Shown in pieces: positions 1 through 64,000 of a stretch of DNA of 64,000 nucleotides. This DNA is from Alphaproteobacteria bacterium (lineage in GTDB: Bacteria; Pseudomonadota; Alphaproteobacteria; Rhizobiales; Amorphaceae). The stretch covers positions 1 to 64,000 of the forward strand of contig JAUIJH010000001.1 in assembly GCA_030431335.1 (NCBI GenBank), written 5' to 3'. The notes below the pieces were generated by a model, which ran no database searches, was not told the DNA's origin, and was given only the letters and a program-made list of their open reading frames with translations. Both the position numbers and the translations under genes were made by a program. Each line of letters opens with the position of its first letter. Within the stretch, counting starts at the first letter, position 1.

Positions 1-131
1 ACGACCTCACCGAGATGCGTGGCGACCGGCAGCAATTTGTCGGCAAAGTCCAGGAACGCTACGGACTTGCCAGGGACGAGGCGGAACGGGAAGTGGATAC
101 TTGGTTCTCCACCTGGGAATCCAAGCACTGA
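1..131 (+). CDS. CsbD family stress-response protein, C-terminal fragment (5' end outside window)
   Basis: Frame from base 3 reads DLTEMRGDRQQFVGKVQERYGLARDEAEREVDTWFSTWESKH*, typical CsbD C-terminus; not in the ORF track because the start is missing. Confidence 0.8.
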   Translation, partial: DLTEMRGDRQQFVGKVQERYGLARDEAEREVDTWFSTWESKH

Positions 132-144
132 TCGATTGTCGGCC

Positions 145-179
145 GGCGCGCTCCGAAAGGGGCGCGCCGCTCTTCTTTT
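145..179 (+). terminator. Rho-independent terminator after CsbD gene
   Basis: GGCGCGCTCC-GAAA-GGGGCGCGCC: 10-bp stem (one G-T pair) with GAAA tetraloop, followed by GCTCTTCTTTT. Confidence 0.85.
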
Positions 180-410
180 AGGCTGCGGCCAACGTTACGA
201 CGCTGGCGGCTGCATCCCGCCCCCCCCCTGGGTTTCCAGGCGCCTTTCCGGCGACACGGCCCTCGCCCATTGCGGCCCCATCGTCGAATGGCCGTCCGCC
301 TTCGCGCCTCGCCACCACCTCCACCACCACCCGATTGCCGAACGCGATATGTGCTGCCGCACGGAACGGCTGGCGCTCCGCGCGCGGGCGCGCTAAATCC
401 TCCATCGTTC

Positions 411-1682
411 ATGGATTCCCGCAGCCGTATCGGCCCACCCCCTCATCCCTGGCGCTGGATCGCCCTTGGCGCCGGCATCCTGGCGCAGCTTTCGATGTCC
501 TCGCTGCAGCAGGGATTGCCGGTGCTCGGCCCCTTCCTGCTCGAGGCGTTCCACCTCACGCTGCCGGGGCTTGGGGTGCTGCTCGCCGCCTCCTCGTGGG
601 GCGCGCTCGGGACGCTGTTCATCTGGGGCCGGCTCGCCGATCTGATCGGCGAGCGCAAGGTGGTGGTCATCGGGCTGTCCGGGGCCATCCTGGCGCTGCT
701 TCTTGCCACCCAGTGCGTCACGGCGCTGCAACTGGGGCTCTGCCTCGCGCTGGCGGGGGCCACGGCGAGCTCCGCGATCGCCGCCTCCGGGCGCGCGGTG
801 CTCGGCTGGTTCCCGCGCGACCAGCGCGGCTTCGCGCTGGGGCTGCGGCAGATGGCGGTGCCGCTTGGCTCCACTCTCGCGGCGGTGACGCTGCCCTTCG
901 CGGTGATCCATTTCGGCTGGCCGAGCGCCTTCCTCGCCCTCGCCGCCTACTCGGTGATCGGCGCGATCGCCAGCATCCTCGGCCTTCGCCCGCCGCCCCC
1001 GCTCACCGCGCAGGCGATGGCACCGGGTGCCCTCCCGGTCCGCTCTCCGGTCAAGGACCGCACCATCTGGCAGCTCTCGACGGCCTGCGGCGTCATGCTG
1101 TGGTCGCAGATGGCGCTCAACGCGTTCCTGGTGGTCATGCTCGTCGACTTCCACGGCCTGAGGGCCACCGAGGCGGCGCTGATTTTCGCGCTCATTCAGA
1201 TCGCGAGCGGCATCATCCGCATCGTCGTGGGGCGGCTGTCGGACATCACCGGGCGGCGCCTGCCGCATTTGCGGCTGTGCGGCACGGTGCTCACGGTGAC
1301 GCTGTTCGCGGCCGCCTTCTGCAACGGAACGCCGACGCTGCTGGGCATCGTCCTGCTGATTTTCGCCAGCCTCGCGAGCTATAGCTGGAACGGTCTCGCC
1401 TTCACCGCCGTCGCCGAACTCGCCGCGCCGGGGCGCGCCGGAACCGCGCTCGGCATGCACGGCACCATGATGCGCCTCTTGACCGTGCCGACCACGCTGG
1501 CCTTTGGTATCGCCGCCGCCGAACTCGGCTGGTCGGCCGCCCTCGTCCTGTTGGCCTTCTTCCCGCTCGCCGCCATCATTGCGCTGGCGCCGATCCAGCG
1601 GGAGGAGCTGCGCCGCTTCAGTTTCGAGGCCGCGTCCGCCGCCGGATCGCAGCCACCCGCGCCCCCTCCCCGGATGCCCTGA
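411..1682 (+). CDS. MFS transporter
   Basis: ORF with many hydrophobic helices and MFS-type motif GRLADLIGERK; start placed at ATG 411 (MDSRSRIG). Confidence 0.8.
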   Translation: MDSRSRIGPPPHPWRWIALGAGILAQLSMSSLQQGLPVLGPFLLEAFHLTLPGLGVLLAASSWGALGTLFIWGRLADLIGERKVVVIGLSGAILALLLATQCVTALQLGLCLALAGATASSAIAASGRAVLGWFPRDQRGFALGLRQMAVPLGSTLAAVTLPFAVIHFGWPSAFLALAAYSVIGAIASILGLRPPPPLTAQAMAPGALPVRSPVKDRTIWQLSTACGVMLWSQMALNAFLVVMLVDFHGLRATEAALIFALIQIASGIIRIVVGRLSDITGRRLPHLRLCGTVLTVTLFAAAFCNGTPTLLGIVLLIFASLASYSWNGLAFTAVAELAAPGRAGTALGMHGTMMRLLTVPTTLAFGIAAAELGWSAALVLLAFFPLAAIIALAPIQREELRRFSFEAASAAGSQPPAPPPRMP

Positions 1683-1717
1683 CGGGTGCCCGTGGAGGCC
1701 AGACAAGAAAGACCGCA

Positions 1718-3214
1718 ATGAGCGAAAGCCCGAGCACCATCAGAGCCCTCCTCGACGGCCGCACCGGCCCCGCCCTCGGCCAGCCGGGCCGCCCGGACCT
1801 CGATTTCGCCGCCCTTGCCGGCGTCGTCGACAAGGTGGGCCGCCAGCTGGCGGGGCTCGGTATCGCGCCCGGCGACGACGTCGCCATCGTGCTGCCCAAC
1901 GGGCCGGAGATGGCCGCCGCCTTCCTCGCGGTCGGGAGCCACGCCGTCGCGGCGCCCCTCAACCCCTCCTATACGCGCGACGAGTTCGCCTTCTACATGG
2001 AAGACCTCGGCGCCAAGCTCCTCATCGCCGGCGCCGACACCCCCGCGCGCGCCGCCGCCGAGAGCCTCGGCATCCGCGTCGTCGGCATCGAGGCGGGCGA
2101 AGCGGCGGGCGACATTTCGCTCAAAGACGCGCCCGAGGGCGAGGCGCGCCGCAACGGACCGGACGACGTGGCGCTGGTGCTGCACACCTCCGGCACCACC
2201 TCGCGGCCCAAGATCGTGCCGCTCACGTCGCGCAACGTCACCGCGTCGGCCGCCAACATCGCCGCGACGCTGACGCTCGGCCCGGACGATCGCTGCCTCA
2301 ACATCATGCCGCTGTTCCACATCCACGGCCTGATCGCGGCGGTCCTGTCGTCGCTGTCGGCGGGCGCCTCCATCTCCTGCACGCCCGGCTTCGACGCGCT
2401 CAAATTCTTCGGCTGGCTCAGCGAGGTGAAGCCAACCTGGTACACCGCGGTGCCGACGATGCACCAGGCGATCCTGTCGCGCGCCAAGCGCAACGCCAAG
2501 GCGGTGAAGGCGGCGAACCTGCGCTTCGTGCGCTCCTCCTCCGCCTCGCTGCCCATCCCCGTGCTGACGGCGCTGGAAGAGACCTTCTCCTGCCCGGTGA
2601 TCGAGGCCTACGGCATGACGGAGGCCTCGCACCAGATGGCCTCCAACCCGCTGCCGCCGGCCGCCCGCAAGCCCGGCAGCGTCGGCCCCGCCGCCGGACC
2701 CGAAGTCGCCATCATGTCCGAGGACGGCGTGCTGCTGGGGGCCGGCGAGGTGGGCGAGATCGTCATCCGCGGGCCCAACGTGACGCTGGGCTACCGCTCC
2801 AACCCCAAGGCCAACGCGGAGAACTTCACCAACGGCTGGTTCCGCACCGGCGACCAGGGCGACATGGATCCCGACGGCTACGTCACCATCCGCGGCCGCC
2901 TGAAGGAGATCATCAATCGCGGCGGCGAGAAGATTTCCCCGCGCGAGGTCGACGATGTGCTGATCGAGCACCCCGCCGTCGCGCAGGTCGTCACCTTCGC
3001 CGTGCCGCACGACAAGCTGGGCGAGGATGTCGCCGCCGCCGTCGTCCTCGCCGACGGGCAGAGCCTCGACGCCAAGGAGTTGCGCGAGTTCGCCGCCAAG
3101 TCGCTCGCCCCCTTCAAGGTGCCGCGCACGGTTCTGATCCTCGACGAGATCCCCAAGGGCGCCACCGGCAAATTGCAGCGCATCGGGCTCGCCGAAAAGC
3201 TGGGCCTGGCATGA
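1718..3214 (+). CDS. AMP-dependent acyl-CoA synthetase/ligase
   Basis: LHTSGTTSRPKIVPLT, EAYGMTEASHQM, GWFRTGDQGDMDPDGYVTIRGRLKEIINRGGEKISP motifs. Confidence 0.9.
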   Translation: MSESPSTIRALLDGRTGPALGQPGRPDLDFAALAGVVDKVGRQLAGLGIAPGDDVAIVLPNGPEMAAAFLAVGSHAVAAPLNPSYTRDEFAFYMEDLGAKLLIAGADTPARAAAESLGIRVVGIEAGEAAGDISLKDAPEGEARRNGPDDVALVLHTSGTTSRPKIVPLTSRNVTASAANIAATLTLGPDDRCLNIMPLFHIHGLIAAVLSSLSAGASISCTPGFDALKFFGWLSEVKPTWYTAVPTMHQAILSRAKRNAKAVKAANLRFVRSSSASLPIPVLTALEETFSCPVIEAYGMTEASHQMASNPLPPAARKPGSVGPAAGPEVAIMSEDGVLLGAGEVGEIVIRGPNVTLGYRSNPKANAENFTNGWFRTGDQGDMDPDGYVTIRGRLKEIINRGGEKISPREVDDVLIEHPAVAQVVTFAVPHDKLGEDVAAAVVLADGQSLDAKELREFAAKSLAPFKVPRTVLILDEIPKGATGKLQRIGLAEKLGLA

Positions 3215-4203
3215 AGATCTGCGTCTTCGGCGCCGGCGCCATCGGCGGCTATCTCGCGGTGCGGCTGAAGAACGCCGGCGAGGACGTGTCCATCGTCGCG
3301 CGCGGCCCGCACCTTGCCGCCATCAAGGAAAACGGCCTCACGCTGCGCATCGACGGCCGCGAGGAGGTGGCCGAGATCGCCGCGACCGACGATCCGGCCG
3401 CGCTCGGGCCGCAGGACTATCTGGTGATCACGCTCAAGGCGCACTCCGTGCCGCCGATCGCCGACAAGCTCGCCCCCCTGATCGGCCCGGACACCACCAT
3501 CGTCACGGGCATGAACGGCGTGCCCTACTGGTATTTCCATGGGCTCGAAGGCTGGGACGAGCGGCGCATCGAGGCGGTCGACCCGGGCGGGGTGGTGTCG
3601 AGGGCGCTGCCGCCGGCGCAGGCGCTCGGCTGCGTCGTCTATCCGGCCTGCGAGGTGGACGAGCCCGGCATCGTCCGCCACGTCGACGGCGACCGCTTCA
3701 CGCTCGGCGAGCCGGACGGCTCCAAGTCGGACCGCGCCACGGCGCTGTCGGAGGCGCTGCGCGCGGCCGGCTTCAAGGCCCCGGTGCGCCCCCGCATCCG
3801 CGACGAGATCTGGGTCAAGCTGTGGGGCAACCTCGCCTTCAACCCCTTGTCCGCGCTCACGGGGGAGACGCTCGACGTCCTCGCCACGCAGCCGGACCTG
3901 CGCGCCATCGCCCGCGCCATGATGGTGGAGGGCCAGGCCGTCGCGGAGGCCTTCGGCGCCAAGTTCGCCATCGGCGTCGACAAGCGCATCGACGGGGCGG
4001 CCGCCGTCGGCGCGCACAAGACCTCGATGCTGCAGGACCTGGAGCGCGGCCGCCCGATGGAGATCGACGCCCTCGTCACCGCCGTCGCCGAGCTCGGCCG
4101 GCTCGCCGAGGTGCCGACGCCCGCCATCGATACCGTGCTCGCCCTGGTGCAGGCCCGCGCGCGCACCGCGGGCACCTATTCCGCCCCGCGTCCCACCGCC
4201 TGA
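3211..4203 (+). CDS. 2-dehydropantoate 2-reductase family (ketopantoate reductase-like)
   Basis: N-terminal MKICVFGAGAIGGYLAVRLKNAGEDV Rossmann motif and C-terminal KLWGNLAFNPLSALT; ATGA overlap with upstream gene. Confidence 0.85.
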   Translation: MKICVFGAGAIGGYLAVRLKNAGEDVSIVARGPHLAAIKENGLTLRIDGREEVAEIAATDDPAALGPQDYLVITLKAHSVPPIADKLAPLIGPDTTIVTGMNGVPYWYFHGLEGWDERRIEAVDPGGVVSRALPPAQALGCVVYPACEVDEPGIVRHVDGDRFTLGEPDGSKSDRATALSEALRAAGFKAPVRPRIRDEIWVKLWGNLAFNPLSALTGETLDVLATQPDLRAIARAMMVEGQAVAEAFGAKFAIGVDKRIDGAAAVGAHKTSMLQDLERGRPMEIDALVTAVAELGRLAEVPTPAIDTVLALVQARARTAGTYSAPRPTA

Positions 4204-4216
4204 GCGAGGACAAGCC

Positions 4217-4933
4217 ATGGCACTCAGCGACTTCGACGTCCTCACCTTCGACTGCTACGGCACCCTGATCGACTGGGAATCGGGCATGGTCGCCGGGCTC
4301 GCGCCGCTCCTCGCCGAGCGGCCCGAGCTGACGCGGGAGGAGGTCCTCGAGGCGCATGCGCGGGCCGAAGCGGCGCAGCAGGCGCAGACACCGGCGATGC
4401 GCTACGCCGACCTCCTCGCGGTGGTCTACAAGCGCCTCGCCGAGCGCTGGGGGCTCAGCGCGAGCCACGAGGCGTGCGTCGCCTACGGCCGCTCCGTCCC
4501 CGACTGGCCCGCCTTCCCCGACAGCGCCGACGCGCTGCGCTATCTCGGCGAGCACTACAAGCTCGTCATCCTGTCCAACGTCGACAACGAAAGCTTCGAG
4601 GGTTCGCGCGCAAAACTCGGCGTGCCGTTCGACGCGATCTATACCGCGCAGGACATCGGCTCCTACAAGCCCGCCGCCGCCAATTTCGAATACATGATCC
4701 GCAACCTCGCCGAGATCGGCATCGCCCGCAGCAGCATCCTGCACGTGGCCGAGAGCCTCTTCCACGACCATGCGCCCGCCAACCGGCATGGCTTGTCCAA
4801 TTGCTGGATCTACCGCCGCCACGACCAGGAAGGCTTTGGCGCCACCATGGACCCCGGCGAGATGCCCCGCACCCAGTTCCGCTTCGATTCCATGGCGGCG
4901 CTGGTGGAGGCGCACAAAGCCGAGCGCGGCTAG
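4217..4933 (+). CDS. Haloacid dehalogenase type II / HAD hydrolase
   Basis: LTFDCYGTLIDWE, LSNVDNE, SYKPAAANFEYM motifs. Confidence 0.85.
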   Translation: MALSDFDVLTFDCYGTLIDWESGMVAGLAPLLAERPELTREEVLEAHARAEAAQQAQTPAMRYADLLAVVYKRLAERWGLSASHEACVAYGRSVPDWPAFPDSADALRYLGEHYKLVILSNVDNESFEGSRAKLGVPFDAIYTAQDIGSYKPAAANFEYMIRNLAEIGIARSSILHVAESLFHDHAPANRHGLSNCWIYRRHDQEGFGATMDPGEMPRTQFRFDSMAALVEAHKAERG

Positions 4934-4982
4934 GTTTCGCCGCGTCGACGGCGCGTGCGCGAGGTGCGGTGCCCGCCGCGTC

Positions 4983-6170
4983 TCAGCGCTGCTCGGGAAC
5001 GCGCCCCTCGATGAGATCGATCAGCACCGGATAGGTCAGCGCCGGGTCGGCGCCCGGCTCCTCGGGGTCGATCAGCTCGTGCCCCAACCCATGCTCGGCG
5101 GCAAACACGTAGGTCGTCACATCGCGCCCGTCCTCGCGCCAGGCGGCGACAAAGGCGTCCGTCACGCTGTTGGACACGGCCTGGTCCGCCTCGTTGGTGA
5201 CGACCACGAGATCGCCCGCCGCCGGCGCCGCCTCGCGCCCCTGCCGATAGGTGCCGAGGCCGAGCCGCATGATCTCGCCGATGCCGCGCGTTTCCTGGCG
5301 CTGGTAGGCGTGCGCCATGCCCTCGTAGTTCTCGCGCAGCACCGGGTCCTTCCACATCGACACGCTGGGCAGGATCAGCATCGCCCGCATCAGCGCCGTG
5401 TTGATGCGCGGCCCGAACCCGGCCAGCCCGAAGAACGGCGCGATCAGCACCGCCCGGTCGACATCGGCGCGGTTCTGCGCCACGAACGCCGCCGCCGTGC
5501 CGCCGGCCGAGATCCCCGCCACGATCACCTCTTCGCCAAGACCGGCGGCGATATCCACCGCCTCGTCCCCGAACGCGGCGAGCTCTTCCGCCGTCATGTC
5601 CTTCAAGGCGTCGGTCGCCCGGTCCGCATAGCCGTTCTCAGGCATCCGCACCACGAGCACGGTGTGGCCGCGCCCATGCAGCAGCGGCGCGAAATCGACG
5701 AACGCGCGCGGGCAGCTCGACACCCCGTGCATCAGCACCACCACCGTCTCGGTGGGCGCGCCGTGGTCGAGCAATTGCGGCTCGCACAGGGGATTGAGCG
5801 GCTGCGGCGGATTGGCCCGCATCGCCTCGAAGCGCGCCTTCGCCGCCTCGAAGCTGCCGGCCGGGTCGGAGCGGCTCTTCAAGTCGGCGGTGTCGACGGG
5901 CAGGAAGAACAGCGCCACGCCCGCCGCCGCGATCAGGCCGAGCCAGATCAGCACCGCCCGGCGCAGCCCGGTGAGGAGCGCCGTCACCGCCACCACAAGC
6001 GCAAGCGCGACGGCGAACGCCGCGACCGCGACGACGACGCGGCCCGCCACCGAGGTGACACCCAACAATTCCAATAGCGAATCCAACGGCGCCTCCTCAC
6101 GCGTGGTCCGGCGCCGCCGCGGCCCCGAGCTTGTGCGGCGGACGGTGGCAGATCCGCCCGGGTGCCGCAA
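4983..6170 (-). CDS. Alpha/beta hydrolase with N-terminal transmembrane region
   Basis: VVLMHGVSSCPRAF, GISAGGTAAAF nucleophile elbow; start uncertain, probably internal. Confidence 0.75.
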   Translation of the reverse strand: MRHPGGSATVRRTSSGPRRRRTTREEAPLDSLLELLGVTSVAGRVVVAVAAFAVALALVVAVTALLTGLRRAVLIWLGLIAAAGVALFFLPVDTADLKSRSDPAGSFEAAKARFEAMRANPPQPLNPLCEPQLLDHGAPTETVVVLMHGVSSCPRAFVDFAPLLHGRGHTVLVVRMPENGYADRATDALKDMTAEELAAFGDEAVDIAAGLGEEVIVAGISAGGTAAAFVAQNRADVDRAVLIAPFFGLAGFGPRINTALMRAMLILPSVSMWKDPVLRENYEGMAHAYQRQETRGIGEIMRLGLGTYRQGREAAPAAGDLVVVTNEADQAVSNSVTDAFVAAWREDGRDVTTYVFAAEHGLGHELIDPEEPGADPALTYPVLIDLIEGRVPEQR

Positions 6171-6266
6171 CGGCGCTTGGCCGAAGCGGGCATGTCGGGC
6201 TAAAGCACCAAGCGGTAGGGGCTGGCCAGCCCGCGAAAGCGGCCTTGGGGAGCACGACGAACCACG

Positions 6267-7952
6267 ATGACCAAAGAGGCCGACACCCCAGCACGCCGGG
6301 GCCTGCGCGTGAACGGCGCCGGCATATTCGCCGGTCTCGTCTTCTTCGCCGCATCGCTCACGCCTTCCCTCGTGCCGCGCGACGCGGTGATCCAGGGCGT
6401 CCTCGGCGGGGCGCTGTTCGCCTTCGGGTACGGGCTCGCGGGTGTTTTCACCGCCGTGTGGCGCTGGTTCGAGTTGCCGCAGCCGCGGCCGAGCCTTGCC
6501 GCCACCGTGTCAACGCTCCTCGCCCTCGCCGGCCTCGGCCTCGCCGTCGCCGCGCTGTCGCAGGCGGCCGAGTGGCAAAATTCCATCCGCGTGCTGATGG
6601 ATCTGCCCGAGGTGGAGACCACGCACCCGCTCCAGGTGGGGCTGATCGCGCTCGGCACCGCGCTGGTACTGATCGTGTGCGGGTTCATCGTCCTCGCGCT
6701 GGTGCCGCTGGTGCGCGCGCGCCTACCCGCGCGCATTCCCCAGCGCCTCGCCAACGCCATCGGCATCGTGATCGCCGTCGTCGTGATCTGGGGCATCGTG
6801 GAGGGCGTGCTGGTGCGCTACACCATGCGGGTGCTCGACCAGTCCTATGCCGCGCTCGACAGCTTGATCGAGCCGGAGGTGGAGGCGCCGCAGGAGGCCT
6901 GGCGCGTCGGCAGCTCCGCCTCGGAGATCGACTGGAAGGATCTCGGCCGGGACGGCCGGCGCTTCGTCGCCCGCGCGCCCTCGGCGGCGGAGATCGGCGA
7001 CTTCTGGCACGCGCCGGCGAAGGAGCCGCTGCGCGTCTATGTGGGGCTCGCCGCGGGCGAGGATCCGTCGGAGCGCGCGGCGCTGGCGCTGGCGGAGCTG
7101 AAGCGCATCGGCGGCTTCGAGCGCGACGTGCTGGTGGTGGCGGTGCCCACCGGCACGGGCTTCATGGAGGAGGCCGCCATCGCGCCGCTCGAATACCTGC
7201 ACAAGGGCGACGTCGCCACCGTGGCGCTGCAATACTCCTACCTGCAGAGCCCCTTCTCGCTGATCTTCGAGCCCGGCTACGGGGCCGAGACGGCCCGCGC
7301 CCTCCTGCGCCAGGTCTACGACCACTGGACCGAGCTCGACAGCGCGGAGCGGCCCCGCCTCTATCTGCAGGGCGTCAGCCTGGGCGCGCTGTCCTCGGAG
7401 AACTCGGTGCGGCTCTACGAGGTGCTGGGCGATCCGATCAACGGCGCGGTGTGGAGCGGTCCGCCCTTCCCCAGCCCCACCCACAAGGCGGCCACCGACG
7501 AGCGCGAGCCGGACTCGTCCGCCTGGCTGCCGCGCCTCGACGACGGCTCGTTCATCCGCTTCACCAACGACGGCAGCAATTTGCAGGACGGCGCGCCGTG
7601 GGGGCCGATGCGCATCGTCTACATGCAGCATCCAAGCGACCCCATCGTCTTCTTCGACGTGGCCATGCTGTGGCGCGCACCCGACTGGCTGACCGGCGAG
7701 CGCGGCCCGGACGTGTCGAGCCAGATGCGGTGGTACCCGGTGGTGACGGCGCTGCAGGTGGCCGCCGACATGGCGCTGTCCAACAACGCCCCCGTCGGGC
7801 ACGGCCATCAATACGCCGCGCAGACCTATATCGACGCCTGGATGGTCGTGACCGATCCGCCCGTCACCGCGGATGAGGTCGAGCGCCTCAAGGCGCTCTT
7901 CGCCAACGGCAAGACGCCCGGCCCGCTGCCGGCGGCCAAGGAAGCACAATGA
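6267..7952 (+). CDS. Alpha/beta-hydrolase family membrane protein (Abhydrolase_9 type)
   Basis: N-terminal membrane helices (FAGLVFFAASLTPSLVPRDAVIQG) plus C-terminal LQGVSLGALSSE domain. Confidence 0.85.
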   Translation: MTKEADTPARRGLRVNGAGIFAGLVFFAASLTPSLVPRDAVIQGVLGGALFAFGYGLAGVFTAVWRWFELPQPRPSLAATVSTLLALAGLGLAVAALSQAAEWQNSIRVLMDLPEVETTHPLQVGLIALGTALVLIVCGFIVLALVPLVRARLPARIPQRLANAIGIVIAVVVIWGIVEGVLVRYTMRVLDQSYAALDSLIEPEVEAPQEAWRVGSSASEIDWKDLGRDGRRFVARAPSAAEIGDFWHAPAKEPLRVYVGLAAGEDPSERAALALAELKRIGGFERDVLVVAVPTGTGFMEEAAIAPLEYLHKGDVATVALQYSYLQSPFSLIFEPGYGAETARALLRQVYDHWTELDSAERPRLYLQGVSLGALSSENSVRLYEVLGDPINGAVWSGPPFPSPTHKAATDEREPDSSAWLPRLDDGSFIRFTNDGSNLQDGAPWGPMRIVYMQHPSDPIVFFDVAMLWRAPDWLTGERGPDVSSQMRWYPVVTALQVAADMALSNNAPVGHGHQYAAQTYIDAWMVVTDPPVTADEVERLKALFANGKTPGPLPAAKEAQ

Positions 7953-8836
7953 AACCCCGCTATCTCTTCATCGGCGCCGGCGCGCTCGTCGCCGTCCTTC
8001 TGCTCGCGCTGCTCGGCAACACGGTCGCGGGCTATCTCGGCTGGACGGCGCAGCGCCTCACGCGCGCCGAATTGTCGGCGATGCTCAGCCCGCACTACAC
8101 CGTGCACAAGCCCGAGGGGGCCGGCCCCTTCCCCACCGCCCTCCTTTATTCCGGCTGCGACGGCGTGCGCGACAACATGGACCGCTGGGCCGACATGCTG
8201 GTGCACAACGGCTGGGCGGCCATCGTCGTCGACAGCCACACCCCCCGCGAATATGCGGCCAACGAGTGGTGGCGCCTCATCTGCACGGGGCAGCTTTTGA
8301 CCGGGGCGGAACGGGCGGGCGACGTCCTCGTCTCGCTTGCCGATGCGCAGGCGATGGATTTCGTCGACAGCAAGCGCATGGCGCTGATCGGCATGTCGCA
8401 CGGTGGCTGGTCGATCATGGATCTCTTCGCGCTCAGCACTTCCGGGCGCGTGCCGTTCAACCTGCGGGGCGTCTCCTCCGCGAGCGTGTCGGAAACGCTG
8501 GCGAGCGTGCGGGCGCTGATCCTGGTCTATCCCTGGTGCGGGCTGTCCAACCGCGCCCGCCAGTCGGGATGGTCCCATCCTGCGCCGACGCTGTTCCTGC
8601 TGGCGAGCGACGACATCATCGCCCCCTCCAGCGAGTGCGTGGAGATCGCGAGCGACCTCAAAGCCGGCGGCCACACGGTGGAGACGCAATTCTTTTCGGG
8701 CGTGACGCACGGGTTCGACCAGTCCAACCGCTCCTACCTGAGCCCGTTGGAGTTCGACGCCGCCGCCACGGCGACCGCCCTGCGCACCGCGGCCAATTTC
8801 CTCGCCGAGCAGGCAGCGCCCGCGCCCGACAGCTGA
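7949..8836 (+). CDS. Dienelactone hydrolase family protein
   Basis: IGMSHGGWSIMD nucleophile elbow, FFSGVTHGFDQ histidine motif; ATGA overlap with upstream gene. Confidence 0.8.
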   Translation: MKPRYLFIGAGALVAVLLLALLGNTVAGYLGWTAQRLTRAELSAMLSPHYTVHKPEGAGPFPTALLYSGCDGVRDNMDRWADMLVHNGWAAIVVDSHTPREYAANEWWRLICTGQLLTGAERAGDVLVSLADAQAMDFVDSKRMALIGMSHGGWSIMDLFALSTSGRVPFNLRGVSSASVSETLASVRALILVYPWCGLSNRARQSGWSHPAPTLFLLASDDIIAPSSECVEIASDLKAGGHTVETQFFSGVTHGFDQSNRSYLSPLEFDAAATATALRTAANFLAEQAAPAPDS

Positions 8837-8858
8837 TCGCGCCGACTCGCGCGGCCGA

Positions 8859-10334
8859 TCAGCCGCGCTCCGCCTCCGCGGCGATGACGGCCCGCATCGG
8901 CCGCTCCAGCATCTCCTGGAGGATGGCGGTGACGCTCGCCATCCACAGCGGATCCTCCCGCAGCGGACTGTCGCCCAGGGCACCGATCCCGTGCAGCCGC
9001 TGCGCCAGCACCGCAGCATCGCCGGCCGATGCCGCCGCCGCGTCCATCGCGTCCGCCCGCGGGTCGGAAATCGCATAGGCGGCGCCGTCGTCGTCGCGCG
9101 CCAGGGCGAAGCGCATGAAGGCGGCGAGCGCGAAGGCGAACGGGCGCACCGGCTGGCCCGCGCGCATCGCCTTCAACGCCGGCGCCAGGATGCGCTGCGG
9201 CATCTTCTCGGTGCCGTCCATCGCGATCTGCGCGCATTTGTGGGCGATGTGCGGGTTTTCGAACCGCGCCAGAAGGTCCCGCGCATAGCGGGCGAGGTCG
9301 ATGCCCGGCACAGGGTCCAGCGTCGCGGCGGCGGCCGACAGGTGGCGCGCCACCAGCTCGCGCATCGCCGGCTCCGCCATCGCATCGCGCACCAGCGCGA
9401 ATCCGGCGACCACGCCCGTATAGGCGATCAGCGAGTGCGCGCCGTTGAGCATCGTCAGCTTCATCGCCTCGTAGGGGGCGACGTCCCGGACGAACACCGC
9501 GCCGCCCCGGTCCCAGGCGGGCCGGCCGGCGGGAAACGCGTCCTCGACGACCCATTGGCTGAACGGCTCGGTCTCGATCGCGGCGAGGTCGCGATAGCCG
9601 GTCAGCCGCTGCGCGTCGGCCAGCGTCGCCTCCGTGCGCGCCGGCGTGATCCGGTCCACCATGGTGGACGGAAACGCCACCTCCCGCGCCACGAACGCAC
9701 CCAGCGCCGGATCGCGCGCGGCGGCGAAATCGATCGCCGCGCCGCGCACCGTGGCACCGTTGTGGGGGAGGTTGTCGCATGACAGCACCGCGAACGGGGC
9801 GATGCCCGCCGCCCGCCGCGCCGCCAGCGCGTCGACGAGGCGCCCCAGCACCCCCTCGGCGGCATCGGGCCGGGCGAGATCCTGCGCCACCACCGGATCG
9901 GCACGATCCGCACCGCCGGTGCGGCGGTCGATGCCGTAGCCCTTCTCGGTCACCGTCAGGCTGACGATGCGGGTCTCAGGCGCCAGAAGCGCGGCCCGCA
10001 GCGCCGCCGCATCGGAGCCGGCGTGGAGGGCGCGGGCGATGCTGCCGATCACCCGCGCGCGCGGCCCCTCGGGGTGGCGCTCGATCAGCGTATAGCGGCC
10101 GTCCTGCGCGCTGAGCTCGTCGGCCGGCGCGCGGCTCCGGAGGCTCGCGCCGGCGATGCGCCAGTCGCCGCCCTCCGCCGCCAGCGCCGCGTCCGTGTAG
10201 ACCGCCTGGTGCGCCCGGTGGAACGCACCGAGCCCCAGGTGCACGATGCCCACCCCGTGCGCTTCCGGCGCATAGCCGGGCGCCGCAACGCCGGCCGGCA
10301 GGGACGCCCCGCGCGAAAGCCGCGCTAGACTCAC
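8859..10334 (-). CDS. uxuB: Mannitol dehydrogenase / fructuronate reductase family
   Basis: VGIVHLGLGAFHRAHQAVYTD, CDNLPHNG, MLNGAHSLIAYTG; GTG start overlaps uxuA stop (GTGA). Confidence 0.88.
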   Translation of the reverse strand: MSLARLSRGASLPAGVAAPGYAPEAHGVGIVHLGLGAFHRAHQAVYTDAALAAEGGDWRIAGASLRSRAPADELSAQDGRYTLIERHPEGPRARVIGSIARALHAGSDAAALRAALLAPETRIVSLTVTEKGYGIDRRTGGADRADPVVAQDLARPDAAEGVLGRLVDALAARRAAGIAPFAVLSCDNLPHNGATVRGAAIDFAAARDPALGAFVAREVAFPSTMVDRITPARTEATLADAQRLTGYRDLAAIETEPFSQWVVEDAFPAGRPAWDRGGAVFVRDVAPYEAMKLTMLNGAHSLIAYTGVVAGFALVRDAMAEPAMRELVARHLSAAAATLDPVPGIDLARYARDLLARFENPHIAHKCAQIAMDGTEKMPQRILAPALKAMRAGQPVRPFAFALAAFMRFALARDDDGAAYAISDPRADAMDAAAASAGDAAVLAQRLHGIGALGDSPLREDPLWMASVTAILQEMLERPMRAVIAAEAERG

Positions 10335-11557
10335 GCGGCGAGGCTCGGGTGCGACAGCGCCTCGATGATCCCGCGCAGCTCCGCGAGTCCCTTGAGCCGC
10401 CCGATGGAGGGATAGCCCGGCTGCGCCCGGCGGCCGAGATCGTCCAGGATGTCCTGGCCGTGGTCGGGGCGGAAGGGGATCGAGGCGTCGTCGCGGCCGG
10501 CCTTGCGGCGCTTGGCCTCCTCCTTGAGCGCGGCGGCGATCAGCGCCACCATGTCCGTGTCGCCCCCCAGGTGCTCCGCCTCGTAGAACGAGCCGCGGAT
10601 CTCGGCCGACTGGCGCTTGACGTTGCGCAGGTGCAGGAAATGCACCCGGTCGCCGAGCCGCTCCATCATGCCCGGCAGATCGTTGTCCGGCCGCGCGCCC
10701 AGCGAGCCGCTGCACAGCGTGATGCCGTTGGCGCGGATATCCACCGCTTGCATGATCGCGCGGTAGTCCGCCTCGGTCGACATGACGCGCGGCAGGCCGA
10801 GCAGCGACACGGGCGGATCGTCCGGATGGCAGCACATCAGGAGGCCGAGTTCCTCGGCGAGCGGCGTCACCATTTCGAGGAACGCGACCAGATTGGCCCG
10901 CAGCCGGTCCGGCGAGATGTCGCCGTAGGCGGCAAGGTGCGCCCGTACGTCCTCCAGCGAGAAATGTTCCGCCGTGCCGGGCAGGCCGAAGGTCACGTTA
11001 CGCGCCAATGCCGCCCTGGCGGCGTCGTCCATCGCCTCGAAACGCTCCTGCGCCTGTTCGGCGAGCTCGGCGCCATAGTCTTCCCGCGCGCCGGCGCGCT
11101 CCAGGATGAAGATGTCGAAGGCCGCGAAATCAGCGATGTCGAAGCGCATGCAGGTCGCGCCGCTGGGCACGCGATAGGCAAGGTCGGTGCGCGTCCAATC
11201 CAGCACCGGCATGAAGTTGTAGCAGATGACCCTGAGCCCCGCCTCGGCGAGGTGCTTGAGGCTCGTCTTGTAGTTCTCGACGTGGGTGCGCCACTCGCCG
11301 GTCTGCCGCTTGATGTCCTCCGAGACGGGCAGGCTCTCCACCACGTCCCAGGTGATTCCGGAGGGGCTGCCGTCCTTCATGGCGCCGATCTCGGCCTGCC
11401 GGCGGGCGATTTCGGCCGGGCTCCACACCGCTCCGGTGGGCACGTGATGCAGAGCCGAGACGATGCCCGCGGCACCCGCCTGCCGCACGTCGTCGATGGA
11501 CACGAGATCTTTTGGCCCGAACCAACGCCAGGTTTGTCGCACGTGTTTTTCCCCCAC
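10331..11557 (-). CDS. uxuA: Mannonate dehydratase
   Basis: MRQTWRWFGPKDLVSIDDVRQAGAAGIVSALHHVPTGAVW typical UxuA N-terminus; ICYNFMPVLDWTRTDL. Confidence 0.93.
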   Translation of the reverse strand: MGEKHVRQTWRWFGPKDLVSIDDVRQAGAAGIVSALHHVPTGAVWSPAEIARRQAEIGAMKDGSPSGITWDVVESLPVSEDIKRQTGEWRTHVENYKTSLKHLAEAGLRVICYNFMPVLDWTRTDLAYRVPSGATCMRFDIADFAAFDIFILERAGAREDYGAELAEQAQERFEAMDDAARAALARNVTFGLPGTAEHFSLEDVRAHLAAYGDISPDRLRANLVAFLEMVTPLAEELGLLMCCHPDDPPVSLLGLPRVMSTEADYRAIMQAVDIRANGITLCSGSLGARPDNDLPGMMERLGDRVHFLHLRNVKRQSAEIRGSFYEAEHLGGDTDMVALIAAALKEEAKRRKAGRDDASIPFRPDHGQDILDDLGRRAQPGYPSIGRLKGLAELRGIIEALSHPSLAA

Positions 11558-11640
11558 TCGACCGGTGGCCGGCCGTTGTTCTGTTTGCTTGACTGGTATG
11601 GAAGTATGGTTTAGCCGGGTCGCTTCGAGGAGACAAGTGC

Positions 11641-12360
11641 GTGACGGCTTTTCCGACCGACTGGCAGCTCGATCTCGACGGGCCGATTGGCCCGCGCCTG
11701 CGCGAGATTCTGCGCGCGCGCATCGTCTCCTGCGACCTGCCGCCCGGCGCCCGCATTTCCGAATCCGAAATCGCCGCCGCCTACGGCGTCAGCCGCCAGC
11801 CCGTGCGCGAAGCCTTCATCAAGCTGGTGCAGGAAGGGCTGCTCAAGGTGCGCCCGCAGCGCGGCTCCGAGGTCGCCCGCATCGACCTGCAGGCCGTGCT
11901 GGATGCCCGCTTCGTGCGCGAGGCGACGGAGGCCGACATCGTTTCCCTGCTGGCGTCGCGGGGCGATCCGGCGCTCGTGGCGGAGCTGGAGCGCCAGATC
12001 GCGCTTCAGGAGCGCGTGCGCAAGAACAGCCCCGCCGACTTCATCGACCTCGACGAGATGTTCCACCGCACGCTCGCCGAGGCGGCGGGCCGGCGCACGG
12101 TCTGGACGCTCATCGAGACGCTCAAGCTGCACTTCGACCGGGTGCGTTTCATCACCAGCGCCACGTTCCCGACCGACACCCTGCTCGCCCAGCACCGCGA
12201 GATCGCCGCACGCATCGGTGCGCGCGACCCGGCCGGGGCCGAGGCGGCCATCCGCACCCATCTTCGGGAGGTGCTGTCGCACCTACCGGAAGTAACGCTC
12301 GCTCACCCCGAGTATTTTGAAGGACAGGTCCCCGACGGGCTGTCCGCTCAAGTCGCTTAG
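11641..12360 (+). CDS. GntR family transcriptional regulator (FCD/FadR subfamily)
   Basis: wHTH YGVSRQPVREAFIKLVQEGLLKVRPQRGSEV plus FCD-type C-terminal domain; GTG start. Confidence 0.9.
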   Translation: MTAFPTDWQLDLDGPIGPRLREILRARIVSCDLPPGARISESEIAAAYGVSRQPVREAFIKLVQEGLLKVRPQRGSEVARIDLQAVLDARFVREATEADIVSLLASRGDPALVAELERQIALQERVRKNSPADFIDLDEMFHRTLAEAAGRRTVWTLIETLKLHFDRVRFITSATFPTDTLLAQHREIAARIGARDPAGAEAAIRTHLREVLSHLPEVTLAHPEYFEGQVPDGLSAQVA

Positions 12361-12379
12361 AAACCATAGGGAGGTTCTC

Positions 12380-13360
12380 ATGCACTTTACCCGCGCACTC
12401 GCACGCACCATCGCCGCGACCGCGCTCGTCACCGGGCTCGGCGCCGGCGCCATGGCCCAGGATACGACGCTGAAGCTGGGCCACCTCGCCAACGAGGAAA
12501 ACGCCTGGCACAAGGCCTCGCTGAAATTCGCCGAAGAGCTCAACAAGGCGACCGACGGCCGCATCGCGGTCGAGGTCTATCCCAACGAGTCGCTCGGCAA
12601 GGAAATCGACCTCATCAACGGCATGCAGCTCGGCACCGTCGACATGACGATCACCGGCGAGAGCCTGCAGAACTGGGCGCCGAAGGCCGCCCTGCTGGCG
12701 CTGCCCTACGCCTACAAGTCGCTCGAGCACATGGACAAGGTGGCCGGCGGCGAGGTCGGCGAGGACATCAAGGCCGAGATCATCGAGAAGGCGCGCATCC
12801 GCCCGATCGCCTATTTCGCCCGCGGCCCGCGCAACCTCACCGCCAACCGCGCGATCACCAGCCCGAGCGAGCTGAACGGCCTCAAGATGCGCGTGCCCAA
12901 CGTGCCGCTGTTCCTCGACGTGTGGTCCTCGCTCGGCGCCAACCCGACGCCGATGGCCTTCTCGGAGGTGTTCACCTCGCTGCAGAACGGCACCATCGAC
13001 GCGCAGGAGAACCCCCTCGCCCTGATCCGCTCGGCCAACTTCAACGAAGTGCAGAGCCACGTGAACCAGACCGAGCACGTGCGTTCGTGGATCTACCTCA
13101 CCATTTCCGAGCAGACCTGGAACCAGCTCTCCGACGCGGACAAGGAAGCCGTCATGCAGGCTGCCGCCACCGCGCAGGAATATGAGCGCGGCCTGATGCT
13201 GGAGAGCCTCGCCGACGACCGTGCCTGGCTCGAAGAGCACGGCATGACCTTCGTCGACGTCGACGGCGATGCCTTTGCCGCCGCCGCCAAGGACGCCGTT
13301 CTCGCCAACGTCTCCGACGAGGTGCGCCCCATCGCCGAGCAGATCTTCGACGGCAAATAA
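12380..13360 (+). CDS. TRAP transporter substrate-binding protein (DctP family)
   Basis: Signal peptide; GLKMRVPNVPLFLDVWSSLGANPTPMAFSEVFTSLQNGTIDAQENP. Confidence 0.93.
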   Translation: MHFTRALARTIAATALVTGLGAGAMAQDTTLKLGHLANEENAWHKASLKFAEELNKATDGRIAVEVYPNESLGKEIDLINGMQLGTVDMTITGESLQNWAPKAALLALPYAYKSLEHMDKVAGGEVGEDIKAEIIEKARIRPIAYFARGPRNLTANRAITSPSELNGLKMRVPNVPLFLDVWSSLGANPTPMAFSEVFTSLQNGTIDAQENPLALIRSANFNEVQSHVNQTEHVRSWIYLTISEQTWNQLSDADKEAVMQAAATAQEYERGLMLESLADDRAWLEEHGMTFVDVDGDAFAAAAKDAVLANVSDEVRPIAEQIFDGK

Positions 13361-13369
13361 GCGATAGCC

Positions 13370-13402
13370 GGCCGCCGGGACGCGCCTCGCGCCCCGGCGG
13401 CC
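13370..13402 (+). other. Intercistronic hairpin between TRAP SBP and DctQ genes
   Basis: GGCCGCCGGG ... CCCGGCGGCC perfect 10-bp stem right after the SBP stop codon; no downstream T-tract. Confidence 0.7.
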
Positions 13403-13574
13403 ACCCAAGCGCCCGCGGCCGGAGCGCGCGAAAAGATCGGCCTCGAAGCGCCTACGGCCGGCTCAAGATCCGCCCATCGTGATACGAAATCACCCTGTGG
13501 ATCGGACAACTGCCGCCGCCGCCGGCGCCGCCTCCTCCACCGCCACCGGGTTCGCCCCGCTCCCAGGAACCGCC

Positions 13575-14081
13575 ATGTTCGAGCGTATCCGAGACACCCT
13601 CATCCTCGTCGCCAAGGTGGGCGTCGCCGTGTCGTTCGCGGTGATGATCGCGGCCGTCCTCATCCAGGTGGTCGGCCGCACGGCCGGCTCCTCGCCGGTG
13701 TGGACGGAGGAGCTGACCCGTTTCGCGCTCCTCTTCATGGTGGCGTTCGGGGTCGGGCTGTCGCTGCGCACGGGCGACCTCGTCAACGTCGACGTGGTGT
13801 GCGAAAGCCTGCCGGCGCCGCTGCCCACGGTGCTGCGCTTCGTCGGCGCCGTCATCATCCTCGGCTTCACCGCGCTGATCCTGCCGGAAGCGTGGAAATT
13901 CTTCTCCATCGGCTCGTTCCAGAAATCCCCCGCGATGGGCCTCAGAATGGACGTCATGCACGGGACGATTCTCATCTTCCTCGGCTCGCTGTTCGTGTTC
14001 GCGCTCGTGCGCATCGTGGAAATGTTCGCCGGCACCGACCAGCGCCCGACCTACGACGGCAACGACGAGGAGGCCCGCTGA
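13575..14081 (+). CDS. TRAP transporter small permease (DctQ)
   Basis: Four predicted TM helices, VWTEELTRFALLFMVAFGVGLSLRTGDLVNVDV. Confidence 0.88.
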   Translation: MFERIRDTLILVAKVGVAVSFAVMIAAVLIQVVGRTAGSSPVWTEELTRFALLFMVAFGVGLSLRTGDLVNVDVVCESLPAPLPTVLRFVGAVIILGFTALILPEAWKFFSIGSFQKSPAMGLRMDVMHGTILIFLGSLFVFALVRIVEMFAGTDQRPTYDGNDEEAR

Positions 14082-15355
14082 TGGACGTCGCGATCCTCCT
14101 TGGCGTCTTCATCCTGGGCTTGATCATCGGGCTGCCGGTGGCGATCACGCTGGGCGTCTCCTCCGCCGCGTACCTCCTTTATTCGGGCGTGCCGCTCGTG
14201 GTCCTGCCGCAGAAGATGTACGCAGGCATGGACGTCTTCGTGCTCCTGTCGATCCCCGGCTTCATCCTCGCCGGCAACCTGATGAACCGCGGCGGCATCA
14301 CCCACCGCATCATCCGCTTCGCCAACGCGCTGGTGGGGTGGATCCGCGGCGGGCTCGGCCTCACCAACGTCGCCTCCTCGATGCTGTTCGGCGGCATCAC
14401 CGGCACCGCCGTCGCCGACGCGGCCTCCATCGGCGGCGTCATGATCCCCGGCATGAAGAAAGCCGGCTACCCGGCCGACTATTCGGCCGCCATCACCGCC
14501 GCCTCCTCCACCGTCGGCCCCATCATCCCGCCATCGGTGCCGATGATCATCGTCGGCGCGCTGTCGGGCATCTCGGTGGGCCAGATGTTCCTGGCCGGTG
14601 CCGTCCCCGGCATCCTGATGGGCCTTGCCATGATGGTGACGGCCTACATCATCTCCGTGCGCCGCAAGTTTCCGCGCCAGCCGTGGCAGGGGGTGAGCGA
14701 GGTCGCGCGCGCCTTCGCCGGCGCCTTCTGGGCCCTCGCGATGACCGGGCTCATCATCTACGGCCTGCTCTCCGGCCTCGCGACGCCCACCGAAACCGCC
14801 ATCGTCGCGTCCGTTTACGCGTTCTTCGTCGGCGCCTTCGTCTACCGGGAGCTGCCGATCAGGGCGGTGCCGAAGATCCTCATCGACAGCGCGGTGTCGG
14901 CGGCGGCGATCCTCGCCCTCGTCGGCTTCGCCAACGTGTTCGGCTGGATCCTGGTGTCGGAGCGCATCCCTCAGGCGATCGCCAACACGGTGCTGTCGTT
15001 CACCGACAACCGCATCGCGGTGATCTTCATCATCAACCTGCTCCTGCTGTTCGTCGGCATGTTCATGGAGACCATCGCGGCGCTGATCATCCTGTTCGTG
15101 CCGCTGCTGGCGCTGGCGCAGGCGGTGGGCATCGAGCCGCTGCACTTCGCCACCTTCGCCGTGCTCAACCTGATGATCGGCCTCACCACGCCGCCGGTCG
15201 GCGTGTGCCTCTTCGTGTGCGCGGGCATCGCGCGGCTGCCGCTGGCGCCGGTGGTGCGGGCCATCCTGCCCTTCCTCGCCACCAACATCCTGGTGCTGTT
15301 CGCCGTTTCCTACTTCTCCCCGCTCGCAACGTGGCTGCCGAGCCAGGTGCGCTAA
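14081..15355 (+). CDS. TRAP transporter large permease (DctM)
   Basis: IPGFILAGNLMNRGGITHRIIRFANALVGWIRGGLGLTNVASSMLFGGITGTAVAD. Confidence 0.95.
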   Translation: MDVAILLGVFILGLIIGLPVAITLGVSSAAYLLYSGVPLVVLPQKMYAGMDVFVLLSIPGFILAGNLMNRGGITHRIIRFANALVGWIRGGLGLTNVASSMLFGGITGTAVADAASIGGVMIPGMKKAGYPADYSAAITAASSTVGPIIPPSVPMIIVGALSGISVGQMFLAGAVPGILMGLAMMVTAYIISVRRKFPRQPWQGVSEVARAFAGAFWALAMTGLIIYGLLSGLATPTETAIVASVYAFFVGAFVYRELPIRAVPKILIDSAVSAAAILALVGFANVFGWILVSERIPQAIANTVLSFTDNRIAVIFIINLLLLFVGMFMETIAALIILFVPLLALAQAVGIEPLHFATFAVLNLMIGLTTPPVGVCLFVCAGIARLPLAPVVRAILPFLATNILVLFAVSYFSPLATWLPSQVR

Positions 15356-15368
15356 CGGATCGCAGCCG

Positions 15369-16250
15369 CTAGCGGGTGCGGCGGCGCATCAGCCCTTCCT
15401 GGGCCGTGGAGGCGACGTGGCGGCCGTCCAGGTCGTAGATCAGCCCGCGCGACAGGCCGCGTGCGCCCGATGAGGTGGGGCTGTCCTGCGCGTACAGCAG
15501 CCACTCGTCGGCGCGGAACGGACGGTGGAACCACATCGCGTGGTCGAGGCTCGCCACCTGGATCTCGCGGTTGAACACAGACAGGCCGTGCGCGAACAGC
15601 GACGTGTCGAGCAGCGTCATGTCCGACAGGTAGGCGAGCACCGCCTGGTGCACCTCGGGCTCGTCCGGCAGCCGGTCGGAGGCGCGCAGCCACACGTACT
15701 GGCGCGGCTCGAGGGGCTCGTTGGTGGTGTAGTGGCGCAGCTCCGTCGGGCGCAGCTCGATGGGCCGCTCGCGCTCGAAATAGCGCACCATGTTGTCCGG
15801 CCCCTCCTTCAGCACCAGGTCGCGCAGGGCCGCCTCGTCGGGCAGTTCGTCCGGCCTCGGCACGTCGGGCGCCGGCAGCGAGTGGGACATCCCCTCCTCC
15901 TCGGCCTGGTAGGAGGCGCTCATGGAGAAGATCGCCTCGCCGTGCTGGATCGCCACCACGCGGCGCGTCGCGAAGGAGCGGCCGTCGCGGATGCGGTCCA
16001 CCTCGTAGATGATCGGCACGGACGGGTCGCCCGGGCGCAGGAAGTAGCCGTGCAGGGAGTGGGCGCGGCGGCCCTCCACCGTACGCGTCGCTGCCACCAG
16101 CGCCTGCGACAGCACCTGGCCGCCGAACACGCGCTGCCAGCCCACCTGCGGCGAGCGCCCGCGATACAGATTGCGCTCCAGCGTTTCGAGGTCGAGAGTT
16201 TCCAGAAGTTCGGCGACGGCTGGGCGCATGGGGCTCGCTCTGTGGGGCAT
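15369..16250 (-). CDS. tesB: Acyl-CoA thioesterase II
   Basis: LETLDLETLERNLYRGRSPQVGWQRVFGGQVLSQAL ... HSLHGYFLRPGD ... DHAMWFHRPFRADEWLLY. Confidence 0.92.
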   Translation of the reverse strand: MPHRASPMRPAVAELLETLDLETLERNLYRGRSPQVGWQRVFGGQVLSQALVAATRTVEGRRAHSLHGYFLRPGDPSVPIIYEVDRIRDGRSFATRRVVAIQHGEAIFSMSASYQAEEEGMSHSLPAPDVPRPDELPDEAALRDLVLKEGPDNMVRYFERERPIELRPTELRHYTTNEPLEPRQYVWLRASDRLPDEPEVHQAVLAYLSDMTLLDTSLFAHGLSVFNREIQVASLDHAMWFHRPFRADEWLLYAQDSPTSSGARGLSRGLIYDLDGRHVASTAQEGLMRRRTR

Positions 16251-16325
16251 GGGACTGCGACGCTGCCACGGATTGCCCTTCGCCTGCAATTTCGCGACAA
16301 CACGGCCGCAGATCGAGGGAACCCG

Positions 16326-17516
16326 GTGAGCACAGAGATTCTCATAGCAGGCGGCGGCGCGGTAGGGCGCACCATCGCCATTGCGCTCGCGAGCGGCACC
16401 CATCTGAAGCCGGTTCTTTTCGCAGGCCCCCCGCGCGGCGCGGACCATCGCGCCAGCGCCATTTCCGCCGCCGGGCGCAATTTCCTCGATGCCATCGGCG
16501 TCTTCCCGCTGATCGCCGAGGCCGCGCAGCCCATCGAGGCGATGGTGATCACCGATTCGGCCAGCGAGGACCTCATCCGCCCTGAAGTGCTGTCCTTCGC
16601 GAGCGAGGACGGGGCCAGCCGCTTCGCCCACATGGTCCCCAACGCGGCGCTGGACGAGGCGCTCGAACGGCGCTGCGCGGAGCTCGGCATCGAGGAGATC
16701 GCCGACAGCGTGCGCATCTTCGAGGAGGACGAGACCGGCATCACCGCCACGCTCGCCGGCGGCGGCAGCCGGCGCGGCGCGCTGCTGGTGGCGGCCGACG
16801 GACGCGGCTCGCGCCTGCGCGCCATCGCCGGCATCGGCACCGTGGAGCACGCGTACCGCCAATACGGCATCGTCGGCACGCTGTCGCACGAGCACCCGCA
16901 CCACGGCACCGCGACGCAGCATTTCCTGCCCAACGGCCCCTTCGCCATGCTGCCCCTCACTGGCAATCGGTCCTCGATCGTGTGGAGCGAGCGCGAGCCC
17001 TTCGCCCGTTCGCTGCACGAGATGGACCCGTTCATGGCGGCGCTGGAGATCGAGCGCGTGTTCGGCCCCTCGCTCGGCCATCTCACGCTGGAGGGGCCGC
17101 TGCAGATCTACCCGCTCAAGGCGATCCTCTCGCGCGACTATGCGGCGGGGCGGCTGGTGCTCGCCGGCGATGCGGCGCACGTCATCCATCCGCTCGCCGG
17201 GCAAGGCCTCAACCTCGGCCTGCGCGATGCGGCGGCGCTCGCCGAGGTCCTCGGCGACGCCCATCGCCTGGGCGAGGACCTTGCCGCCGCCCCGGCCCGC
17301 TACGCGCGCTGGCGCCGGGCGGACGCCGCCCAGATGGCCCTGGTCACCGATGTGCTCAACACCATGTTCTCCACCAAGTCGGTGCTGCTGCGCGCCGTGC
17401 GCTCGATCGGCACGGGGCTGGTCGACCGGCGGCAGCGGCTCAAGGCGATGTTCATCAACGAAGCGGCCGGATTTGCCGGCGAAGTGCCACGCCTGATGCG
17501 CGGCGACGCGATCTAG
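16326..17516 (+). CDS. FAD-dependent monooxygenase, UbiH/VisC/COQ6 family
   Basis: ILIAGGGAVGRTIAIAL and LVLAGDAAHVIHPLAGQGLNLGLRDAAALAEVL motifs; GTG start. Confidence 0.88.
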   Translation: MSTEILIAGGGAVGRTIAIALASGTHLKPVLFAGPPRGADHRASAISAAGRNFLDAIGVFPLIAEAAQPIEAMVITDSASEDLIRPEVLSFASEDGASRFAHMVPNAALDEALERRCAELGIEEIADSVRIFEEDETGITATLAGGGSRRGALLVAADGRGSRLRAIAGIGTVEHAYRQYGIVGTLSHEHPHHGTATQHFLPNGPFAMLPLTGNRSSIVWSEREPFARSLHEMDPFMAALEIERVFGPSLGHLTLEGPLQIYPLKAILSRDYAAGRLVLAGDAAHVIHPLAGQGLNLGLRDAAALAEVLGDAHRLGEDLAAAPARYARWRRADAAQMALVTDVLNTMFSTKSVLLRAVRSIGTGLVDRRQRLKAMFINEAAGFAGEVPRLMRGDAI

Positions 17517-17538
17517 CCCATCCGGGAAGGATAAACCG

Positions 17539-17730
17539 ATGTCGACATTCTCGACCCTCATCATCATGCTCGCGATGGGCGCTGTCGCGGTGGTCCTCGT
17601 CATGGGGCTGTGGAATCTCGCCAAGGGCGGCTCGCCCAACCGCAGCCAGTCGCTCATGCGCATGCGCGTCATGCTACAGTTCGTGGCCATCGTCATCGCG
17701 ATGACGGCGCTCTACTTCACCTCGAACTGA
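17539..17730 (+). CDS. Twin transmembrane helix HIG1-domain protein
   Basis: 63 aa, two TM helices with GGSPNRSQSLMRMRVMLQFVAIV; genomic position before cobalamin adenosyltransferase. Confidence 0.8.
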   Translation: MSTFSTLIIMLAMGAVAVVLVMGLWNLAKGGSPNRSQSLMRMRVMLQFVAIVIAMTALYFTSN

Positions 17731-17738
17731 ATGTAAGC

Positions 17739-18311
17739 ATGGTCACGCTCAACAAGATTTACACCCGCACCGGCGACGACGGCACCACCGCGCTGGGCAG
17801 TGGCGAACGCCGCGCCAAGTACGACTTGCGCGTGGCCGCCTACGGCACCGTCGACGAGACCAACGCCGTCATCGGCTGCGCCCGCGCGGCCGGCCGGGAC
17901 ATGCAGCTCGACCCGATGCTGGCGCGCATCCAGAACGACCTGTTCGACCTGGGGGCGGACCTTGCCACGCCCGAGGGCACCTCGCTGTCCTACGAGCCGC
18001 TGCGCATCATCCCCGCCCAGGTGGAACGCCTGGAACGCGAGATCGACGGCCTCAACGCCAATCTCAGTCCGCTGAAGTCGTTCGTGCTGCCCGGAGGCTC
18101 CCAGCTCGCGGCCTATCTCCACATGGCACGCACCGTGTCGCGGCGGGCCGAGCGGCTGATGGTCGAGCTCGCCGAGCACGAACCCGTGGGCGAAGCGGCG
18201 CTCCACTACGTCAACCGGCTGTCCGACTTCTTCTTCGTCGCCTCGCGCGTCGCCAACCGCAACGGCGCGGACGACGTGCTGTGGGTTCCCGGGCAGAGCC
18301 GCACCATCTGA
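17739..18311 (+). CDS. Cob(I)yrinic acid a,c-diamide adenosyltransferase (PduO type)
   Basis: MVTLNKIYTRTGDDGTTALGSGERR ... CARAAGR ... RRAERLMVELAE. Confidence 0.92.
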   Translation: MVTLNKIYTRTGDDGTTALGSGERRAKYDLRVAAYGTVDETNAVIGCARAAGRDMQLDPMLARIQNDLFDLGADLATPEGTSLSYEPLRIIPAQVERLEREIDGLNANLSPLKSFVLPGGSQLAAYLHMARTVSRRAERLMVELAEHEPVGEAALHYVNRLSDFFFVASRVANRNGADDVLWVPGQSRTI

Positions 18312-18333
18312 TCGCCGGCGCGCCGCCGGCGGT

Positions 18334-18362
18334 TTGACAGCACCCGGCGGCAAAGCTAGCGT
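18334..18362 (+). promoter_or_regulatory. Possible sigma70-type promoter for etfBA
   Basis: TTGACA, 17-bp spacer, TAGCGT, 39 bp upstream of the etfB start. Confidence 0.35.
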
Positions 18363-18400
18363 CCCCGCCGATTTCCCAAAGAGTCAGGCCGTACGAACCG

Positions 18401-19150
18401 ATGAAGATCCTCGTCCCCGTCAAACGCGTGGTCGACTACAACGTCAAAGTCCGCGTCAAACCCGATGGCACGGGCGTTGATCTCGCCAACGTCAAGATGA
18501 GCATGAACCCGTTCGACGAGATCGCCGTCGAGGAGGCGCTGCGCCTGCGCGAGGCCGGCACCGCCGAAGAGGTGATCGCCGTCTCGATCGGCCCCAAGAA
18601 GGCCGCCGAAACGCTGCGCACCGCGCTCGCCATGGGCGCCGACCGCGCGATCCTGGTGGAGATGGACGAGGCGCCCGAGCCGCTCGACGTCGCCAAGATC
18701 CTGAAGGGCGTGGTGGACGAGGAGGCGCCCGGGCTCGTCATCCTCGGCAAGCAGGCGATCGACGACGACTGCAACCAGACCGGCCAGATGCTGGCGGCCC
18801 TGCTGGGCTGGCCGCAGGGCACGTTCGCCTTCAAGCTCGCCCTCGCGGACGGCGCCGCCACCGTCACGCGCGAGGTCGACGGCGGCCTGCAGACGGTGAA
18901 GCTCACGCTGCCGGCCATCGTCACCACCGATCTGCGCCTCAACGAGCCGCGCTACGCCTCGCTCCCCAACATCATGAAGGCGAAAAAGAAGCCGCTCGCC
19001 GAAAAGACCCCGGCCGATTTCGGCGTGACGCCGAAGAAGCGCCTGGAAGTGCTCAAGACCGAGGAGCCTTCCGGCCGCGAGGCGGGCGTCAAGGTGGCGT
19101 CGGTCGCCGAGCTGGTCGACAAGCTGAAGAACGAAGCGGGCGTCCTGTGA
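18401..19150 (+). CDS. etfB: Electron transfer flavoprotein subunit beta
   Basis: [28 protein letters not shown] ... [14 protein letters not shown] ... [22 protein letters not shown]. Confidence 0.96.
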
Positions 19151-19190
19151 TGCCGGCCAGCCGTCCCGCCCCAAAACCGGAGAGCCTCCG

Positions 19191-20135
19191 TTGACGACCC
19201 TTCTTCTCGCCGAACACGCCGGCGGCCACCTCAACGAAGCCACGGCCAAGGCACTCACCGCCGCCACGGCGCTTGGCGCGCCGGTGCACATCCTCGTCGC
19301 CGGCGAAGAGATCGACGGCGTGGCGCAGCAGGCGGCCGCGCTCGCCGGCGTGGAGGCGGTCCTCACCGCGTCCGCCGCCGCGCTCGGCCATGGCCTCGCC
19401 GAGCCGCTCGCCGCCCTCCTGGTCTCCCTCGCCGGCGACTATGACGCCCTCGTCGCGCCGGCCACCACCTCCGGCAAGAACGTGATGCCGCGCGTCGCCG
19501 CGCTCTTGGACGTGATGCAGGTCTCCGAGATCATCGCCGTGGACGCGCCGGACACCTTCAAGCGGCCGATCTATGCCGGCAACGCCATCGAGACGGTGCG
19601 CTCGGCCGACGCCAAGAAGGTGATCACCGTGCGCACCTCCTCCTTTCAGGCGGCCGGCGACGGCGGCAGCGCCGACATCCGCGCCATCGACCTGCCGGAC
19701 GTGCCGGCGCTGTCGGAGTTCGTGGGCGAGGAGGTCGCCACCAGCGACCGTCCGGAGCTGACCAGCGCCAAGCGCATCGTCTCGGGCGGCCGCGCGCTGG
19801 GTTCGGCGGAAAAATTCAAGGAATTCATCGAGCCGCTGGCGGACGCGCTGGGCGCGGCCATCGGCGCCTCGCGCGCGGCGGTCGATGCCGGCTACGCGCC
19901 GAACGACTGGCAGGTGGGCCAGACCGGCAAGGTGGTGGCGCCCGACCTCTACATCGCCGCCGGCATCTCCGGGGCAATCCAACACCTTGCGGGCATGAAG
20001 GATTCGCGCGTCATCGTCGCCATCAACAAAGACGAGGAAGCGCCCATCTTCCAGGTCGCCGACTACGGGCTGGTGGGCGATCTGTTTACGATCCTGCCGG
20101 AGCTGAAGGATGAGATCGCGAAACGATCGAGCTGA
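19191..20135 (+). CDS. etfA: Electron transfer flavoprotein subunit alpha
   Basis: FAD-binding C-terminus [60 protein letters not shown] start. Confidence 0.96.
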
Positions 20136-20234
20136 CGGCGGCTCGCAAAGCGCGTCCCCACGCACGAAGCGGGTTGACGCGCTGCTCACGGCGGGTTTCA
20201 TCGAAGGCGAAAGATCTCCGTCGATGGCATCCAA

Positions 20235-21113
20235 ATGATTGAAATTCAGAGTGTGGGCGTCATCGGCGCCGGGCAGATGGGCAACGGGATCGCGCATGTC
20301 GCGTCCCTTGCCGGCTACGACGTGTGCCTGCACGACGTGTCGCGCGAGCGGATCGAATCGGGCCTTGCCACCATCACCGGCAACATGGCCCGTCAGGTCG
20401 CCGCCGGCCGCATCGAGGATGCCGAGCGCAAGGCCGCCGTCGATCGCATCACCGTGGCGGAAAACATCGACGACCTGTCCGAGATGGACCTCGTCATCGA
20501 GGCGGTGACGGAGAACGAGCAGGTCAAGCGCAAGATCTACGCGCAGGTCTGCCCGCTCCTGAAGCCGGAGGCGGTGCTCGCCACCAACACCTCCTCGCTC
20601 TCCATCACCCGCCTCGCCGCGGCGACGGACCGGCCGGAGCGATTTATCGGCATCCACTTCATGAACCCCGTGCCGGTCATGGAGTTCGTGGAGCTGGTGC
20701 GCGGCATCGCGACGGCGGACGAGACGTTCAACCTCGCCACCGGCTTCGTGAAGCGGCTCGGCAAGGTGCAGGCGGTGGCGGAGGATTTCCCCGCCTTCAT
20801 CGTCAACCGCATCCTGCTGCCGATGATCAACGAGGCGATTTATACGCTGTACGAGGGCGTCGGCACGGTGGACGCCATCGACACGGCGATGCGGCTGGGC
20901 GCCAACCACAAGATGGGGCCGCTGCAGCTGGCGGATTTCATCGGCCTCGACACGTGCCTGTCGATCATGCAGGTGCTGCACGATGGGCTGGCCGATTCCA
21001 AATACCGCCCCTGCCCGCTGCTGGTGAAATACGTCGAGGCCGGCTGGCTCGGCCGCAAGGCCGGCCGCGGCTTCTACGACTATCGCGGCGACACGCCCGT
21101 CCCCACCCGCTGA
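20235..21113 (+). CDS. 3-hydroxyacyl/3-hydroxybutyryl-CoA dehydrogenase
   Basis: VGVIGAGQMGNGIAHVASLAGYDV ... TNTSSLSITRLAAATDRPERFIGIHFMNPVPVM. Confidence 0.95.
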   Translation: MIEIQSVGVIGAGQMGNGIAHVASLAGYDVCLHDVSRERIESGLATITGNMARQVAAGRIEDAERKAAVDRITVAENIDDLSEMDLVIEAVTENEQVKRKIYAQVCPLLKPEAVLATNTSSLSITRLAAATDRPERFIGIHFMNPVPVMEFVELVRGIATADETFNLATGFVKRLGKVQAVAEDFPAFIVNRILLPMINEAIYTLYEGVGTVDAIDTAMRLGANHKMGPLQLADFIGLDTCLSIMQVLHDGLADSKYRPCPLLVKYVEAGWLGRKAGRGFYDYRGDTPVPTR

Positions 21114-21119
21114 GCGCCG

Positions 21120-22841
21120 TCACCGCAGGACGTTGGTGCTCGCGAGCTCGATGATCTCGTCGCCGCGGCCCGACATGATCGCCCGCATCGCATAGAGGCT
21201 GAACCCCCGCACCTGCTCGGCCTTGATGGAGGGCGGCATCGCCAGCTCGTCGCGGGCCGACACCACGTCGACCAGCGCCGGCCCGTCGTGCGCAAAGGCG
21301 TCCGCAAGCGCCCCGGCGAGCGCATCCGAATCGACGACGCGCACCCCGAACAGCCCCGCCGCGGTCGCGACCGCGGCGAAGTCCGGGTTTTCCAGCGCCA
21401 CGCCATCGGGCAGATAGCCCGCCGCTTTCATCTCCATCTCCACGAAGCCGAGCGTGCCGTTGTTCAACACCACGATCTTGACCGGCAGCTTGAGCTGCAC
21501 GGCGGTCAACAGCTCGCCCATCAGCATCGCGAGCCCGCCGTCGCCGGACATCGAGATCACCTGCCGGCCGGGGAACGCGGCCTGCGCGCCGAGCGCCTGC
21601 GGCAGCGCGTTCGCCATCGAGCCATGGTTGAACGAGCCGATCAGGCGGCGCTGCCCGTTGGTCATCAGATAGCGCGCCGCCCACACCACGGGCGTTCCCA
21701 CATCGGCGGTGAAGATGGCGTCGGCCGCCGCCACCTCGTTGACCACCTTGGACACATATTGCGGGTGCAGCGGCCTGCCGGCGCGGCGCGGCGTCGCCAG
21801 CTCGTCCAGCCCCTTGCGCGCCTTGGCGTAGTGCGCGAGCGCGGCATCGAGGAAGCGGCGGTCGCGGCCGGGCTCGATCCGCGCGCGAACCGGGCCGGCG
21901 AACGCGCCGATATCGGCGAGGACCGGCAGATCGAGGTTCACCCGGCTGCCGAGCGCCGAGGGGTCGGTGTCCACCTGGATGATCTTCGCCCCCTCCGGGT
22001 AGAAGCTGCGATAGGGGAAGCTGCTGCCCAGGATCAGCAGCGCATCGCACTCCTTCATCGCGTGGTAGCCGGAGGAGAAGCCGATCAGCCCCGTCATGCC
22101 GACGCTGAACGGGTTGTCCCATTCCATCACGTCCTTGCCGCGGAAGGCATGGACGATGGGCGCAGCCAGCGCATCGGCGAGCGCGATCACATCGGCGCGC
22201 GCGCCCTCGCAGCCGGCCCCGGCGAGGATCGTGACGCGCTTGGCGCCATTGAGGATCGCGGCCGCCTGGTCGAGCGCCGCCTCGGCGGGGACGGTGCGCG
22301 ACGGCGTGGGGATGACGAGGGGCGGCGTGGGCGCGTCGAGCTCCAGCACCGACACGTCGCCCGGCAGCACGATGACGGCGACGCCGCGCTTGCCGATGGC
22401 GGTGCGGATCGCGCGGTGCAGCACCTGGGGCATCTGCTTGGGGTTGGTGACCAGTTCGCAATAGTCGCTGCACTCGCGGAACAGCTCCTGCGGATGGGTC
22501 TCCTGGAAATAAGTCAGCCCGATCTCGGTGGAGGGAATGTGCGAGGCGATCGCTAGCACGGGCACGCGGTTGCGGTGGCAGTCGAACAAGCCGTTGATGA
22601 GGTGGAGATTGCCCGGCCCGCAGCTGCCGGCGCACACCGCGAGCTCGCCCGTCACCGCGGCATCGGCCCCAGCCGCGAACGCGCCGGCTTCCTCGTTGCG
22701 CATGTGCATGAAGCGGATCTGGCCGTTGCGGCGCAGACTGTCGTTGACGGCGTTGAGGCTGTCCCCGGTCACGCCCCAGATCCGCTCGACGCCGATCGAG
22801 GCCAGCGTCTCGACCAGAAGATCCGCGATTGTCGTTGCCAT
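21120..22841 (-). CDS. poxB: Thiamine-diphosphate enzyme, pyruvate dehydrogenase (quinone)-like
   Basis: MATTIADLLVETLASIGVERIWGVTGDSLNAVNDSLRR ... HMRNEEAGAFAAGADA ... SGDGGLAMLMGELLTAVQLKLPVKIVVLNNGTLGFVEMEM. Confidence 0.9.
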   Translation of the reverse strand: MATTIADLLVETLASIGVERIWGVTGDSLNAVNDSLRRNGQIRFMHMRNEEAGAFAAGADAAVTGELAVCAGSCGPGNLHLINGLFDCHRNRVPVLAIASHIPSTEIGLTYFQETHPQELFRECSDYCELVTNPKQMPQVLHRAIRTAIGKRGVAVIVLPGDVSVLELDAPTPPLVIPTPSRTVPAEAALDQAAAILNGAKRVTILAGAGCEGARADVIALADALAAPIVHAFRGKDVMEWDNPFSVGMTGLIGFSSGYHAMKECDALLILGSSFPYRSFYPEGAKIIQVDTDPSALGSRVNLDLPVLADIGAFAGPVRARIEPGRDRRFLDAALAHYAKARKGLDELATPRRAGRPLHPQYVSKVVNEVAAADAIFTADVGTPVVWAARYLMTNGQRRLIGSFNHGSMANALPQALGAQAAFPGRQVISMSGDGGLAMLMGELLTAVQLKLPVKIVVLNNGTLGFVEMEMKAAGYLPDGVALENPDFAAVATAAGLFGVRVVDSDALAGALADAFAHDGPALVDVVSARDELAMPPSIKAEQVRGFSLYAMRAIMSGRGDEIIELASTNVLR

Positions 22842-23046
22842 TGGTCAACCCCTCAACTGGCGGCTGGGCAGCCCCGCCGCCCAAGGCGCGCGGCTGGCCA
22901 GCCACGGCATCGTCCGTGCGTTATGGCGCAGCCGATCATGCCTTGCCCTACCGAGCGTTGCGCTCGCCTGGCCTCACTATAGCCAATGCGCGAAACGGTT
23001 GCCCTCTGCTTGGCGAAATGTGCGCGAACCCGTTTCGACGCGGAAC

Positions 23047-23067
23047 ACGGCGGCCTCGGGCCGCCGT
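23047..23067. other. Hairpin downstream of the enolase-like gene
   Basis: ACGGCGGCC-TCG-GGCCGCCGT perfect 9-bp stem. Confidence 0.5.
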
Positions 23068-23114
23068 TCATTTACGCCGCGGTTAACGTTTTCGCCAGTC
23101 GGACCGGTGCGCGC

Positions 23115-24422
23115 TCAGCGTTGCGGCGCGCGGCCGCCGATGGCATCGCGCCCGGCGAATGTCGCGGTCCGGCCGAGCTGTTCTTCCACGCGGATGGCGG
23201 CATTCCACTTGGCCATTCGCTCGGAGCGGGCGAAGGAGCCGACCTTGAGCTGGTCCGCCCCCCACCCGACGGCGAGGTCGACGATGGTGGTGTCTTCGGT
23301 CTCGCCGGAGCGGGCGGAGACCACGGTGTGCCATCCGGCCGCGTTGGCGGCGTGGAGGGCGGCAAGCGTCTCGCTCAGCGTGCCCGCCTGGTTCGGCTTC
23401 AACAGCACCGCGTTGCACGCGCCCGCCGAGGCCGCCTTCGCCACCCGTTCGGCCGACGTCACCAGATAGTCGTCGCCGATCACCTGGACGCTCGCCCCCA
23501 CCGCGGCGGTGAAGGCGATCATGCCCGCATCATCGTCCTCGGCGAGCGGATCCTCCACCGAAATCAATGGGTACTGGGTGCACCAGCCGGCGACACGCGC
23601 CACCATCTCGGCGCTGTCGACGTCCACCCGGTCGGCGGTGAGGCGGTAGGCGGAGCCGCTGCGGAACTGCGTCGCGGCTACGTCGAGCGCCAGGGCGACA
23701 TCCTCGCCCGGCCGGTAGCCGGCGCGCTCGATCGCGGCGACGCCTTCCTCGAGCGCCTCCTCGTTGGAGGCGAATTCGGGCCACCACCCCCCCTCGTCGG
23801 CAACGCCGCGCAGCAGCCCGCGCTCGGCCATGCGAAGCCCCGCCGCGCGATAGACCTCGGCGGCCATCACCGTCGCCTCGTCGAAGCTCGATGCGCCGAC
23901 CGGCACCAGCAGAATGTCCTGCAGGTCGATGCGCTGACCGGCGTGGGCACCGCCGCCATAGATCTGGATCATCGGCATCGGCAGGCGCGGCCGAAATCCG
24001 CCGATGTCGGCGAGGTAGCGCCACAGCGGCCGTCCCGCCGCGGCGGCGGCCGCGTGGGCGAGCGCCATCGAGACGGCGGTGGTGGCATTGCCGCCCAGGC
24101 GCGACTTGGTGGGCGTTCCGTCGAGGGCGACGACGCGCGCGTCGAGGCCGGCCTGGTCGCTCACCTCGCCGCCGACCAGCGCGGGGGCGATGGTCTCGCG
24201 GATCGCCGCCAGCGCCCGCTCGACGCCGAGGCCGCCGAACCGCTCTCCCCCGTCGCGCAAATCCACCGCCTCGTGCTTGCCGCGCGAGGCGCCCGCCGGG
24301 GCGATGGCGCGTCCGCTCGCGCCGCCCGCCAGCCGCACCTCCACCTCGACCGTGGGCCGGCCGCGCGAATCCCAGACGCGGCGGCAATCGACGGCCTCGA
24401 TACGGGTTGCGGCCAATGTCAT
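23115..24422 (-). CDS. Enolase-like protein (phosphopyruvate hydratase family, divergent active site)
   Basis: VWDSRGRPTVEVEV, ADEGGWWPEF, ALDVAATQF, SVEDPLAE, IGDDYLVTS, LLKPNQAGTLSETL conserved, but SHRSGET reads SARSGET. Confidence 0.85.
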   Translation of the reverse strand: MTLAATRIEAVDCRRVWDSRGRPTVEVEVRLAGGASGRAIAPAGASRGKHEAVDLRDGGERFGGLGVERALAAIRETIAPALVGGEVSDQAGLDARVVALDGTPTKSRLGGNATTAVSMALAHAAAAAAGRPLWRYLADIGGFRPRLPMPMIQIYGGGAHAGQRIDLQDILLVPVGASSFDEATVMAAEVYRAAGLRMAERGLLRGVADEGGWWPEFASNEEALEEGVAAIERAGYRPGEDVALALDVAATQFRSGSAYRLTADRVDVDSAEMVARVAGWCTQYPLISVEDPLAEDDDAGMIAFTAAVGASVQVIGDDYLVTSAERVAKAASAGACNAVLLKPNQAGTLSETLAALHAANAAGWHTVVSARSGETEDTTIVDLAVGWGADQLKVGSFARSERMAKWNAAIRVEEQLGRTATFAGRDAIGGRAPQR

Positions 24423-25447
24423 GTGTCAGCTCCGATGGTCTTGGCCCAAGTGTGCGCAACCGCGTTCAGCCGGGTCGGGGGAGAAAAGAGAAGCCGCCGC
24501 GCCGCGTCGCGCACGAGCGCCTTGTCGGCCTCGCACGTGAGGTACTCGACCGGGGACTTGCCGTCCACGCGCGCGAGGAAGAGGCCCGGCAGCAGCGCCG
24601 CCGCCCGCCCCTGGAGCGCGTCGGCCGGCTCCCAATCGACGCCGGCGAAATAGGCGTCCGACAGCGCCTCGAACGCCTCGAGCAGCGATCGGGCCCGATC
24701 CGGCACAGCCAGGCATTTCAATAGGAGATGATTGAGGCAGAAGGCGATATCGAAGGCCGGATCGCCGAACCAGGCACACTCGGCATCGAGAAAAAGCGGG
24801 CCGCCGGCGCCCATCAGGATGTTCTTCGGGCTGATGTCGCCGTGGACCACCGTGTGGTGGGTGGTGGCCGTGCGCCGGGCGAGCTCGGCGAGCGAGCGCG
24901 CCAGGTTGGGGTGCGCCCTGGCGGTGGCGAAGAGATAGGGCTCCAGGCGGATCAGGCGGAAATTCTCGTCGGTGGCAAAGCGCTCCGCCATCCCCGCCTC
25001 GCGGGCGAAGGCGGCATGGAGCGCGGCGAGGCGCGTGCCGACGGCCGCGGCGAACGGCACGTCCACCCGCCCCGCGAGCAGCTCGGTTTTCCACAACGGC
25101 GCCTCGTCGGGCGGGATATAGGCCATCGCGAACATGCCGCCGGCCGCGTCCTGCCCGACGATGTCCGGCGCCGCCCCCGGTACCAGCCGAGCCGCCTCGC
25201 GTAGCCACGCCGCCTCGTAGAGGTTGCGCTCCACCGGCGCGCGCCAGTCGGCCGCCACCTTCAGCTTGGCGAGCGCGCGCTTGACGCAGACGGCGCGGTC
25301 ACCGTCCCGCGCCAGCCAGATATCGGACGACACGCCCCCGGTGAGCGGGCGGAACACCACCCGCCCCGGCTCCGCGAACACGCCGAGCCCGGCCACGAAC
25401 GCCCGGATCGCCTCGCCCGGATCGGCAGCCGCCTCAACCCGCGCCAT
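24419..25447 (-). CDS. Phosphotransferase, APH-fold small-molecule kinase
   Basis: VVHGDISPKNILMGAGGPLFLDAECAWFGDPAFDIAFCLNHLLLK (Brenner-type catalytic loop and DxE/D motif). Confidence 0.85.
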   Translation of the reverse strand: MARVEAAADPGEAIRAFVAGLGVFAEPGRVVFRPLTGGVSSDIWLARDGDRAVCVKRALAKLKVAADWRAPVERNLYEAAWLREAARLVPGAAPDIVGQDAAGGMFAMAYIPPDEAPLWKTELLAGRVDVPFAAAVGTRLAALHAAFAREAGMAERFATDENFRLIRLEPYLFATARAHPNLARSLAELARRTATTHHTVVHGDISPKNILMGAGGPLFLDAECAWFGDPAFDIAFCLNHLLLKCLAVPDRARSLLEAFEALSDAYFAGVDWEPADALQGRAAALLPGLFLARVDGKSPVEYLTCEADKALVRDAARRLLFSPPTRLNAVAHTWAKTIGADT

Positions 25448-25450
25448 CGC

Positions 25451-26227
25451 TCAGGCCTCGGCCTCGGCAATCACGGGGTTGGTGAGCGTGCCGATGCCCT
25501 CGATGGTGATGTCCACCCGGTCGCCGGGCGTCACCGGCCCCACCCCGGCCGGCGTGCCGGTGATGATGATGTCGCCCGGCAGCAGCGTGATCGCCTGGCT
25601 CAGATACGAGACGAGCTGGCGGCAGGAAAACAAAAGGTCCGACGTGTTGATCGACTGCCGCTTTTCGCCGTTGAGGAACGCCTCGAGCAGCAAGTCCGCC
25701 GGGTCGAGCCCCGTCGCGATCACCGGGCCGATCGGGCAGAAGCTGTCGAAGGCTTTGCCGATCAACAGGCAGCCCAGCGACATCTCCTTGAACTGGATCA
25801 CCCGCTCCGACACGTCGTTGGCGCAGGTGTAGCCCAGCACATAATCGAGCGCGTCCGCCTTGCTGACCCGGCGCGCCTTCTTGCCGATCACCACCGCGAG
25901 CTCGCCCTCGAAATGCACGTTCTGACCCTCGGGCGGGTAGACGATGGGATCGCCCGGCCCCACCGCCGCCGTCGACGGCTTCATGAACAGCATCGGGATC
26001 GAGGGCGTCTCGTTGCCGCCCTCCTTGATGTGCGACACGTAATTGAGCCCCGCTCCGAAAATGCGCGGGCTCTCCACCGGTGCCAGCAGGCGCACATCGG
26101 CAAGCGCGTCCTCCGGCCCCGCCGTCGCCAACGTCTCGAAGGGCGAGCCCGCGAGGCGCTTCAGCGTGTCGCCTTCCAGGAGCCCGTGGTGCACGGCGCC
26201 GTTCACCGCGTAGCGCGCGATCTTCAT
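25451..26227 (-). CDS. Fumarylacetoacetate hydrolase family protein
   Basis: NYVSHIKEG ... FEGELAVVIGKKARRVSKADALDYVLGYTCANDVSER ... LLPGDIIITGTPAGVGP. Confidence 0.93.
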   Translation of the reverse strand: MKIARYAVNGAVHHGLLEGDTLKRLAGSPFETLATAGPEDALADVRLLAPVESPRIFGAGLNYVSHIKEGGNETPSIPMLFMKPSTAAVGPGDPIVYPPEGQNVHFEGELAVVIGKKARRVSKADALDYVLGYTCANDVSERVIQFKEMSLGCLLIGKAFDSFCPIGPVIATGLDPADLLLEAFLNGEKRQSINTSDLLFSCRQLVSYLSQAITLLPGDIIITGTPAGVGPVTPGDRVDITIEGIGTLTNPVIAEAEA

Positions 26228-26237
26228 CGAAATATCC

Positions 26238-26954
26238 TCAAACGTTGCTGGTTTGCTCGAGCTGGCCGAGAAGGCCGCACATGCCGTAGCGCGGCTCGCC
26301 GCTGGGCGGGGCGACGGCGATGGCATCGGCCTCCCCCACCCGCACCGGCAGCGCGCCGAGCACTCCCACCGTCTCGTCCACCCAAGCCTTCGGCCCGTTG
26401 GCGACGATATCGGCAAAGCGCGGGCGCAGCGGCTCCACGGCGCGTGCGTGCAAGTCGAAGAAGCGGGCGAGCTCGGCGAAATAGGCCGGCCGGTCCGCCT
26501 CCCACAGCGCAAGAAGCGCCATATAGGCGGTGACGGCCGCGTCGCGCCGCTCGAGCGCCCCGTCGAGGCCCTTTTCGGCCGGCAGCCGCCACAGCGCGGC
26601 ATAGGCGTCCGGGTCGGCATCCACCTCGGGGCCGAACCAGATGCGCGCGTCGCCCCGCTCGGCGAGGCCGGCATTGTTCATCAGGACCAGCGCGGTGAGG
26701 TCGCCCGTGTTCACGGCCCGGTGCAGCGTGTTTGGCGCGAACTGGACGAGCTTACCCGGCGTCAGCTCGACGGTGCGAAATCCGTGCGCGGTGTCGTGCA
26801 ACTCAAGGGCGCCGGTGCCGGAGAGGACGTAGTAGGCCTCGTGCGTGATGGCGTGGACGTGCGGGCAGCCGCACTGCACGCCGTCCGGCGCCGGCCGCTG
26901 GCCGTAGACGCGCAGATGCGTCAGGCCGATGCCGGCGAGCGGTCCGTTCAGCAT
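26238..26954 (-). CDS. Cupin domain protein
   Basis: CPHVHAITHEAYYVLSGTGALELHD ... TPGKLVQFAPNTLHRAVNTGDLTALVLMN. Confidence 0.82.
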   Translation of the reverse strand: MLNGPLAGIGLTHLRVYGQRPAPDGVQCGCPHVHAITHEAYYVLSGTGALELHDTAHGFRTVELTPGKLVQFAPNTLHRAVNTGDLTALVLMNNAGLAERGDARIWFGPEVDADPDAYAALWRLPAEKGLDGALERRDAAVTAYMALLALWEADRPAYFAELARFFDLHARAVEPLRPRFADIVANGPKAWVDETVGVLGALPVRVGEADAIAVAPPSGEPRYGMCGLLGQLEQTSNV

Positions 26955-26966
26955 CGCGTTTCCTCC

Positions 26967-27905
26967 TCAGGCACTGGCGCCGGTGTAAGCGGCGAAGCGG
27001 CCGGCAAGGTCGAAGGCCTCGGCCGGCCCGTCGAAGGCGAGCACGCGGTAGCGCGCGGTGAGCGGCTCGCCGCGGCGTACGAGTTTCCCCGCAAGGCGGA
27101 ACGGGCCCACCGTGATGACGCCCCAATCGGCCACGAACCAGGACAGGTCGTCGTGGTCGGCCGGATGCGGGAACACCGCGAGCCCGGCGCGATGGCCGCC
27201 GCCCACAGGACCCTCCGCGCACACCCAGCGCGCGCCGGTGCCCGTCACGTTGGCGCCGCCGACCGCGCCGCGGTCGTCGAACATCGTGCCGCCGTTCGGC
27301 GCGGTCATCGTGTCGGCGGCGCGCACGTTGAAGTAGGCGTGCCGGGTGGGGCCGAGCGTGAAATCCCAATCCGCCGACGCCAGCACCGAGGTCACGTCGA
27401 TCACCGTCGCCCCGTCGACCAGCGAGACGTCGAGCGTGCGCGTCTCGCGTGCCGCCAGCCGCCCCTGGGGCGCCGCCCACTCCACCGGACCGCGCCACTC
27501 GATCGCCTGCGTCAGCCGGCACGCATCCGGCCCCAGCCGCTCGAACTCGGCTGCGCCCGCTACGAGTCGCCCCGGACCGCGCCCCTGAAAAACCTCGTCG
27601 ACATAGAAATTGTAGGTGTACTCCTCGAACTTCTCGCCCTCGACCGGCATCCGGCAGTGGACGTGGTCGGCGCCGATCCAGAACGAGTTGTGGTGCGGGT
27701 GATCGGCGGGACACTCGGAGGTCACCGGAAAGCCGGCCGGCGTGGTCAGCGGATAGACGTAGGGCCGCTGCCGCCCCTGGGTGAGGCCGAGCACGATGCG
27801 CCCGTCGCGCATCAATAGCTGTCGCTCGGTGCGCGCCCACGCCCCCTTCGGCAGCGCGATCGCCCCCTCGGCGAGGTAGAATCCAGTCGTGTCGTTTTCG
27901 TTCAT
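26967..27905 (-). CDS. DUF6807 / PmoA-like family protein
   Basis: PYVYPLTTPAGFPVTSECPADHPHHNSFWIGADHV and HAYFNVRAADTMT motifs characteristic of the family. Confidence 0.75.
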   Translation of the reverse strand: MNENDTTGFYLAEGAIALPKGAWARTERQLLMRDGRIVLGLTQGRQRPYVYPLTTPAGFPVTSECPADHPHHNSFWIGADHVHCRMPVEGEKFEEYTYNFYVDEVFQGRGPGRLVAGAAEFERLGPDACRLTQAIEWRGPVEWAAPQGRLAARETRTLDVSLVDGATVIDVTSVLASADWDFTLGPTRHAYFNVRAADTMTAPNGGTMFDDRGAVGGANVTGTGARWVCAEGPVGGGHRAGLAVFPHPADHDDLSWFVADWGVITVGPFRLAGKLVRRGEPLTARYRVLAFDGPAEAFDLAGRFAAYTGASA

Positions 27906-27906
27906 G

Positions 27907-29787
27907 TCAATTGCCGAGGATGTTGACGAGGCCGAGGCTGAGCGCAGGCACCAGCGATATCAGGACGATGGTGAGGATCAGGCCGAAGATGAACGGCAGC
28001 GCGGCGCGGAACACCGCCACCACCGGCGTCTTGGTCACCGCCGCTGTGGTGAATACCAGGATGCCGAGCGGCGGCGTCAACGCGCCCAGGCACAGATTGG
28101 CCACCAGGATGATGCCGAAGTGCACGGGGTCGATGCCCGCCGCCTTCACCAGCGGCACCAGGATCGGCACCAGGATCACCATCGCGGCGATCATCTCCAT
28201 GATCAGCCCGACGCCGATCAGGAAGAGGTTCACCACCAGGATGAGGAGCATCCAGTTGGTGGCGAGCGTCCCCATGGCGCGGGCGATCTCCTGCGGCACT
28301 TGCTCGACGACCATCAGCCAGGCGAAGGGCGAGGCCGCCGCGATGATCACCGTCACCGCCACGGTGTCGGACAGCCCCTCGCGCAGCGCGCGGAGCAGCC
28401 CCGCAGGCTTCGCGGTGCGGTAGACGAGGACGCCGCACAGCAGCGCGTAGAGCGTCGCCACCGCGCCGGCCTCCGTCGCGGTGAACACGCCGAAGCGGAT
28501 GCCGCCGACGATGATCACCGGCAGCACCAGAGCCGGCAGCGCTTTGAGCCCGCTGTCGAGCCGCTCCGCGCCGCTCGCCTTGGGCACGTCGCGCCCAAAG
28601 CCCCTGCGCACCGAGATGAGGTGGACCACCAGCGCCAGCGTCACCGCCATCAAGATGCCCGGCACGATGGTGGCGACGAACAGCGCCCCCACCGAGGCGG
28701 AGGCGAGCGCGCCATAGATGATGAGCCCCATCGAGGGCGGGATCATGTTGGCGAGGATCGCGCCCGAGGACGTGAGCGCGCACGAGAAGGGTTTTGGATA
28801 GCCGCGCTTTTCCATCTCCGGGATCAGCGTCTTGGCAAGCGCGGCCGCATCGCCCAGCGAGGAGCCGGAGACGCCCCCCATCAGCGCGTTGGTGAGGACG
28901 TTGACGTGGCCGAGGCCGCCGCGCAGGTGCCCCACCAGCGTGCTGGCGAAACCGATCAGCCGGCTGGTGATGCCGCCGACATTCATCAGCGCCGCCGCCA
29001 GCGTGAAGAAGGGGATGGCGAGGAGCAGGAAGGAATCGAGCGCCGAGGTCATGCTCTGCGGCAGCGTCACGATCATGATCGGCCCGTTGGGCAGGAACGC
29101 GATGAAGCAGCCGACGATCAGCGAATAGGCCACCGGCACGCCGAACAGGATGAGCGCCAGGGTGACGCCGAGCAGCAGCAGCCCCGCATCCGCCAGCTTG
29201 AGGAAGGAGGGGTCGATGCCGTAGGCGAGGCCGAAGAAGATCGCGATGCCGACGACCGTGGCGCCGAGCCCGGCGAGCGCGCTGCGCCAGCCCGGCAGCG
29301 GCTCGATCGCCATGAAGACCAGCGACAGCGCGCCCCCGACCGGGGCGGCGAGGTATAGATAGAGGAACGGCCAGCCCAGCGCCGGCGAGACATAGCTGGA
29401 GTGGGAGACGAGGCGCAGCCCGATCACCACTAGCAGCATCGCCGCGCACGCCATGATGACCCGCACCAGGAAGGCGTGGGCGGCGGCAACGCGACCCTCC
29501 AGCATTCCCGCGAACAGATCGATGGCGATGTGCCGGGAGCGGCGCACCAGCATCGCCGAGCCGAGGAACACGAGCCAGACGAAGGCCCAGCGCGCCATTT
29601 CCTCCGGCCACGTCAGCGAGTGGTTGAGGCCGTAGCGGAAGAACACCTGCACCAGCGTGATCGCCGTGGCGGCGACGAGGAGGGCCGCCGCGACGGTCTC
29701 GATCAGCCCGTCGAGCCAGTTCGCGAGCCGGGTCGGCAAGCCGCCCAGCCCGGGCGCGGGCGTCGAGGCAAGCGTGGATTCAGTCAT
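27907..29787 (-). CDS. TRAP transporter fused small-large permease (DctQ-DctM)
   Basis: 627 aa; N-terminal DctQ region (LTWPEEMARWAFVWLVFLGSAMLVRR) followed by DctM region (IPFFTLAAALMNVGGITSRLIGFASTLVGHLRGGLGHVNVLTNALMGGVSGSSLGD). Confidence 0.92.
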   Translation of the reverse strand: MTESTLASTPAPGLGGLPTRLANWLDGLIETVAAALLVAATAITLVQVFFRYGLNHSLTWPEEMARWAFVWLVFLGSAMLVRRSRHIAIDLFAGMLEGRVAAAHAFLVRVIMACAAMLLVVIGLRLVSHSSYVSPALGWPFLYLYLAAPVGGALSLVFMAIEPLPGWRSALAGLGATVVGIAIFFGLAYGIDPSFLKLADAGLLLLGVTLALILFGVPVAYSLIVGCFIAFLPNGPIMIVTLPQSMTSALDSFLLLAIPFFTLAAALMNVGGITSRLIGFASTLVGHLRGGLGHVNVLTNALMGGVSGSSLGDAAALAKTLIPEMEKRGYPKPFSCALTSSGAILANMIPPSMGLIIYGALASASVGALFVATIVPGILMAVTLALVVHLISVRRGFGRDVPKASGAERLDSGLKALPALVLPVIIVGGIRFGVFTATEAGAVATLYALLCGVLVYRTAKPAGLLRALREGLSDTVAVTVIIAAASPFAWLMVVEQVPQEIARAMGTLATNWMLLILVVNLFLIGVGLIMEMIAAMVILVPILVPLVKAAGIDPVHFGIILVANLCLGALTPPLGILVFTTAAVTKTPVVAVFRAALPFIFGLILTIVLISLVPALSLGLVNILGN

Positions 29788-29884
29788 TCGCCGGTACCTG
29801 GGATTGAAAGGCGGGCCGCGCAAAAACCGGCGCGGCCGGCCCGTCGCCGCCGCGCGCGGTTCCCCCACTTGCGAGGGGGAGAGA

Positions 29885-29910
29885 CCGGGCGCCGCCGCTG
29901 GCGCGCCCGG
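29885..29910 (-). other. Intercistronic hairpin between TRAP SBP and permease genes
   Basis: CCGGGCGC ... GCGCCCGG 8-bp stem immediately 3' of the SBP stop codon (minus strand); a second CCCCC/GGGGG arm pair lies beside it. Confidence 0.65.
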
Positions 29911-29925
29911 CCGCCGATGGCCGGA

Positions 29926-30978
29926 TCAGGAATCCTGGCTGTTGCGGATCTTGGAGATCATCTCCTCGACCTCGGGCCCCTTGGCGCCGAACTCCTCGAA
30001 CAGCGGCTCGGTCGCCGCTTCCCACTTCTCGATGTCCTTGGGCTCATGCACCTTCACGCCCAGCTCCTTGAGCTGCTCCAGCGCGGCGGCCGCGTTGGCG
30101 CGGTTCGTGGCCCGCTGCTCGGCGAACACCTCCTTGGCGGTGGTGCGCACCAGCTCCTGCAGGTCCGGCGGCAGGGAATCCAGCCACTGCGCGTTGACGC
30201 GGATCGCCTTGGGCAGGAACCAGTGGTAGGTCAGCGTCAGGTTTTCGGCCTGCTCGTACCACTTGAAGCCGAGGATCGAGAACACGTCCGCTTCCAGCGC
30301 GTCGATCACGCCCGTGGAAAGCGCGCTGTACTGCTCCGCGTAGGGCAGCGGCGTGGGGTTGGCGCCGAGCTTGGACCAGAAATCGACCCACACCTTGAGC
30401 TCCGGCACGCGGATCTTGAGCCCCTTCAGGTCCTCGAGCGTCTCGACCGGGCGCTTCGACAGCAGATGCCGGAAGCCCACTTCGCCGTAGGCGACGAACT
30501 CCACGCCGGTCTTGTCGCGCGCGATCTGCGAGATCTCCTCGCCGAGCTCGCCCTGCAGCACGCTGTCGACGTGCACGTCGCTGGAATAGATGAAGCCCGG
30601 CGCGCCGCCCGCCGCGGCGATCTCGGGCGCCACCGCCTCTTCGGTGTCCGGCCCGCCGGCGGTCCCCTGGATGGTGCCCATGCGCGAGCCCTCGATGAGC
30701 TGCGTGTAGCTACCGAGCTGGCCGGCCGGGAAGTGCTGCGCCTCGATGCGCCCGCCGCTCTCCGCGTTGAGCCGCTGCGTCCAGGTCTCGAACGCCTCGG
30801 TGATCGGCGAGCCGATCGCCTCGTTGTGGGCGATGCGGAAGGTGTAGGTGTCCTGCGCCTGGGCCGTGCCGAGCCCGATGAGCGGCAGCGTCAGCGCTGT
30901 CGCCATCACGGCGGCGCCGGTGAGCTTGAGCATGGCGCGCCGATTGGGGCGCACGGCGTGCGTCTGGTGTCGGATCAT
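29926..30978 (-). CDS. TRAP transporter substrate-binding protein (DctP family)
   Basis: Signal region MLKLTGAAVMATALTLPLIGLGTAQA; LKIRVPELKVWVDFWSKLGANPTPLPYAEQYSALSTGVIDALE. Confidence 0.92.
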   Translation of the reverse strand: MIRHQTHAVRPNRRAMLKLTGAAVMATALTLPLIGLGTAQAQDTYTFRIAHNEAIGSPITEAFETWTQRLNAESGGRIEAQHFPAGQLGSYTQLIEGSRMGTIQGTAGGPDTEEAVAPEIAAAGGAPGFIYSSDVHVDSVLQGELGEEISQIARDKTGVEFVAYGEVGFRHLLSKRPVETLEDLKGLKIRVPELKVWVDFWSKLGANPTPLPYAEQYSALSTGVIDALEADVFSILGFKWYEQAENLTLTYHWFLPKAIRVNAQWLDSLPPDLQELVRTTAKEVFAEQRATNRANAAAALEQLKELGVKVHEPKDIEKWEAATEPLFEEFGAKGPEVEEMISKIRNSQDS

Positions 30979-31057
30979 GTTTCCTCCCATCGCCGCGCCT
31001 TTCGCACATGGGCGAAGAGCGGCTTGTCTTTGTTTGTCGTGGACGACAATGTGCCAC

Positions 31058-31069
31058 GCGAACGTTTGC
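31058..31069. promoter_or_regulatory. Putative LacI operator (imperfect)
   Basis: GCGAACGTTTGC in the divergent SBP/LacI intergenic region. Confidence 0.65.
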
Positions 31070-31136
31070 CCGGCAACAGCCTTCCCGCCCCGGCGAGCAC
31101 CTCGAATTTTCGCGGCTCTATTCGCGCTTTCCTTGA

Positions 31137-31150
31137 TGCGAACGTTCGCA
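31137..31150. promoter_or_regulatory. Putative LacI operator (perfect 14-bp palindrome)
   Basis: TGCGAACGTTCGCA just upstream of the lacI start. Confidence 0.75.
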
Positions 31151-31164
31151 TAAAAACCCTTGCC

Positions 31165-32205
31165 ATGAGCAAGGCCGTCACCATCAAGGATATCGCGCGG
31201 ACGCTGGGCCTTTCGGTCTCGACAGTGGGCCGCGCCCTCGCCGACAGCACCCAGATCAGCGAAGAGACCAAGGCGCGCGTGCGCCAGGCGGCGCTGAAGC
31301 AGGGCTATGTCGCCCACTCCGGCGCGCGCGCCATGCGCTCCGGCCGGTCCACGCTGATCGGCCTGCTGGTGCCCGATATCCAGAACGATTTCTACGGCAC
31401 CGTCGCGCAGGCCCTCGCCGCCTGCTGCGCCGCCGCCGGCTATCAGCTCGTGCTCGCCGTCACCGACGAGAACCCGGACGTGGAGCTCAGCCATGTGCGC
31501 GGGCTGATGGAGGCGCGCGTGGCGGGGGTGGTCATCGTCGGCTCCGCGGCGCCGCGGCCCGAGACCCTCACCCTCCTCGCGCGCATCCACACCGTGCAGC
31601 TGATCCGCCGCATCGCGGGGCTCGACAGTGCCTGGTTCGGCATGGACGACGCGGGCTGCCTCGAAGTCCCCACCGCGGCGCTGATCGCGCTCGGCCATCG
31701 GCGCATCGCCTATGTCGGCGGCGCCAAGGAGCTGTCGACGGGCGATCGCCGGCTCGGCGGCTACCAGGCCGCCTTCGCCCGCGCCGGGCTCGAAATCCCG
31801 CACGACCTCATCCGCCTCGGCCCGCCGCGCGCGGCCGCGGCGGCGCAAATGTTCGCCGATCTGTGGTCGCACCGCGCGGCGCGGCCCACCGCCGTCGTCA
31901 CCGGCGGCGCGCGCCTCACGGTCGGCGTGCTGGAAAGCATCGCCGACCTGGGGCTCCAGGTGCCGGACGCGTTGTCCGTGATCGGCTTCGGCGATGCGCC
32001 GTGGCTCAAATGGTGGGGCACGGCGGGGCTCAGCACCGTCGCGCTGCCGGTGCGCGACATCGCCGCCTCGTGCGGCGAATACCTGATGCGCCGCATCAAC
32101 GAGAACGGCGAGGGCCGCAGCGCCGATGCCGCGCCCTTCCACGCCATGCACGCGCCCCACCTGGTGGCACGCTCCAGCACCGCCGCGCCGCCGCAGCGGG
32201 ACTGA
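31165..32205 (+). CDS. LacI family transcriptional regulator
   Basis: VTIKDIARTLGLSVSTVGRALADSTQISEETKARVRQAALKQGY. Confidence 0.95.
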   Translation: MSKAVTIKDIARTLGLSVSTVGRALADSTQISEETKARVRQAALKQGYVAHSGARAMRSGRSTLIGLLVPDIQNDFYGTVAQALAACCAAAGYQLVLAVTDENPDVELSHVRGLMEARVAGVVIVGSAAPRPETLTLLARIHTVQLIRRIAGLDSAWFGMDDAGCLEVPTAALIALGHRRIAYVGGAKELSTGDRRLGGYQAAFARAGLEIPHDLIRLGPPRAAAAAQMFADLWSHRAARPTAVVTGGARLTVGVLESIADLGLQVPDALSVIGFGDAPWLKWWGTAGLSTVALPVRDIAASCGEYLMRRINENGEGRSADAAPFHAMHAPHLVARSSTAAPPQRD

Positions 32206-32304
32206 CCGGCCACAGCGTTCGCGGGATCGGCAAGCGACCCGGAAGCACGCGGCCAGCAAAAGAGCCGGGGCGGTTTGGGCGAACACGCGTGAGCCGAGAC
32301 GGCT

Positions 32305-33456
32305 CTACGCCGCCACCGCCGGCAGATCGATCCAGCGCCGCTCGCGCCAGCTCTCCTCGGCCGCTTGCGCGTACTGCACGCCCGCCGCGCCGGCGCGCAG
32401 GTTCCACGGGAACTCGCCGCCCTCCACCAGGTGGCGCAGGAACATCTCCCACTGCATGCGGAAGGCGTTCTTGTAGGGCGCCGTTTCGGGGATCTGGTGC
32501 CAGTCCTTGTAGAAATCGACGGGCTCGGCGACGTCGAGGCTCCACTGGCCCTTGGGCGTCGATTCGCGCCGCTGCGCATGGCAGTGGCGCAGCCCCGCGA
32601 CGGCCGAGCCGTGGGTGCCGTCCACCTGCATCACGATGATGTCCTCGGTGCGCACGCGCACGCACCACGAGCTCATGATCTGCGCCATCGCCCCGCCTTC
32701 CAGGCGCGAGATGGACATGACCGAATCGTCCGCGTCGGCCTTATAGGCCTCGCCCTTCTCGTCCCACCGCTCGCCCACCAGCGTGTCGGCGTGGCACACG
32801 ATGTCGAGCGGGCGCCCGTTCATGGCCTCCAGCATGTAATAGTAGTGCGGCATCATATCGAGGATCATGCCGCCGCCCTCGGCCCGCTTGTAGTTCCAGG
32901 AGGGCCGCTGGGCGGGCTGCAAATCGCCCTCGAAGACCCAGTAGCAGCCCTCGATGCGCACCATCAGCACCTTGCCGAAGAAACCGGACTGCAAAAGCAT
33001 GCGCAGCTTCGCCATCCCCGGCGCCCACAACTTGTCCGCCACCACCCCGTGGCGCACGCCCTTCGCCTTGGCGGCTGTGTAGAGGCCGAGCGCGTCCTCG
33101 AATTTCTCCGCCGTCGGCTTCTCGGTGTAGATGTCCTTGCCCGCCTCGATGGCGCGATGGACATTGCCGACGCGCGCATCGGTCTTCACCGCGTCGAAAT
33201 AGACCGGGTAGGCCGGATCGCCGAGCAGCCCATCGAGATTGGTGGACCATTTCTCCACCCCCGCCGAGCGGGCGGCCGCCGCGACGCGCTCCTCGTTGCG
33301 GCCCACCAGGATCGGGTCCGGCATCAGCCGGGTGCCGTCCTTCAGCATCACGCCGCCATCGCGCCGGATCGCCGCGATGGCATTCCTCAGGTGCTGGTTG
33401 CCACCCATCCGGCCGGTGACGCCGTTCATGATGATGCCGATGGTGCGCGTGCTCAT
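32305..33456 (-). CDS. Gfo/Idh/MocA family oxidoreductase
   Basis: IGIIMNGVTGRMGGNQHLRNAIAAI ... DKLWAPGMAKLRMLLQSGFFGKV ... GGGMILDMMPHYYYMLEAM; dehydrogenase-like fold motifs. Confidence 0.85.
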   Translation of the reverse strand: MSTRTIGIIMNGVTGRMGGNQHLRNAIAAIRRDGGVMLKDGTRLMPDPILVGRNEERVAAAARSAGVEKWSTNLDGLLGDPAYPVYFDAVKTDARVGNVHRAIEAGKDIYTEKPTAEKFEDALGLYTAAKAKGVRHGVVADKLWAPGMAKLRMLLQSGFFGKVLMVRIEGCYWVFEGDLQPAQRPSWNYKRAEGGGMILDMMPHYYYMLEAMNGRPLDIVCHADTLVGERWDEKGEAYKADADDSVMSISRLEGGAMAQIMSSWCVRVRTEDIIVMQVDGTHGSAVAGLRHCHAQRRESTPKGQWSLDVAEPVDFYKDWHQIPETAPYKNAFRMQWEMFLRHLVEGGEFPWNLRAGAAGVQYAQAAEESWRERRWIDLPAVAA

Positions 33457-33513
33457 ATCGCCTCCCTGATCGCTCTCGTTTTCCGAGCGTTTGAATTTAT
33501 GCCTTCCTACTAC

Positions 33514-33525
33514 GCGAACGATTGC
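33514..33525. promoter_or_regulatory. Putative LacI operator (imperfect)
   Basis: GCGAACGATTGC in divergent Gfo/Idh - 2-HADH intergenic region. Confidence 0.5.
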
Positions 33526-33580
33526 ATTGACAATCATGAGCAGACTGAGGGGAATGCAGGAAAAGCGAACCAACATTCTC

Positions 33581-33592
33581 GCGAACGTTCGC
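33581..33592. promoter_or_regulatory. Putative LacI operator (perfect)
   Basis: GCGAACGTTCGC, identical to the core at 31138-31149. Confidence 0.75.
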
Positions 33593-33618
33593 AACGATAG
33601 CGCGAGAAGGAGGACCCT

Positions 33619-34560
33619 ATGAAAGCGGTGCTACCCTACGATGCCTCGCCGCAGATCCGCCGCATCATCGAGGTGGCCGACACAGCCGCCGTCGAGATCG
33701 CCCTGCTGGCCGAGGACGATGCGGAGGGCTTCGCCCGCGCGCTCGAGGAGGCGGAGGTGCTGCTCCATGTGCTCGCCCCGGTGACGGCAGCCGTGATGGA
33801 CGCCGCCCCGCGGCTGCGCCTCGTGCACAAGATCGGCATCGGCGTCGACGCCATCGACCTCGCCCATGCCGATGCGAAGGGCATCGCGGTGTGCAACATG
33901 CCCGGCACCAACTCGGCCGCCGTCGCCGAGCTCGCCTTGTCGCTGATGCTGGCGGCGCTGCGCTCGATCATCCCCATCAGCGCGGCGGTGAAGGCCGGCC
34001 GCGGATGGCCGGCCGACACCGCCCTCCTCGACGGCGCCGGCGAGATCGGCCAGCGCACGGTCGGCCTCGTCGGCTACGGCGCGGTGCCGCGGCGTCTCGC
34101 GGCGGCGCTCACGGCGCTCGGCGCGCGCGTCATCGCCGCCGACCCCTTCGTGCAGGAGGCCGACATCCCCATCGTGCCGCTCGACACGCTGCTGCGCGAG
34201 GCCGACATCGTGTCCCTGCATGTTCCGCTGACGGAGGAGACGCGGGCCCTGCTCGACGCGCCGCGCATCGCCGCCATGAAGCGGGGCGCCATCGTCGTCA
34301 ACACGGCGCGCGGCCCGCTGATCGACGAGGCCGCGCTCGCCGAGGCGCTCGCCAGCGGCCACCTCGCCGCCGTCGCGCTCGACGTCTTCGCCGAAGAGCC
34401 GCCGCATCCGGGCAACCCGCTCCTCGGCCTTGCCAACGTGATTGCGACGCCGCACATCGCCTGGCTCACCGACGGCACCTGGCGCCGCAGCATGGCGGTC
34501 ATCGAGGAGAATTGCCGCCGCCTCGCCAGCGGCGCGCCCCTCCTCCACCGCGTCGTCTGA
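33619..34560 (+). CDS. D-isomer specific 2-hydroxyacid dehydrogenase
   Basis: VGLVGYGAVPRRLAAALTALGARVIAADPF ... VNTARGPLIDEAALAEALASGHLAAVALDVFAEEPP. Confidence 0.93.
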   Translation: MKAVLPYDASPQIRRIIEVADTAAVEIALLAEDDAEGFARALEEAEVLLHVLAPVTAAVMDAAPRLRLVHKIGIGVDAIDLAHADAKGIAVCNMPGTNSAAVAELALSLMLAALRSIIPISAAVKAGRGWPADTALLDGAGEIGQRTVGLVGYGAVPRRLAAALTALGARVIAADPFVQEADIPIVPLDTLLREADIVSLHVPLTEETRALLDAPRIAAMKRGAIVVNTARGPLIDEAALAEALASGHLAAVALDVFAEEPPHPGNPLLGLANVIATPHIAWLTDGTWRRSMAVIEENCRRLASGAPLLHRVV

Positions 34561-34569
34561 AAGGCGCTC

Positions 34570-34588
34570 GCGGCGGCTCTACCGCCGC
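34570..34588. other. Hairpin between convergent genes
   Basis: GCGGCGG-CTCTA-CCGCCGC, overlaps the stop of the minus-strand lacI. Confidence 0.4.
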
Positions 34589-35619
34589 CCCTTGGGCGGC
34601 GCGCCGACCGAGCCGTGCAGTTCGACGTGGGCGCTCAGCACCACGTCCTGCGGCGGCACCGTGCTGCCGCCGATCCGCTCGATGAGGATGCGCCAGGCGG
34701 CACGGGCGATGTCGCGCACGGGGTGGCGCACCACCGAAAGGCGCGGCTCCATGATATCGGCCCACTCCGGCTCGTCGAAGGCCAGCAGCGACACGTCCTG
34801 CGGAAAGGCGATGCCGTGCTGGCGGAAGGCGCGCACCGTCCACAGCGCGATGAGGCTGTTGCTCGCGATCAGCGCCGTCGGCGCGCCGCGGCCGGTGACG
34901 AGCTTCGCCACCGCCGCCACGTAGGCCGCCTCGTCGTCGCCCGATTCGCGCACGATCGCCGTCGTTCGCGCCACCCGCCCCATCACCGCCTCGAACGCCT
35001 CGATGCGCTGGCGCGTCACGATCAGTTGCGGCCGCCGCGCGATATAGGCGATGCGCCGGTGGCCGCGCGCCAGCAGCGCCTCGGTGGCCTCGGCCATCGC
35101 GGCGCGGTTGTCGAAGGTCACCTGGTCGAACCCGCCGGGGGCATAGGGCCGGTCGACGATCACCGCCGGCACGCCGGCCGCCTGCGTCGCCGCCAGCGCC
35201 TCCGCCGGATCGAAGCTCGGCACGATGATCACCCCCGCCACGCGATGCGCCAGCAGCGCGCGCACCCGTGTCGCCTCCGTGCCCGACTGATACTGGCTGA
35301 ACACCTGCATCACCTGGTACTGCTGCTCGGCCGCATCCTCGATGAAGGCATCCAGCAACGCGCCCAGATAGGCGCCGGCCGTATGCGGCAGGCACAGCCC
35401 GATCACCCGGCTCGTCTGCGTCCTGAGGCTCTTGGCCACCACGTCCGGCACGTAGCCGAGCGCGTCCACCGCCTGCAGCACGCGCTCGCGCCGCGCATCG
35501 CTGACGACGCGCGTCGCATTGAGGACGTTGGACACGGTGCCGACCGAGACACCGGCGTGCCGGGCCACGTCCAGGAGCGTTGGCTTGGCGATGGGACGCA
35601 TCGATTTCCTTTCGGCCAT
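34579..35619 (-). CDS. LacI family transcriptional regulator
   Basis: PTLLDVARHAGVSVGTVSNVLNATRVVSDARRERVLQAVDALGY. Confidence 0.95.
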   Translation of the reverse strand: MAERKSMRPIAKPTLLDVARHAGVSVGTVSNVLNATRVVSDARRERVLQAVDALGYVPDVVAKSLRTQTSRVIGLCLPHTAGAYLGALLDAFIEDAAEQQYQVMQVFSQYQSGTEATRVRALLAHRVAGVIIVPSFDPAEALAATQAAGVPAVIVDRPYAPGGFDQVTFDNRAAMAEATEALLARGHRRIAYIARRPQLIVTRQRIEAFEAVMGRVARTTAIVRESGDDEAAYVAAVAKLVTGRGAPTALIASNSLIALWTVRAFRQHGIAFPQDVSLLAFDEPEWADIMEPRLSVVRHPVRDIARAAWRILIERIGGSTVPPQDVVLSAHVELHGSVGAPPKGRR

Positions 35620-35649
35620 CGGGCGATTGACAGCAATCGATGCTAGCCG

Positions 35650-35663
35650 TTTAATCGTTTCAA
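35650..35663. promoter_or_regulatory. Putative operator for the second LacI
   Basis: TTTAATCGTTTCAA (reverse complement TTGAAACGATTAAA). Confidence 0.45.
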
Positions 35664-35721
35664 ATTCCACCCGCCCACGGCATCGACCTCTCGAGGACAG
35701 CGGCCTCCCGGCCCCGGCACC

Positions 35722-36855
35722 ATGAAGATCACCAAAATTGAGACGTTTAAATTCTGGGTCGACTGGTCGAACTGGATGTTCGTCCGCGTCGAGACGGACG
35801 AGGGCATCTCGGGCTGGGGGGAAGCCTCTCTGCACGGCGCGCTGGAGGCGGTGGAAACGGCCATCCACGAGCTGTCGCCCCACCTCGTCGGCGAGGATCC
35901 GGCCGGGCCGGAACGCCACTGGCACCGCCTCTACAATGCCTGGCGCTGGCGCGGCGGCGCCACGATGATGACGGCGCTCGCCGCCCTCGACATCGCGCTG
36001 TGGGACATCGAGGGCAAACGCCTCGGCGTCCCGGTCTGGCGCCTGCTCGGCGGCGCGCACCGCACCCGCCTGCCCGTCTATGCCAGCCACTGGATGTGGG
36101 GCCACATGGACCTCGACACGGTGCGCGAACGGGCGGCCGAAGCGGTCGCGCGCGGCTTCAAGGGCTTCAAGTGCATGCCCTTCCGCTTCGAGGAGCTGCG
36201 CCGCAACGAGGCGAGCGAGATCGCCCGCGCCGGCGACTTTCTCGCCGCCGCGCGCGAGGGCGCCGGCCCCGACACCGAGATCTACGTGGAGTGCAGCGAG
36301 TTCCTGTCGCCGCGCACCGCGCCGATGCTGGACCGCGCCCTCGCCCCCTCCCGCCCCGCGTGGCTCGAGGAGCCGATTCCCTTCGAGAACGCCAAGGCGA
36401 TGGCGCGCCTCGCCCGCGAGGTCGAGACCCCCATCGCCACCGGCGAGCGGCTGCTGTCGCGCTACGAGTTCCGCGAGCTTTTGGAACAAGGCGGGGCCAA
36501 GATCGTGCAGCCGGACCTGATGCACGCGGGCGGCATCACAGAATGCCGCCGCATCGCCGCGCTGGCGGACACCTATTACGTGCCGGTCGCGCCGCACAAT
36601 CCGGGCGGCCCCATCTGCACCGCGGCCGCAATGCACCTCGCCGCCTCCGTGCCCAATTTCCTCGTCCTGGAGCAGATGGAGCCGCAGCGGGCGATCCGCG
36701 ACGCCGCCAGCACCGTACCGATCCGCTTCGAGGACGGGCACTTCCTCCTGCCGGAGGGACCCGGGCTCGGCATCGAGCCGAACCTCGAGGCGCTCGCCGC
36801 CCACGCCTTCCAACCACAGCCCCGGAATGAACGAACCGGGGCGATCTATCGCTAG
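35722..36855 (+). CDS. Mandelate racemase / enolase superfamily (galactonate-dehydratase-like)
   Basis: MKITKIETFKFWVDWSNWMFVRVETDEGISGWGEASLHG ... WLEEPIPFEN ... TGERLLSRYEFRELL ... APHNPGGPICTAAAMHLAA. Confidence 0.9.
   Translation: MKITKIETFKFWVDWSNWMFVRVETDEGISGWGEASLHGALEAVETAIHELSPHLVGEDPAGPERHWHRLYNAWRWRGGATMMTALAALDIALWDIEGKRLGVPVWRLLGGAHRTRLPVYASHWMWGHMDLDTVRERAAEAVARGFKGFKCMPFRFEELRRNEASEIARAGDFLAAAREGAGPDTEIYVECSEFLSPRTAPMLDRALAPSRPAWLEEPIPFENAKAMARLAREVETPIATGERLLSRYEFRELLEQGGAKIVQPDLMHAGGITECRRIAALADTYYVPVAPHNPGGPICTAAAMHLAASVPNFLVLEQMEPQRAIRDAASTVPIRFEDGHFLLPEGPGLGIEPNLEALAAHAFQPQPRNERTGAIYR
35738..35751. promoter_or_regulatory. Putative second operator for LacI (inside codons 6-10 of the MR gene)
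   Basis: TTGAGACGTTTAAA; same TTGARACGWTTAAA pattern as the upstream site. Confidence 0.4.
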
Positions 36856-36864
36856 GGAGAGAAC

Positions 36865-38133
36865 ATGATCAAATCGCTGAAGCGCGCCGCGAGCCTCGGT
36901 TCGATGGCCGCCATCCTCGCCGCCGCCCCCGCGCTCGCCGAGCCGGTGACCATCGAGTGGCAGAACATCAACCTCACCGAAAGCCAGTACGAGCCGGTGT
37001 GGAAACACATGGTCGCCGATTTCGAGGCCGCCTACCCCGACATCAAGATCAAGCCGGTTCTCGTCGCCCGCAAGGACCACTGGACCAAGTTCGTCACCGC
37101 CGCGCAGGCGGGCGAGGCGCCCTGCGTCGTCACCACCGACATCGCGCCCGCCGCCTACAACGGCTACATCCAGTCGCTGGACGCTCTGTGGAACGCGGAA
37201 CCGGAAGAGTTCCGCAACGGCTGGAGCGAGGACATCATGCGCGGCGTCCGCTTCGACGGCGAAGTCTACGGCCTGCCCACCTATGGCGGCATCTACGCCG
37301 AGATCTACAATCGCGATCTGGTGGAGGCCGCCGGCCTCGACGCGTCCAACCCGCCCGAGACCTTCGCCGAGTACAAGACATGGGCCGAGGCTCTGTCGGG
37401 CGACGACCATTGGGCAACCGCGATCCTGGGCGGTCCGACCGACACCACCACGCGCGTGCTGCTGTCATGGATCTATGCCAACGGCGGTGAGCCCTTCGAC
37501 GAGGACATGACCGAGTCCCGTTTCGCCAAGGATCCCAAGAGCCTGGAAGCGATCAAGGCGTATCTGGGCATGGAGGCGGCCAAGCTCGCCGCGCCCGGCG
37601 CCACCACCACCAACTACCTGGAGCAGACGAACCTCTTCGCCCAACAGAAGATCGCCACCATGCGCAACGCCTTCTGGGGCATCGCCAAGGTGGTGGGCGA
37701 CAATCCGGACCTCGAAGGCAAGCTCTTCGTGGCGATGCCGCCGCACGGCGAGGGCGCCGCGCCCGCCACCGTCGCGCGCCAGGGCTCCGTCGCGATCTCG
37801 GCCAACTGCGAGCATCCCGAGGAAGCCTGGGAGTTCATCAAGTTCGACGCGCAGGCCAAATACGCCATCGAGCGCGCCCTCAAGGCCAACTTCATGCCGC
37901 TGCGTAACGACCTCGCCGACGCGCCCGAGGTGGCGGGCGACGAGATGCTGTCGAAGTTCCTCACCATCGGCCAGAGCGCCATCGCCTACCCGCCCTCGCA
38001 TCCCTATTGGGAGGACATCTCCTCGGGTGACATCGTGGAAGCCGTCCAGGCGGCGCTGCTCGATCCGGAGCGCACCGAGGAAATCTTCACGGCGCTCGAC
38101 GAAAAGCTGACCGAAAAGCTCAACGACATCTGA
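36865..38133 (+). CDS. ABC transporter extracellular solute-binding protein (family 1)
   Basis: Signal peptide; FEAAYPDIKIKPVLVARKDHWTKFVTAAQAGEAPCVVTTDIAPAAYNGYIQSLD. Confidence 0.92.
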   Translation: MIKSLKRAASLGSMAAILAAAPALAEPVTIEWQNINLTESQYEPVWKHMVADFEAAYPDIKIKPVLVARKDHWTKFVTAAQAGEAPCVVTTDIAPAAYNGYIQSLDALWNAEPEEFRNGWSEDIMRGVRFDGEVYGLPTYGGIYAEIYNRDLVEAAGLDASNPPETFAEYKTWAEALSGDDHWATAILGGPTDTTTRVLLSWIYANGGEPFDEDMTESRFAKDPKSLEAIKAYLGMEAAKLAAPGATTTNYLEQTNLFAQQKIATMRNAFWGIAKVVGDNPDLEGKLFVAMPPHGEGAAPATVARQGSVAISANCEHPEEAWEFIKFDAQAKYAIERALKANFMPLRNDLADAPEVAGDEMLSKFLTIGQSAIAYPPSHPYWEDISSGDIVEAVQAALLDPERTEEIFTALDEKLTEKLNDI

Positions 38134-38141
38134 GAGCACCG

Positions 38142-39077
38142 ATGAACCCGACGAACAGGACAGCCGCGGCGCTTCCGGCGCCGCGGTACGGACGCCGGCT
38201 CAAGTGGGCGCAGCGGCGCGCGGCGGCGGCGTTCCTCGCGCCCGCCTTCATCTTCCTCGCGTTCGTCGTGGTGTTCCCGCTCGGTCAGGCGTTCGTCACC
38301 AGCCTCTACCGCATCCGCGGGCTGCGCTCGAGCTTCGTCGGGTTCGACAACTACGTGCGCACCGTCACCGACGAGGCGTTCTGGTCCTCGCTCGGAACCT
38401 CGCTCGTCTTCACCGCCTCGTGCGTGGCGGCGCACCTTGCCATCGGCCTCGGCCTGGCGCTCCTCCTCAACCGCGTCACCGTCGCGCGCACCCTCTTCCG
38501 CATCGCGTTCCTGATGCCCTGGATCATCGCGCCCGCCATCGGCGCCACCATCTTTTTGTGGATGCTGGAGCCGCAGTTCGGCGTGATCAACTACCTGCTG
38601 CAGAGCGTGGGCGCGATCTCCGAGCCTATCGCCTGGCTCGGCCGGCCCTGGTCGGCGCTGGTCTCGGTGATCCTCGTCGACGTGTGGCGCGGCGTGCCGT
38701 TCATGATGCTCCTGATGCTGGCGGGCCTCCAGACCATCCCCATCGAGCTCTACGAGGCCGCCCGCATCGACGGGGCGACGCCCTTGCAGCAGTTCCGCTA
38801 CATCACGCTGCCCAACCTCGCCTATCTGATGATCGTCGGCACCACGCTCGACATCATCAACACCATCCGCCACTTCGACATCATCGCGGTGATGACGGGC
38901 GGCGGCCCGGTCAGCGCCACCGAGGTGCTGCCGGTGCTCCTCTACAACACCGCCTTCCGCGCCAACCGGCTCGGCGAGGCGGCCACCATCGGCATTCTGC
39001 TCCTGGGCATCGTGCTCGCCTTTTCCATCGTCTATATCCGCGCCATGCGGCTCGACCGCGACGGGGGGCGCGACTGA
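38142..39077 (+). CDS. ABC sugar permease (MalF/UgpA type)
   Basis: EAARIDGATPLQQFRYITLPNLAYLMIVGTTLDIINTIRHFDIIAVMTGGGP. Confidence 0.93.
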   Translation: MNPTNRTAAALPAPRYGRRLKWAQRRAAAAFLAPAFIFLAFVVVFPLGQAFVTSLYRIRGLRSSFVGFDNYVRTVTDEAFWSSLGTSLVFTASCVAAHLAIGLGLALLLNRVTVARTLFRIAFLMPWIIAPAIGATIFLWMLEPQFGVINYLLQSVGAISEPIAWLGRPWSALVSVILVDVWRGVPFMMLLMLAGLQTIPIELYEAARIDGATPLQQFRYITLPNLAYLMIVGTTLDIINTIRHFDIIAVMTGGGPVSATEVLPVLLYNTAFRANRLGEAATIGILLLGIVLAFSIVYIRAMRLDRDGGRD

Positions 39078-39910
39078 TGACGCGCAGCACCCTCCTTACC
39101 CGCACCGCGTTCTGGCTAACGCTGGCGGTGGCGCTCGTCGTCTTCCTGTTTCCCATCTACTGGATGGTCAACACCTCGCTGAAGCCCAGCGAGGAGATCT
39201 TCCTGTCCCCCCCCACCTTCTACTCGGTGAACTGGACGTTCGACGCCTATTTCGACGTTCTCGCCAACCGCCCGCTGTTCCGATACCTGATCAACAGCTT
39301 CATCGTCGCCACCGGAACCACCATCGTCGCGGTGAGCCTGTCGGCACTCACCGCCTACGGCTTCACCCGCTTCAAGATCCGTTTCGCGACGGCCTTCATC
39401 GTCTTCCTCATCTTCACCAAGATGCTGCCGGAGACGCTGCTGATCATCCCTTATTTCCAGCTCATGTCGAAGCTGGGGCTGATCAACACCTACCTGTCGC
39501 TGATCCTCGCCTATTCTTCGTTTGCGCTCCCCTTCGCGGCCTGGATCCTGATCGGCTTCTTCCGCTCGATCCCGACCGAGCTCGACGAGGCGGCGATGAT
39601 CGACGGCGCCTCGCGGCTCGACATCTTCCTCAAGGTGGTGTTGCCGCTCGCCCGGCCGGGGCTGGTGGCGGTGGCGATGTTCACCTTCCTCCTCGCCTGG
39701 AACGCCTACGTCTTCGCCCTGGTGCTGACGACGGATGCGGACATGTTCGTCATCTCCGTCGGCGTCGCCAATCTGGTGGGCGAATACCAGGTGGAGTGGA
39801 ATGAGTTGATGGCCGCCGCCCTCGTGGGCGCAGCGCCGGTGCTGGTCATCTTCTCCATCCTCAACCGGCATCTGGTGGAGGCGATCACGGCGGGCGCGCT
39901 CAAGGGATGA
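39077..39910 (+). CDS. Carbohydrate ABC permease (MalG/UgpE type)
   Basis: DEAAMIDGASRLDIFLKVVLPLARPGLVAVAMFTFLLAWNAYVFALVLT; overlaps upstream stop. Confidence 0.93.
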   Translation: MTRSTLLTRTAFWLTLAVALVVFLFPIYWMVNTSLKPSEEIFLSPPTFYSVNWTFDAYFDVLANRPLFRYLINSFIVATGTTIVAVSLSALTAYGFTRFKIRFATAFIVFLIFTKMLPETLLIIPYFQLMSKLGLINTYLSLILAYSSFALPFAAWILIGFFRSIPTELDEAAMIDGASRLDIFLKVVLPLARPGLVAVAMFTFLLAWNAYVFALVLTTDADMFVISVGVANLVGEYQVEWNELMAAALVGAAPVLVIFSILNRHLVEAITAGALKG

Positions 39911-40024
39911 GCCGCCCATAGCGACGAACGGCGACGCGTGTGCAGCCAACCGGTTGATTTCGCGTTGCCCGCGGGCGCATTAAACTGCCCCATGAGGCGC
40001 GCGACGCGCCGGACGGGACCCGCC

Positions 40025-41065
40025 ATGCCGATCGATCTTCGCTCCGATACCGTGACCAAGCCCGACGCGGCGATGCGCCAAGCCATGGCCGACGCCGAGG
40101 TCGGCGACGATCAGTATGGCGAGGACCCCACCGTCATCGCCCTGCAGGAGGAGGCGGCGACCCTCCTCGGCAAGGAAGCGGGCCTGTTCCTGCCGTCGGG
40201 GACGATGGCCAATCAGGTCGCGCTACGCGTCCTCACCCGGCATGGCGACGATGTGGTGGTGGGCTGGGAAAGCCACATCGTGTTCCACGAGACCGGCGCC
40301 TCGGCGGCCATTAGCGGGGTGCAGTTCACCGAGGTGGGGCGCGGCCCCTTCGGCGCCGACGAACTGCGTGCGGCCATCAAGCCGCGCGGCCACGTGATCT
40401 ATCCGCCGACGACGCTGGTGGTGGTGGAGAACACGCACAACCGCTCCGGCGGCCGGCTCTTCACCCGCGCCATGTCGGAGGAGATCGGCGCGGCCGCGCG
40501 CGCGGCGGGCCTCGCGTCCTATCTCGACGGGGCGCGCATCTTCAACGCGGCCGTCGCGCTGGGGGAAACGGAGGCGGCGCTGTCGGCCCCGTTCGATCTC
40601 GTCGGCATTTCGCTGTCCAAGGGGCTCGGCGCGCCGGTGGGCTCGGTGCTGGCCGGCAGCCGCGAACACATCGACACCGCGCGCCGCTACCGCCGCATGC
40701 TCGGCGGCGCGATGCGCCAGAGCGGCGTGATCGCCGCCGCGGGCCGCGTGGCGCTGCGCAACAACCGCGCCCGCCTCGGCGAGGACCACGCCAATGCCAA
40801 GCTGATCGCGACCCGTCTTGCCGGCGCCAAAGGCGCGATCATCGACCCGGCCGACGTGGTCACCAACCTCGTCGTCGCCAGGCTGGCCGACGGCATCAGC
40901 GCCTACGAGGTGACCGACGCGTGCCGCCGCGAGGGGGTGCTGTTGTTCCCCTTCTCGCAAAGCATCCTGCGCCTCGCGACCCACCTCGAGGTGGACGAGG
41001 CCGCCTGCCGCCGCGCCGCCGACATCATCGCCAAGGTGATCGAGACCGCAAAATCGACGGCCTGA
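40025..41065 (+). CDS. ltaE: Low-specificity L-threonine aldolase family
   Basis: [80 protein letters not shown]. Confidence 0.93.
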
Positions 41066-41085
41066 CGCCCCTGGGACGCAAAAAA

Positions 41086-41186
41086 GGGCCGCGGCCGTGT
41101 CAATGGGCCGCCCGGAGCCACGCGCAGCGAAGCGAGCATGGCGAGGACGGGGGCATCGCCCGAACCCATTGACACGGCCGCGGCCC
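41086..41186. repeat. Perfect 22-bp inverted repeat flanking a 57-nt loop
   Basis: GGGCCGCGGCCGTGTCAATGGG (41086-41107) and its exact reverse complement (41165-41186). Confidence 0.9.
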
Positions 41187-41216
41187 GGCGAACCCTCGAT
41201 CGGGGTTTCAAGTCAA

Positions 41217-41231
41217 AGGCCCGCAGGGCCT
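41217..41231. other. Small perfect hairpin
   Basis: AGGCCC-GCA-GGGCCT. Confidence 0.55.
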
Positions 41232-41271
41232 CTGATCTTGGAACCCTGCCCGCTGGCGAAGCGGAGGGAGC

Positions 41272-41292
41272 GCGAGGGGGGAAACCCCTCGC
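41272..41292. other. Hairpin, possible bidirectional termination element
   Basis: GCGAGGGG-GGAAA-CCCCTCGC 8-bp stem. Confidence 0.6.
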
Positions 41293-41342
41293 CTTGCTGA
41301 CCAAACAATGCCGGCGCGCAGCGCCGACCTTGCCTTCCGGTC

Positions 41343-41365
41343 GCCGCTCGAGAGCTCAGAGCGGC
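41343..41365. other. Hairpin overlapping end of the M24 gene
   Basis: GCCGCTC ... GAGCGGC. Confidence 0.45.
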
Positions 41366-42516
41366 ACCACCAGCTCGCGCGGGCAGTCCTTCGTCCAGCA
41401 TTCGACGCCGCTGTCGGTCACGAGGAAGGTCTCCTCGGTGTGGTGGCGGCAACCGTCGTGATAGTAGCTGTACTCGATGCAGTAGACCGTGTTGGGCTCC
41501 AGCACCGTCTTGTTGACGTGGTTGAGGCGCGGCTGCTCGTGCGAGCCGAGGCCCAGCCCATGGCCGAGGAACTCGCGCGGGAAATTCGGCAGGTGCTTGG
41601 AGATCATCTCGTAGCCCTTGTCGAAGATCTCGCCGCCGGTCATCCCCGGCCGCATGCTCATGCCGAGCTCCATCTGCACGTCGTTGAGCCAGCGCCAGAT
41701 GTCCTTGTGCCGGTCGGTCGCCTCGCCGGCGAAGTAGGAGCGCACGAAGTCGGCGCCGTAGCCGAGGCAGAACGCGCCCATGTCGACCTTCACGAAGTCG
41801 CCGCGCTTGATGGTGTGGCCGACCGGGAACGGCGCGTGCGCGGCGTAGGACGTCTTCGGCCCGCAGCCCACGTTGATGAACTTGAAGCCGTCGGCGCCGT
41901 TTTCGATCATCGTCATGGTGGCGGCGCGGTAGAGGTCGTGGTCGGTGTTGCCTTCCTTGATCGCTGCGCGGAAGGCGGCGTGCGCCTTGACGGTGATCTC
42001 GGTGGCGGTCTTCAGCCGGCGGATCTCCTCCGGCGTCTTCACCATGCGCACCAGCTCCATCATCACCGAGATGTCGACGAGGCGGTTGCCTTCGAGCAGG
42101 TTGTCGAGTTCGCGCTTGAAGCCGGCCGGCAGCGAATCGCCCTCCGTGCCCACCGTCATGTTCTTGACGCCGCGCTCCTCCAGCACCGCCTTCGCCGCCT
42201 GGAAGAAGTCGTCATAGAAGTGGGTGTCGATGTCGGTAAAGAACTCGGCCATCGCGTAGGCCCGAACGTCCTCGATCCAGGTGTTGTCCATCGCGAGATG
42301 AAGATCCACCGCCGGCACGATGAAGGCCGGCTTGATCGCCGGATCGAGGAAGTAGAACACCGTGAACGGGCGGTAGGCGAGATGGCCGCCGTTGTTGAAG
42401 AACTCCGAGACGTACTTGGAGTTGTCCGGGCCACGGACGATGAGGCAGTCGACCCCCTCGCGCTCCATGGCGGCGCGCAGGCGGGGTTCGTTGAAGAAGC
42501 TGGGTTGCCGGCTCAT
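41356..42516 (-). CDS. M24 family metallopeptidase (Xaa-Pro peptidase / creatinase-like)
   Basis: KRGDFVKVDMGAFCLGYGADFVRSYF ... FLGHGLGLGSHEQPRLNH ... HHTEETFLVTDSGVECWT. Confidence 0.9.
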   Translation of the reverse strand: MSRQPSFFNEPRLRAAMEREGVDCLIVRGPDNSKYVSEFFNNGGHLAYRPFTVFYFLDPAIKPAFIVPAVDLHLAMDNTWIEDVRAYAMAEFFTDIDTHFYDDFFQAAKAVLEERGVKNMTVGTEGDSLPAGFKRELDNLLEGNRLVDISVMMELVRMVKTPEEIRRLKTATEITVKAHAAFRAAIKEGNTDHDLYRAATMTMIENGADGFKFINVGCGPKTSYAAHAPFPVGHTIKRGDFVKVDMGAFCLGYGADFVRSYFAGEATDRHKDIWRWLNDVQMELGMSMRPGMTGGEIFDKGYEMISKHLPNFPREFLGHGLGLGSHEQPRLNHVNKTVLEPNTVYCIEYSYYHDGCRHHTEETFLVTDSGVECWTKDCPRELVVPL

Positions 42517-42542
42517 TGACGGATCCTCTGGAGAAATGGAAA

Positions 42543-42566
42543 GGGCGCAGACGACCGTCTGCGCCC
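42543..42566 (-). terminator. Intercistronic hairpin/terminator-like element between TRAP SBP and M24 genes
   Basis: GGGCGCAGACG..CGTCTGCGCCC near-perfect 10-11 bp stem; on the minus strand followed by TTTCCATTTCTC. Confidence 0.75.
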
Positions 42567-42588
42567 GCTTGTCAGGCGGTGCGCCCGC

Positions 42589-43566
42589 TCAGTTGGTGGC
42601 CTGCGTCGCCTCGATGGCGCGCTGCATCAGCTCCGGACCGACCTTCTGGCCGACCTCGTCCCACAGCGGCTTCACCGCCTCGCGGAAGCTCGCCGCGTCG
42701 ATGGTGTTGACCTCGGAGGTCTTCTCCATTTCCGACAGGTACTTGGCGTCGAGCTCGGCGCCGCGCACGAAGGAGTACTCGGCCGCCGCGACGGCCGCTT
42801 CCTCGATGGCGGTCTGGATCTCCTCGGACCACTGCGACCAGTAGATCGGGCTCGCCATGATGGTGCAGGGGGTGAAGAGGTAGTTGGCGATGGTCACGTA
42901 CTTCTGCACTTCGTGGAACTTGGCGCCGTAGATGGAGGGCAGCGGGTTCTCCTGGCCGTCCACCACGCCCTGGCGCAGCGCCGCGTAGGTCTCGCCAAAG
43001 GCGATCGGCGTGGGGTTGGCGCCGAGCGATTGGTAGATGGTGCGGCGGAAGGGCGAGTTGGGGATGCGGATCTTGAGGCCCTTGATGTCGTCGACCGTGT
43101 TGATCGGGCGCACCGAGTTGGTGATCTGGCGGAAGCCGAGCTCGGTGAGGGCGAGGCCCTTGATGCCCTTGTCGGTCAGGTTCGCGAGGATCTCCTCGCC
43201 GATCGGCCCCATCGCGATGGCCTTGGCGCTCTCGCGGTCGGTGATCAGGAACGGCGCCTCGAACAGGCCGAGCGTCGGCTCGATCGACTGGACGGGGGTG
43301 CAGGCGATGGTCATCTCGTGGGTGCCGAGCTTCAGCCCGTTCATCACGTCGATGTCCTTGCCGAGCTGGCCACCGGTGATGAGCTGGAAGTCGACCGCGC
43401 CGTCGGAGCGCGCCTCCACCTCTTCCTCGAATTTCTTCATGATGTCGTAGACGAGGGAGCCTTCGGTGGCTTCCACGCCCGCCTTGATCACGGTCTGGGC
43501 GCCGGCGGCGCCTGGTGCGAGGGCCAGCGCAACGGCTGCGGCGGCGAGAGCGACGCGTACGGTCAT
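42589..43566 (-). CDS. TRAP transporter substrate-binding protein (DctP family)
   Basis: GLKIRIPNSPFRRTIYQSLGANPTPIAFGETYAALRQGVVDGQENPLPSIYGAKFHEVQKY. Confidence 0.95.
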   Translation of the reverse strand: MTVRVALAAAAVALALAPGAAGAQTVIKAGVEATEGSLVYDIMKKFEEEVEARSDGAVDFQLITGGQLGKDIDVMNGLKLGTHEMTIACTPVQSIEPTLGLFEAPFLITDRESAKAIAMGPIGEEILANLTDKGIKGLALTELGFRQITNSVRPINTVDDIKGLKIRIPNSPFRRTIYQSLGANPTPIAFGETYAALRQGVVDGQENPLPSIYGAKFHEVQKYVTIANYLFTPCTIMASPIYWSQWSEEIQTAIEEAAVAAAEYSFVRGAELDAKYLSEMEKTSEVNTIDAASFREAVKPLWDEVGQKVGPELMQRAIEATQATN

Positions 43567-44282
43567 CGGAAATCTCCTTTACCGGGTGGGGCGTTTTCGG
43601 TGGATGCCTCGGTGCGGCGCACGAGGCTTTCGAGCTTGTTGTTGAGGTGGGCGCGCAGCACGTCGCCGAGCTGGGCGCTCTGGCGCAGCTCCAGGAGCGC
43701 GAGGATCACCTCGTGCTCCTTCAGCGCATGGGCCCAGCGCTCGCGCGACAGGTTCGCCCGGAAGCGCGCCGCCGCGAGAAGACCGGACACCGAGCGGTAC
43801 TGCTTTTGCAGCAGCGGGTTGCGCGCGGCGGTGAGGATGATGTCGTGCGTCGCCTGGTTGGCGTGGAAATAGCGGGCGAGGTCGTTGGTCGCGAACGCCT
43901 CGTTCATTTCGTCCTGCAGGTGGCGGACCTCGTCGAGCTCGTCCTCGGTGATGCGCTGGGCTGCCAATTCGCCGGCCAGCCCTTCCAGCGCACCGATGAC
44001 GCGGAAGGCGTCGACGAGATCGGCCGTGGTCAGGCTCGCGACACGCGCGCCGCTGTGCGGCCGCAACTCCACCATGCCCTCCGCCGCGAGCACCTTCAGC
44101 GCCTCGCGCAGCGGCGTGCGGCTCACGCTGAAGCGCTCGGCGACCTCGGCCTCGTTGATGCGTGCGCCGGGCGCGAGGCGGCCGTCGACGATCATCTCGC
44201 GCAGCTCGTCCGCCAGCCGCTCGTGCATCGAGGTGCGGGACGGGACGGCGTCGGTGGGGGTGCGTTTGGCCTCGTGGCGCAT
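43563..44282 (-). CDS. GntR family transcriptional regulator (FCD)
   Basis: ERFSVSRTPLREALKVLAAEGMVELRPHSGARVASLTTADLVDAFRVIGALEGLAGELA. Confidence 0.95.
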   Translation of the reverse strand: MRHEAKRTPTDAVPSRTSMHERLADELREMIVDGRLAPGARINEAEVAERFSVSRTPLREALKVLAAEGMVELRPHSGARVASLTTADLVDAFRVIGALEGLAGELAAQRITEDELDEVRHLQDEMNEAFATNDLARYFHANQATHDIILTAARNPLLQKQYRSVSGLLAAARFRANLSRERWAHALKEHEVILALLELRQSAQLGDVLRAHLNNKLESLVRRTEASTENAPPGKGDFR

Positions 44283-44310
44283 GGGCTCAGCCTCCTGCCC
44301 TCACTATCAA

Positions 44311-44322
44311 ATTGAATTCAAT
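44311..44322. promoter_or_regulatory. Putative GntR operator 1
   Basis: Perfect palindrome ATTGAATTCAAT in divergent intergenic region. Confidence 0.65.
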
Positions 44323-44340
44323 CTGAGGCAAGAAGTGATC

Positions 44341-44356
44341 ATGCAAAAAAATGCAT
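44341..44356. promoter_or_regulatory. Inverted repeat, possible regulator site
   Basis: ATGCA-AAAAAA-TGCAT. Confidence 0.4.
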
Positions 44357-44433
44357 CATATTAATAAGTTGATTTTGTTATGTTTTTTTGTGGGCCGATC
44401 AGAGCATGGCCAACCGCTGCACACAAGAACTGC

Positions 44434-44448
44434 TTGAATTGCATTCAA
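44434..44448. promoter_or_regulatory. Putative GntR operator 2
   Basis: TTGAAT-TGC-ATTCAA, same half-site as 44311-44322. Confidence 0.6.
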
Positions 44449-44514
44449 TTGTGGCGTTGCCTCTCCTCGCGGCCCACGCGCCGCATCCCGATTAGAGTGA
44501 CCCCAGGACTGCCG

Positions 44515-45678
44515 ATGCCAGGCCGCGACCTCCTCCAGATCCCCGGCCCCTCGAACGTGCCCGCGCGCGTGTTGACGGCGCTCGCCCGCCCCACCCTCGA
44601 CCACCGCGGGCCCGAGTTCGCCGAGATCGCCAAGCGCGCGCTCGCGGGCCTCAAGCGGCTCGTCGGCACCACCGGCGCGCTGGTGCTCTACCCGGCGTCC
44701 GGCACCGGCGCGTGGGAGGCCGCCCTCGTCAACACGCTGTCGCCGGGCGACAAGGTGCTGTTCTACGAGACCGGCCATTTCGCCCGCGTCTGGGCGCAGC
44801 TGGCCGCCCGGCTCGGCTACGCGTGCCAGACCATCGAGGGCGACTGGCGCAGCGGCACCCGCGCCGACGCCATCGCCGAAGCCCTCGCCGCCGACACCGG
44901 CCACGCGATCCGCGCCGTCGCGGTCCTCCACAACGAGACCTCCACCGGCGCCGTCAGCGACATCGCCGCCGTGCGCCGCGCGCTCGACGCGGCCGGCCAC
45001 CCGGCCCTCCTCCTGGTCGACACCATCTCCTCGCTCGGCTCCGTGCCCTACGGCCACGACGCCCTGGGCGCCGACGTCACCGTCGGCGGCTCGCAGAAGG
45101 GGTTGATGCTGCCGCCCGGCCTCTCCTTCAACGCGATCAGCGAGCGCGCGCTCGCCGCGCACAGCGCCGCCCGCACGCCCCGCGCCTACTGGGACTGGTC
45201 GGCGATGCTGGAGGGCGCCGAGCGCGGCAGCTTCCCCTTCACGCCCGCGAGCAACCTCGTGGTGGCGCTCGCCGAAGCGCTCACCATGCTCCTCGACGAA
45301 GAGGGCATGGACGCCGTCTACGCCCGCCACCGGCGCCTTGCCGACGCGGCCCGCGCCGCCGTCGACGCCTGGGGGCTCGAGCAGCAATGCAACGTGCCGT
45401 CCGAGCGCTCCGACGTGCTCACCGCCGTGCGCCTGCCAGCCGGCTACGAGGCCGACGCCCTGCGCGCCACCATCCTCGCGCGCTTCGGCGTGTCGCTCGG
45501 CAACGGGCTCGGCCGCCTCGCCGGCCCTGTCTTTCGCATCGGCCACCTCGGCGACCTCAACGAGACGATGCTCACCGGCACGCTCTCAGCGGTCGAGATG
45601 GGGCTGCGCCTCCACCAGGTCCCCCTCGCAGACAGCGGCATGCCGGCCGCATTGGAGCGCCTATGCGCCGACGTGTGA
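44515..45678 (+). CDS. Class V aminotransferase (alanine/serine-glyoxylate aminotransferase-like)
   Basis: LLQIPGPSNVPARVLTALARPTLDHRGPEFAEIAK ... VLHNETSTGAVSDIAAVR ... VDTISSLGSVPYGHDALGADVTVGGSQKGLMLPPGLSF. Confidence 0.95.
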   Translation: MPGRDLLQIPGPSNVPARVLTALARPTLDHRGPEFAEIAKRALAGLKRLVGTTGALVLYPASGTGAWEAALVNTLSPGDKVLFYETGHFARVWAQLAARLGYACQTIEGDWRSGTRADAIAEALAADTGHAIRAVAVLHNETSTGAVSDIAAVRRALDAAGHPALLLVDTISSLGSVPYGHDALGADVTVGGSQKGLMLPPGLSFNAISERALAAHSAARTPRAYWDWSAMLEGAERGSFPFTPASNLVVALAEALTMLLDEEGMDAVYARHRRLADAARAAVDAWGLEQQCNVPSERSDVLTAVRLPAGYEADALRATILARFGVSLGNGLGRLAGPVFRIGHLGDLNETMLTGTLSAVEMGLRLHQVPLADSGMPAALERLCADV

Positions 45679-46217
45679 GCCTGCCCACCTACCCGGCCAA
45701 CGGCTTCGGCACCGCGTTGGGCGCCTATGACGGCGTGGTGCGCATCATGGTGCGCGTCGCCGAGCTCGCCACCTTCCTGATCGCGAGCTTCATCACCATC
45801 GCGATGATCCTCGGCGTCTTCTTTCGCTTCGTGCTCAATTCCTCGATCGGCTGGACGGAGGAGGTCTCCTCGCTGCTCCTGTCGGTGATGATGTTCACCG
45901 TCGTCGGCATCGGCTTCCACGAGCGCATCCACATCGGCGTCGGCATCATCTTCGACCGGCTACCCTACGCGGGCCGCATCGCCGCCGACGTGGTCCTGCA
46001 CATGGTCTCGGCGTTCTTCTTCCTGGTCGTGTGCATCACCGGCCAGAAGGTCGCCGAGATCGGCCTCGGCATGACGCTGGCCACCGTCGACCTGCCGCGC
46101 GGCCTGTTCCAATACGCCGCGCCGATCGGCGGCGGCTTCGCCTTCCTCGTCTGCCTCAACAACATCCTCAAGGTGCTGTGGGGCGGCGACCGGCCGCACA
46201 TCGAGAGCGCAGACTGA
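45663..46217 (+). CDS. TRAP transporter small permease (DctQ)
   Basis: FRFVLNSSIGWTEEVSSLLLSVMMFTVVGIGFHERIHIGVGI; start overlaps upstream gene (ATG 45663 or GTG 45675). Confidence 0.88.
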   Translation: MRRRVSLPTYPANGFGTALGAYDGVVRIMVRVAELATFLIASFITIAMILGVFFRFVLNSSIGWTEEVSSLLLSVMMFTVVGIGFHERIHIGVGIIFDRLPYAGRIAADVVLHMVSAFFFLVVCITGQKVAEIGLGMTLATVDLPRGLFQYAAPIGGGFAFLVCLNNILKVLWGGDRPHIESAD

Positions 46218-47488
46218 TGGCTGGCATCTTCACTTCCCTCGTCGCGCTGATCGCGGTCGGCCTTCCGGTCGCGGTGGCGCTGGGCGTCGTCACCCTCATC
46301 TTCCTCGCGCCGACGCCGATCCCGTGGACCATCGTGCCCTTGCAGATGTTCGCCGGGATGGAGAATTTCGTCTTCATCGCCATGCCGCTCTTCATGATCG
46401 CGGGCGAACTGATGAACCGCTCGGGCATCGCGGAGGATCTCATCGAGCTCGCCGCCTCCGTGGTCGGCGCGGTGCGCGGCGGCCTCGCCATGGTCAACAT
46501 CGGCGCCTCGATGCTGTTCGCCGAGATCTCCGGCTCGGCCGTGGCGGACGTCGCGGCGCAAGGCACCATCCTGATCCCGCAGATGGAGCAGCGTGGCTAC
46601 CCGCGCGCCTTCGCGGCGGCGATCACGTCCTCCTCCGCCTCCATCGCGATCATCATCCCGCCGAGCCTCGCCTTCATCATTTACGGCGCCATCGCGGAGG
46701 TGTCGGTGGCCAAGCTGTTCATCGCCGGCATCGCGCCAGGGGTGCTGCTCGCCGGCGCGCTCGCCGTTACCTCCTACATCTTCGCGGTGCGCTATGGCTG
46801 GCCGACGGAAGGCCCGTTCCAGCTTGCCCGCGTGGTGCGCGCGTTTCGCCGCGCGATCTGGGGCCTCACGCTGCCCGTCATCATCCTGGGCGGTATCCTG
46901 GGCGGCATCTTCACGCCCACCGAGGCGGCGGCGATGGCGGTGCTCGCGGCGCTGCTCGTCGGCCTCCTCGTCACCCGCCGCTTCAGCATCTTCGACCTGC
47001 CGGAGATTATCCTGACGGCGGCCAAGCGCACCAGCGTCGTCCTCCTGATGGTGGCGACCTCGTTCGCCTTCGGCTGGCTCCTCGCCAACCAGGGCATCCC
47101 GCAGAAGATCGCCGAGACGATGGTCGGCCTCACCGACAATCGCTTCCTGTTGATGTTCCTCATCAACATCCTCCTGATCCTCCTGGGGATGATCCTGCAC
47201 GGCTCGGCGGCGCTCGTCCTCACCGTGCCCTTGACGCTGCCGCTCGTCACCAGCCTCGGCTACGACCCGATCCACTTCGGCGTGATCCTGGCGCTCAACG
47301 GGGCCATCGGCCAGCAGACGCCGCCCGTCGCCTCGGTGCTCCTCACCGCCTGCTCGGTGTCCGGCTGCAAGCTCGGCGAGGTGATGTACTATAACAAATG
47401 GTTCGTGCTCGCGATGTTCGTGACCTTGCAGATCGTCACCTACGTGCCGAGCCTGTCCCTCTTCCTGCCCCGCATCCTCGTCCCCTGA
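46217..47488 (+). CDS. TRAP transporter large permease (DctM)
   Basis: MPLFMIAGELMNRSGIAEDLIELAASVVGAVRGGLAMVNIGASMLFAEISGSAVADVAAQG. Confidence 0.95.
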   Translation: MAGIFTSLVALIAVGLPVAVALGVVTLIFLAPTPIPWTIVPLQMFAGMENFVFIAMPLFMIAGELMNRSGIAEDLIELAASVVGAVRGGLAMVNIGASMLFAEISGSAVADVAAQGTILIPQMEQRGYPRAFAAAITSSSASIAIIIPPSLAFIIYGAIAEVSVAKLFIAGIAPGVLLAGALAVTSYIFAVRYGWPTEGPFQLARVVRAFRRAIWGLTLPVIILGGILGGIFTPTEAAAMAVLAALLVGLLVTRRFSIFDLPEIILTAAKRTSVVLLMVATSFAFGWLLANQGIPQKIAETMVGLTDNRFLLMFLINILLILLGMILHGSAALVLTVPLTLPLVTSLGYDPIHFGVILALNGAIGQQTPPVASVLLTACSVSGCKLGEVMYYNKWFVLAMFVTLQIVTYVPSLSLFLPRILVP

Positions 47489-47530
47489 GCGCTTTGGCGC
47501 TCGCGGTGGCGCGTGGGAGTCCGGGCGCGC

Positions 47531-48433
47531 TCAGGCGCGCTCCATCTCGCGCACCTTGCGGCTCAAGATCGCCTTGAACCGGTCCTGTAGCGGCGTCGTC
47601 AACAGGTTGGCCCGCTGCACGATCCCCACCTGCCGCTCGAAGTGGAAGCCGGCGATGGTGAAGCGGCCGAAGTCGGGAAATTCCGGCAGGATGGTGTTGG
47701 TGCGCGGCGTCATGCTCAGATAGTGCCCGTTCTTCAGGAAGCGGCGCACGATGAGGTCGGCGTTGGTGGTGAACTTGATCTTGGGGCTCGGCTCCTGCTT
47801 GGCCACGAAGAACGCCTCCAGCGCGATGCGCGCCGGCTCCTCGAAGTCCGGCATGATCCACTCGCAATCGCGCAGCGCGTGCGGTTCCACCACCTTGCCC
47901 GCGAAGGGATGCTCCGACGCGCAGATGCCGATATACTCGTCCGCATAGATCAGTTCGACGTCGAATGCGCTCTCGCCGATCTCGTTGTTGGCGAGCCCCA
48001 CGTAAAAATCGATCCGGTTGTTGTCGAGTAAGCGGCGCAGCCCGGTCGCGTGATCGGTGATGACCGAGAACTCCACGTTGGCGTGATCCTTGTCCATCTC
48101 CTCCACCGCCGCACAGATCGCGCCGATGAAGGACGATCCCACGCCGACGGAAATGGCCCCCGACCCGCCGGCGGCGATCGCGGCGATCTCGTCCTGGCTC
48201 AGCTTCATGTCCCATAGCGTGCGCCGGGCGTGCGGCTCCAGCGCCTGCGCGAAGGCCGTCGCCCGCACCCCGCGCGGCGTCCGCTCGAACAGCTTGACCC
48301 GGTAAAAACCCTCCAGCGCCCCGATGCTCTTCGACAGCGCCGGCTGGCTGATGTTCATCCGCCGTGCCGCTTCCAGGAAGGAGCCGCTCTCGAGCACCGC
48401 CACGAAATGCCGGAACTGCCGCAGGTTGATCAT
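47531..48433 (-). CDS. LysR family transcriptional regulator
   Basis: MINLRQFRHFVAVLESGSFLEAARRMNISQPALSKSIGALEGFYRVKLFERTPRGVRAT. Confidence 0.95.
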   Translation of the reverse strand: MINLRQFRHFVAVLESGSFLEAARRMNISQPALSKSIGALEGFYRVKLFERTPRGVRATAFAQALEPHARRTLWDMKLSQDEIAAIAAGGSGAISVGVGSSFIGAICAAVEEMDKDHANVEFSVITDHATGLRRLLDNNRIDFYVGLANNEIGESAFDVELIYADEYIGICASEHPFAGKVVEPHALRDCEWIMPDFEEPARIALEAFFVAKQEPSPKIKFTTNADLIVRRFLKNGHYLSMTPRTNTILPEFPDFGRFTIAGFHFERQVGIVQRANLLTTPLQDRFKAILSRKVREMERA

Positions 48434-48492
48434 CGCGCCGCCTCCCTCTCCGCCGCCTCGATATTCCAAAAGGCTTTATAACTCTACGGAAA

Positions 48493-48513
48493 AGATAAAT
48501 TGATGTTTTATCT
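48493..48513. promoter_or_regulatory. Putative LysR binding site
   Basis: AGATAAA-TTGATGT-TTTATCT perfect 7-bp arms in divergent intergenic region. Confidence 0.55.
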
Positions 48514-48524
48514 CGGCAGGCAGA

Positions 48525-48536
48525 TGATGCGCATCA
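48525..48536. promoter_or_regulatory. Perfect palindrome upstream of ABC operon
   Basis: TGATGCGCATCA. Confidence 0.5.
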
Positions 48537-48558
48537 AATAAGCAAACGGGAGGGGACA

Positions 48559-49908
48559 ATGATCTACGAAATGCACCGCATCCGCGCGGCGCTGGCCGCC
48601 ACCGTCGCGGCTTGCGCGCTCGGCGCGGCGGCGCCGGCCCTTGCGGCCGACCAGCCGCCGATCACCGTGGTCATCAACCAGTCGCCATGGCTGGACGGCT
48701 TTGCCGGCATCGTCGAGCGCTACGTGGACGAGACGGGCAACGAGGTCACGCTCGACGTCAATCCCTACGCCGGCAGCCTGGAGAAGCAGCGCAACGCCGT
48801 GCGCTCGGCCGAGAGCGAGTACGATCTCCTGATCATCAACGGCATCTTCTATCCGGAGATGTATCATGGCGGCTTCCTGGAGCCGCTCACCAACATCGAC
48901 CCGGACTTCAAGCTCGACCCGCAGATCTACACCTACGACGACACGCTGTGGTTCGACCCCGAGACGAAGACGGTGAACAGCGAGACGGGCGATCTCCTCA
49001 CCGTCCCGGTCAATCCCAACATCACGATGATGTTCTACCGCCAGGACCTCTACGAGGAGAACGGCCTCAAGATCCCCGAGACGTGGGACGAGCTCCTCGC
49101 CAACGCCAAGGTGCTGCACAATCCGCCCGAGATGATCGGCATGTTGCAGCGCGCCTCGCGCAGCACGATCTCGATCACGTGGGACTACTGGCCCTACCTC
49201 ATCAGCCACGGCGGCTCGCTGTTCCGCGACGAGGCGGGCGGCGACTTCTTCGTCACCATCAACAGCCCCGAGGCGCTGGACGCACTCAAGACCTACCTCA
49301 CCTTCGCCAAGGAAGTCGGGCCGGACAATCCCGCCTCGATGGAGCAGGGCGACCTCATCCAGTACATGGTGACCGGCCGCACCGCGCACGCGATCCTGCC
49401 CGTCGCCGCGCAGGCGCAGATGGACGATCCCAACAAGTCCATCGTCCCCGGCAAGGTCGGCTACATGCAGATCCCCCACAAGGAGGGCTACCCCTCCGCC
49501 CCGGCGCTCGGCCACTGGCTCGGCGGCATCCCGAAGAACATCCCGGCCGAGCGCAAGAAGGCCGCCCTCGCCTTCCTCGACTGGTTCCAGCAGCCGGAAA
49601 ACCAGATCGCCTACGCCGAGATGGGCGGCTCGCCCGTGAGCGCGGCGGCCTATGAGAGCGACTTCGCCGACCGTCCGGAAAACCGCTACATGCCGGTGAT
49701 GCGCGAGGCGTCCCCCACCGCGCGCCGCCTGTGGACCATTCCGGAGGGCTCGGAGATCGTCAGCGTCCTCGAAATCGGCCTCAACCGCACCGTCGCGGGC
49801 GAGATCGAGCCCGTCGACGCGCTCAACCAGATGGCGGCCGACATCGAGAAAATCGTGGCGGATGCCGGCTACAAGACCGGCCGCCTCCCCGACCTCGCGG
49901 CCGACTAG
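48559..49908 (+). CDS. ABC transporter extracellular solute-binding protein (family 1)
   Basis: Signal peptide; VNPNITMMFYRQDLYEENGLKIPETWDELLANAKVL. Confidence 0.93.
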   Translation: MIYEMHRIRAALAATVAACALGAAAPALAADQPPITVVINQSPWLDGFAGIVERYVDETGNEVTLDVNPYAGSLEKQRNAVRSAESEYDLLIINGIFYPEMYHGGFLEPLTNIDPDFKLDPQIYTYDDTLWFDPETKTVNSETGDLLTVPVNPNITMMFYRQDLYEENGLKIPETWDELLANAKVLHNPPEMIGMLQRASRSTISITWDYWPYLISHGGSLFRDEAGGDFFVTINSPEALDALKTYLTFAKEVGPDNPASMEQGDLIQYMVTGRTAHAILPVAAQAQMDDPNKSIVPGKVGYMQIPHKEGYPSAPALGHWLGGIPKNIPAERKKAALAFLDWFQQPENQIAYAEMGGSPVSAAAYESDFADRPENRYMPVMREASPTARRLWTIPEGSEIVSVLEIGLNRTVAGEIEPVDALNQMAADIEKIVADAGYKTGRLPDLAAD

Positions 49909-49916
49909 CACGAACC

Positions 49917-49953
49917 GGCGGGGCTTGGCGCCGCGACGGCGCCGGGCCCCGCC
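49917..49953 (+). other. Intercistronic hairpin between ABC SBP and permease genes
   Basis: Nested stems GGCGGGGC/GCCCCGCC and GGCGCC/GGCGCC starting 8 nt after the SBP stop. Confidence 0.75.
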
Positions 49954-50116
49954 CCTCCTTCCGTGGAAGCGATCTTCCGGCGGAGCCGACCTTCCCGGAA
50001 CCCCGCCGCGCGCAAGACCGCCGAGGGAGCGCCCAGCCTCGGCCTCAACCCGCACAGCCCAGCCGCGCCAAGCGGCTGCGGCGCTCAACCCGACCCACCC
50101 GGACCCGGATCCTGCC

Positions 50117-50995
50117 ATGGCCCGACTGAAGCACGGCACAGCGGCCCGAACCCTATCGCTGCTGCCGGCCCTCCTCTTTCTCGTCCTGTTGTCGGCGTTG
50201 CCGCTCGCCAACTTGTTCGCGCTCTCCTTCGCGGAGGTGAACTGGACGGGCGGCACGCAGAGCTGGCGCTGGGTCGGCTTCGAGAATTACCAGGCGCTCG
50301 CCAGCGATTCGCTCTTCCACGCCGGCATCCTCAACACGCTGCTCCTGGTGTTGGTGGCGACCTCGCTGCAGGTGGCGATCGGCCTCGCGCTCGCCCTGAT
50401 GTGCTCGGCGGTGGGCCGCAAGTCGCACGCCTACCGCACGCTCTTCCTGCTGCCGATCCTCATTCCAGGAATCATCATCGGCGCGATCTGGCGGCTGATG
50501 TACAACTACCAGTTCGGCATCATCAACCAGGTGCTCGGCTATCTCGGCCTCGGCCAGGTGGACTGGCTGGGCTCCGCCTCGCTCGCCATGTGGTCCGTCA
50601 TCATCGTCGACGTGTGGCACTGGACGCCGTTCGCCTTCCTCCTCCTCCTGGCGGCGGTGGAATCCCTGCCGCAGGACGTGGTGGAGGCGGCCAAGATCGA
50701 CGGCGCGACGCCCTACAAGCGCTTCCGCCGCATCACGCTGCCGCTGCTGTGGCCGGCGATCTTCGTCACCTTCGTGTTCCGCGCCATCATCGCCTTCAAG
50801 GTGTTCGACGAGGTCTATCTCCTCACCGGCGGCGGCCCCGGCACGGCGACCGAGGTGATCAGCTTCACCATCTACCAGCGCTTTTTCATCCAGGATAATC
50901 CGGGCTACGGCTCGGCCATGTCCGTCACCGTCATGTTCGTGGTGGCGCTCGTCGTCGCCGTCGCCATGACCCGCCAGCGGGCCGAAGCGCAATGA
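50117..50995 (+). CDS. ABC sugar permease (MalF/UgpA type)
   Basis: VEAAKIDGATPYKRFRRITLPLLWPAIFVTFVFRAIIAFKVFDEVYLLTGGGPGTATEV. Confidence 0.93.
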   Translation: MARLKHGTAARTLSLLPALLFLVLLSALPLANLFALSFAEVNWTGGTQSWRWVGFENYQALASDSLFHAGILNTLLLVLVATSLQVAIGLALALMCSAVGRKSHAYRTLFLLPILIPGIIIGAIWRLMYNYQFGIINQVLGYLGLGQVDWLGSASLAMWSVIIVDVWHWTPFAFLLLLAAVESLPQDVVEAAKIDGATPYKRFRRITLPLLWPAIFVTFVFRAIIAFKVFDEVYLLTGGGPGTATEVISFTIYQRFFIQDNPGYGSAMSVTVMFVVALVVAVAMTRQRAEAQ

Positions 50996-51852
50996 CCGCC
51001 ACCACCCCTGCCCACCGCCGTCGCGCCTGGCGCGCCACCCGCCGCGCCGTCCTCCTCAACGGCGCGCTGATCGCCGCCACGATCCTGACGCTGGGCCCGT
51101 TCCTGTGGATCGCCCTCGCCTCCTTCAAGACGCAGATCGTGCTCCTGATGGGCCGCGTCACCTTCACGCCCGTCACCATGAACTACGACGAGGTGCTGTT
51201 CGGCCGCACCTCCACCTTCGCGTCCAACTTCGTCAACTCGGTCATCGTCGCCTCGGTCAGCACGGTACTGGTGATGATCGTCGGCTTCCTCGCCGGCTAT
51301 TCGCTGATCCGCATGCGCTGGCCGAAATTCGTCATCAACCTGTTCCTGTTGTGGGCGCTGCTCTTCAATCTCGTGCCGCCCGTCACCCTGGCGGGCGCGT
51401 GGTACGAGCTGTTCCGCACCATCCACCTCGGCAACGACCATGTGGCGCTGATCCTCGCCCACACCACGCTGCATCTGCCGATGGCGCTGTGGCTCCTGTC
51501 CTCGTTCCTGCGCGACGTGCCGCGCGAACTGGAGGAGGCCGCTCTCATCGACGGCGCCGGCTTCACCAAGCTGCTGCGCCGCGTGGTGGTGCCGGTGATG
51601 ATGCCGGGCATCGTGGCGACGGCCGTGCTCGTCTTCATCTTCTCCTGGAACGAGTTCCCCGTCGCCCTCGCCCTCACCAACAACACCTCGGCCACCGTGC
51701 CGGTGGGCATCGCCAAGTACGCGCAGGAGAACGAGATCAAATACACCCAGATGGCCGCCGCCTCCGTCCTGTCGGCGATCCCGGCCCTCCTCGCGCTGAT
51801 CTTCGGCCAGCGCTTCATCGTCAAGGGCCTCACGGCGGGAGCGGTCAAATGA
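50992..51852 (+). CDS. Carbohydrate ABC permease (MalG/UgpE type)
   Basis: LEEAALIDGAGFTKLLRRVVVPVMMPGIVATAVLVFIFSWNEFPVALALT. Confidence 0.93.
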   Translation: MTATTPAHRRRAWRATRRAVLLNGALIAATILTLGPFLWIALASFKTQIVLLMGRVTFTPVTMNYDEVLFGRTSTFASNFVNSVIVASVSTVLVMIVGFLAGYSLIRMRWPKFVINLFLLWALLFNLVPPVTLAGAWYELFRTIHLGNDHVALILAHTTLHLPMALWLLSSFLRDVPRELEEAALIDGAGFTKLLRRVVVPVMMPGIVATAVLVFIFSWNEFPVALALTNNTSATVPVGIAKYAQENEIKYTQMAAASVLSAIPALLALIFGQRFIVKGLTAGAVK

Positions 51853-52895
51853 ACGCCCCCTTCCTGGCCGCCCGGCGCGAACGCCTCGCCAGCCTCGACG
51901 CCTATGCCGGTGCCCGCCTCGTCACCCTCGGCGATGGCGCCGAGCGGGGCGTGCGCGTCATCGAGATGCGCGCCGGCGGCGGGCTGGAGGCCGAGATCGT
52001 CGTCGACCGCGGTTTCGATATCGGCCGCCTCGCTCTGGGCGGGGAGACGGTGTCGTGGCACCCGCCCGGCGGCTACCGTGCGCCCTGGCTGGTCGATGCG
52101 GGGGCCGATCGCGGCTTCGGCTTCCTCACGGCGCTGTCGGGCTTCCTCGCCACGTGCGGCTTCGACCACACCCGCCTGCCCGGCGCCGACACCACCGAAT
52201 ACGCCCCCACCTATCCGGGCGGCGAGATCGACTATCCGCTGCACGGCCATGGCGCGCACCAGCCGGCCCGCCTCGTCGGCTACGGCCTCGACGAGACCAG
52301 CGCCACCTTGTGGTGCGAGGGAGAGATCATCCAGGCGCGGATGCATCTGGGCGCGCTGCGCCTGCGCCGCCGCATCGAGATCCCCCTCGGCGCCGGCCGC
52401 ATCGCGATCACCGACCGGCTCGACAACATCGGCCCCGCCGCGATGCCGGTGATGCTGCTCTACCACTTCAACGTCGGCCACCCGCTCGTCGGCGAAGGCG
52501 CCGCCTTCCGCTTCGACCCCGCCGAGGACCTGTGGTCCAGCGGCGACTTCGACCCGCGCGCGCCCTTCGGTCCGCCGGAGCCGGTGCAGACCTCCGAATT
52601 GTCGATCCATCGCCCCGAGCCCACCGCCGGCTGGGCCGCGTGCCGCTTTGAGAACCCCGCCAACGGCCTCGCGCTGCGCCTCGCGTTCGACGCGGCGACG
52701 CTCCCCTTCCTGCAACTTCTCAAGATGCGCGGGCGAGGCAGCTACATGGCCGCCATCGAGCCGTGCTCCACCAGCCAGCGCGAGCGGCACGCGGCGCGCG
52801 AGGCGGGCGAGGTGCCGATGCTCGCACCCGGCGAGAGCCGCACCTTCGCGCTCAGCATCGAGCTCACCCGATCCCTAATTTCGAGCCAAAGTTAG
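51849..52895 (+). CDS. DUF4432 family aldose 1-epimerase-like protein
   Basis: GVRVIEMRAGGGLEAEIVVDRGFDIGRLALGGETVSWHPPGGYRAPW ... MLLYHFNVGHPLVGEGA. Confidence 0.85.
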   Translation: MNAPFLAARRERLASLDAYAGARLVTLGDGAERGVRVIEMRAGGGLEAEIVVDRGFDIGRLALGGETVSWHPPGGYRAPWLVDAGADRGFGFLTALSGFLATCGFDHTRLPGADTTEYAPTYPGGEIDYPLHGHGAHQPARLVGYGLDETSATLWCEGEIIQARMHLGALRLRRRIEIPLGAGRIAITDRLDNIGPAAMPVMLLYHFNVGHPLVGEGAAFRFDPAEDLWSSGDFDPRAPFGPPEPVQTSELSIHRPEPTAGWAACRFENPANGLALRLAFDAATLPFLQLLKMRGRGSYMAAIEPCSTSQRERHAAREAGEVPMLAPGESRTFALSIELTRSLISSQS

Positions 52896-52900
52896 ACGCG

Positions 52901-54424
52901 ATGCGCGCGATCTTCGTCCTGTTCGACACGCTCAACCGTCACATGCTGGAATGCTACGGCGGCACGCGCTTGCCGACGCCCAATTTCCGGCGGCTCGCCG
53001 AGCGCTGCGTCACCTTCGACAACCACCACGTCGGCAGCCTGCCCTGCATGCCGGCGCGGCGCGATCTCCTCACCGGCCGCCTCAACTTCATGCACCGCAG
53101 CTGGGGGCCGCTGGAACCGTTCGACCGCGCCCTGCCGCGCCTCCTGCACACGGCGGGCGTCTACTCCCACCTCGTCACCGACCACTACCACTATTTCGAG
53201 ATCGGCGGCGCGGGCTACCACAATACCTTCACGAGCTTCGAATTCCACCGCGGCCAGGAGGGCGACCCCTGCAACGCCCTCGTCGCGCCTCCCCTGGAAC
53301 AGTGGCGGCAACAATATCACCCGGCCCAATTCTCCGATTCCCCGCGCGACATCCGCTTCCACAACATGGCCAACCGCGAAGAGGTGCATTCGGAGGCCGA
53401 TTTCTCCTCCGTCAAATGCTTCGACAGCGCGGAGAAATTCATTGCCGCCAACAAGGATGCCGACAACTGGTTCCTGCAGATCGAGACCTTCGACCCGCAC
53501 GAGCCGTTCCACGCCCCCGAGCGGCTCAAGGCGCGCTTCCCCACCGGCTATGACGGTCCGATCCGCGACTGGCCGCCCTACGCCAAGGTCAGCGAGGAGA
53601 CGGCGGAGGCCGACGAGATGCGCGCGGGCTACATGGCCCTCCTCACCCACTGCGACGAGCAGCTCGGCCGCCTCCTCGACACCATGGACGCGAACGACAT
53701 GTGGCGGGACACCATGCTGATCGTCTCCACCGATCACGGCTTCCTGACCGGCGAGCACGACTGGTGGGCCAAGAACCGCATGCCCGCCTACCGCGAGATC
53801 GAGCACATTCCGCTGTTCATCCACCACCCGGCCCACGCGGGCGAGGCCGGCACGCGCCGCATGGCGCTGACGCAGACGCCCGACCTGATGCCGACCCTGC
53901 TCGACGCCTTCGCCTGTCCGATCCCGCCGAGCGTGCGCGCCCGCTCGCTGCTGCCCGCCCTCGCCGATCCGGCCGAAACGGGCCACGAGGCGGTGCTGTT
54001 CGGCTATTTCGGCGGCGCCATCAACATCACCGACGGGCGCCACACCTACTTTCGCTATCCGCCCGACCTGATGGACCAGGAACTCTACCAATACACCCTG
54101 ATGCCCTGCCACATGCTCACGCCCTTCACCGAGGCCGAGCTGAGCGGCGCCACCCTCGTCGGCGGCATCGAATATTGCGAGAACCTGCCGGTGCTGAAGA
54201 TCCCCGTCGTGCCGCAATCGCCCTGGTACAATTCGCACGGGCCCGCCGCGATGGAGCCGCACGGCGCGCTGCTGTTCGACATCGAGACCGACCCCGCGCA
54301 GCAATCGCCCCTCGCCGACGCGGCGCTCCACGCACGCATGGAAGCGCTTCTCGTGGCACAGATGCGCCGCAACGATGCGCCCCCCGAAGCCTTTGCCCGG
54401 CTCGGCCTCGCGGAGGGCTGCTGA
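52901..54424 (+). CDS. Sulfatase (Cys-type formylglycine motif)
   Basis: FVLFDTLNRHMLECYGG; CMPARRDLLTGR (CxPxR) with Cys49 codon at 53045-53047; STDHGFLTGEHDWWAKN. Confidence 0.92.
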   Translation: MRAIFVLFDTLNRHMLECYGGTRLPTPNFRRLAERCVTFDNHHVGSLPCMPARRDLLTGRLNFMHRSWGPLEPFDRALPRLLHTAGVYSHLVTDHYHYFEIGGAGYHNTFTSFEFHRGQEGDPCNALVAPPLEQWRQQYHPAQFSDSPRDIRFHNMANREEVHSEADFSSVKCFDSAEKFIAANKDADNWFLQIETFDPHEPFHAPERLKARFPTGYDGPIRDWPPYAKVSEETAEADEMRAGYMALLTHCDEQLGRLLDTMDANDMWRDTMLIVSTDHGFLTGEHDWWAKNRMPAYREIEHIPLFIHHPAHAGEAGTRRMALTQTPDLMPTLLDAFACPIPPSVRARSLLPALADPAETGHEAVLFGYFGGAINITDGRHTYFRYPPDLMDQELYQYTLMPCHMLTPFTEAELSGATLVGGIEYCENLPVLKIPVVPQSPWYNSHGPAAMEPHGALLFDIETDPAQQSPLADAALHARMEALLVAQMRRNDAPPEAFARLGLAEGC

Positions 54425-54425
54425 C

Positions 54426-55475
<1,050 letters not shown>

Positions 55476-55516
55476 GCCCACCCCACGCGATCTGTCGTTG
55501 ACCCGTCATCTGAAAT

Positions 55517-55535
55517 CTGAAATTCTACATTTCAG
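55517..55535. promoter_or_regulatory. Putative GntR autoregulatory operator
   Basis: CTGAAAT-TCTAC-ATTTCAG perfect 7-bp arms; an extra CTGAAAT half-site at 55510-55516. Confidence 0.6.
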
Positions 55536-55544
55536 AGGAGTTCC

Positions 55545-56207
55545 ATGACAGTCAACCGCGAGTCATTGACGGAACAGGTCCGCGAGGAGCTGAAGCGCCG
55601 GATCATGAGCGCCGAGCTCAGCCGGGGCAGCCGCGTCGATGTGGAGGGGCTCGCGAACGAGCTGTCCGTCTCGCCCTCGCCGGTCAAGGACGCGCTGCGC
55701 CAGCTCGCGCGCGAGGGGCTGGTCGAGATCAAGCCCCGCAGCGGCACCCACATCCGCACCTTCGACCGGCGCGACGTGCAGGAGATCTACGATTGCCGCC
55801 GGATGATCGAGCCCGCCGCCGCCGCGATGGTGGCGGACGCCGGCGCGAGCGCCGCGCTGCGCGGGACGCTGGAGGGCACCATCGCCGGCCTGCTCGCCGC
55901 CTCCGAGGGCGACAATTTCCTGCGCCCCATCGAGGTGAGCGAGGCCGACGCCGTGTTCCATCGCGCCATCGTCGAGGCCGCCGGGAACCGCGTTTTGGGC
56001 GAACTCCACACCATTTTGATCGACCGCGCGCTCGTGGTGCGCAGCTACGCCAGCAGCGGCTCGCGGTCCAAGGAGACCGTCGCGGAGCATCGCGAGATCC
56101 TCGCCGCCATCGCCGCCGGCAACGCCACGGAGGCCGCGGCCGCCTCTCGCCGCCATCTCGATGCAGCCGAAGCCTTCGTGCTCGTCTCGCTCGACGACGA
56201 ACAATAG
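55545..56207 (+). CDS. GntR family transcriptional regulator (FCD)
   Basis: LANELSVSPSPVKDALRQLAREGLVEIKPRSGTHIRTFDRRDVQEIYDCRRMIEP. Confidence 0.93.
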   Translation: MTVNRESLTEQVREELKRRIMSAELSRGSRVDVEGLANELSVSPSPVKDALRQLAREGLVEIKPRSGTHIRTFDRRDVQEIYDCRRMIEPAAAAMVADAGASAALRGTLEGTIAGLLAASEGDNFLRPIEVSEADAVFHRAIVEAAGNRVLGELHTILIDRALVVRSYASSGSRSKETVAEHREILAAIAAGNATEAAAASRRHLDAAEAFVLVSLDDEQ

Positions 56208-56226
56208 CAAATCCAAGGAGGAACTG

Positions 56227-57207
56227 ATGATCCGATCGAAGACCCTCACGCTCGCGACGACGGCGCTCGGCCTCGCGCTCGCGTTCGCGGCGCCCGCCAA
56301 CGCCGCCGAATGGAAGCTCGGCCACATCCTGCCGCCCGACCACCCCGGCAACCGCGCCCTGGAGGCAGCCGCCGCGGAGATCGCCGAGAAGACCGACGGC
56401 CGCATCGAGATCACCGTGTTCCCGGCCGGCCAGATCGGCGGCGCCAAGGAGATCCTCACCGGCCTGCAGCTCGGCACCACCGAGATGGCGTTCGACGGTG
56501 CGGGCATCCTCAGCCAGTGGCTGCCGGCCCTTTCGGTGCTGGAAGCGCCTTACCTCGCCAAGGATTTCGCGCACCTGGAGCGGCTGATCGACAGCGAGGC
56601 GGGCCAGGCCCTGATGGAAGAGCTGCGCCAGTCCGCCGGAATGCTCGTCCTCGACGTCTGGTACTACGGCACCCGCCAGATCACCAACAACGTGCGCCCC
56701 ATCGAGACGGTGGAGGACCTCAAGGGCATCAAGCTGCGCGTGCCTGAGGTGGATCTCAGCCTCGAGTTCGCCAAGGCGCTCGGCATGACGCCGACGCCGA
56801 TGGCTTTCCCCGAGCTCTATCTCGGCCTGCAGACGGGCGTGGTCGACGGCCAGGAGAACCCGCTGCCCACCATCAACGCGGCCAAGTTCTACGAAGTGCA
56901 GGACAACCTGGCGCTCTCCAACCACCTCGTCCAGTTCGTGGCGCCCATCGTGTCGCAAGCGGCCTGGAACGGCGCGTCCGAAGCGGATCGCGCGATCGTC
57001 GTGGAGACCTTCGCGAAGTACGGGTCCGACTACTCGGCGGGCGTGATCGAGAACGAGAAGAAGCTGGTCGACGAGCTGGCCGCCAAGGGCATGACCGTGA
57101 CGCGGCCCGACCGCGCTCCGTTCGCCGCGGCCATGACCCCGGTCTACGACGATTTCAAGGAAATCTGGGGCGCCGACGTTTACGAATCGCTCGTCGCGGT
57201 CGACTGA
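56227..57207 (+). CDS. TRAP transporter substrate-binding protein (DctP family)
   Basis: Signal peptide; LKGIKLRVPEVDLSLEFAKALGMTPTPMAFPELYLGLQTGVVDGQENPLPTINAAKFYEVQ. Confidence 0.95.
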   Translation: MIRSKTLTLATTALGLALAFAAPANAAEWKLGHILPPDHPGNRALEAAAAEIAEKTDGRIEITVFPAGQIGGAKEILTGLQLGTTEMAFDGAGILSQWLPALSVLEAPYLAKDFAHLERLIDSEAGQALMEELRQSAGMLVLDVWYYGTRQITNNVRPIETVEDLKGIKLRVPEVDLSLEFAKALGMTPTPMAFPELYLGLQTGVVDGQENPLPTINAAKFYEVQDNLALSNHLVQFVAPIVSQAAWNGASEADRAIVVETFAKYGSDYSAGVIENEKKLVDELAAKGMTVTRPDRAPFAAAMTPVYDDFKEIWGADVYESLVAVD

Positions 57208-57217
57208 CGAACCCCTC

Positions 57218-57240
57218 GCGGCGGCCCTCCCGGCCGCCGC
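57218..57240 (+). other. Intercistronic hairpin between TRAP SBP and DctQ genes
   Basis: GCGGCGGCC-CTCCC-GGCCGCCGC perfect 9-bp stem, 10 nt after the SBP stop. Confidence 0.75.
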
Positions 57241-57259
57241 TCCTTCCGGAGTCCGCCCG

Positions 57260-57763
57260 ATGACACGCATCGCAAAACTCGTCGCCGCCCTGTTGGAGCG
57301 GCTCGAGGAGGTGATGATCGCCTCCGTCCTTTCGGCGATGGTCGTCACCATCACCGCCCAGGTGCTCGCCCGCTATGTCTTCAACGTGCCCCTGTCGTGG
57401 ACGGAGGAGCTGGCGCGCTACCTCTTCCTCTGGCTCGTCTTCCTCGGCGCCTCACAGGCGATGCGGCGCGGCGAGCACATCGCCATCGGCCTCTTCGTGG
57501 AGATGCTGCCGGTGCCGGTGCGCCTTGCCGCCGGCCTGTTCGTGCACACGCTGGTCGCCGCCTTCCTCGCCGTGCTCGTGCTGATGGCCTGGAAGATCGT
57601 CGGCGTCGTGGCGCCGCTCAAATCCATCGCCCTCAAGGTGTCGATGGCCGTGGTCTACCTGCCGCTGGTGGTGGGCGGCGCGGCCATGTTCGTGCGCACC
57701 CTCGTCACCATCGGCCGGATCCTGCGCAACGGGCCGGCCCATATCGGCGCGAGCTCGCTGTGA
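57260..57763 (+). CDS. TRAP transporter small permease (DctQ)
   Basis: VFNVPLSWTEELARYLFLWLVFLGASQAMRRGEHIAIGLF. Confidence 0.92.
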   Translation: MTRIAKLVAALLERLEEVMIASVLSAMVVTITAQVLARYVFNVPLSWTEELARYLFLWLVFLGASQAMRRGEHIAIGLFVEMLPVPVRLAAGLFVHTLVAAFLAVLVLMAWKIVGVVAPLKSIALKVSMAVVYLPLVVGGAAMFVRTLVTIGRILRNGPAHIGASSL

Positions 57764-57773
57764 GGAACCCGTC

Positions 57774-59051
57774 ATGAGCTGGCTCGGAGCCCTTTGGCTG
57801 GCGATCATGCTGCTCGGCATGCCGATCGCCTTCACCCTCGCCGTCGCGGCGCTCATCTACATCTACCTCAACGGCATGCCGCTGATCATCATTCCGCAGC
57901 GCATGGCGGGCGGCATCGATTCCTTCCCGCTCCTCGCGGTGCCCTTCTTCATCCTCGCCGCCAATTTGATGAACAGCGCCGGCATCACCGACCGCCTGTT
58001 CCTGTTCGCCAAAGTGCTGGTGGGGCGCCTCCGGGGCGGCCTCGCCCAGGTCAACGTCATGGCGAGCATCATCTTTTCCGGCATGTCCGGCTCGGCGGTG
58101 GCCGACGCGGGCGGCCTCGGCTCGATGGAGATCAAGGCGATGCGCTCGGCGGGCTACGACCCCGCCTACGCCGCCGCGCTGACGGCCGCCTCCTGCGTCA
58201 TCGGCCCGATGATCCCGCCCTCGATCCCGATGGTCATCTACGGCGTCCTCGCGGATGCCTCGGTCGGCCGCCTCTTCCTGGGCGGCGTGGTGCCGGGGCT
58301 GATGGCCGGCGGCGCGCTGATGGTGATGATCGCCCTCACCGCCAAGGCCAAGAACATGCCCGCCGGCGAGGCGATGAGCGCGTCCGAATCGATCCTCGCC
58401 ACGCGGCGCGCGCTGCTGCCGCTGTTCACGCCCGTGATCATCATCGGCGGCATCGTGTTCGGCGTGTTCTCGCCCACGGAGGCGTCGGCCATCGCCTGCG
58501 TCTACGCGCTGTGCCTGGGCGTGTTCTACCGCGAGCTCCACCTCAAGCGGATCTGGGGCGAGCTCCTCGCCACCGCCCGCACCACCGGTGCCATCTGCCT
58601 CATCGTCGCCACCGCCACCGTGTTCGCCTGGCTCCTCACGACGTTGCAGGTGCCGCAGAAGACGGCCGCGATCCTCGTCGAAATCACCGACGATCCGCTG
58701 CTGCTCCTCCTCCTCATCAGCGCCGTCGTGTTCGTGGTCGGCTTCTTCCTGGAGGGGCTCGCGGTGATGATCCTGATCGTGCCGGTGATGCAGCCGACGC
58801 TCGCCGCCGTCGGCATCGACCCCATCCATTTCGGCGTCGTCCTCGTCTTCAACCTGATGATCGGGCTGATGACGCCGCCGATGGGGGTGGGCCTGTTCGT
58901 GGTGTCCGGCGTGTCGGGCATCCGCGTCGAGGCGATCACGCGCGAGGTGCTGCCGCTGCTGATCCCGCTCCTCATCGTCCTCGTCCTTCTCATCCTCTTT
59001 CCCGCGCTGGTGACGGCCCTGCCCAATGCCGTCCTCGGCCCGCGCCTATAA
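57774..59051 (+). CDS. TRAP transporter large permease (DctM)
   Basis: VPFFILAANLMNSAGITDRLFLFAKVLVGRLRGGLAQVNVMASIIFSGMSGSAVADAGGLG. Confidence 0.96.
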   Translation: MSWLGALWLAIMLLGMPIAFTLAVAALIYIYLNGMPLIIIPQRMAGGIDSFPLLAVPFFILAANLMNSAGITDRLFLFAKVLVGRLRGGLAQVNVMASIIFSGMSGSAVADAGGLGSMEIKAMRSAGYDPAYAAALTAASCVIGPMIPPSIPMVIYGVLADASVGRLFLGGVVPGLMAGGALMVMIALTAKAKNMPAGEAMSASESILATRRALLPLFTPVIIIGGIVFGVFSPTEASAIACVYALCLGVFYRELHLKRIWGELLATARTTGAICLIVATATVFAWLLTTLQVPQKTAAILVEITDDPLLLLLLISAVVFVVGFFLEGLAVMILIVPVMQPTLAAVGIDPIHFGVVLVFNLMIGLMTPPMGVGLFVVSGVSGIRVEAITREVLPLLIPLLIVLVLLILFPALVTALPNAVLGPRL

Positions 59052-59070
59052 CCAAAAGGAGACGCCTCGC

Positions 59071-59724
59071 ATGACCGACGCCGAGCGCATCGAACAGCTC
59101 CAAAGCTGCTACACCTCCGTGCTGCACGATGTGATGCGCGCGCGGGGCCTGAAAAACTTCACGCTGCCGGCCGAGATCACGCCGTTGCAGCCGGAGATGA
59201 CGCTCACCGGCCCGGCCTGGACAGTGGAAGGCCGGCTCGACGAATCCGCCGACCCGCACGAGACACTGCTCGCCTGGACGGGGCTCCTGTCCAAGGCCAA
59301 GCCCGGCCACATCTGGACCGCGCAGCCCCACACCCACGCCATCGCCCAGATGGGCGAACTGTCGGCCGAGACGCTCTACAAGAAGGGCGTGCTGGGCTGC
59401 GTGCTCGACGGCGCGCTGCGCGATTCCCACTTCATCCTCCGGCTCGGTATGCCGATCTGGCGCACCCACCACACCCCGCGCGACATCGTCGGCATGTGGC
59501 TTCCGACGGCCACCGAGGTGCCCATCGTCATCGGCGAGGTGGTCATCGCGCCGGGCGACTGGCTGCACGGCGACCGCGACGGCATGGTGCGCATCCCCGG
59601 CGCCGTGCTCGACGAGGTCATCGGCGAGGGCATCGCCGCCATGCAGACCGAGAGCAAGGTGCGCAAGGCGATCCTGGAAGGCATGGACCCGCAGGAAGCC
59701 TACCGCCAGTTCGGCAAGTTCTGA
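59071..59724 (+). CDS. RraA-like family protein (HMG/CHA aldolase-like)
   Basis: GVLGCVLDGALRDSHFILRLGMPIWRTHHTPRDIVG ... VVIAPGDWLHGDRDGMVRIP. Confidence 0.88.
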   Translation: MTDAERIEQLQSCYTSVLHDVMRARGLKNFTLPAEITPLQPEMTLTGPAWTVEGRLDESADPHETLLAWTGLLSKAKPGHIWTAQPHTHAIAQMGELSAETLYKKGVLGCVLDGALRDSHFILRLGMPIWRTHHTPRDIVGMWLPTATEVPIVIGEVVIAPGDWLHGDRDGMVRIPGAVLDEVIGEGIAAMQTESKVRKAILEGMDPQEAYRQFGKF

Positions 59725-60833
59725 TGCAGATCGCTGCGCTCGACGTTCGCGCCTGCCGCACCGCCGCGGATGCCATCCAGGGCGACGCGCTGAAGGACAA
59801 TGCCGGCCGCGAGGGCCTCGATTTCGTGGTCTACACGGTCCGTACCGAATGCGGTCGCTCCGCCTCCATGGTGGGCTTCGCGGGGCGCTCGGCGCTGGGC
59901 ACCGCGCACCACGCGGCGGCGGCCCTGCGCCCCTTCATGGTCGGCCGCAACGCGCTCGACCGCGAAGGCGCCTTCCGCGACTTCCGCCGCATGGACCGCT
60001 GGTGGATGCACCTGCCGATCTACGCCTACGGCCCGCTCGATGCGTGCCTGTGGATCCTCGGCGCCGAGGCGGCGGGCCAGCCGCTATGGCGCTATCTGGG
60101 TGGCGGCCGCGCCGAGATCCCGAGCTACGCCTCCTCGCTCGTGCTGCCCGGCCCCGACGCCTACGCCGCCGAAGCGCTCACCGTGAAGGACGCGGGCTTC
60201 GCCGCCTACAAGATCCACCCGCCCGGCAAGAGCCTGGCGCAGGACATCGCCATCCACGAGGCGGTGCGCGAAGCCGTCGGCCCCGACTTCACGCTGATGT
60301 CCGACCCCGTGCAGCCCTACACCTACGACGAGGCGCTGCGGCTGGGGCGCGTCGTGGAGCGGCTCAACTATCTCTGGTACGAGGAGCCGCTGCCGGACGA
60401 GGCGTTCGGCGCCCTGCGCGCCCTCACCGCGGCGCTCGACATCTGCGTCATCGGCACCGAGGTCCTCGCCAAGCACCCCTATTCGCTGGCCGAGGTGTGC
60501 GCGAGCCGCGTCGTCGACGGCCTGCGCGCCGACACCTCCTGGACCGGCGGCGTCACCGGCACCATGAAGACCGCCCAGCTCGCGGAGGCCTTCCACATGC
60601 CCTTCGAGGTACACACCTCGATCATGGCGCCGCTGGAGCTCGTCAACATGCACATCTGCGCCGCCACCACCTCGCGCTATTTCGAGGTGCTGTGGCCGCA
60701 ATCGGGCTTCGATTTCGGCCTCGCGAAGGGGCTGCCGCTGAAAAACGGAGTCGCGCATCTGCCGCAAACGCCCGGTCTCGGCGACACGCTCGATTGGGAT
60801 ATGATCGACAACGCAACCCTCGCGGAGCTTTAG
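59724..60833 (+). CDS. Mandelate racemase / muconate lactonizing enzyme family (enolase superfamily)
   Basis: AYKIHPPG ... LMSDPVQPYTYDEALR ... LWYEEPLPDEAF ... FEVHTSIMAPLELVNMHICAAT. Confidence 0.88.
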   Translation: MQIAALDVRACRTAADAIQGDALKDNAGREGLDFVVYTVRTECGRSASMVGFAGRSALGTAHHAAAALRPFMVGRNALDREGAFRDFRRMDRWWMHLPIYAYGPLDACLWILGAEAAGQPLWRYLGGGRAEIPSYASSLVLPGPDAYAAEALTVKDAGFAAYKIHPPGKSLAQDIAIHEAVREAVGPDFTLMSDPVQPYTYDEALRLGRVVERLNYLWYEEPLPDEAFGALRALTAALDICVIGTEVLAKHPYSLAEVCASRVVDGLRADTSWTGGVTGTMKTAQLAEAFHMPFEVHTSIMAPLELVNMHICAATTSRYFEVLWPQSGFDFGLAKGLPLKNGVAHLPQTPGLGDTLDWDMIDNATLAEL

Positions 60834-60837
60834 AACC

Positions 60838-61143
60838 ATGGCCACCGACGGCCGCCTGCTGCGCCTCGCCCCCGCCGACAACGTGCTGATCGTGCGCCAG
60901 GCCCTCCAGCCGGGCGATATCGTCGAGGTGGAGGGCGTCACGATCACCGTGCCGGTGCGCCTCGGCCTCGGCCACAAGCTCGCCGCCGCCCCCATCGCGG
61001 CCGGCGACAAGGTGGTGAAATACGGCGCCCCCATCGGCCGGGCGACCGAGGACATTCCCGTCGGCGCGCATGTCCACATCCACAACGTGGTGTCGGACTA
61101 CACCCCCACCTACGCCCTCCCCGGCGAAGAACAGGAGCTGTGA
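60838..61143 (+). CDS. UxaA-type SAF-domain small subunit (altronate dehydratase-like)
   Basis: 101 aa; GVTITVPVRLGLGHKLAAAPIAAGDKVVKYGAPIGRATEDIPVGAHVHIHNV. Confidence 0.9.
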   Translation: MATDGRLLRLAPADNVLIVRQALQPGDIVEVEGVTITVPVRLGLGHKLAAAPIAAGDKVVKYGAPIGRATEDIPVGAHVHIHNVVSDYTPTYALPGEEQEL

Positions 61144-62330
61144 TGCTGAAGGGCTATCCCCGCGCCGATGGGCGCAAGGGCATCCGCAACATCGTCGCGG
61201 TCGCCTACCTCGTGGAGTGCGCGCACCACGTCGCGCGCGAGATCGTGGCGCCGACGCGCGAGGACGCGCACGTCATCGGCTTCCCCGGCTGCTTCCCCAA
61301 CCCCTATGCGCAGAAGATGATGGAGCGGCTCTGCACCCACCCCAACGTGGGCGCCGTGCTCCTCGTCTCGCTCGGCTGCGAGAGTTTCAACCGCCGCCAG
61401 CTCGAAGACGTGGTGCGCGCCTCGGGGCGCCCGGTGGAAACGCTGGTGATCCAGCAGAACGGCGGCACCCGCACCACCATCGCCAAGGGGCGCGCCTTCG
61501 TCGCCGAATGCATCGCGGCGCTCGCCGGTGAGGAGCCGGTGCCCATGGATGTGTCGGAGCTCGTCGTCGGCACCGTGTGCGGCGGGTCGGACGGCACGTC
61601 CGGCATCACCGGCAACCCGGCGGCGGGGCTCGCGTTCGACAAGCTGGTCGCGGCGGGCGCCGCCTGCATCTTCGAGGAGACGGGCGAGTTGATCGGCTGC
61701 GAGGAGATCATGGCCAGCCGCGCCGCCACTCCCGCCCTCGCCGACGCGCTGCGCGAAACGGTCGCCAAGGCCGCCCGCTACTACGACACGCTCGGCCTCG
61801 GCAGCTTCGCGGCCGGCAACGCCGACGGCGGCCTCACCACCATCGAGGAAAAGTCGCTCGGCGCCTACATGAAGTCGGGCCAATCGCAGATCTCGGGCAT
61901 CATCAAGCCGGGCGACCTTCCGCCGCGCGGCGGGCTCTACCTGATGGACGTGGTGCCGGACGGCGAAGTCCGCTTCGGCTTCCCCAACATCTCCGACAAT
62001 GCCGAGATCGTGGAGATGATGGCCTCGGGCGCGCACCTCACCCTGTTCGTCACCGGGCGCGGCTCGGTGGTGGGCTCGGCCCTCGCGCCTGTGCTCAAGA
62101 TCGCCGCCAACCCGCACATGTACGCCAACCTGTCCGAAGACATGGACGTCAACGCGGGCCGCATCCTCAACGGCGACACGGGCCTCGAAGAGGTGGCCGA
62201 CGAGATCTATGCCGGCGTCCTCGCCCTTGCCTCGGGCGAAAAGTCGAAGTCCGAGGATCTCGGCCACACCGAGTTCATCCTCACCTACAAGACCTTCGAG
62301 CCGCTCGGCCCGGCCTGCCTGCCAGCCTGA
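61143..62330 (+). CDS. UxaA family large subunit (altronate dehydratase-like)
   Basis: GYPRADGRKGIRNIVAVAYLVECAHHVAREI ... LLVSLGCESFNRRQL ... VGTVCGGSDGTSGITGNPAAG; overlaps upstream stop. Confidence 0.92.
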   Translation: MLKGYPRADGRKGIRNIVAVAYLVECAHHVAREIVAPTREDAHVIGFPGCFPNPYAQKMMERLCTHPNVGAVLLVSLGCESFNRRQLEDVVRASGRPVETLVIQQNGGTRTTIAKGRAFVAECIAALAGEEPVPMDVSELVVGTVCGGSDGTSGITGNPAAGLAFDKLVAAGAACIFEETGELIGCEEIMASRAATPALADALRETVAKAARYYDTLGLGSFAAGNADGGLTTIEEKSLGAYMKSGQSQISGIIKPGDLPPRGGLYLMDVVPDGEVRFGFPNISDNAEIVEMMASGAHLTLFVTGRGSVVGSALAPVLKIAANPHMYANLSEDMDVNAGRILNGDTGLEEVADEIYAGVLALASGEKSKSEDLGHTEFILTYKTFEPLGPACLPA

Positions 62331-62436
62331 ATTTGGCGCCGAGGGGGACGAAACGTCGCCCTCGCCCGGCCCGATAGTTGTTAGAACCGGTGCCGGGCCG
62401 CCCTAAAGTCGCGGCTTCTCACAGCGGAGGCGATGG

Positions 62437-64000
62437 ATGGGCGCGGCGGCGATCAGGCTCGGGGTGGACATCGGCGGCACGTTCACCGACGTCGTGCTCG
62501 AAGACGGCGGCGGCGCGCGCGTCTCCGCCAAGGTGCTCACCACCCTCGCCGCGCCGGAAGACGCCATCCTGGAGGGCATCCGCGAGGTGTGCCGCAAGGC
62601 CGATGTCGCGCCCGGTGCCATCGGCCAGATCATCCATGGCACCACGCTCGCCACCAACGCGCTGATCGAGCGGCGCGGCGCCAAGACCGCGCTCGTCACC
62701 ACGAAGGGCTTTCGCGACGTCATCGAGATGCGCACCGAAAGCCGCTTCGAGCAGTACGACCTCGACCTGACGCTGCCCGAGCCGCTCCTGCCGCGCAACC
62801 GCCGCTACGTGGTCACCGAGCGCGTCGAAGCCACCGGCCGCGTCCTCGTCCCGCTCGACCGTGCCGAGGTGGAGGCGCTGGCGGAGGACCTCAAGGCGGC
62901 CGAATATGACAGCGTCGCCATCGGCCTCCTGCATTCCTACGTCAACGACGCGCACGAAAAGGCGATCCGCGATGTCTTGGCCGCGCGGCTGCCGGGGGTG
63001 GCGCTGTCGCTGTCGAGCGAGGTCTCGCCGCAGATGCGCGAGTACGAGCGCTTCAACACCACTATCGCCAACGCCTACATCAAGCCGCTGATGGCGAGCT
63101 ATCTCGGGCGCCTGCGGGAGCGGCTCGCGGCCGAGGGCGTCGCGGCGCCCGTCTTCCTGATGCACTCGGGCGGCGGCATCATCTCGCTGGAGACGGCGGC
63201 CGAGTTCCCGGTGCGCCTGGTGGAATCGGGACCGGCTGGCGGCGCCGTGTTCGCCGCCGACATCGCAGCCCGCCACGGGCTCGACAAGGTGCTCTCCTTC
63301 GACATGGGCGGCACCACCGCCAAGATCTGCCTGATCCGCGGACGCACGCCCAAGACGGCACGCGTGTTCGAGGTGGCCCGCTCCTATCGCTTCAAGAAGG
63401 GCTCGGGGATGCCGATCTCGATCCCCGTCATCGACATGGTGGAGATCGGCGCGGGCGGCGGCTCACTGGCACGCGTCGACGCCATGCGCCAGATCCGCGT
63501 CGGCCCGGAGAGCGCCGGCTCCGTGCCCGGCCCCGCCTCCTACGGGCGCGGCGGCGAGCGCCCCGCCGTCACCGACGCCGACCTCGTGCTGGGCAAGCTC
63601 GACGCGGACAATTTCGCCGGCGGCTCCATCGCCCTCTACCCGGACCGGGCCGAGCGCGCGTTGGCAACGGCCTTGGGCGAACCGCTCGGCATGGACCCGG
63701 TGGAAGCCGCCTACGGGCTCGCCGAGGTGGTGGACGAGAACATGGCCAACGCCGCCCGCGTCCACGCGGTGGAAAACGGCGAGGACATCTCAACCTATAC
63801 GATGATCGCCTTTGGCGGCGCGGCCCCGCTGCATGCGGCGCGGCTGTGCGAAAAGCTCGGCATCGCGCGCTGCCTGGTGCCGCAGGGCGCGGGCGTCGGC
63901 TCGGCCATCGGTTTCCTGCGCGCCCCGTTCGCGTTCGAGGCGAACCGCACGATGCTCACCCGCATGAGCGCGTTCGACGGGGCGGCCATCGCCGCCCTCT
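62437..64000 (+). CDS. Hydantoinase/oxoprolinase A family protein, truncated by window end
   Basis: IRLGVDIGGTFTDVVLEDGG ... IIHGTTLATNALIERRGAKTALVTTKGFRDVIEM; open frame runs to base 64000 and so is absent from the ORF track. Confidence 0.93.
   Translation, partial: MGAAAIRLGVDIGGTFTDVVLEDGGGARVSAKVLTTLAAPEDAILEGIREVCRKADVAPGAIGQIIHGTTLATNALIERRGAKTALVTTKGFRDVIEMRTESRFEQYDLDLTLPEPLLPRNRRYVVTERVEATGRVLVPLDRAEVEALAEDLKAAEYDSVAIGLLHSYVNDAHEKAIRDVLAARLPGVALSLSSEVSPQMREYERFNTTIANAYIKPLMASYLGRLRERLAAEGVAAPVFLMHSGGGIISLETAAEFPVRLVESGPAGGAVFAADIAARHGLDKVLSFDMGGTTAKICLIRGRTPKTARVFEVARSYRFKKGSGMPISIPVIDMVEIGAGGGSLARVDAMRQIRVGPESAGSVPGPASYGRGGERPAVTDADLVLGKLDADNFAGGSIALYPDRAERALATALGEPLGMDPVEAAYGLAEVVDENMANAARVHAVENGEDISTYTMIAFGGAAPLHAARLCEKLGIARCLVPQGAGVGSAIGFLRAPFAFEANRTMLTRMSAFDGAAIAAL

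What the first reader, a model, noticed from the sequence alone, without database searches (positions are those of the whole stretch)
31058..33592. LacI regulon defined by repeated GCGAACGTTCGC operators
TGCGAACGTTCGCA (31137-31150) and GCGAACGTTTGC (31058-31069) lie between the TRAP operon and the divergent lacI. GCGAACGTTCGC (33581-33592) and GCGAACGATTGC (33514-33525) lie between the divergent Gfo/Idh and D-2-hydroxyacid dehydrogenase genes. Each promoter region has one perfect and one imperfect copy, with centres 80 and 67 bp apart, which fits paired LacI operators. This joins nine structural genes into one predicted pathway.
Basis: partly seen in the sequence, partly recalled or inferred. 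Interest (0 to 1): 0.72.

Follow-up and report, generated by a model that had tools for sequence, protein, structure and literature searches.

The report
A real LacI-type operon switch
Four short mirror-image DNA sites in front of a transport-and-enzyme gene cluster are very probably the binding sites of the repressor encoded next to them; this is an ordinary kind of bacterial switch, but it controls an uncharacterised breakdown pathway, and its DNA code can be seen changing together with the protein in relatives.

Summary
In detail: all four sites are at the stated coordinates. In the 5.6 Mb genome the exact 12-mer occurs at three places, two of them here; the 14-mer YGCGAACGTTCGCR occurs only at these two promoters. 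The count alone is not enriched (2-3 expected); the placement is.

Orthologues of this LacI (41-57% identical) lie beside the same genes elsewhere, and most of those loci carry CG-centred palindromes in the matching intergenic regions. The half-site changes with the recognition helix: TVGR with AAC.GTT (here, L028, L063, L064), TVAR with ATC.GAT (L046, L061, L062), H-x-TVSR with CAC.GTG (Burkholderiales, L043). By its effector domain the window's repressor groups with a TVAR protein, yet its helix and operator are both of the TVGR type.

So this is a local, probably autoregulated LacI-family regulon: two divergent promoter regions, four transcription units, nine structural genes plus lacI. Looping between the pairs is not supported: no tetramerisation tail, no shared helical phase; one operator per divergent gene is simpler. 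Binding is untested and the substrate unknown; the enolase-like enzyme has conserved active-site changes. New member of a known kind.

The parts
31138..31149 (.). Operator O1, perfect GCGAACGTTCGC (16-bp palindrome ATGCGAACGTTCGCAT at 31136-31151), 15 bp upstream of the lacI start codon
31058..31069 (.). Operator O2, GCGAACGTTTGC, 79 bp upstream of the dctP start codon
   Evidence: two copies 65-66 bp apart also in the LacI/DctP region of relatives L046, L061, L062
33581..33592 (.). Operator O3, perfect GCGAACGTTCGC, 26 bp upstream of the 2-hydroxyacid dehydrogenase start codon
33514..33525 (.). Operator O4, GCGAACGATTGC, 57 bp upstream of the Gfo/Idh start codon
   Evidence: paired sites in front of the Gfo/Idh orthologue in L028
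31165..32205 (+). LacI-family repressor (LacI1, 346 aa), recognition helix SVSTVGR, divergent from the TRAP operon
   Evidence: Pfam LacI 1.9e-11 and Peripla_BP_3 2.6e-26
29926..30978 (-). TRAP solute-binding protein DctP, first gene of the operon
   Evidence: PF03480 3.3e-62
27907..29787 (-). Fused TRAP permease DctQ-DctM (start codon chosen by eye)
   Evidence: PF04290 and PF06808
26967..27905 (-). DUF6807 protein, function unknown
   Evidence: PF14100 3.6e-42
26238..26954 (-). Cupin protein
   Evidence: PF07883
25451..26227 (-). Fumarylacetoacetate-hydrolase-like enzyme (FAH); named from the sequence read by eye, no family scan run
   Evidence: tblastn orthologues beside LacI in L028, L035, L043, L046, L063
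24419..25447 (-). APH-like kinase (weak similarity to methylthioribose kinase)
   Evidence: orthologues in L029, L030, L035, L043, L046, L047
23115..24422 (-). Enolase paralogue with changed active-site residues (QEF to QDI/QDF, SHRSGE to SARSGE)
   Evidence: TIGR01060 472.8 bits; other copy on C57; alignment
32305..33456 (-). Gfo/Idh/MocA-family dehydrogenase, preceded by O4
   Evidence: PF22725, PF01408
33619..34560 (+). D-2-hydroxyacid dehydrogenase, preceded by O3
   Evidence: PF02826 1e-52

Best explanation
The four sites are operators of the LacI-family protein encoded at 31165-32205. A dimer binds each palindrome, with the hinge helices at the central CG and the recognition helix (SVSTVGR) reading the GCGAAC half. 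Without the inducer it blocks four outward-facing transcription units: the seven-gene TRAP operon, lacI itself, the Gfo/Idh gene and the 2-hydroxyacid dehydrogenase gene. Uptake of the substrate produces an inducer that releases it. Shown here: the sites, their placement, their near-uniqueness, and their conservation and covariation with the helix in relatives. Inferred: binding, repression rather than activation, autoregulation, and an inducer that is the transported compound or a product of it.
For: Sites and placement. YGCGAACGTTCGCR exact only at these two promoters in 5.6 Mb. No shared palindromic 12-mer in 20,000 simulated region pairs. L028: LacI 50% identical with helix SISTVGR, and three GCTAACGTTAGC sites, one before FAH-2HADH-DUF6807 and two before Gfo/Idh. 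L063 and L064: helix SPSTVGR, four GCnAACGTTnGC sites each in about 20 kb; in L063 these lie at or just upstream of gene starts. L046: LacI 57% identical, most of the cluster, helix STSTVAR, two GCAATCGATTGC sites 65 bp apart between LacI and DctP. L061 and L062: same place, helix SVSTVAR, 66 bp apart. Thirteen Burkholderiales loci and L043, with H-x-TVSR helices, carry TGCACACGTGTGCA with at most one mismatch. G at NT-6 with Arg at AA-20 fits the LacI recognition pattern in PMC2978694; CG-centred even palindromes, 72% autoregulation and mostly local control are the LacI norm in PMC4052901.
Against: No binding or expression data. No genome of the same genus or family searched has the orthologue, so the exact motif could not be checked in close kin. 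The G351 orthologue (L047, helix SVSTVGR) shows no clear site near it. One more exact 12-mer, on C187 at the 5' end of an IclR-family gene, is unexplained. No consensus sigma-70 promoter was found in either region.
Confidence: 0.88

Rival explanations
1. The sites belong to another LacI-family paralogue of the genome, such as LacI2 at 34579-35601, and LacI1 is a bystander or only one of several binders.
For: A second LacI gene is 2.4 kb away, and the genome has many LacI-like genes (33-36 candidates in the first look).
Against: In relatives the palindromes sit beside LacI1 orthologues and change with the LacI1 helix. No copy of the motif lies in the LacI2/MR_MLE intergenic region. None of the fetched relatives showed a LacI2 orthologue beside the cluster: LacI2 matched only the LacI1 orthologues and other LacI paralogues, at 24-34%.
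Confidence: 0.06
2. The pairs work as a looping unit: a LacI tetramer bridges the two sites in each promoter region (a variant of the best explanation, not exclusive of it).
For: Two sites per region here and in L046, L061, L062 and L028.
Against: LacI1 ends at residue 346 in APPQRD with no leucine-heptad tail; its alignment to E. coli LacI structures stops at residue 279. Spacings of 80, 67, 66, 65 and 35 bp share no helical phase. L063 has four units with one operator each. One operator per divergent gene explains the pairs.
Confidence: 0.08
3. Chance palindromes in CG-rich DNA.
For: The exact 12-mer count in the genome equals the Markov expectation of 2-3, and one of the three copies lies at the 5' end of an IclR gene with no evident link.
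Against: Two exact copies fall in two adjacent promoter regions totalling 348 bp, each with a second copy; the simulation gave 0 of 20,000. Independent recurrence in relatives with changed letters.
Confidence: 0.02

Closest known systems
Local LacI-family regulons of bacteria (collection of Ravcheev et al. 2014, PMC4052901)
   Same: CG-centred even palindrome, repressor gene beside the target genes, target operon for a transporter and catabolic enzymes, sites upstream of start codons, likely autoregulation
   Different: Pathway not recognised here among characterised ones (the collection's tables were not searched); recognition helix is TVGR rather than the dominant TVSR; operators O1 and O3 lie closer to the start codon (15 and 26 bp) than most sites in that survey (30-140 bp)
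E. coli LacI with its lac operators
   Same: Fold, helix-turn-helix, more than one operator per control region
   Different: No tetramerisation tail, no distant intragenic operator found, even CG-centred palindrome with a different half-site
TVSR recognition code (Camas, Alm and Poyatos 2010, PMC2978694)
   Same: Arg at AA-20 goes with G at NT-6; NT-4 differs between AA-15/AA-16 pairs (V-S with G, I-S with T, others with A)
   Different: That code was restricted to TVSR regulators; here AA-19 (G, A or S) goes with the bases at NT-2 and NT-3

Membership tests
LacI/GalR transcription factor family (the regulator) | N-terminal LacI helix-turn-helix plus periplasmic-binding-protein-like effector domain | tested here: met
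   PF00356 residues 6-49, PF13377 residues 171-339, both above cut-off
LacI-family operator | Even palindrome with central CG, in promoter regions | tested here: met
   All four sites have a central CG and lie in the two divergent intergenic regions; O2 and O4 are imperfect palindromes
LacI-family operator | Conservation in front of orthologous genes and covariation with the recognition helix | tested here: met
   L028, L043, L046, L061-L064 and Burkholderiales loci; L047 is an exception
LacI-family operator | Binding by the cognate repressor, relieved by an inducer | not testable with these tools
   needs EMSA or footprinting
Looping (tetrameric) LacI system | C-terminal leucine-heptad tetramerisation domain | tested here: not met
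   Protein ends at residue 346 without it (read by eye); alignment to E. coli LacI stops at residue 279
Known named LacI equivalogs (RbsR, GalR, PurR, GntR and others) | NCBIfam equivalog score above curated cut-off | tested here: not met
   Best is RbsR 134.9 bits against a cut-off of 382
Phosphopyruvate hydratase (the enolase-like gene of the regulon) | Family profile above cut-off | tested here: met
   TIGR01060 472.8 bits, cut-off 300
Phosphopyruvate hydratase (the enolase-like gene of the regulon) | Catalytic Glu of QEF and His of SHRSGE present | tested here: not met
   D and A in all nine cluster copies; the genome's other enolase has E and H

The most novel reading that the evidence does not exclude
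Within this LacI clade, residue AA-19 of the recognition helix (Gly, Ala or Ser), constant in the published TVSR code, is a further specificity switch that sets the inner operator bases NT-2/NT-3 (AA, AT, CA). The switch happened at least twice together with rewriting of all operators in the regulon. The regulon itself serves an undescribed pathway built around an altered enolase.
Probability: 0.3. Interest if true: 0.55.

Novelty: new member of a known kind. Interest (0 to 1): 0.4.

Why it matters
It gives a firm, testable regulon for an uncharacterised catabolic cluster found in Alphaproteobacteria and Burkholderiales, with a ready assay for the inducer (release of LacI1 from GCGAACGTTCGC). 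The relatives form a natural series in which repressor helix and operator change together, useful for testing or extending the LacI recognition code beyond TVSR proteins. The enolase-like enzyme with two conserved active-site changes points to an unassigned reaction.

Tried and rejected
Genus and family search for orthologues: only the window's own genome among 10. Genome-wide count of the 12-mer as evidence: dropped, it equals the Markov expectation. Near matches elsewhere in the genome as further regulon members: those examined mostly fall inside predicted genes, a few appear intergenic in a crude gene call, and totals are at control level. The Burkholderiales-type motif ATGCACACGTGTGCAT in this genome: absent up to 2 mismatches. 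Literature for the motif: nothing relevant; for the gene set and DUF6807: nothing useful found. Plain enolase role (glycerate to phosphoenolpyruvate): weakened by the E-to-D and H-to-A changes. A sign test on independent pairs had too few pairs. Sigma-70 scan of the promoters: no hits.

Full report
Observation. The four sites are exactly where stated. O1 (31138-31149) is the core of a 16-bp perfect palindrome, 15 bp upstream of the lacI ATG at 31165. O2 (31058-31069) is 79 bp upstream of the dctP ATG at 30978. O4 (33514-33525) is 57 bp upstream of the Gfo/Idh ATG at 33456. O3 (33581-33592) is 26 bp upstream of the 2-hydroxyacid dehydrogenase ATG at 33619. Each of the four divergent units therefore has one operator nearest to it.

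Chance. In the 5.6 Mb genome the exact 12-mer is at three places: these two and C187:5824. The third sits at the 5' end of an IclR-like gene; whether it is inside the gene or just before it depends on the start codon. Order 1-3 Markov models give 1.8-3.3 expected, so the count is not enriched. The placement is: YGCGAACGTTCGCR is found exactly only at the two promoters, and with one mismatch allowed the total equals the reversed-pattern control. None of 20,000 simulated pairs of such regions shared a palindromic 12-mer.

Genes. Pfam gives DctP, fused DctQM, DUF6807, cupin, Gfo/Idh, D-2-hydroxyacid dehydrogenase and two LacI proteins; NCBIfam adds the enolase-like protein and an APH-like kinase. 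The FAH name is by eye, supported by orthology only. The seven genes of the TRAP operon are on one strand with gaps from -4 to about 138 bp.

Relatives. No other genome of the same family searched has an orthologue. In wider searches orthologues of 41-57% identity turned up, often beside the same enzymes. L046 has six of the seven TRAP-operon genes plus 2HADH; L043 has six plus Gfo/Idh; the cupin gene, which was among the queries, had no match in either. L028 has FAH, 2HADH, DUF6807 and Gfo/Idh, with an MFS-like transporter (by eye) instead of TRAP.

Operators of the relatives. L028 (helix SISTVGR): three GCTAACGTTAGC. L063 and L064 (SPSTVGR): four GCnAACGTTnGC each; L065 (SPSTVGR): ATGCTAACGTGAGCAT. 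L046 (STSTVAR): two GCAATCGATTGC 65 bp apart between LacI and DctP. L061 and L062 (SVSTVAR): in L061 GCGCAATCGATTGCGC and GTGCAAACGATTGCGC, 66 bp apart in the same place, and likewise in L062. L043 and thirteen Burkholderiales loci (SHATVSR or SHTTVSR): TGCACACGTGTGCA with at most one mismatch. L027 (SASTVAR): GCATACGTGTGC. L047 (SVSTVGR) and L041 (SHATVSR): none recognised. NT-6 is G and NT-5 is C almost throughout; NT-2 to NT-4 vary with the helix.

Covariation. A tree of the effector domain only (alignment columns 62 onward, helix left out) puts the window's protein with L046 (93/86 support), which has TVAR and ATC.GAT, not with the other TVGR proteins. Forcing all TVGR proteins into one clade is disfavoured (p-AU 0.009), as is forcing the TVAR proteins L046, L061 and L062 together (p-AU 0.024). 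The groups were named after seeing the tree and branches are long, so this is suggestive. The independent-pairs test has only 1-2 pairs and cannot reach significance. The cleanest contrast is the window against L061: the same AA-15/AA-16 (V, S), AA-19 G against A, and half-sites GAAC against AATC. Other helix-turn-helix and hinge residues differ too, so AA-19 is a candidate, not a proven cause.

Mechanism. Palindromes with a central CG, local control and autoregulation are the LacI norm (PMC4052901), and R at AA-20 with G at NT-6 fits the reported linkage (PMC2978694). Looping is not favoured: no heptad tail, alignment to E. coli LacI ends at residue 279, and the spacings have no common phase.

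Pathway. The compound is probably a carboxylate, because TRAP transporters mostly carry such compounds (general knowledge). The enolase-like protein is a subfamily: in all nine cluster copies the Glu of QEF is Asp and the His of SHRSGE is Ala, while the genome's other enolase keeps both. That these two residues are catalytic is general knowledge of enolase. The reaction is therefore open. No paper describing the gene set was found; one paper mentions DUF6807 but was not read.

Verdict. A solidly predicted, otherwise ordinary LacI-family regulon. Interest comes from the uncharacterised pathway and the helix-operator series.

Noticed in passing
window 23115-24422: Enolase paralogue with E-to-D and H-to-A changes at catalytic positions, shared by all nine cluster copies examined; the genome has a separate enolase on C57 that keeps both residues.
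   Followed up: partly
window 34579-39910: A second LacI gene (34579-35601), divergent from an MR/MLE-type enzyme gene and an ABC transporter operon, without the GCGAACGTTCGC motif; a weak TTTAATCGTTTCAAA palindrome near 35650 may be its own operator.
   Followed up: no
L016 5824-5835 (G000:C187): Third exact GCGAACGTTCGC of the genome, at the 5' end of an IclR-like gene divergent from an ABC-type solute-binding protein gene; chance or a further operator.
   Followed up: partly
L063 7708-16344, and L064: Related LacI/FAH/enolase cluster with a branched-chain-amino-acid-type ABC transporter, a carboxymuconolactone-decarboxylase-like and a VOC-dioxygenase-like gene (named from sequence read by eye), suggesting the pathway may reach beyond plain sugars.
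   Followed up: partly
L028 4526-4572: Two perfect 16-bp palindromes GCGCTAACGTTAGCGC with centres only 35 bp apart in front of the Gfo/Idh orthologue.
   Followed up: no
window 26967-27905: The DUF6807 protein recurs in this cluster (L028, L043, L046) but has no solved relative found by sequence and no clear function in the papers searched.
   Followed up: partly
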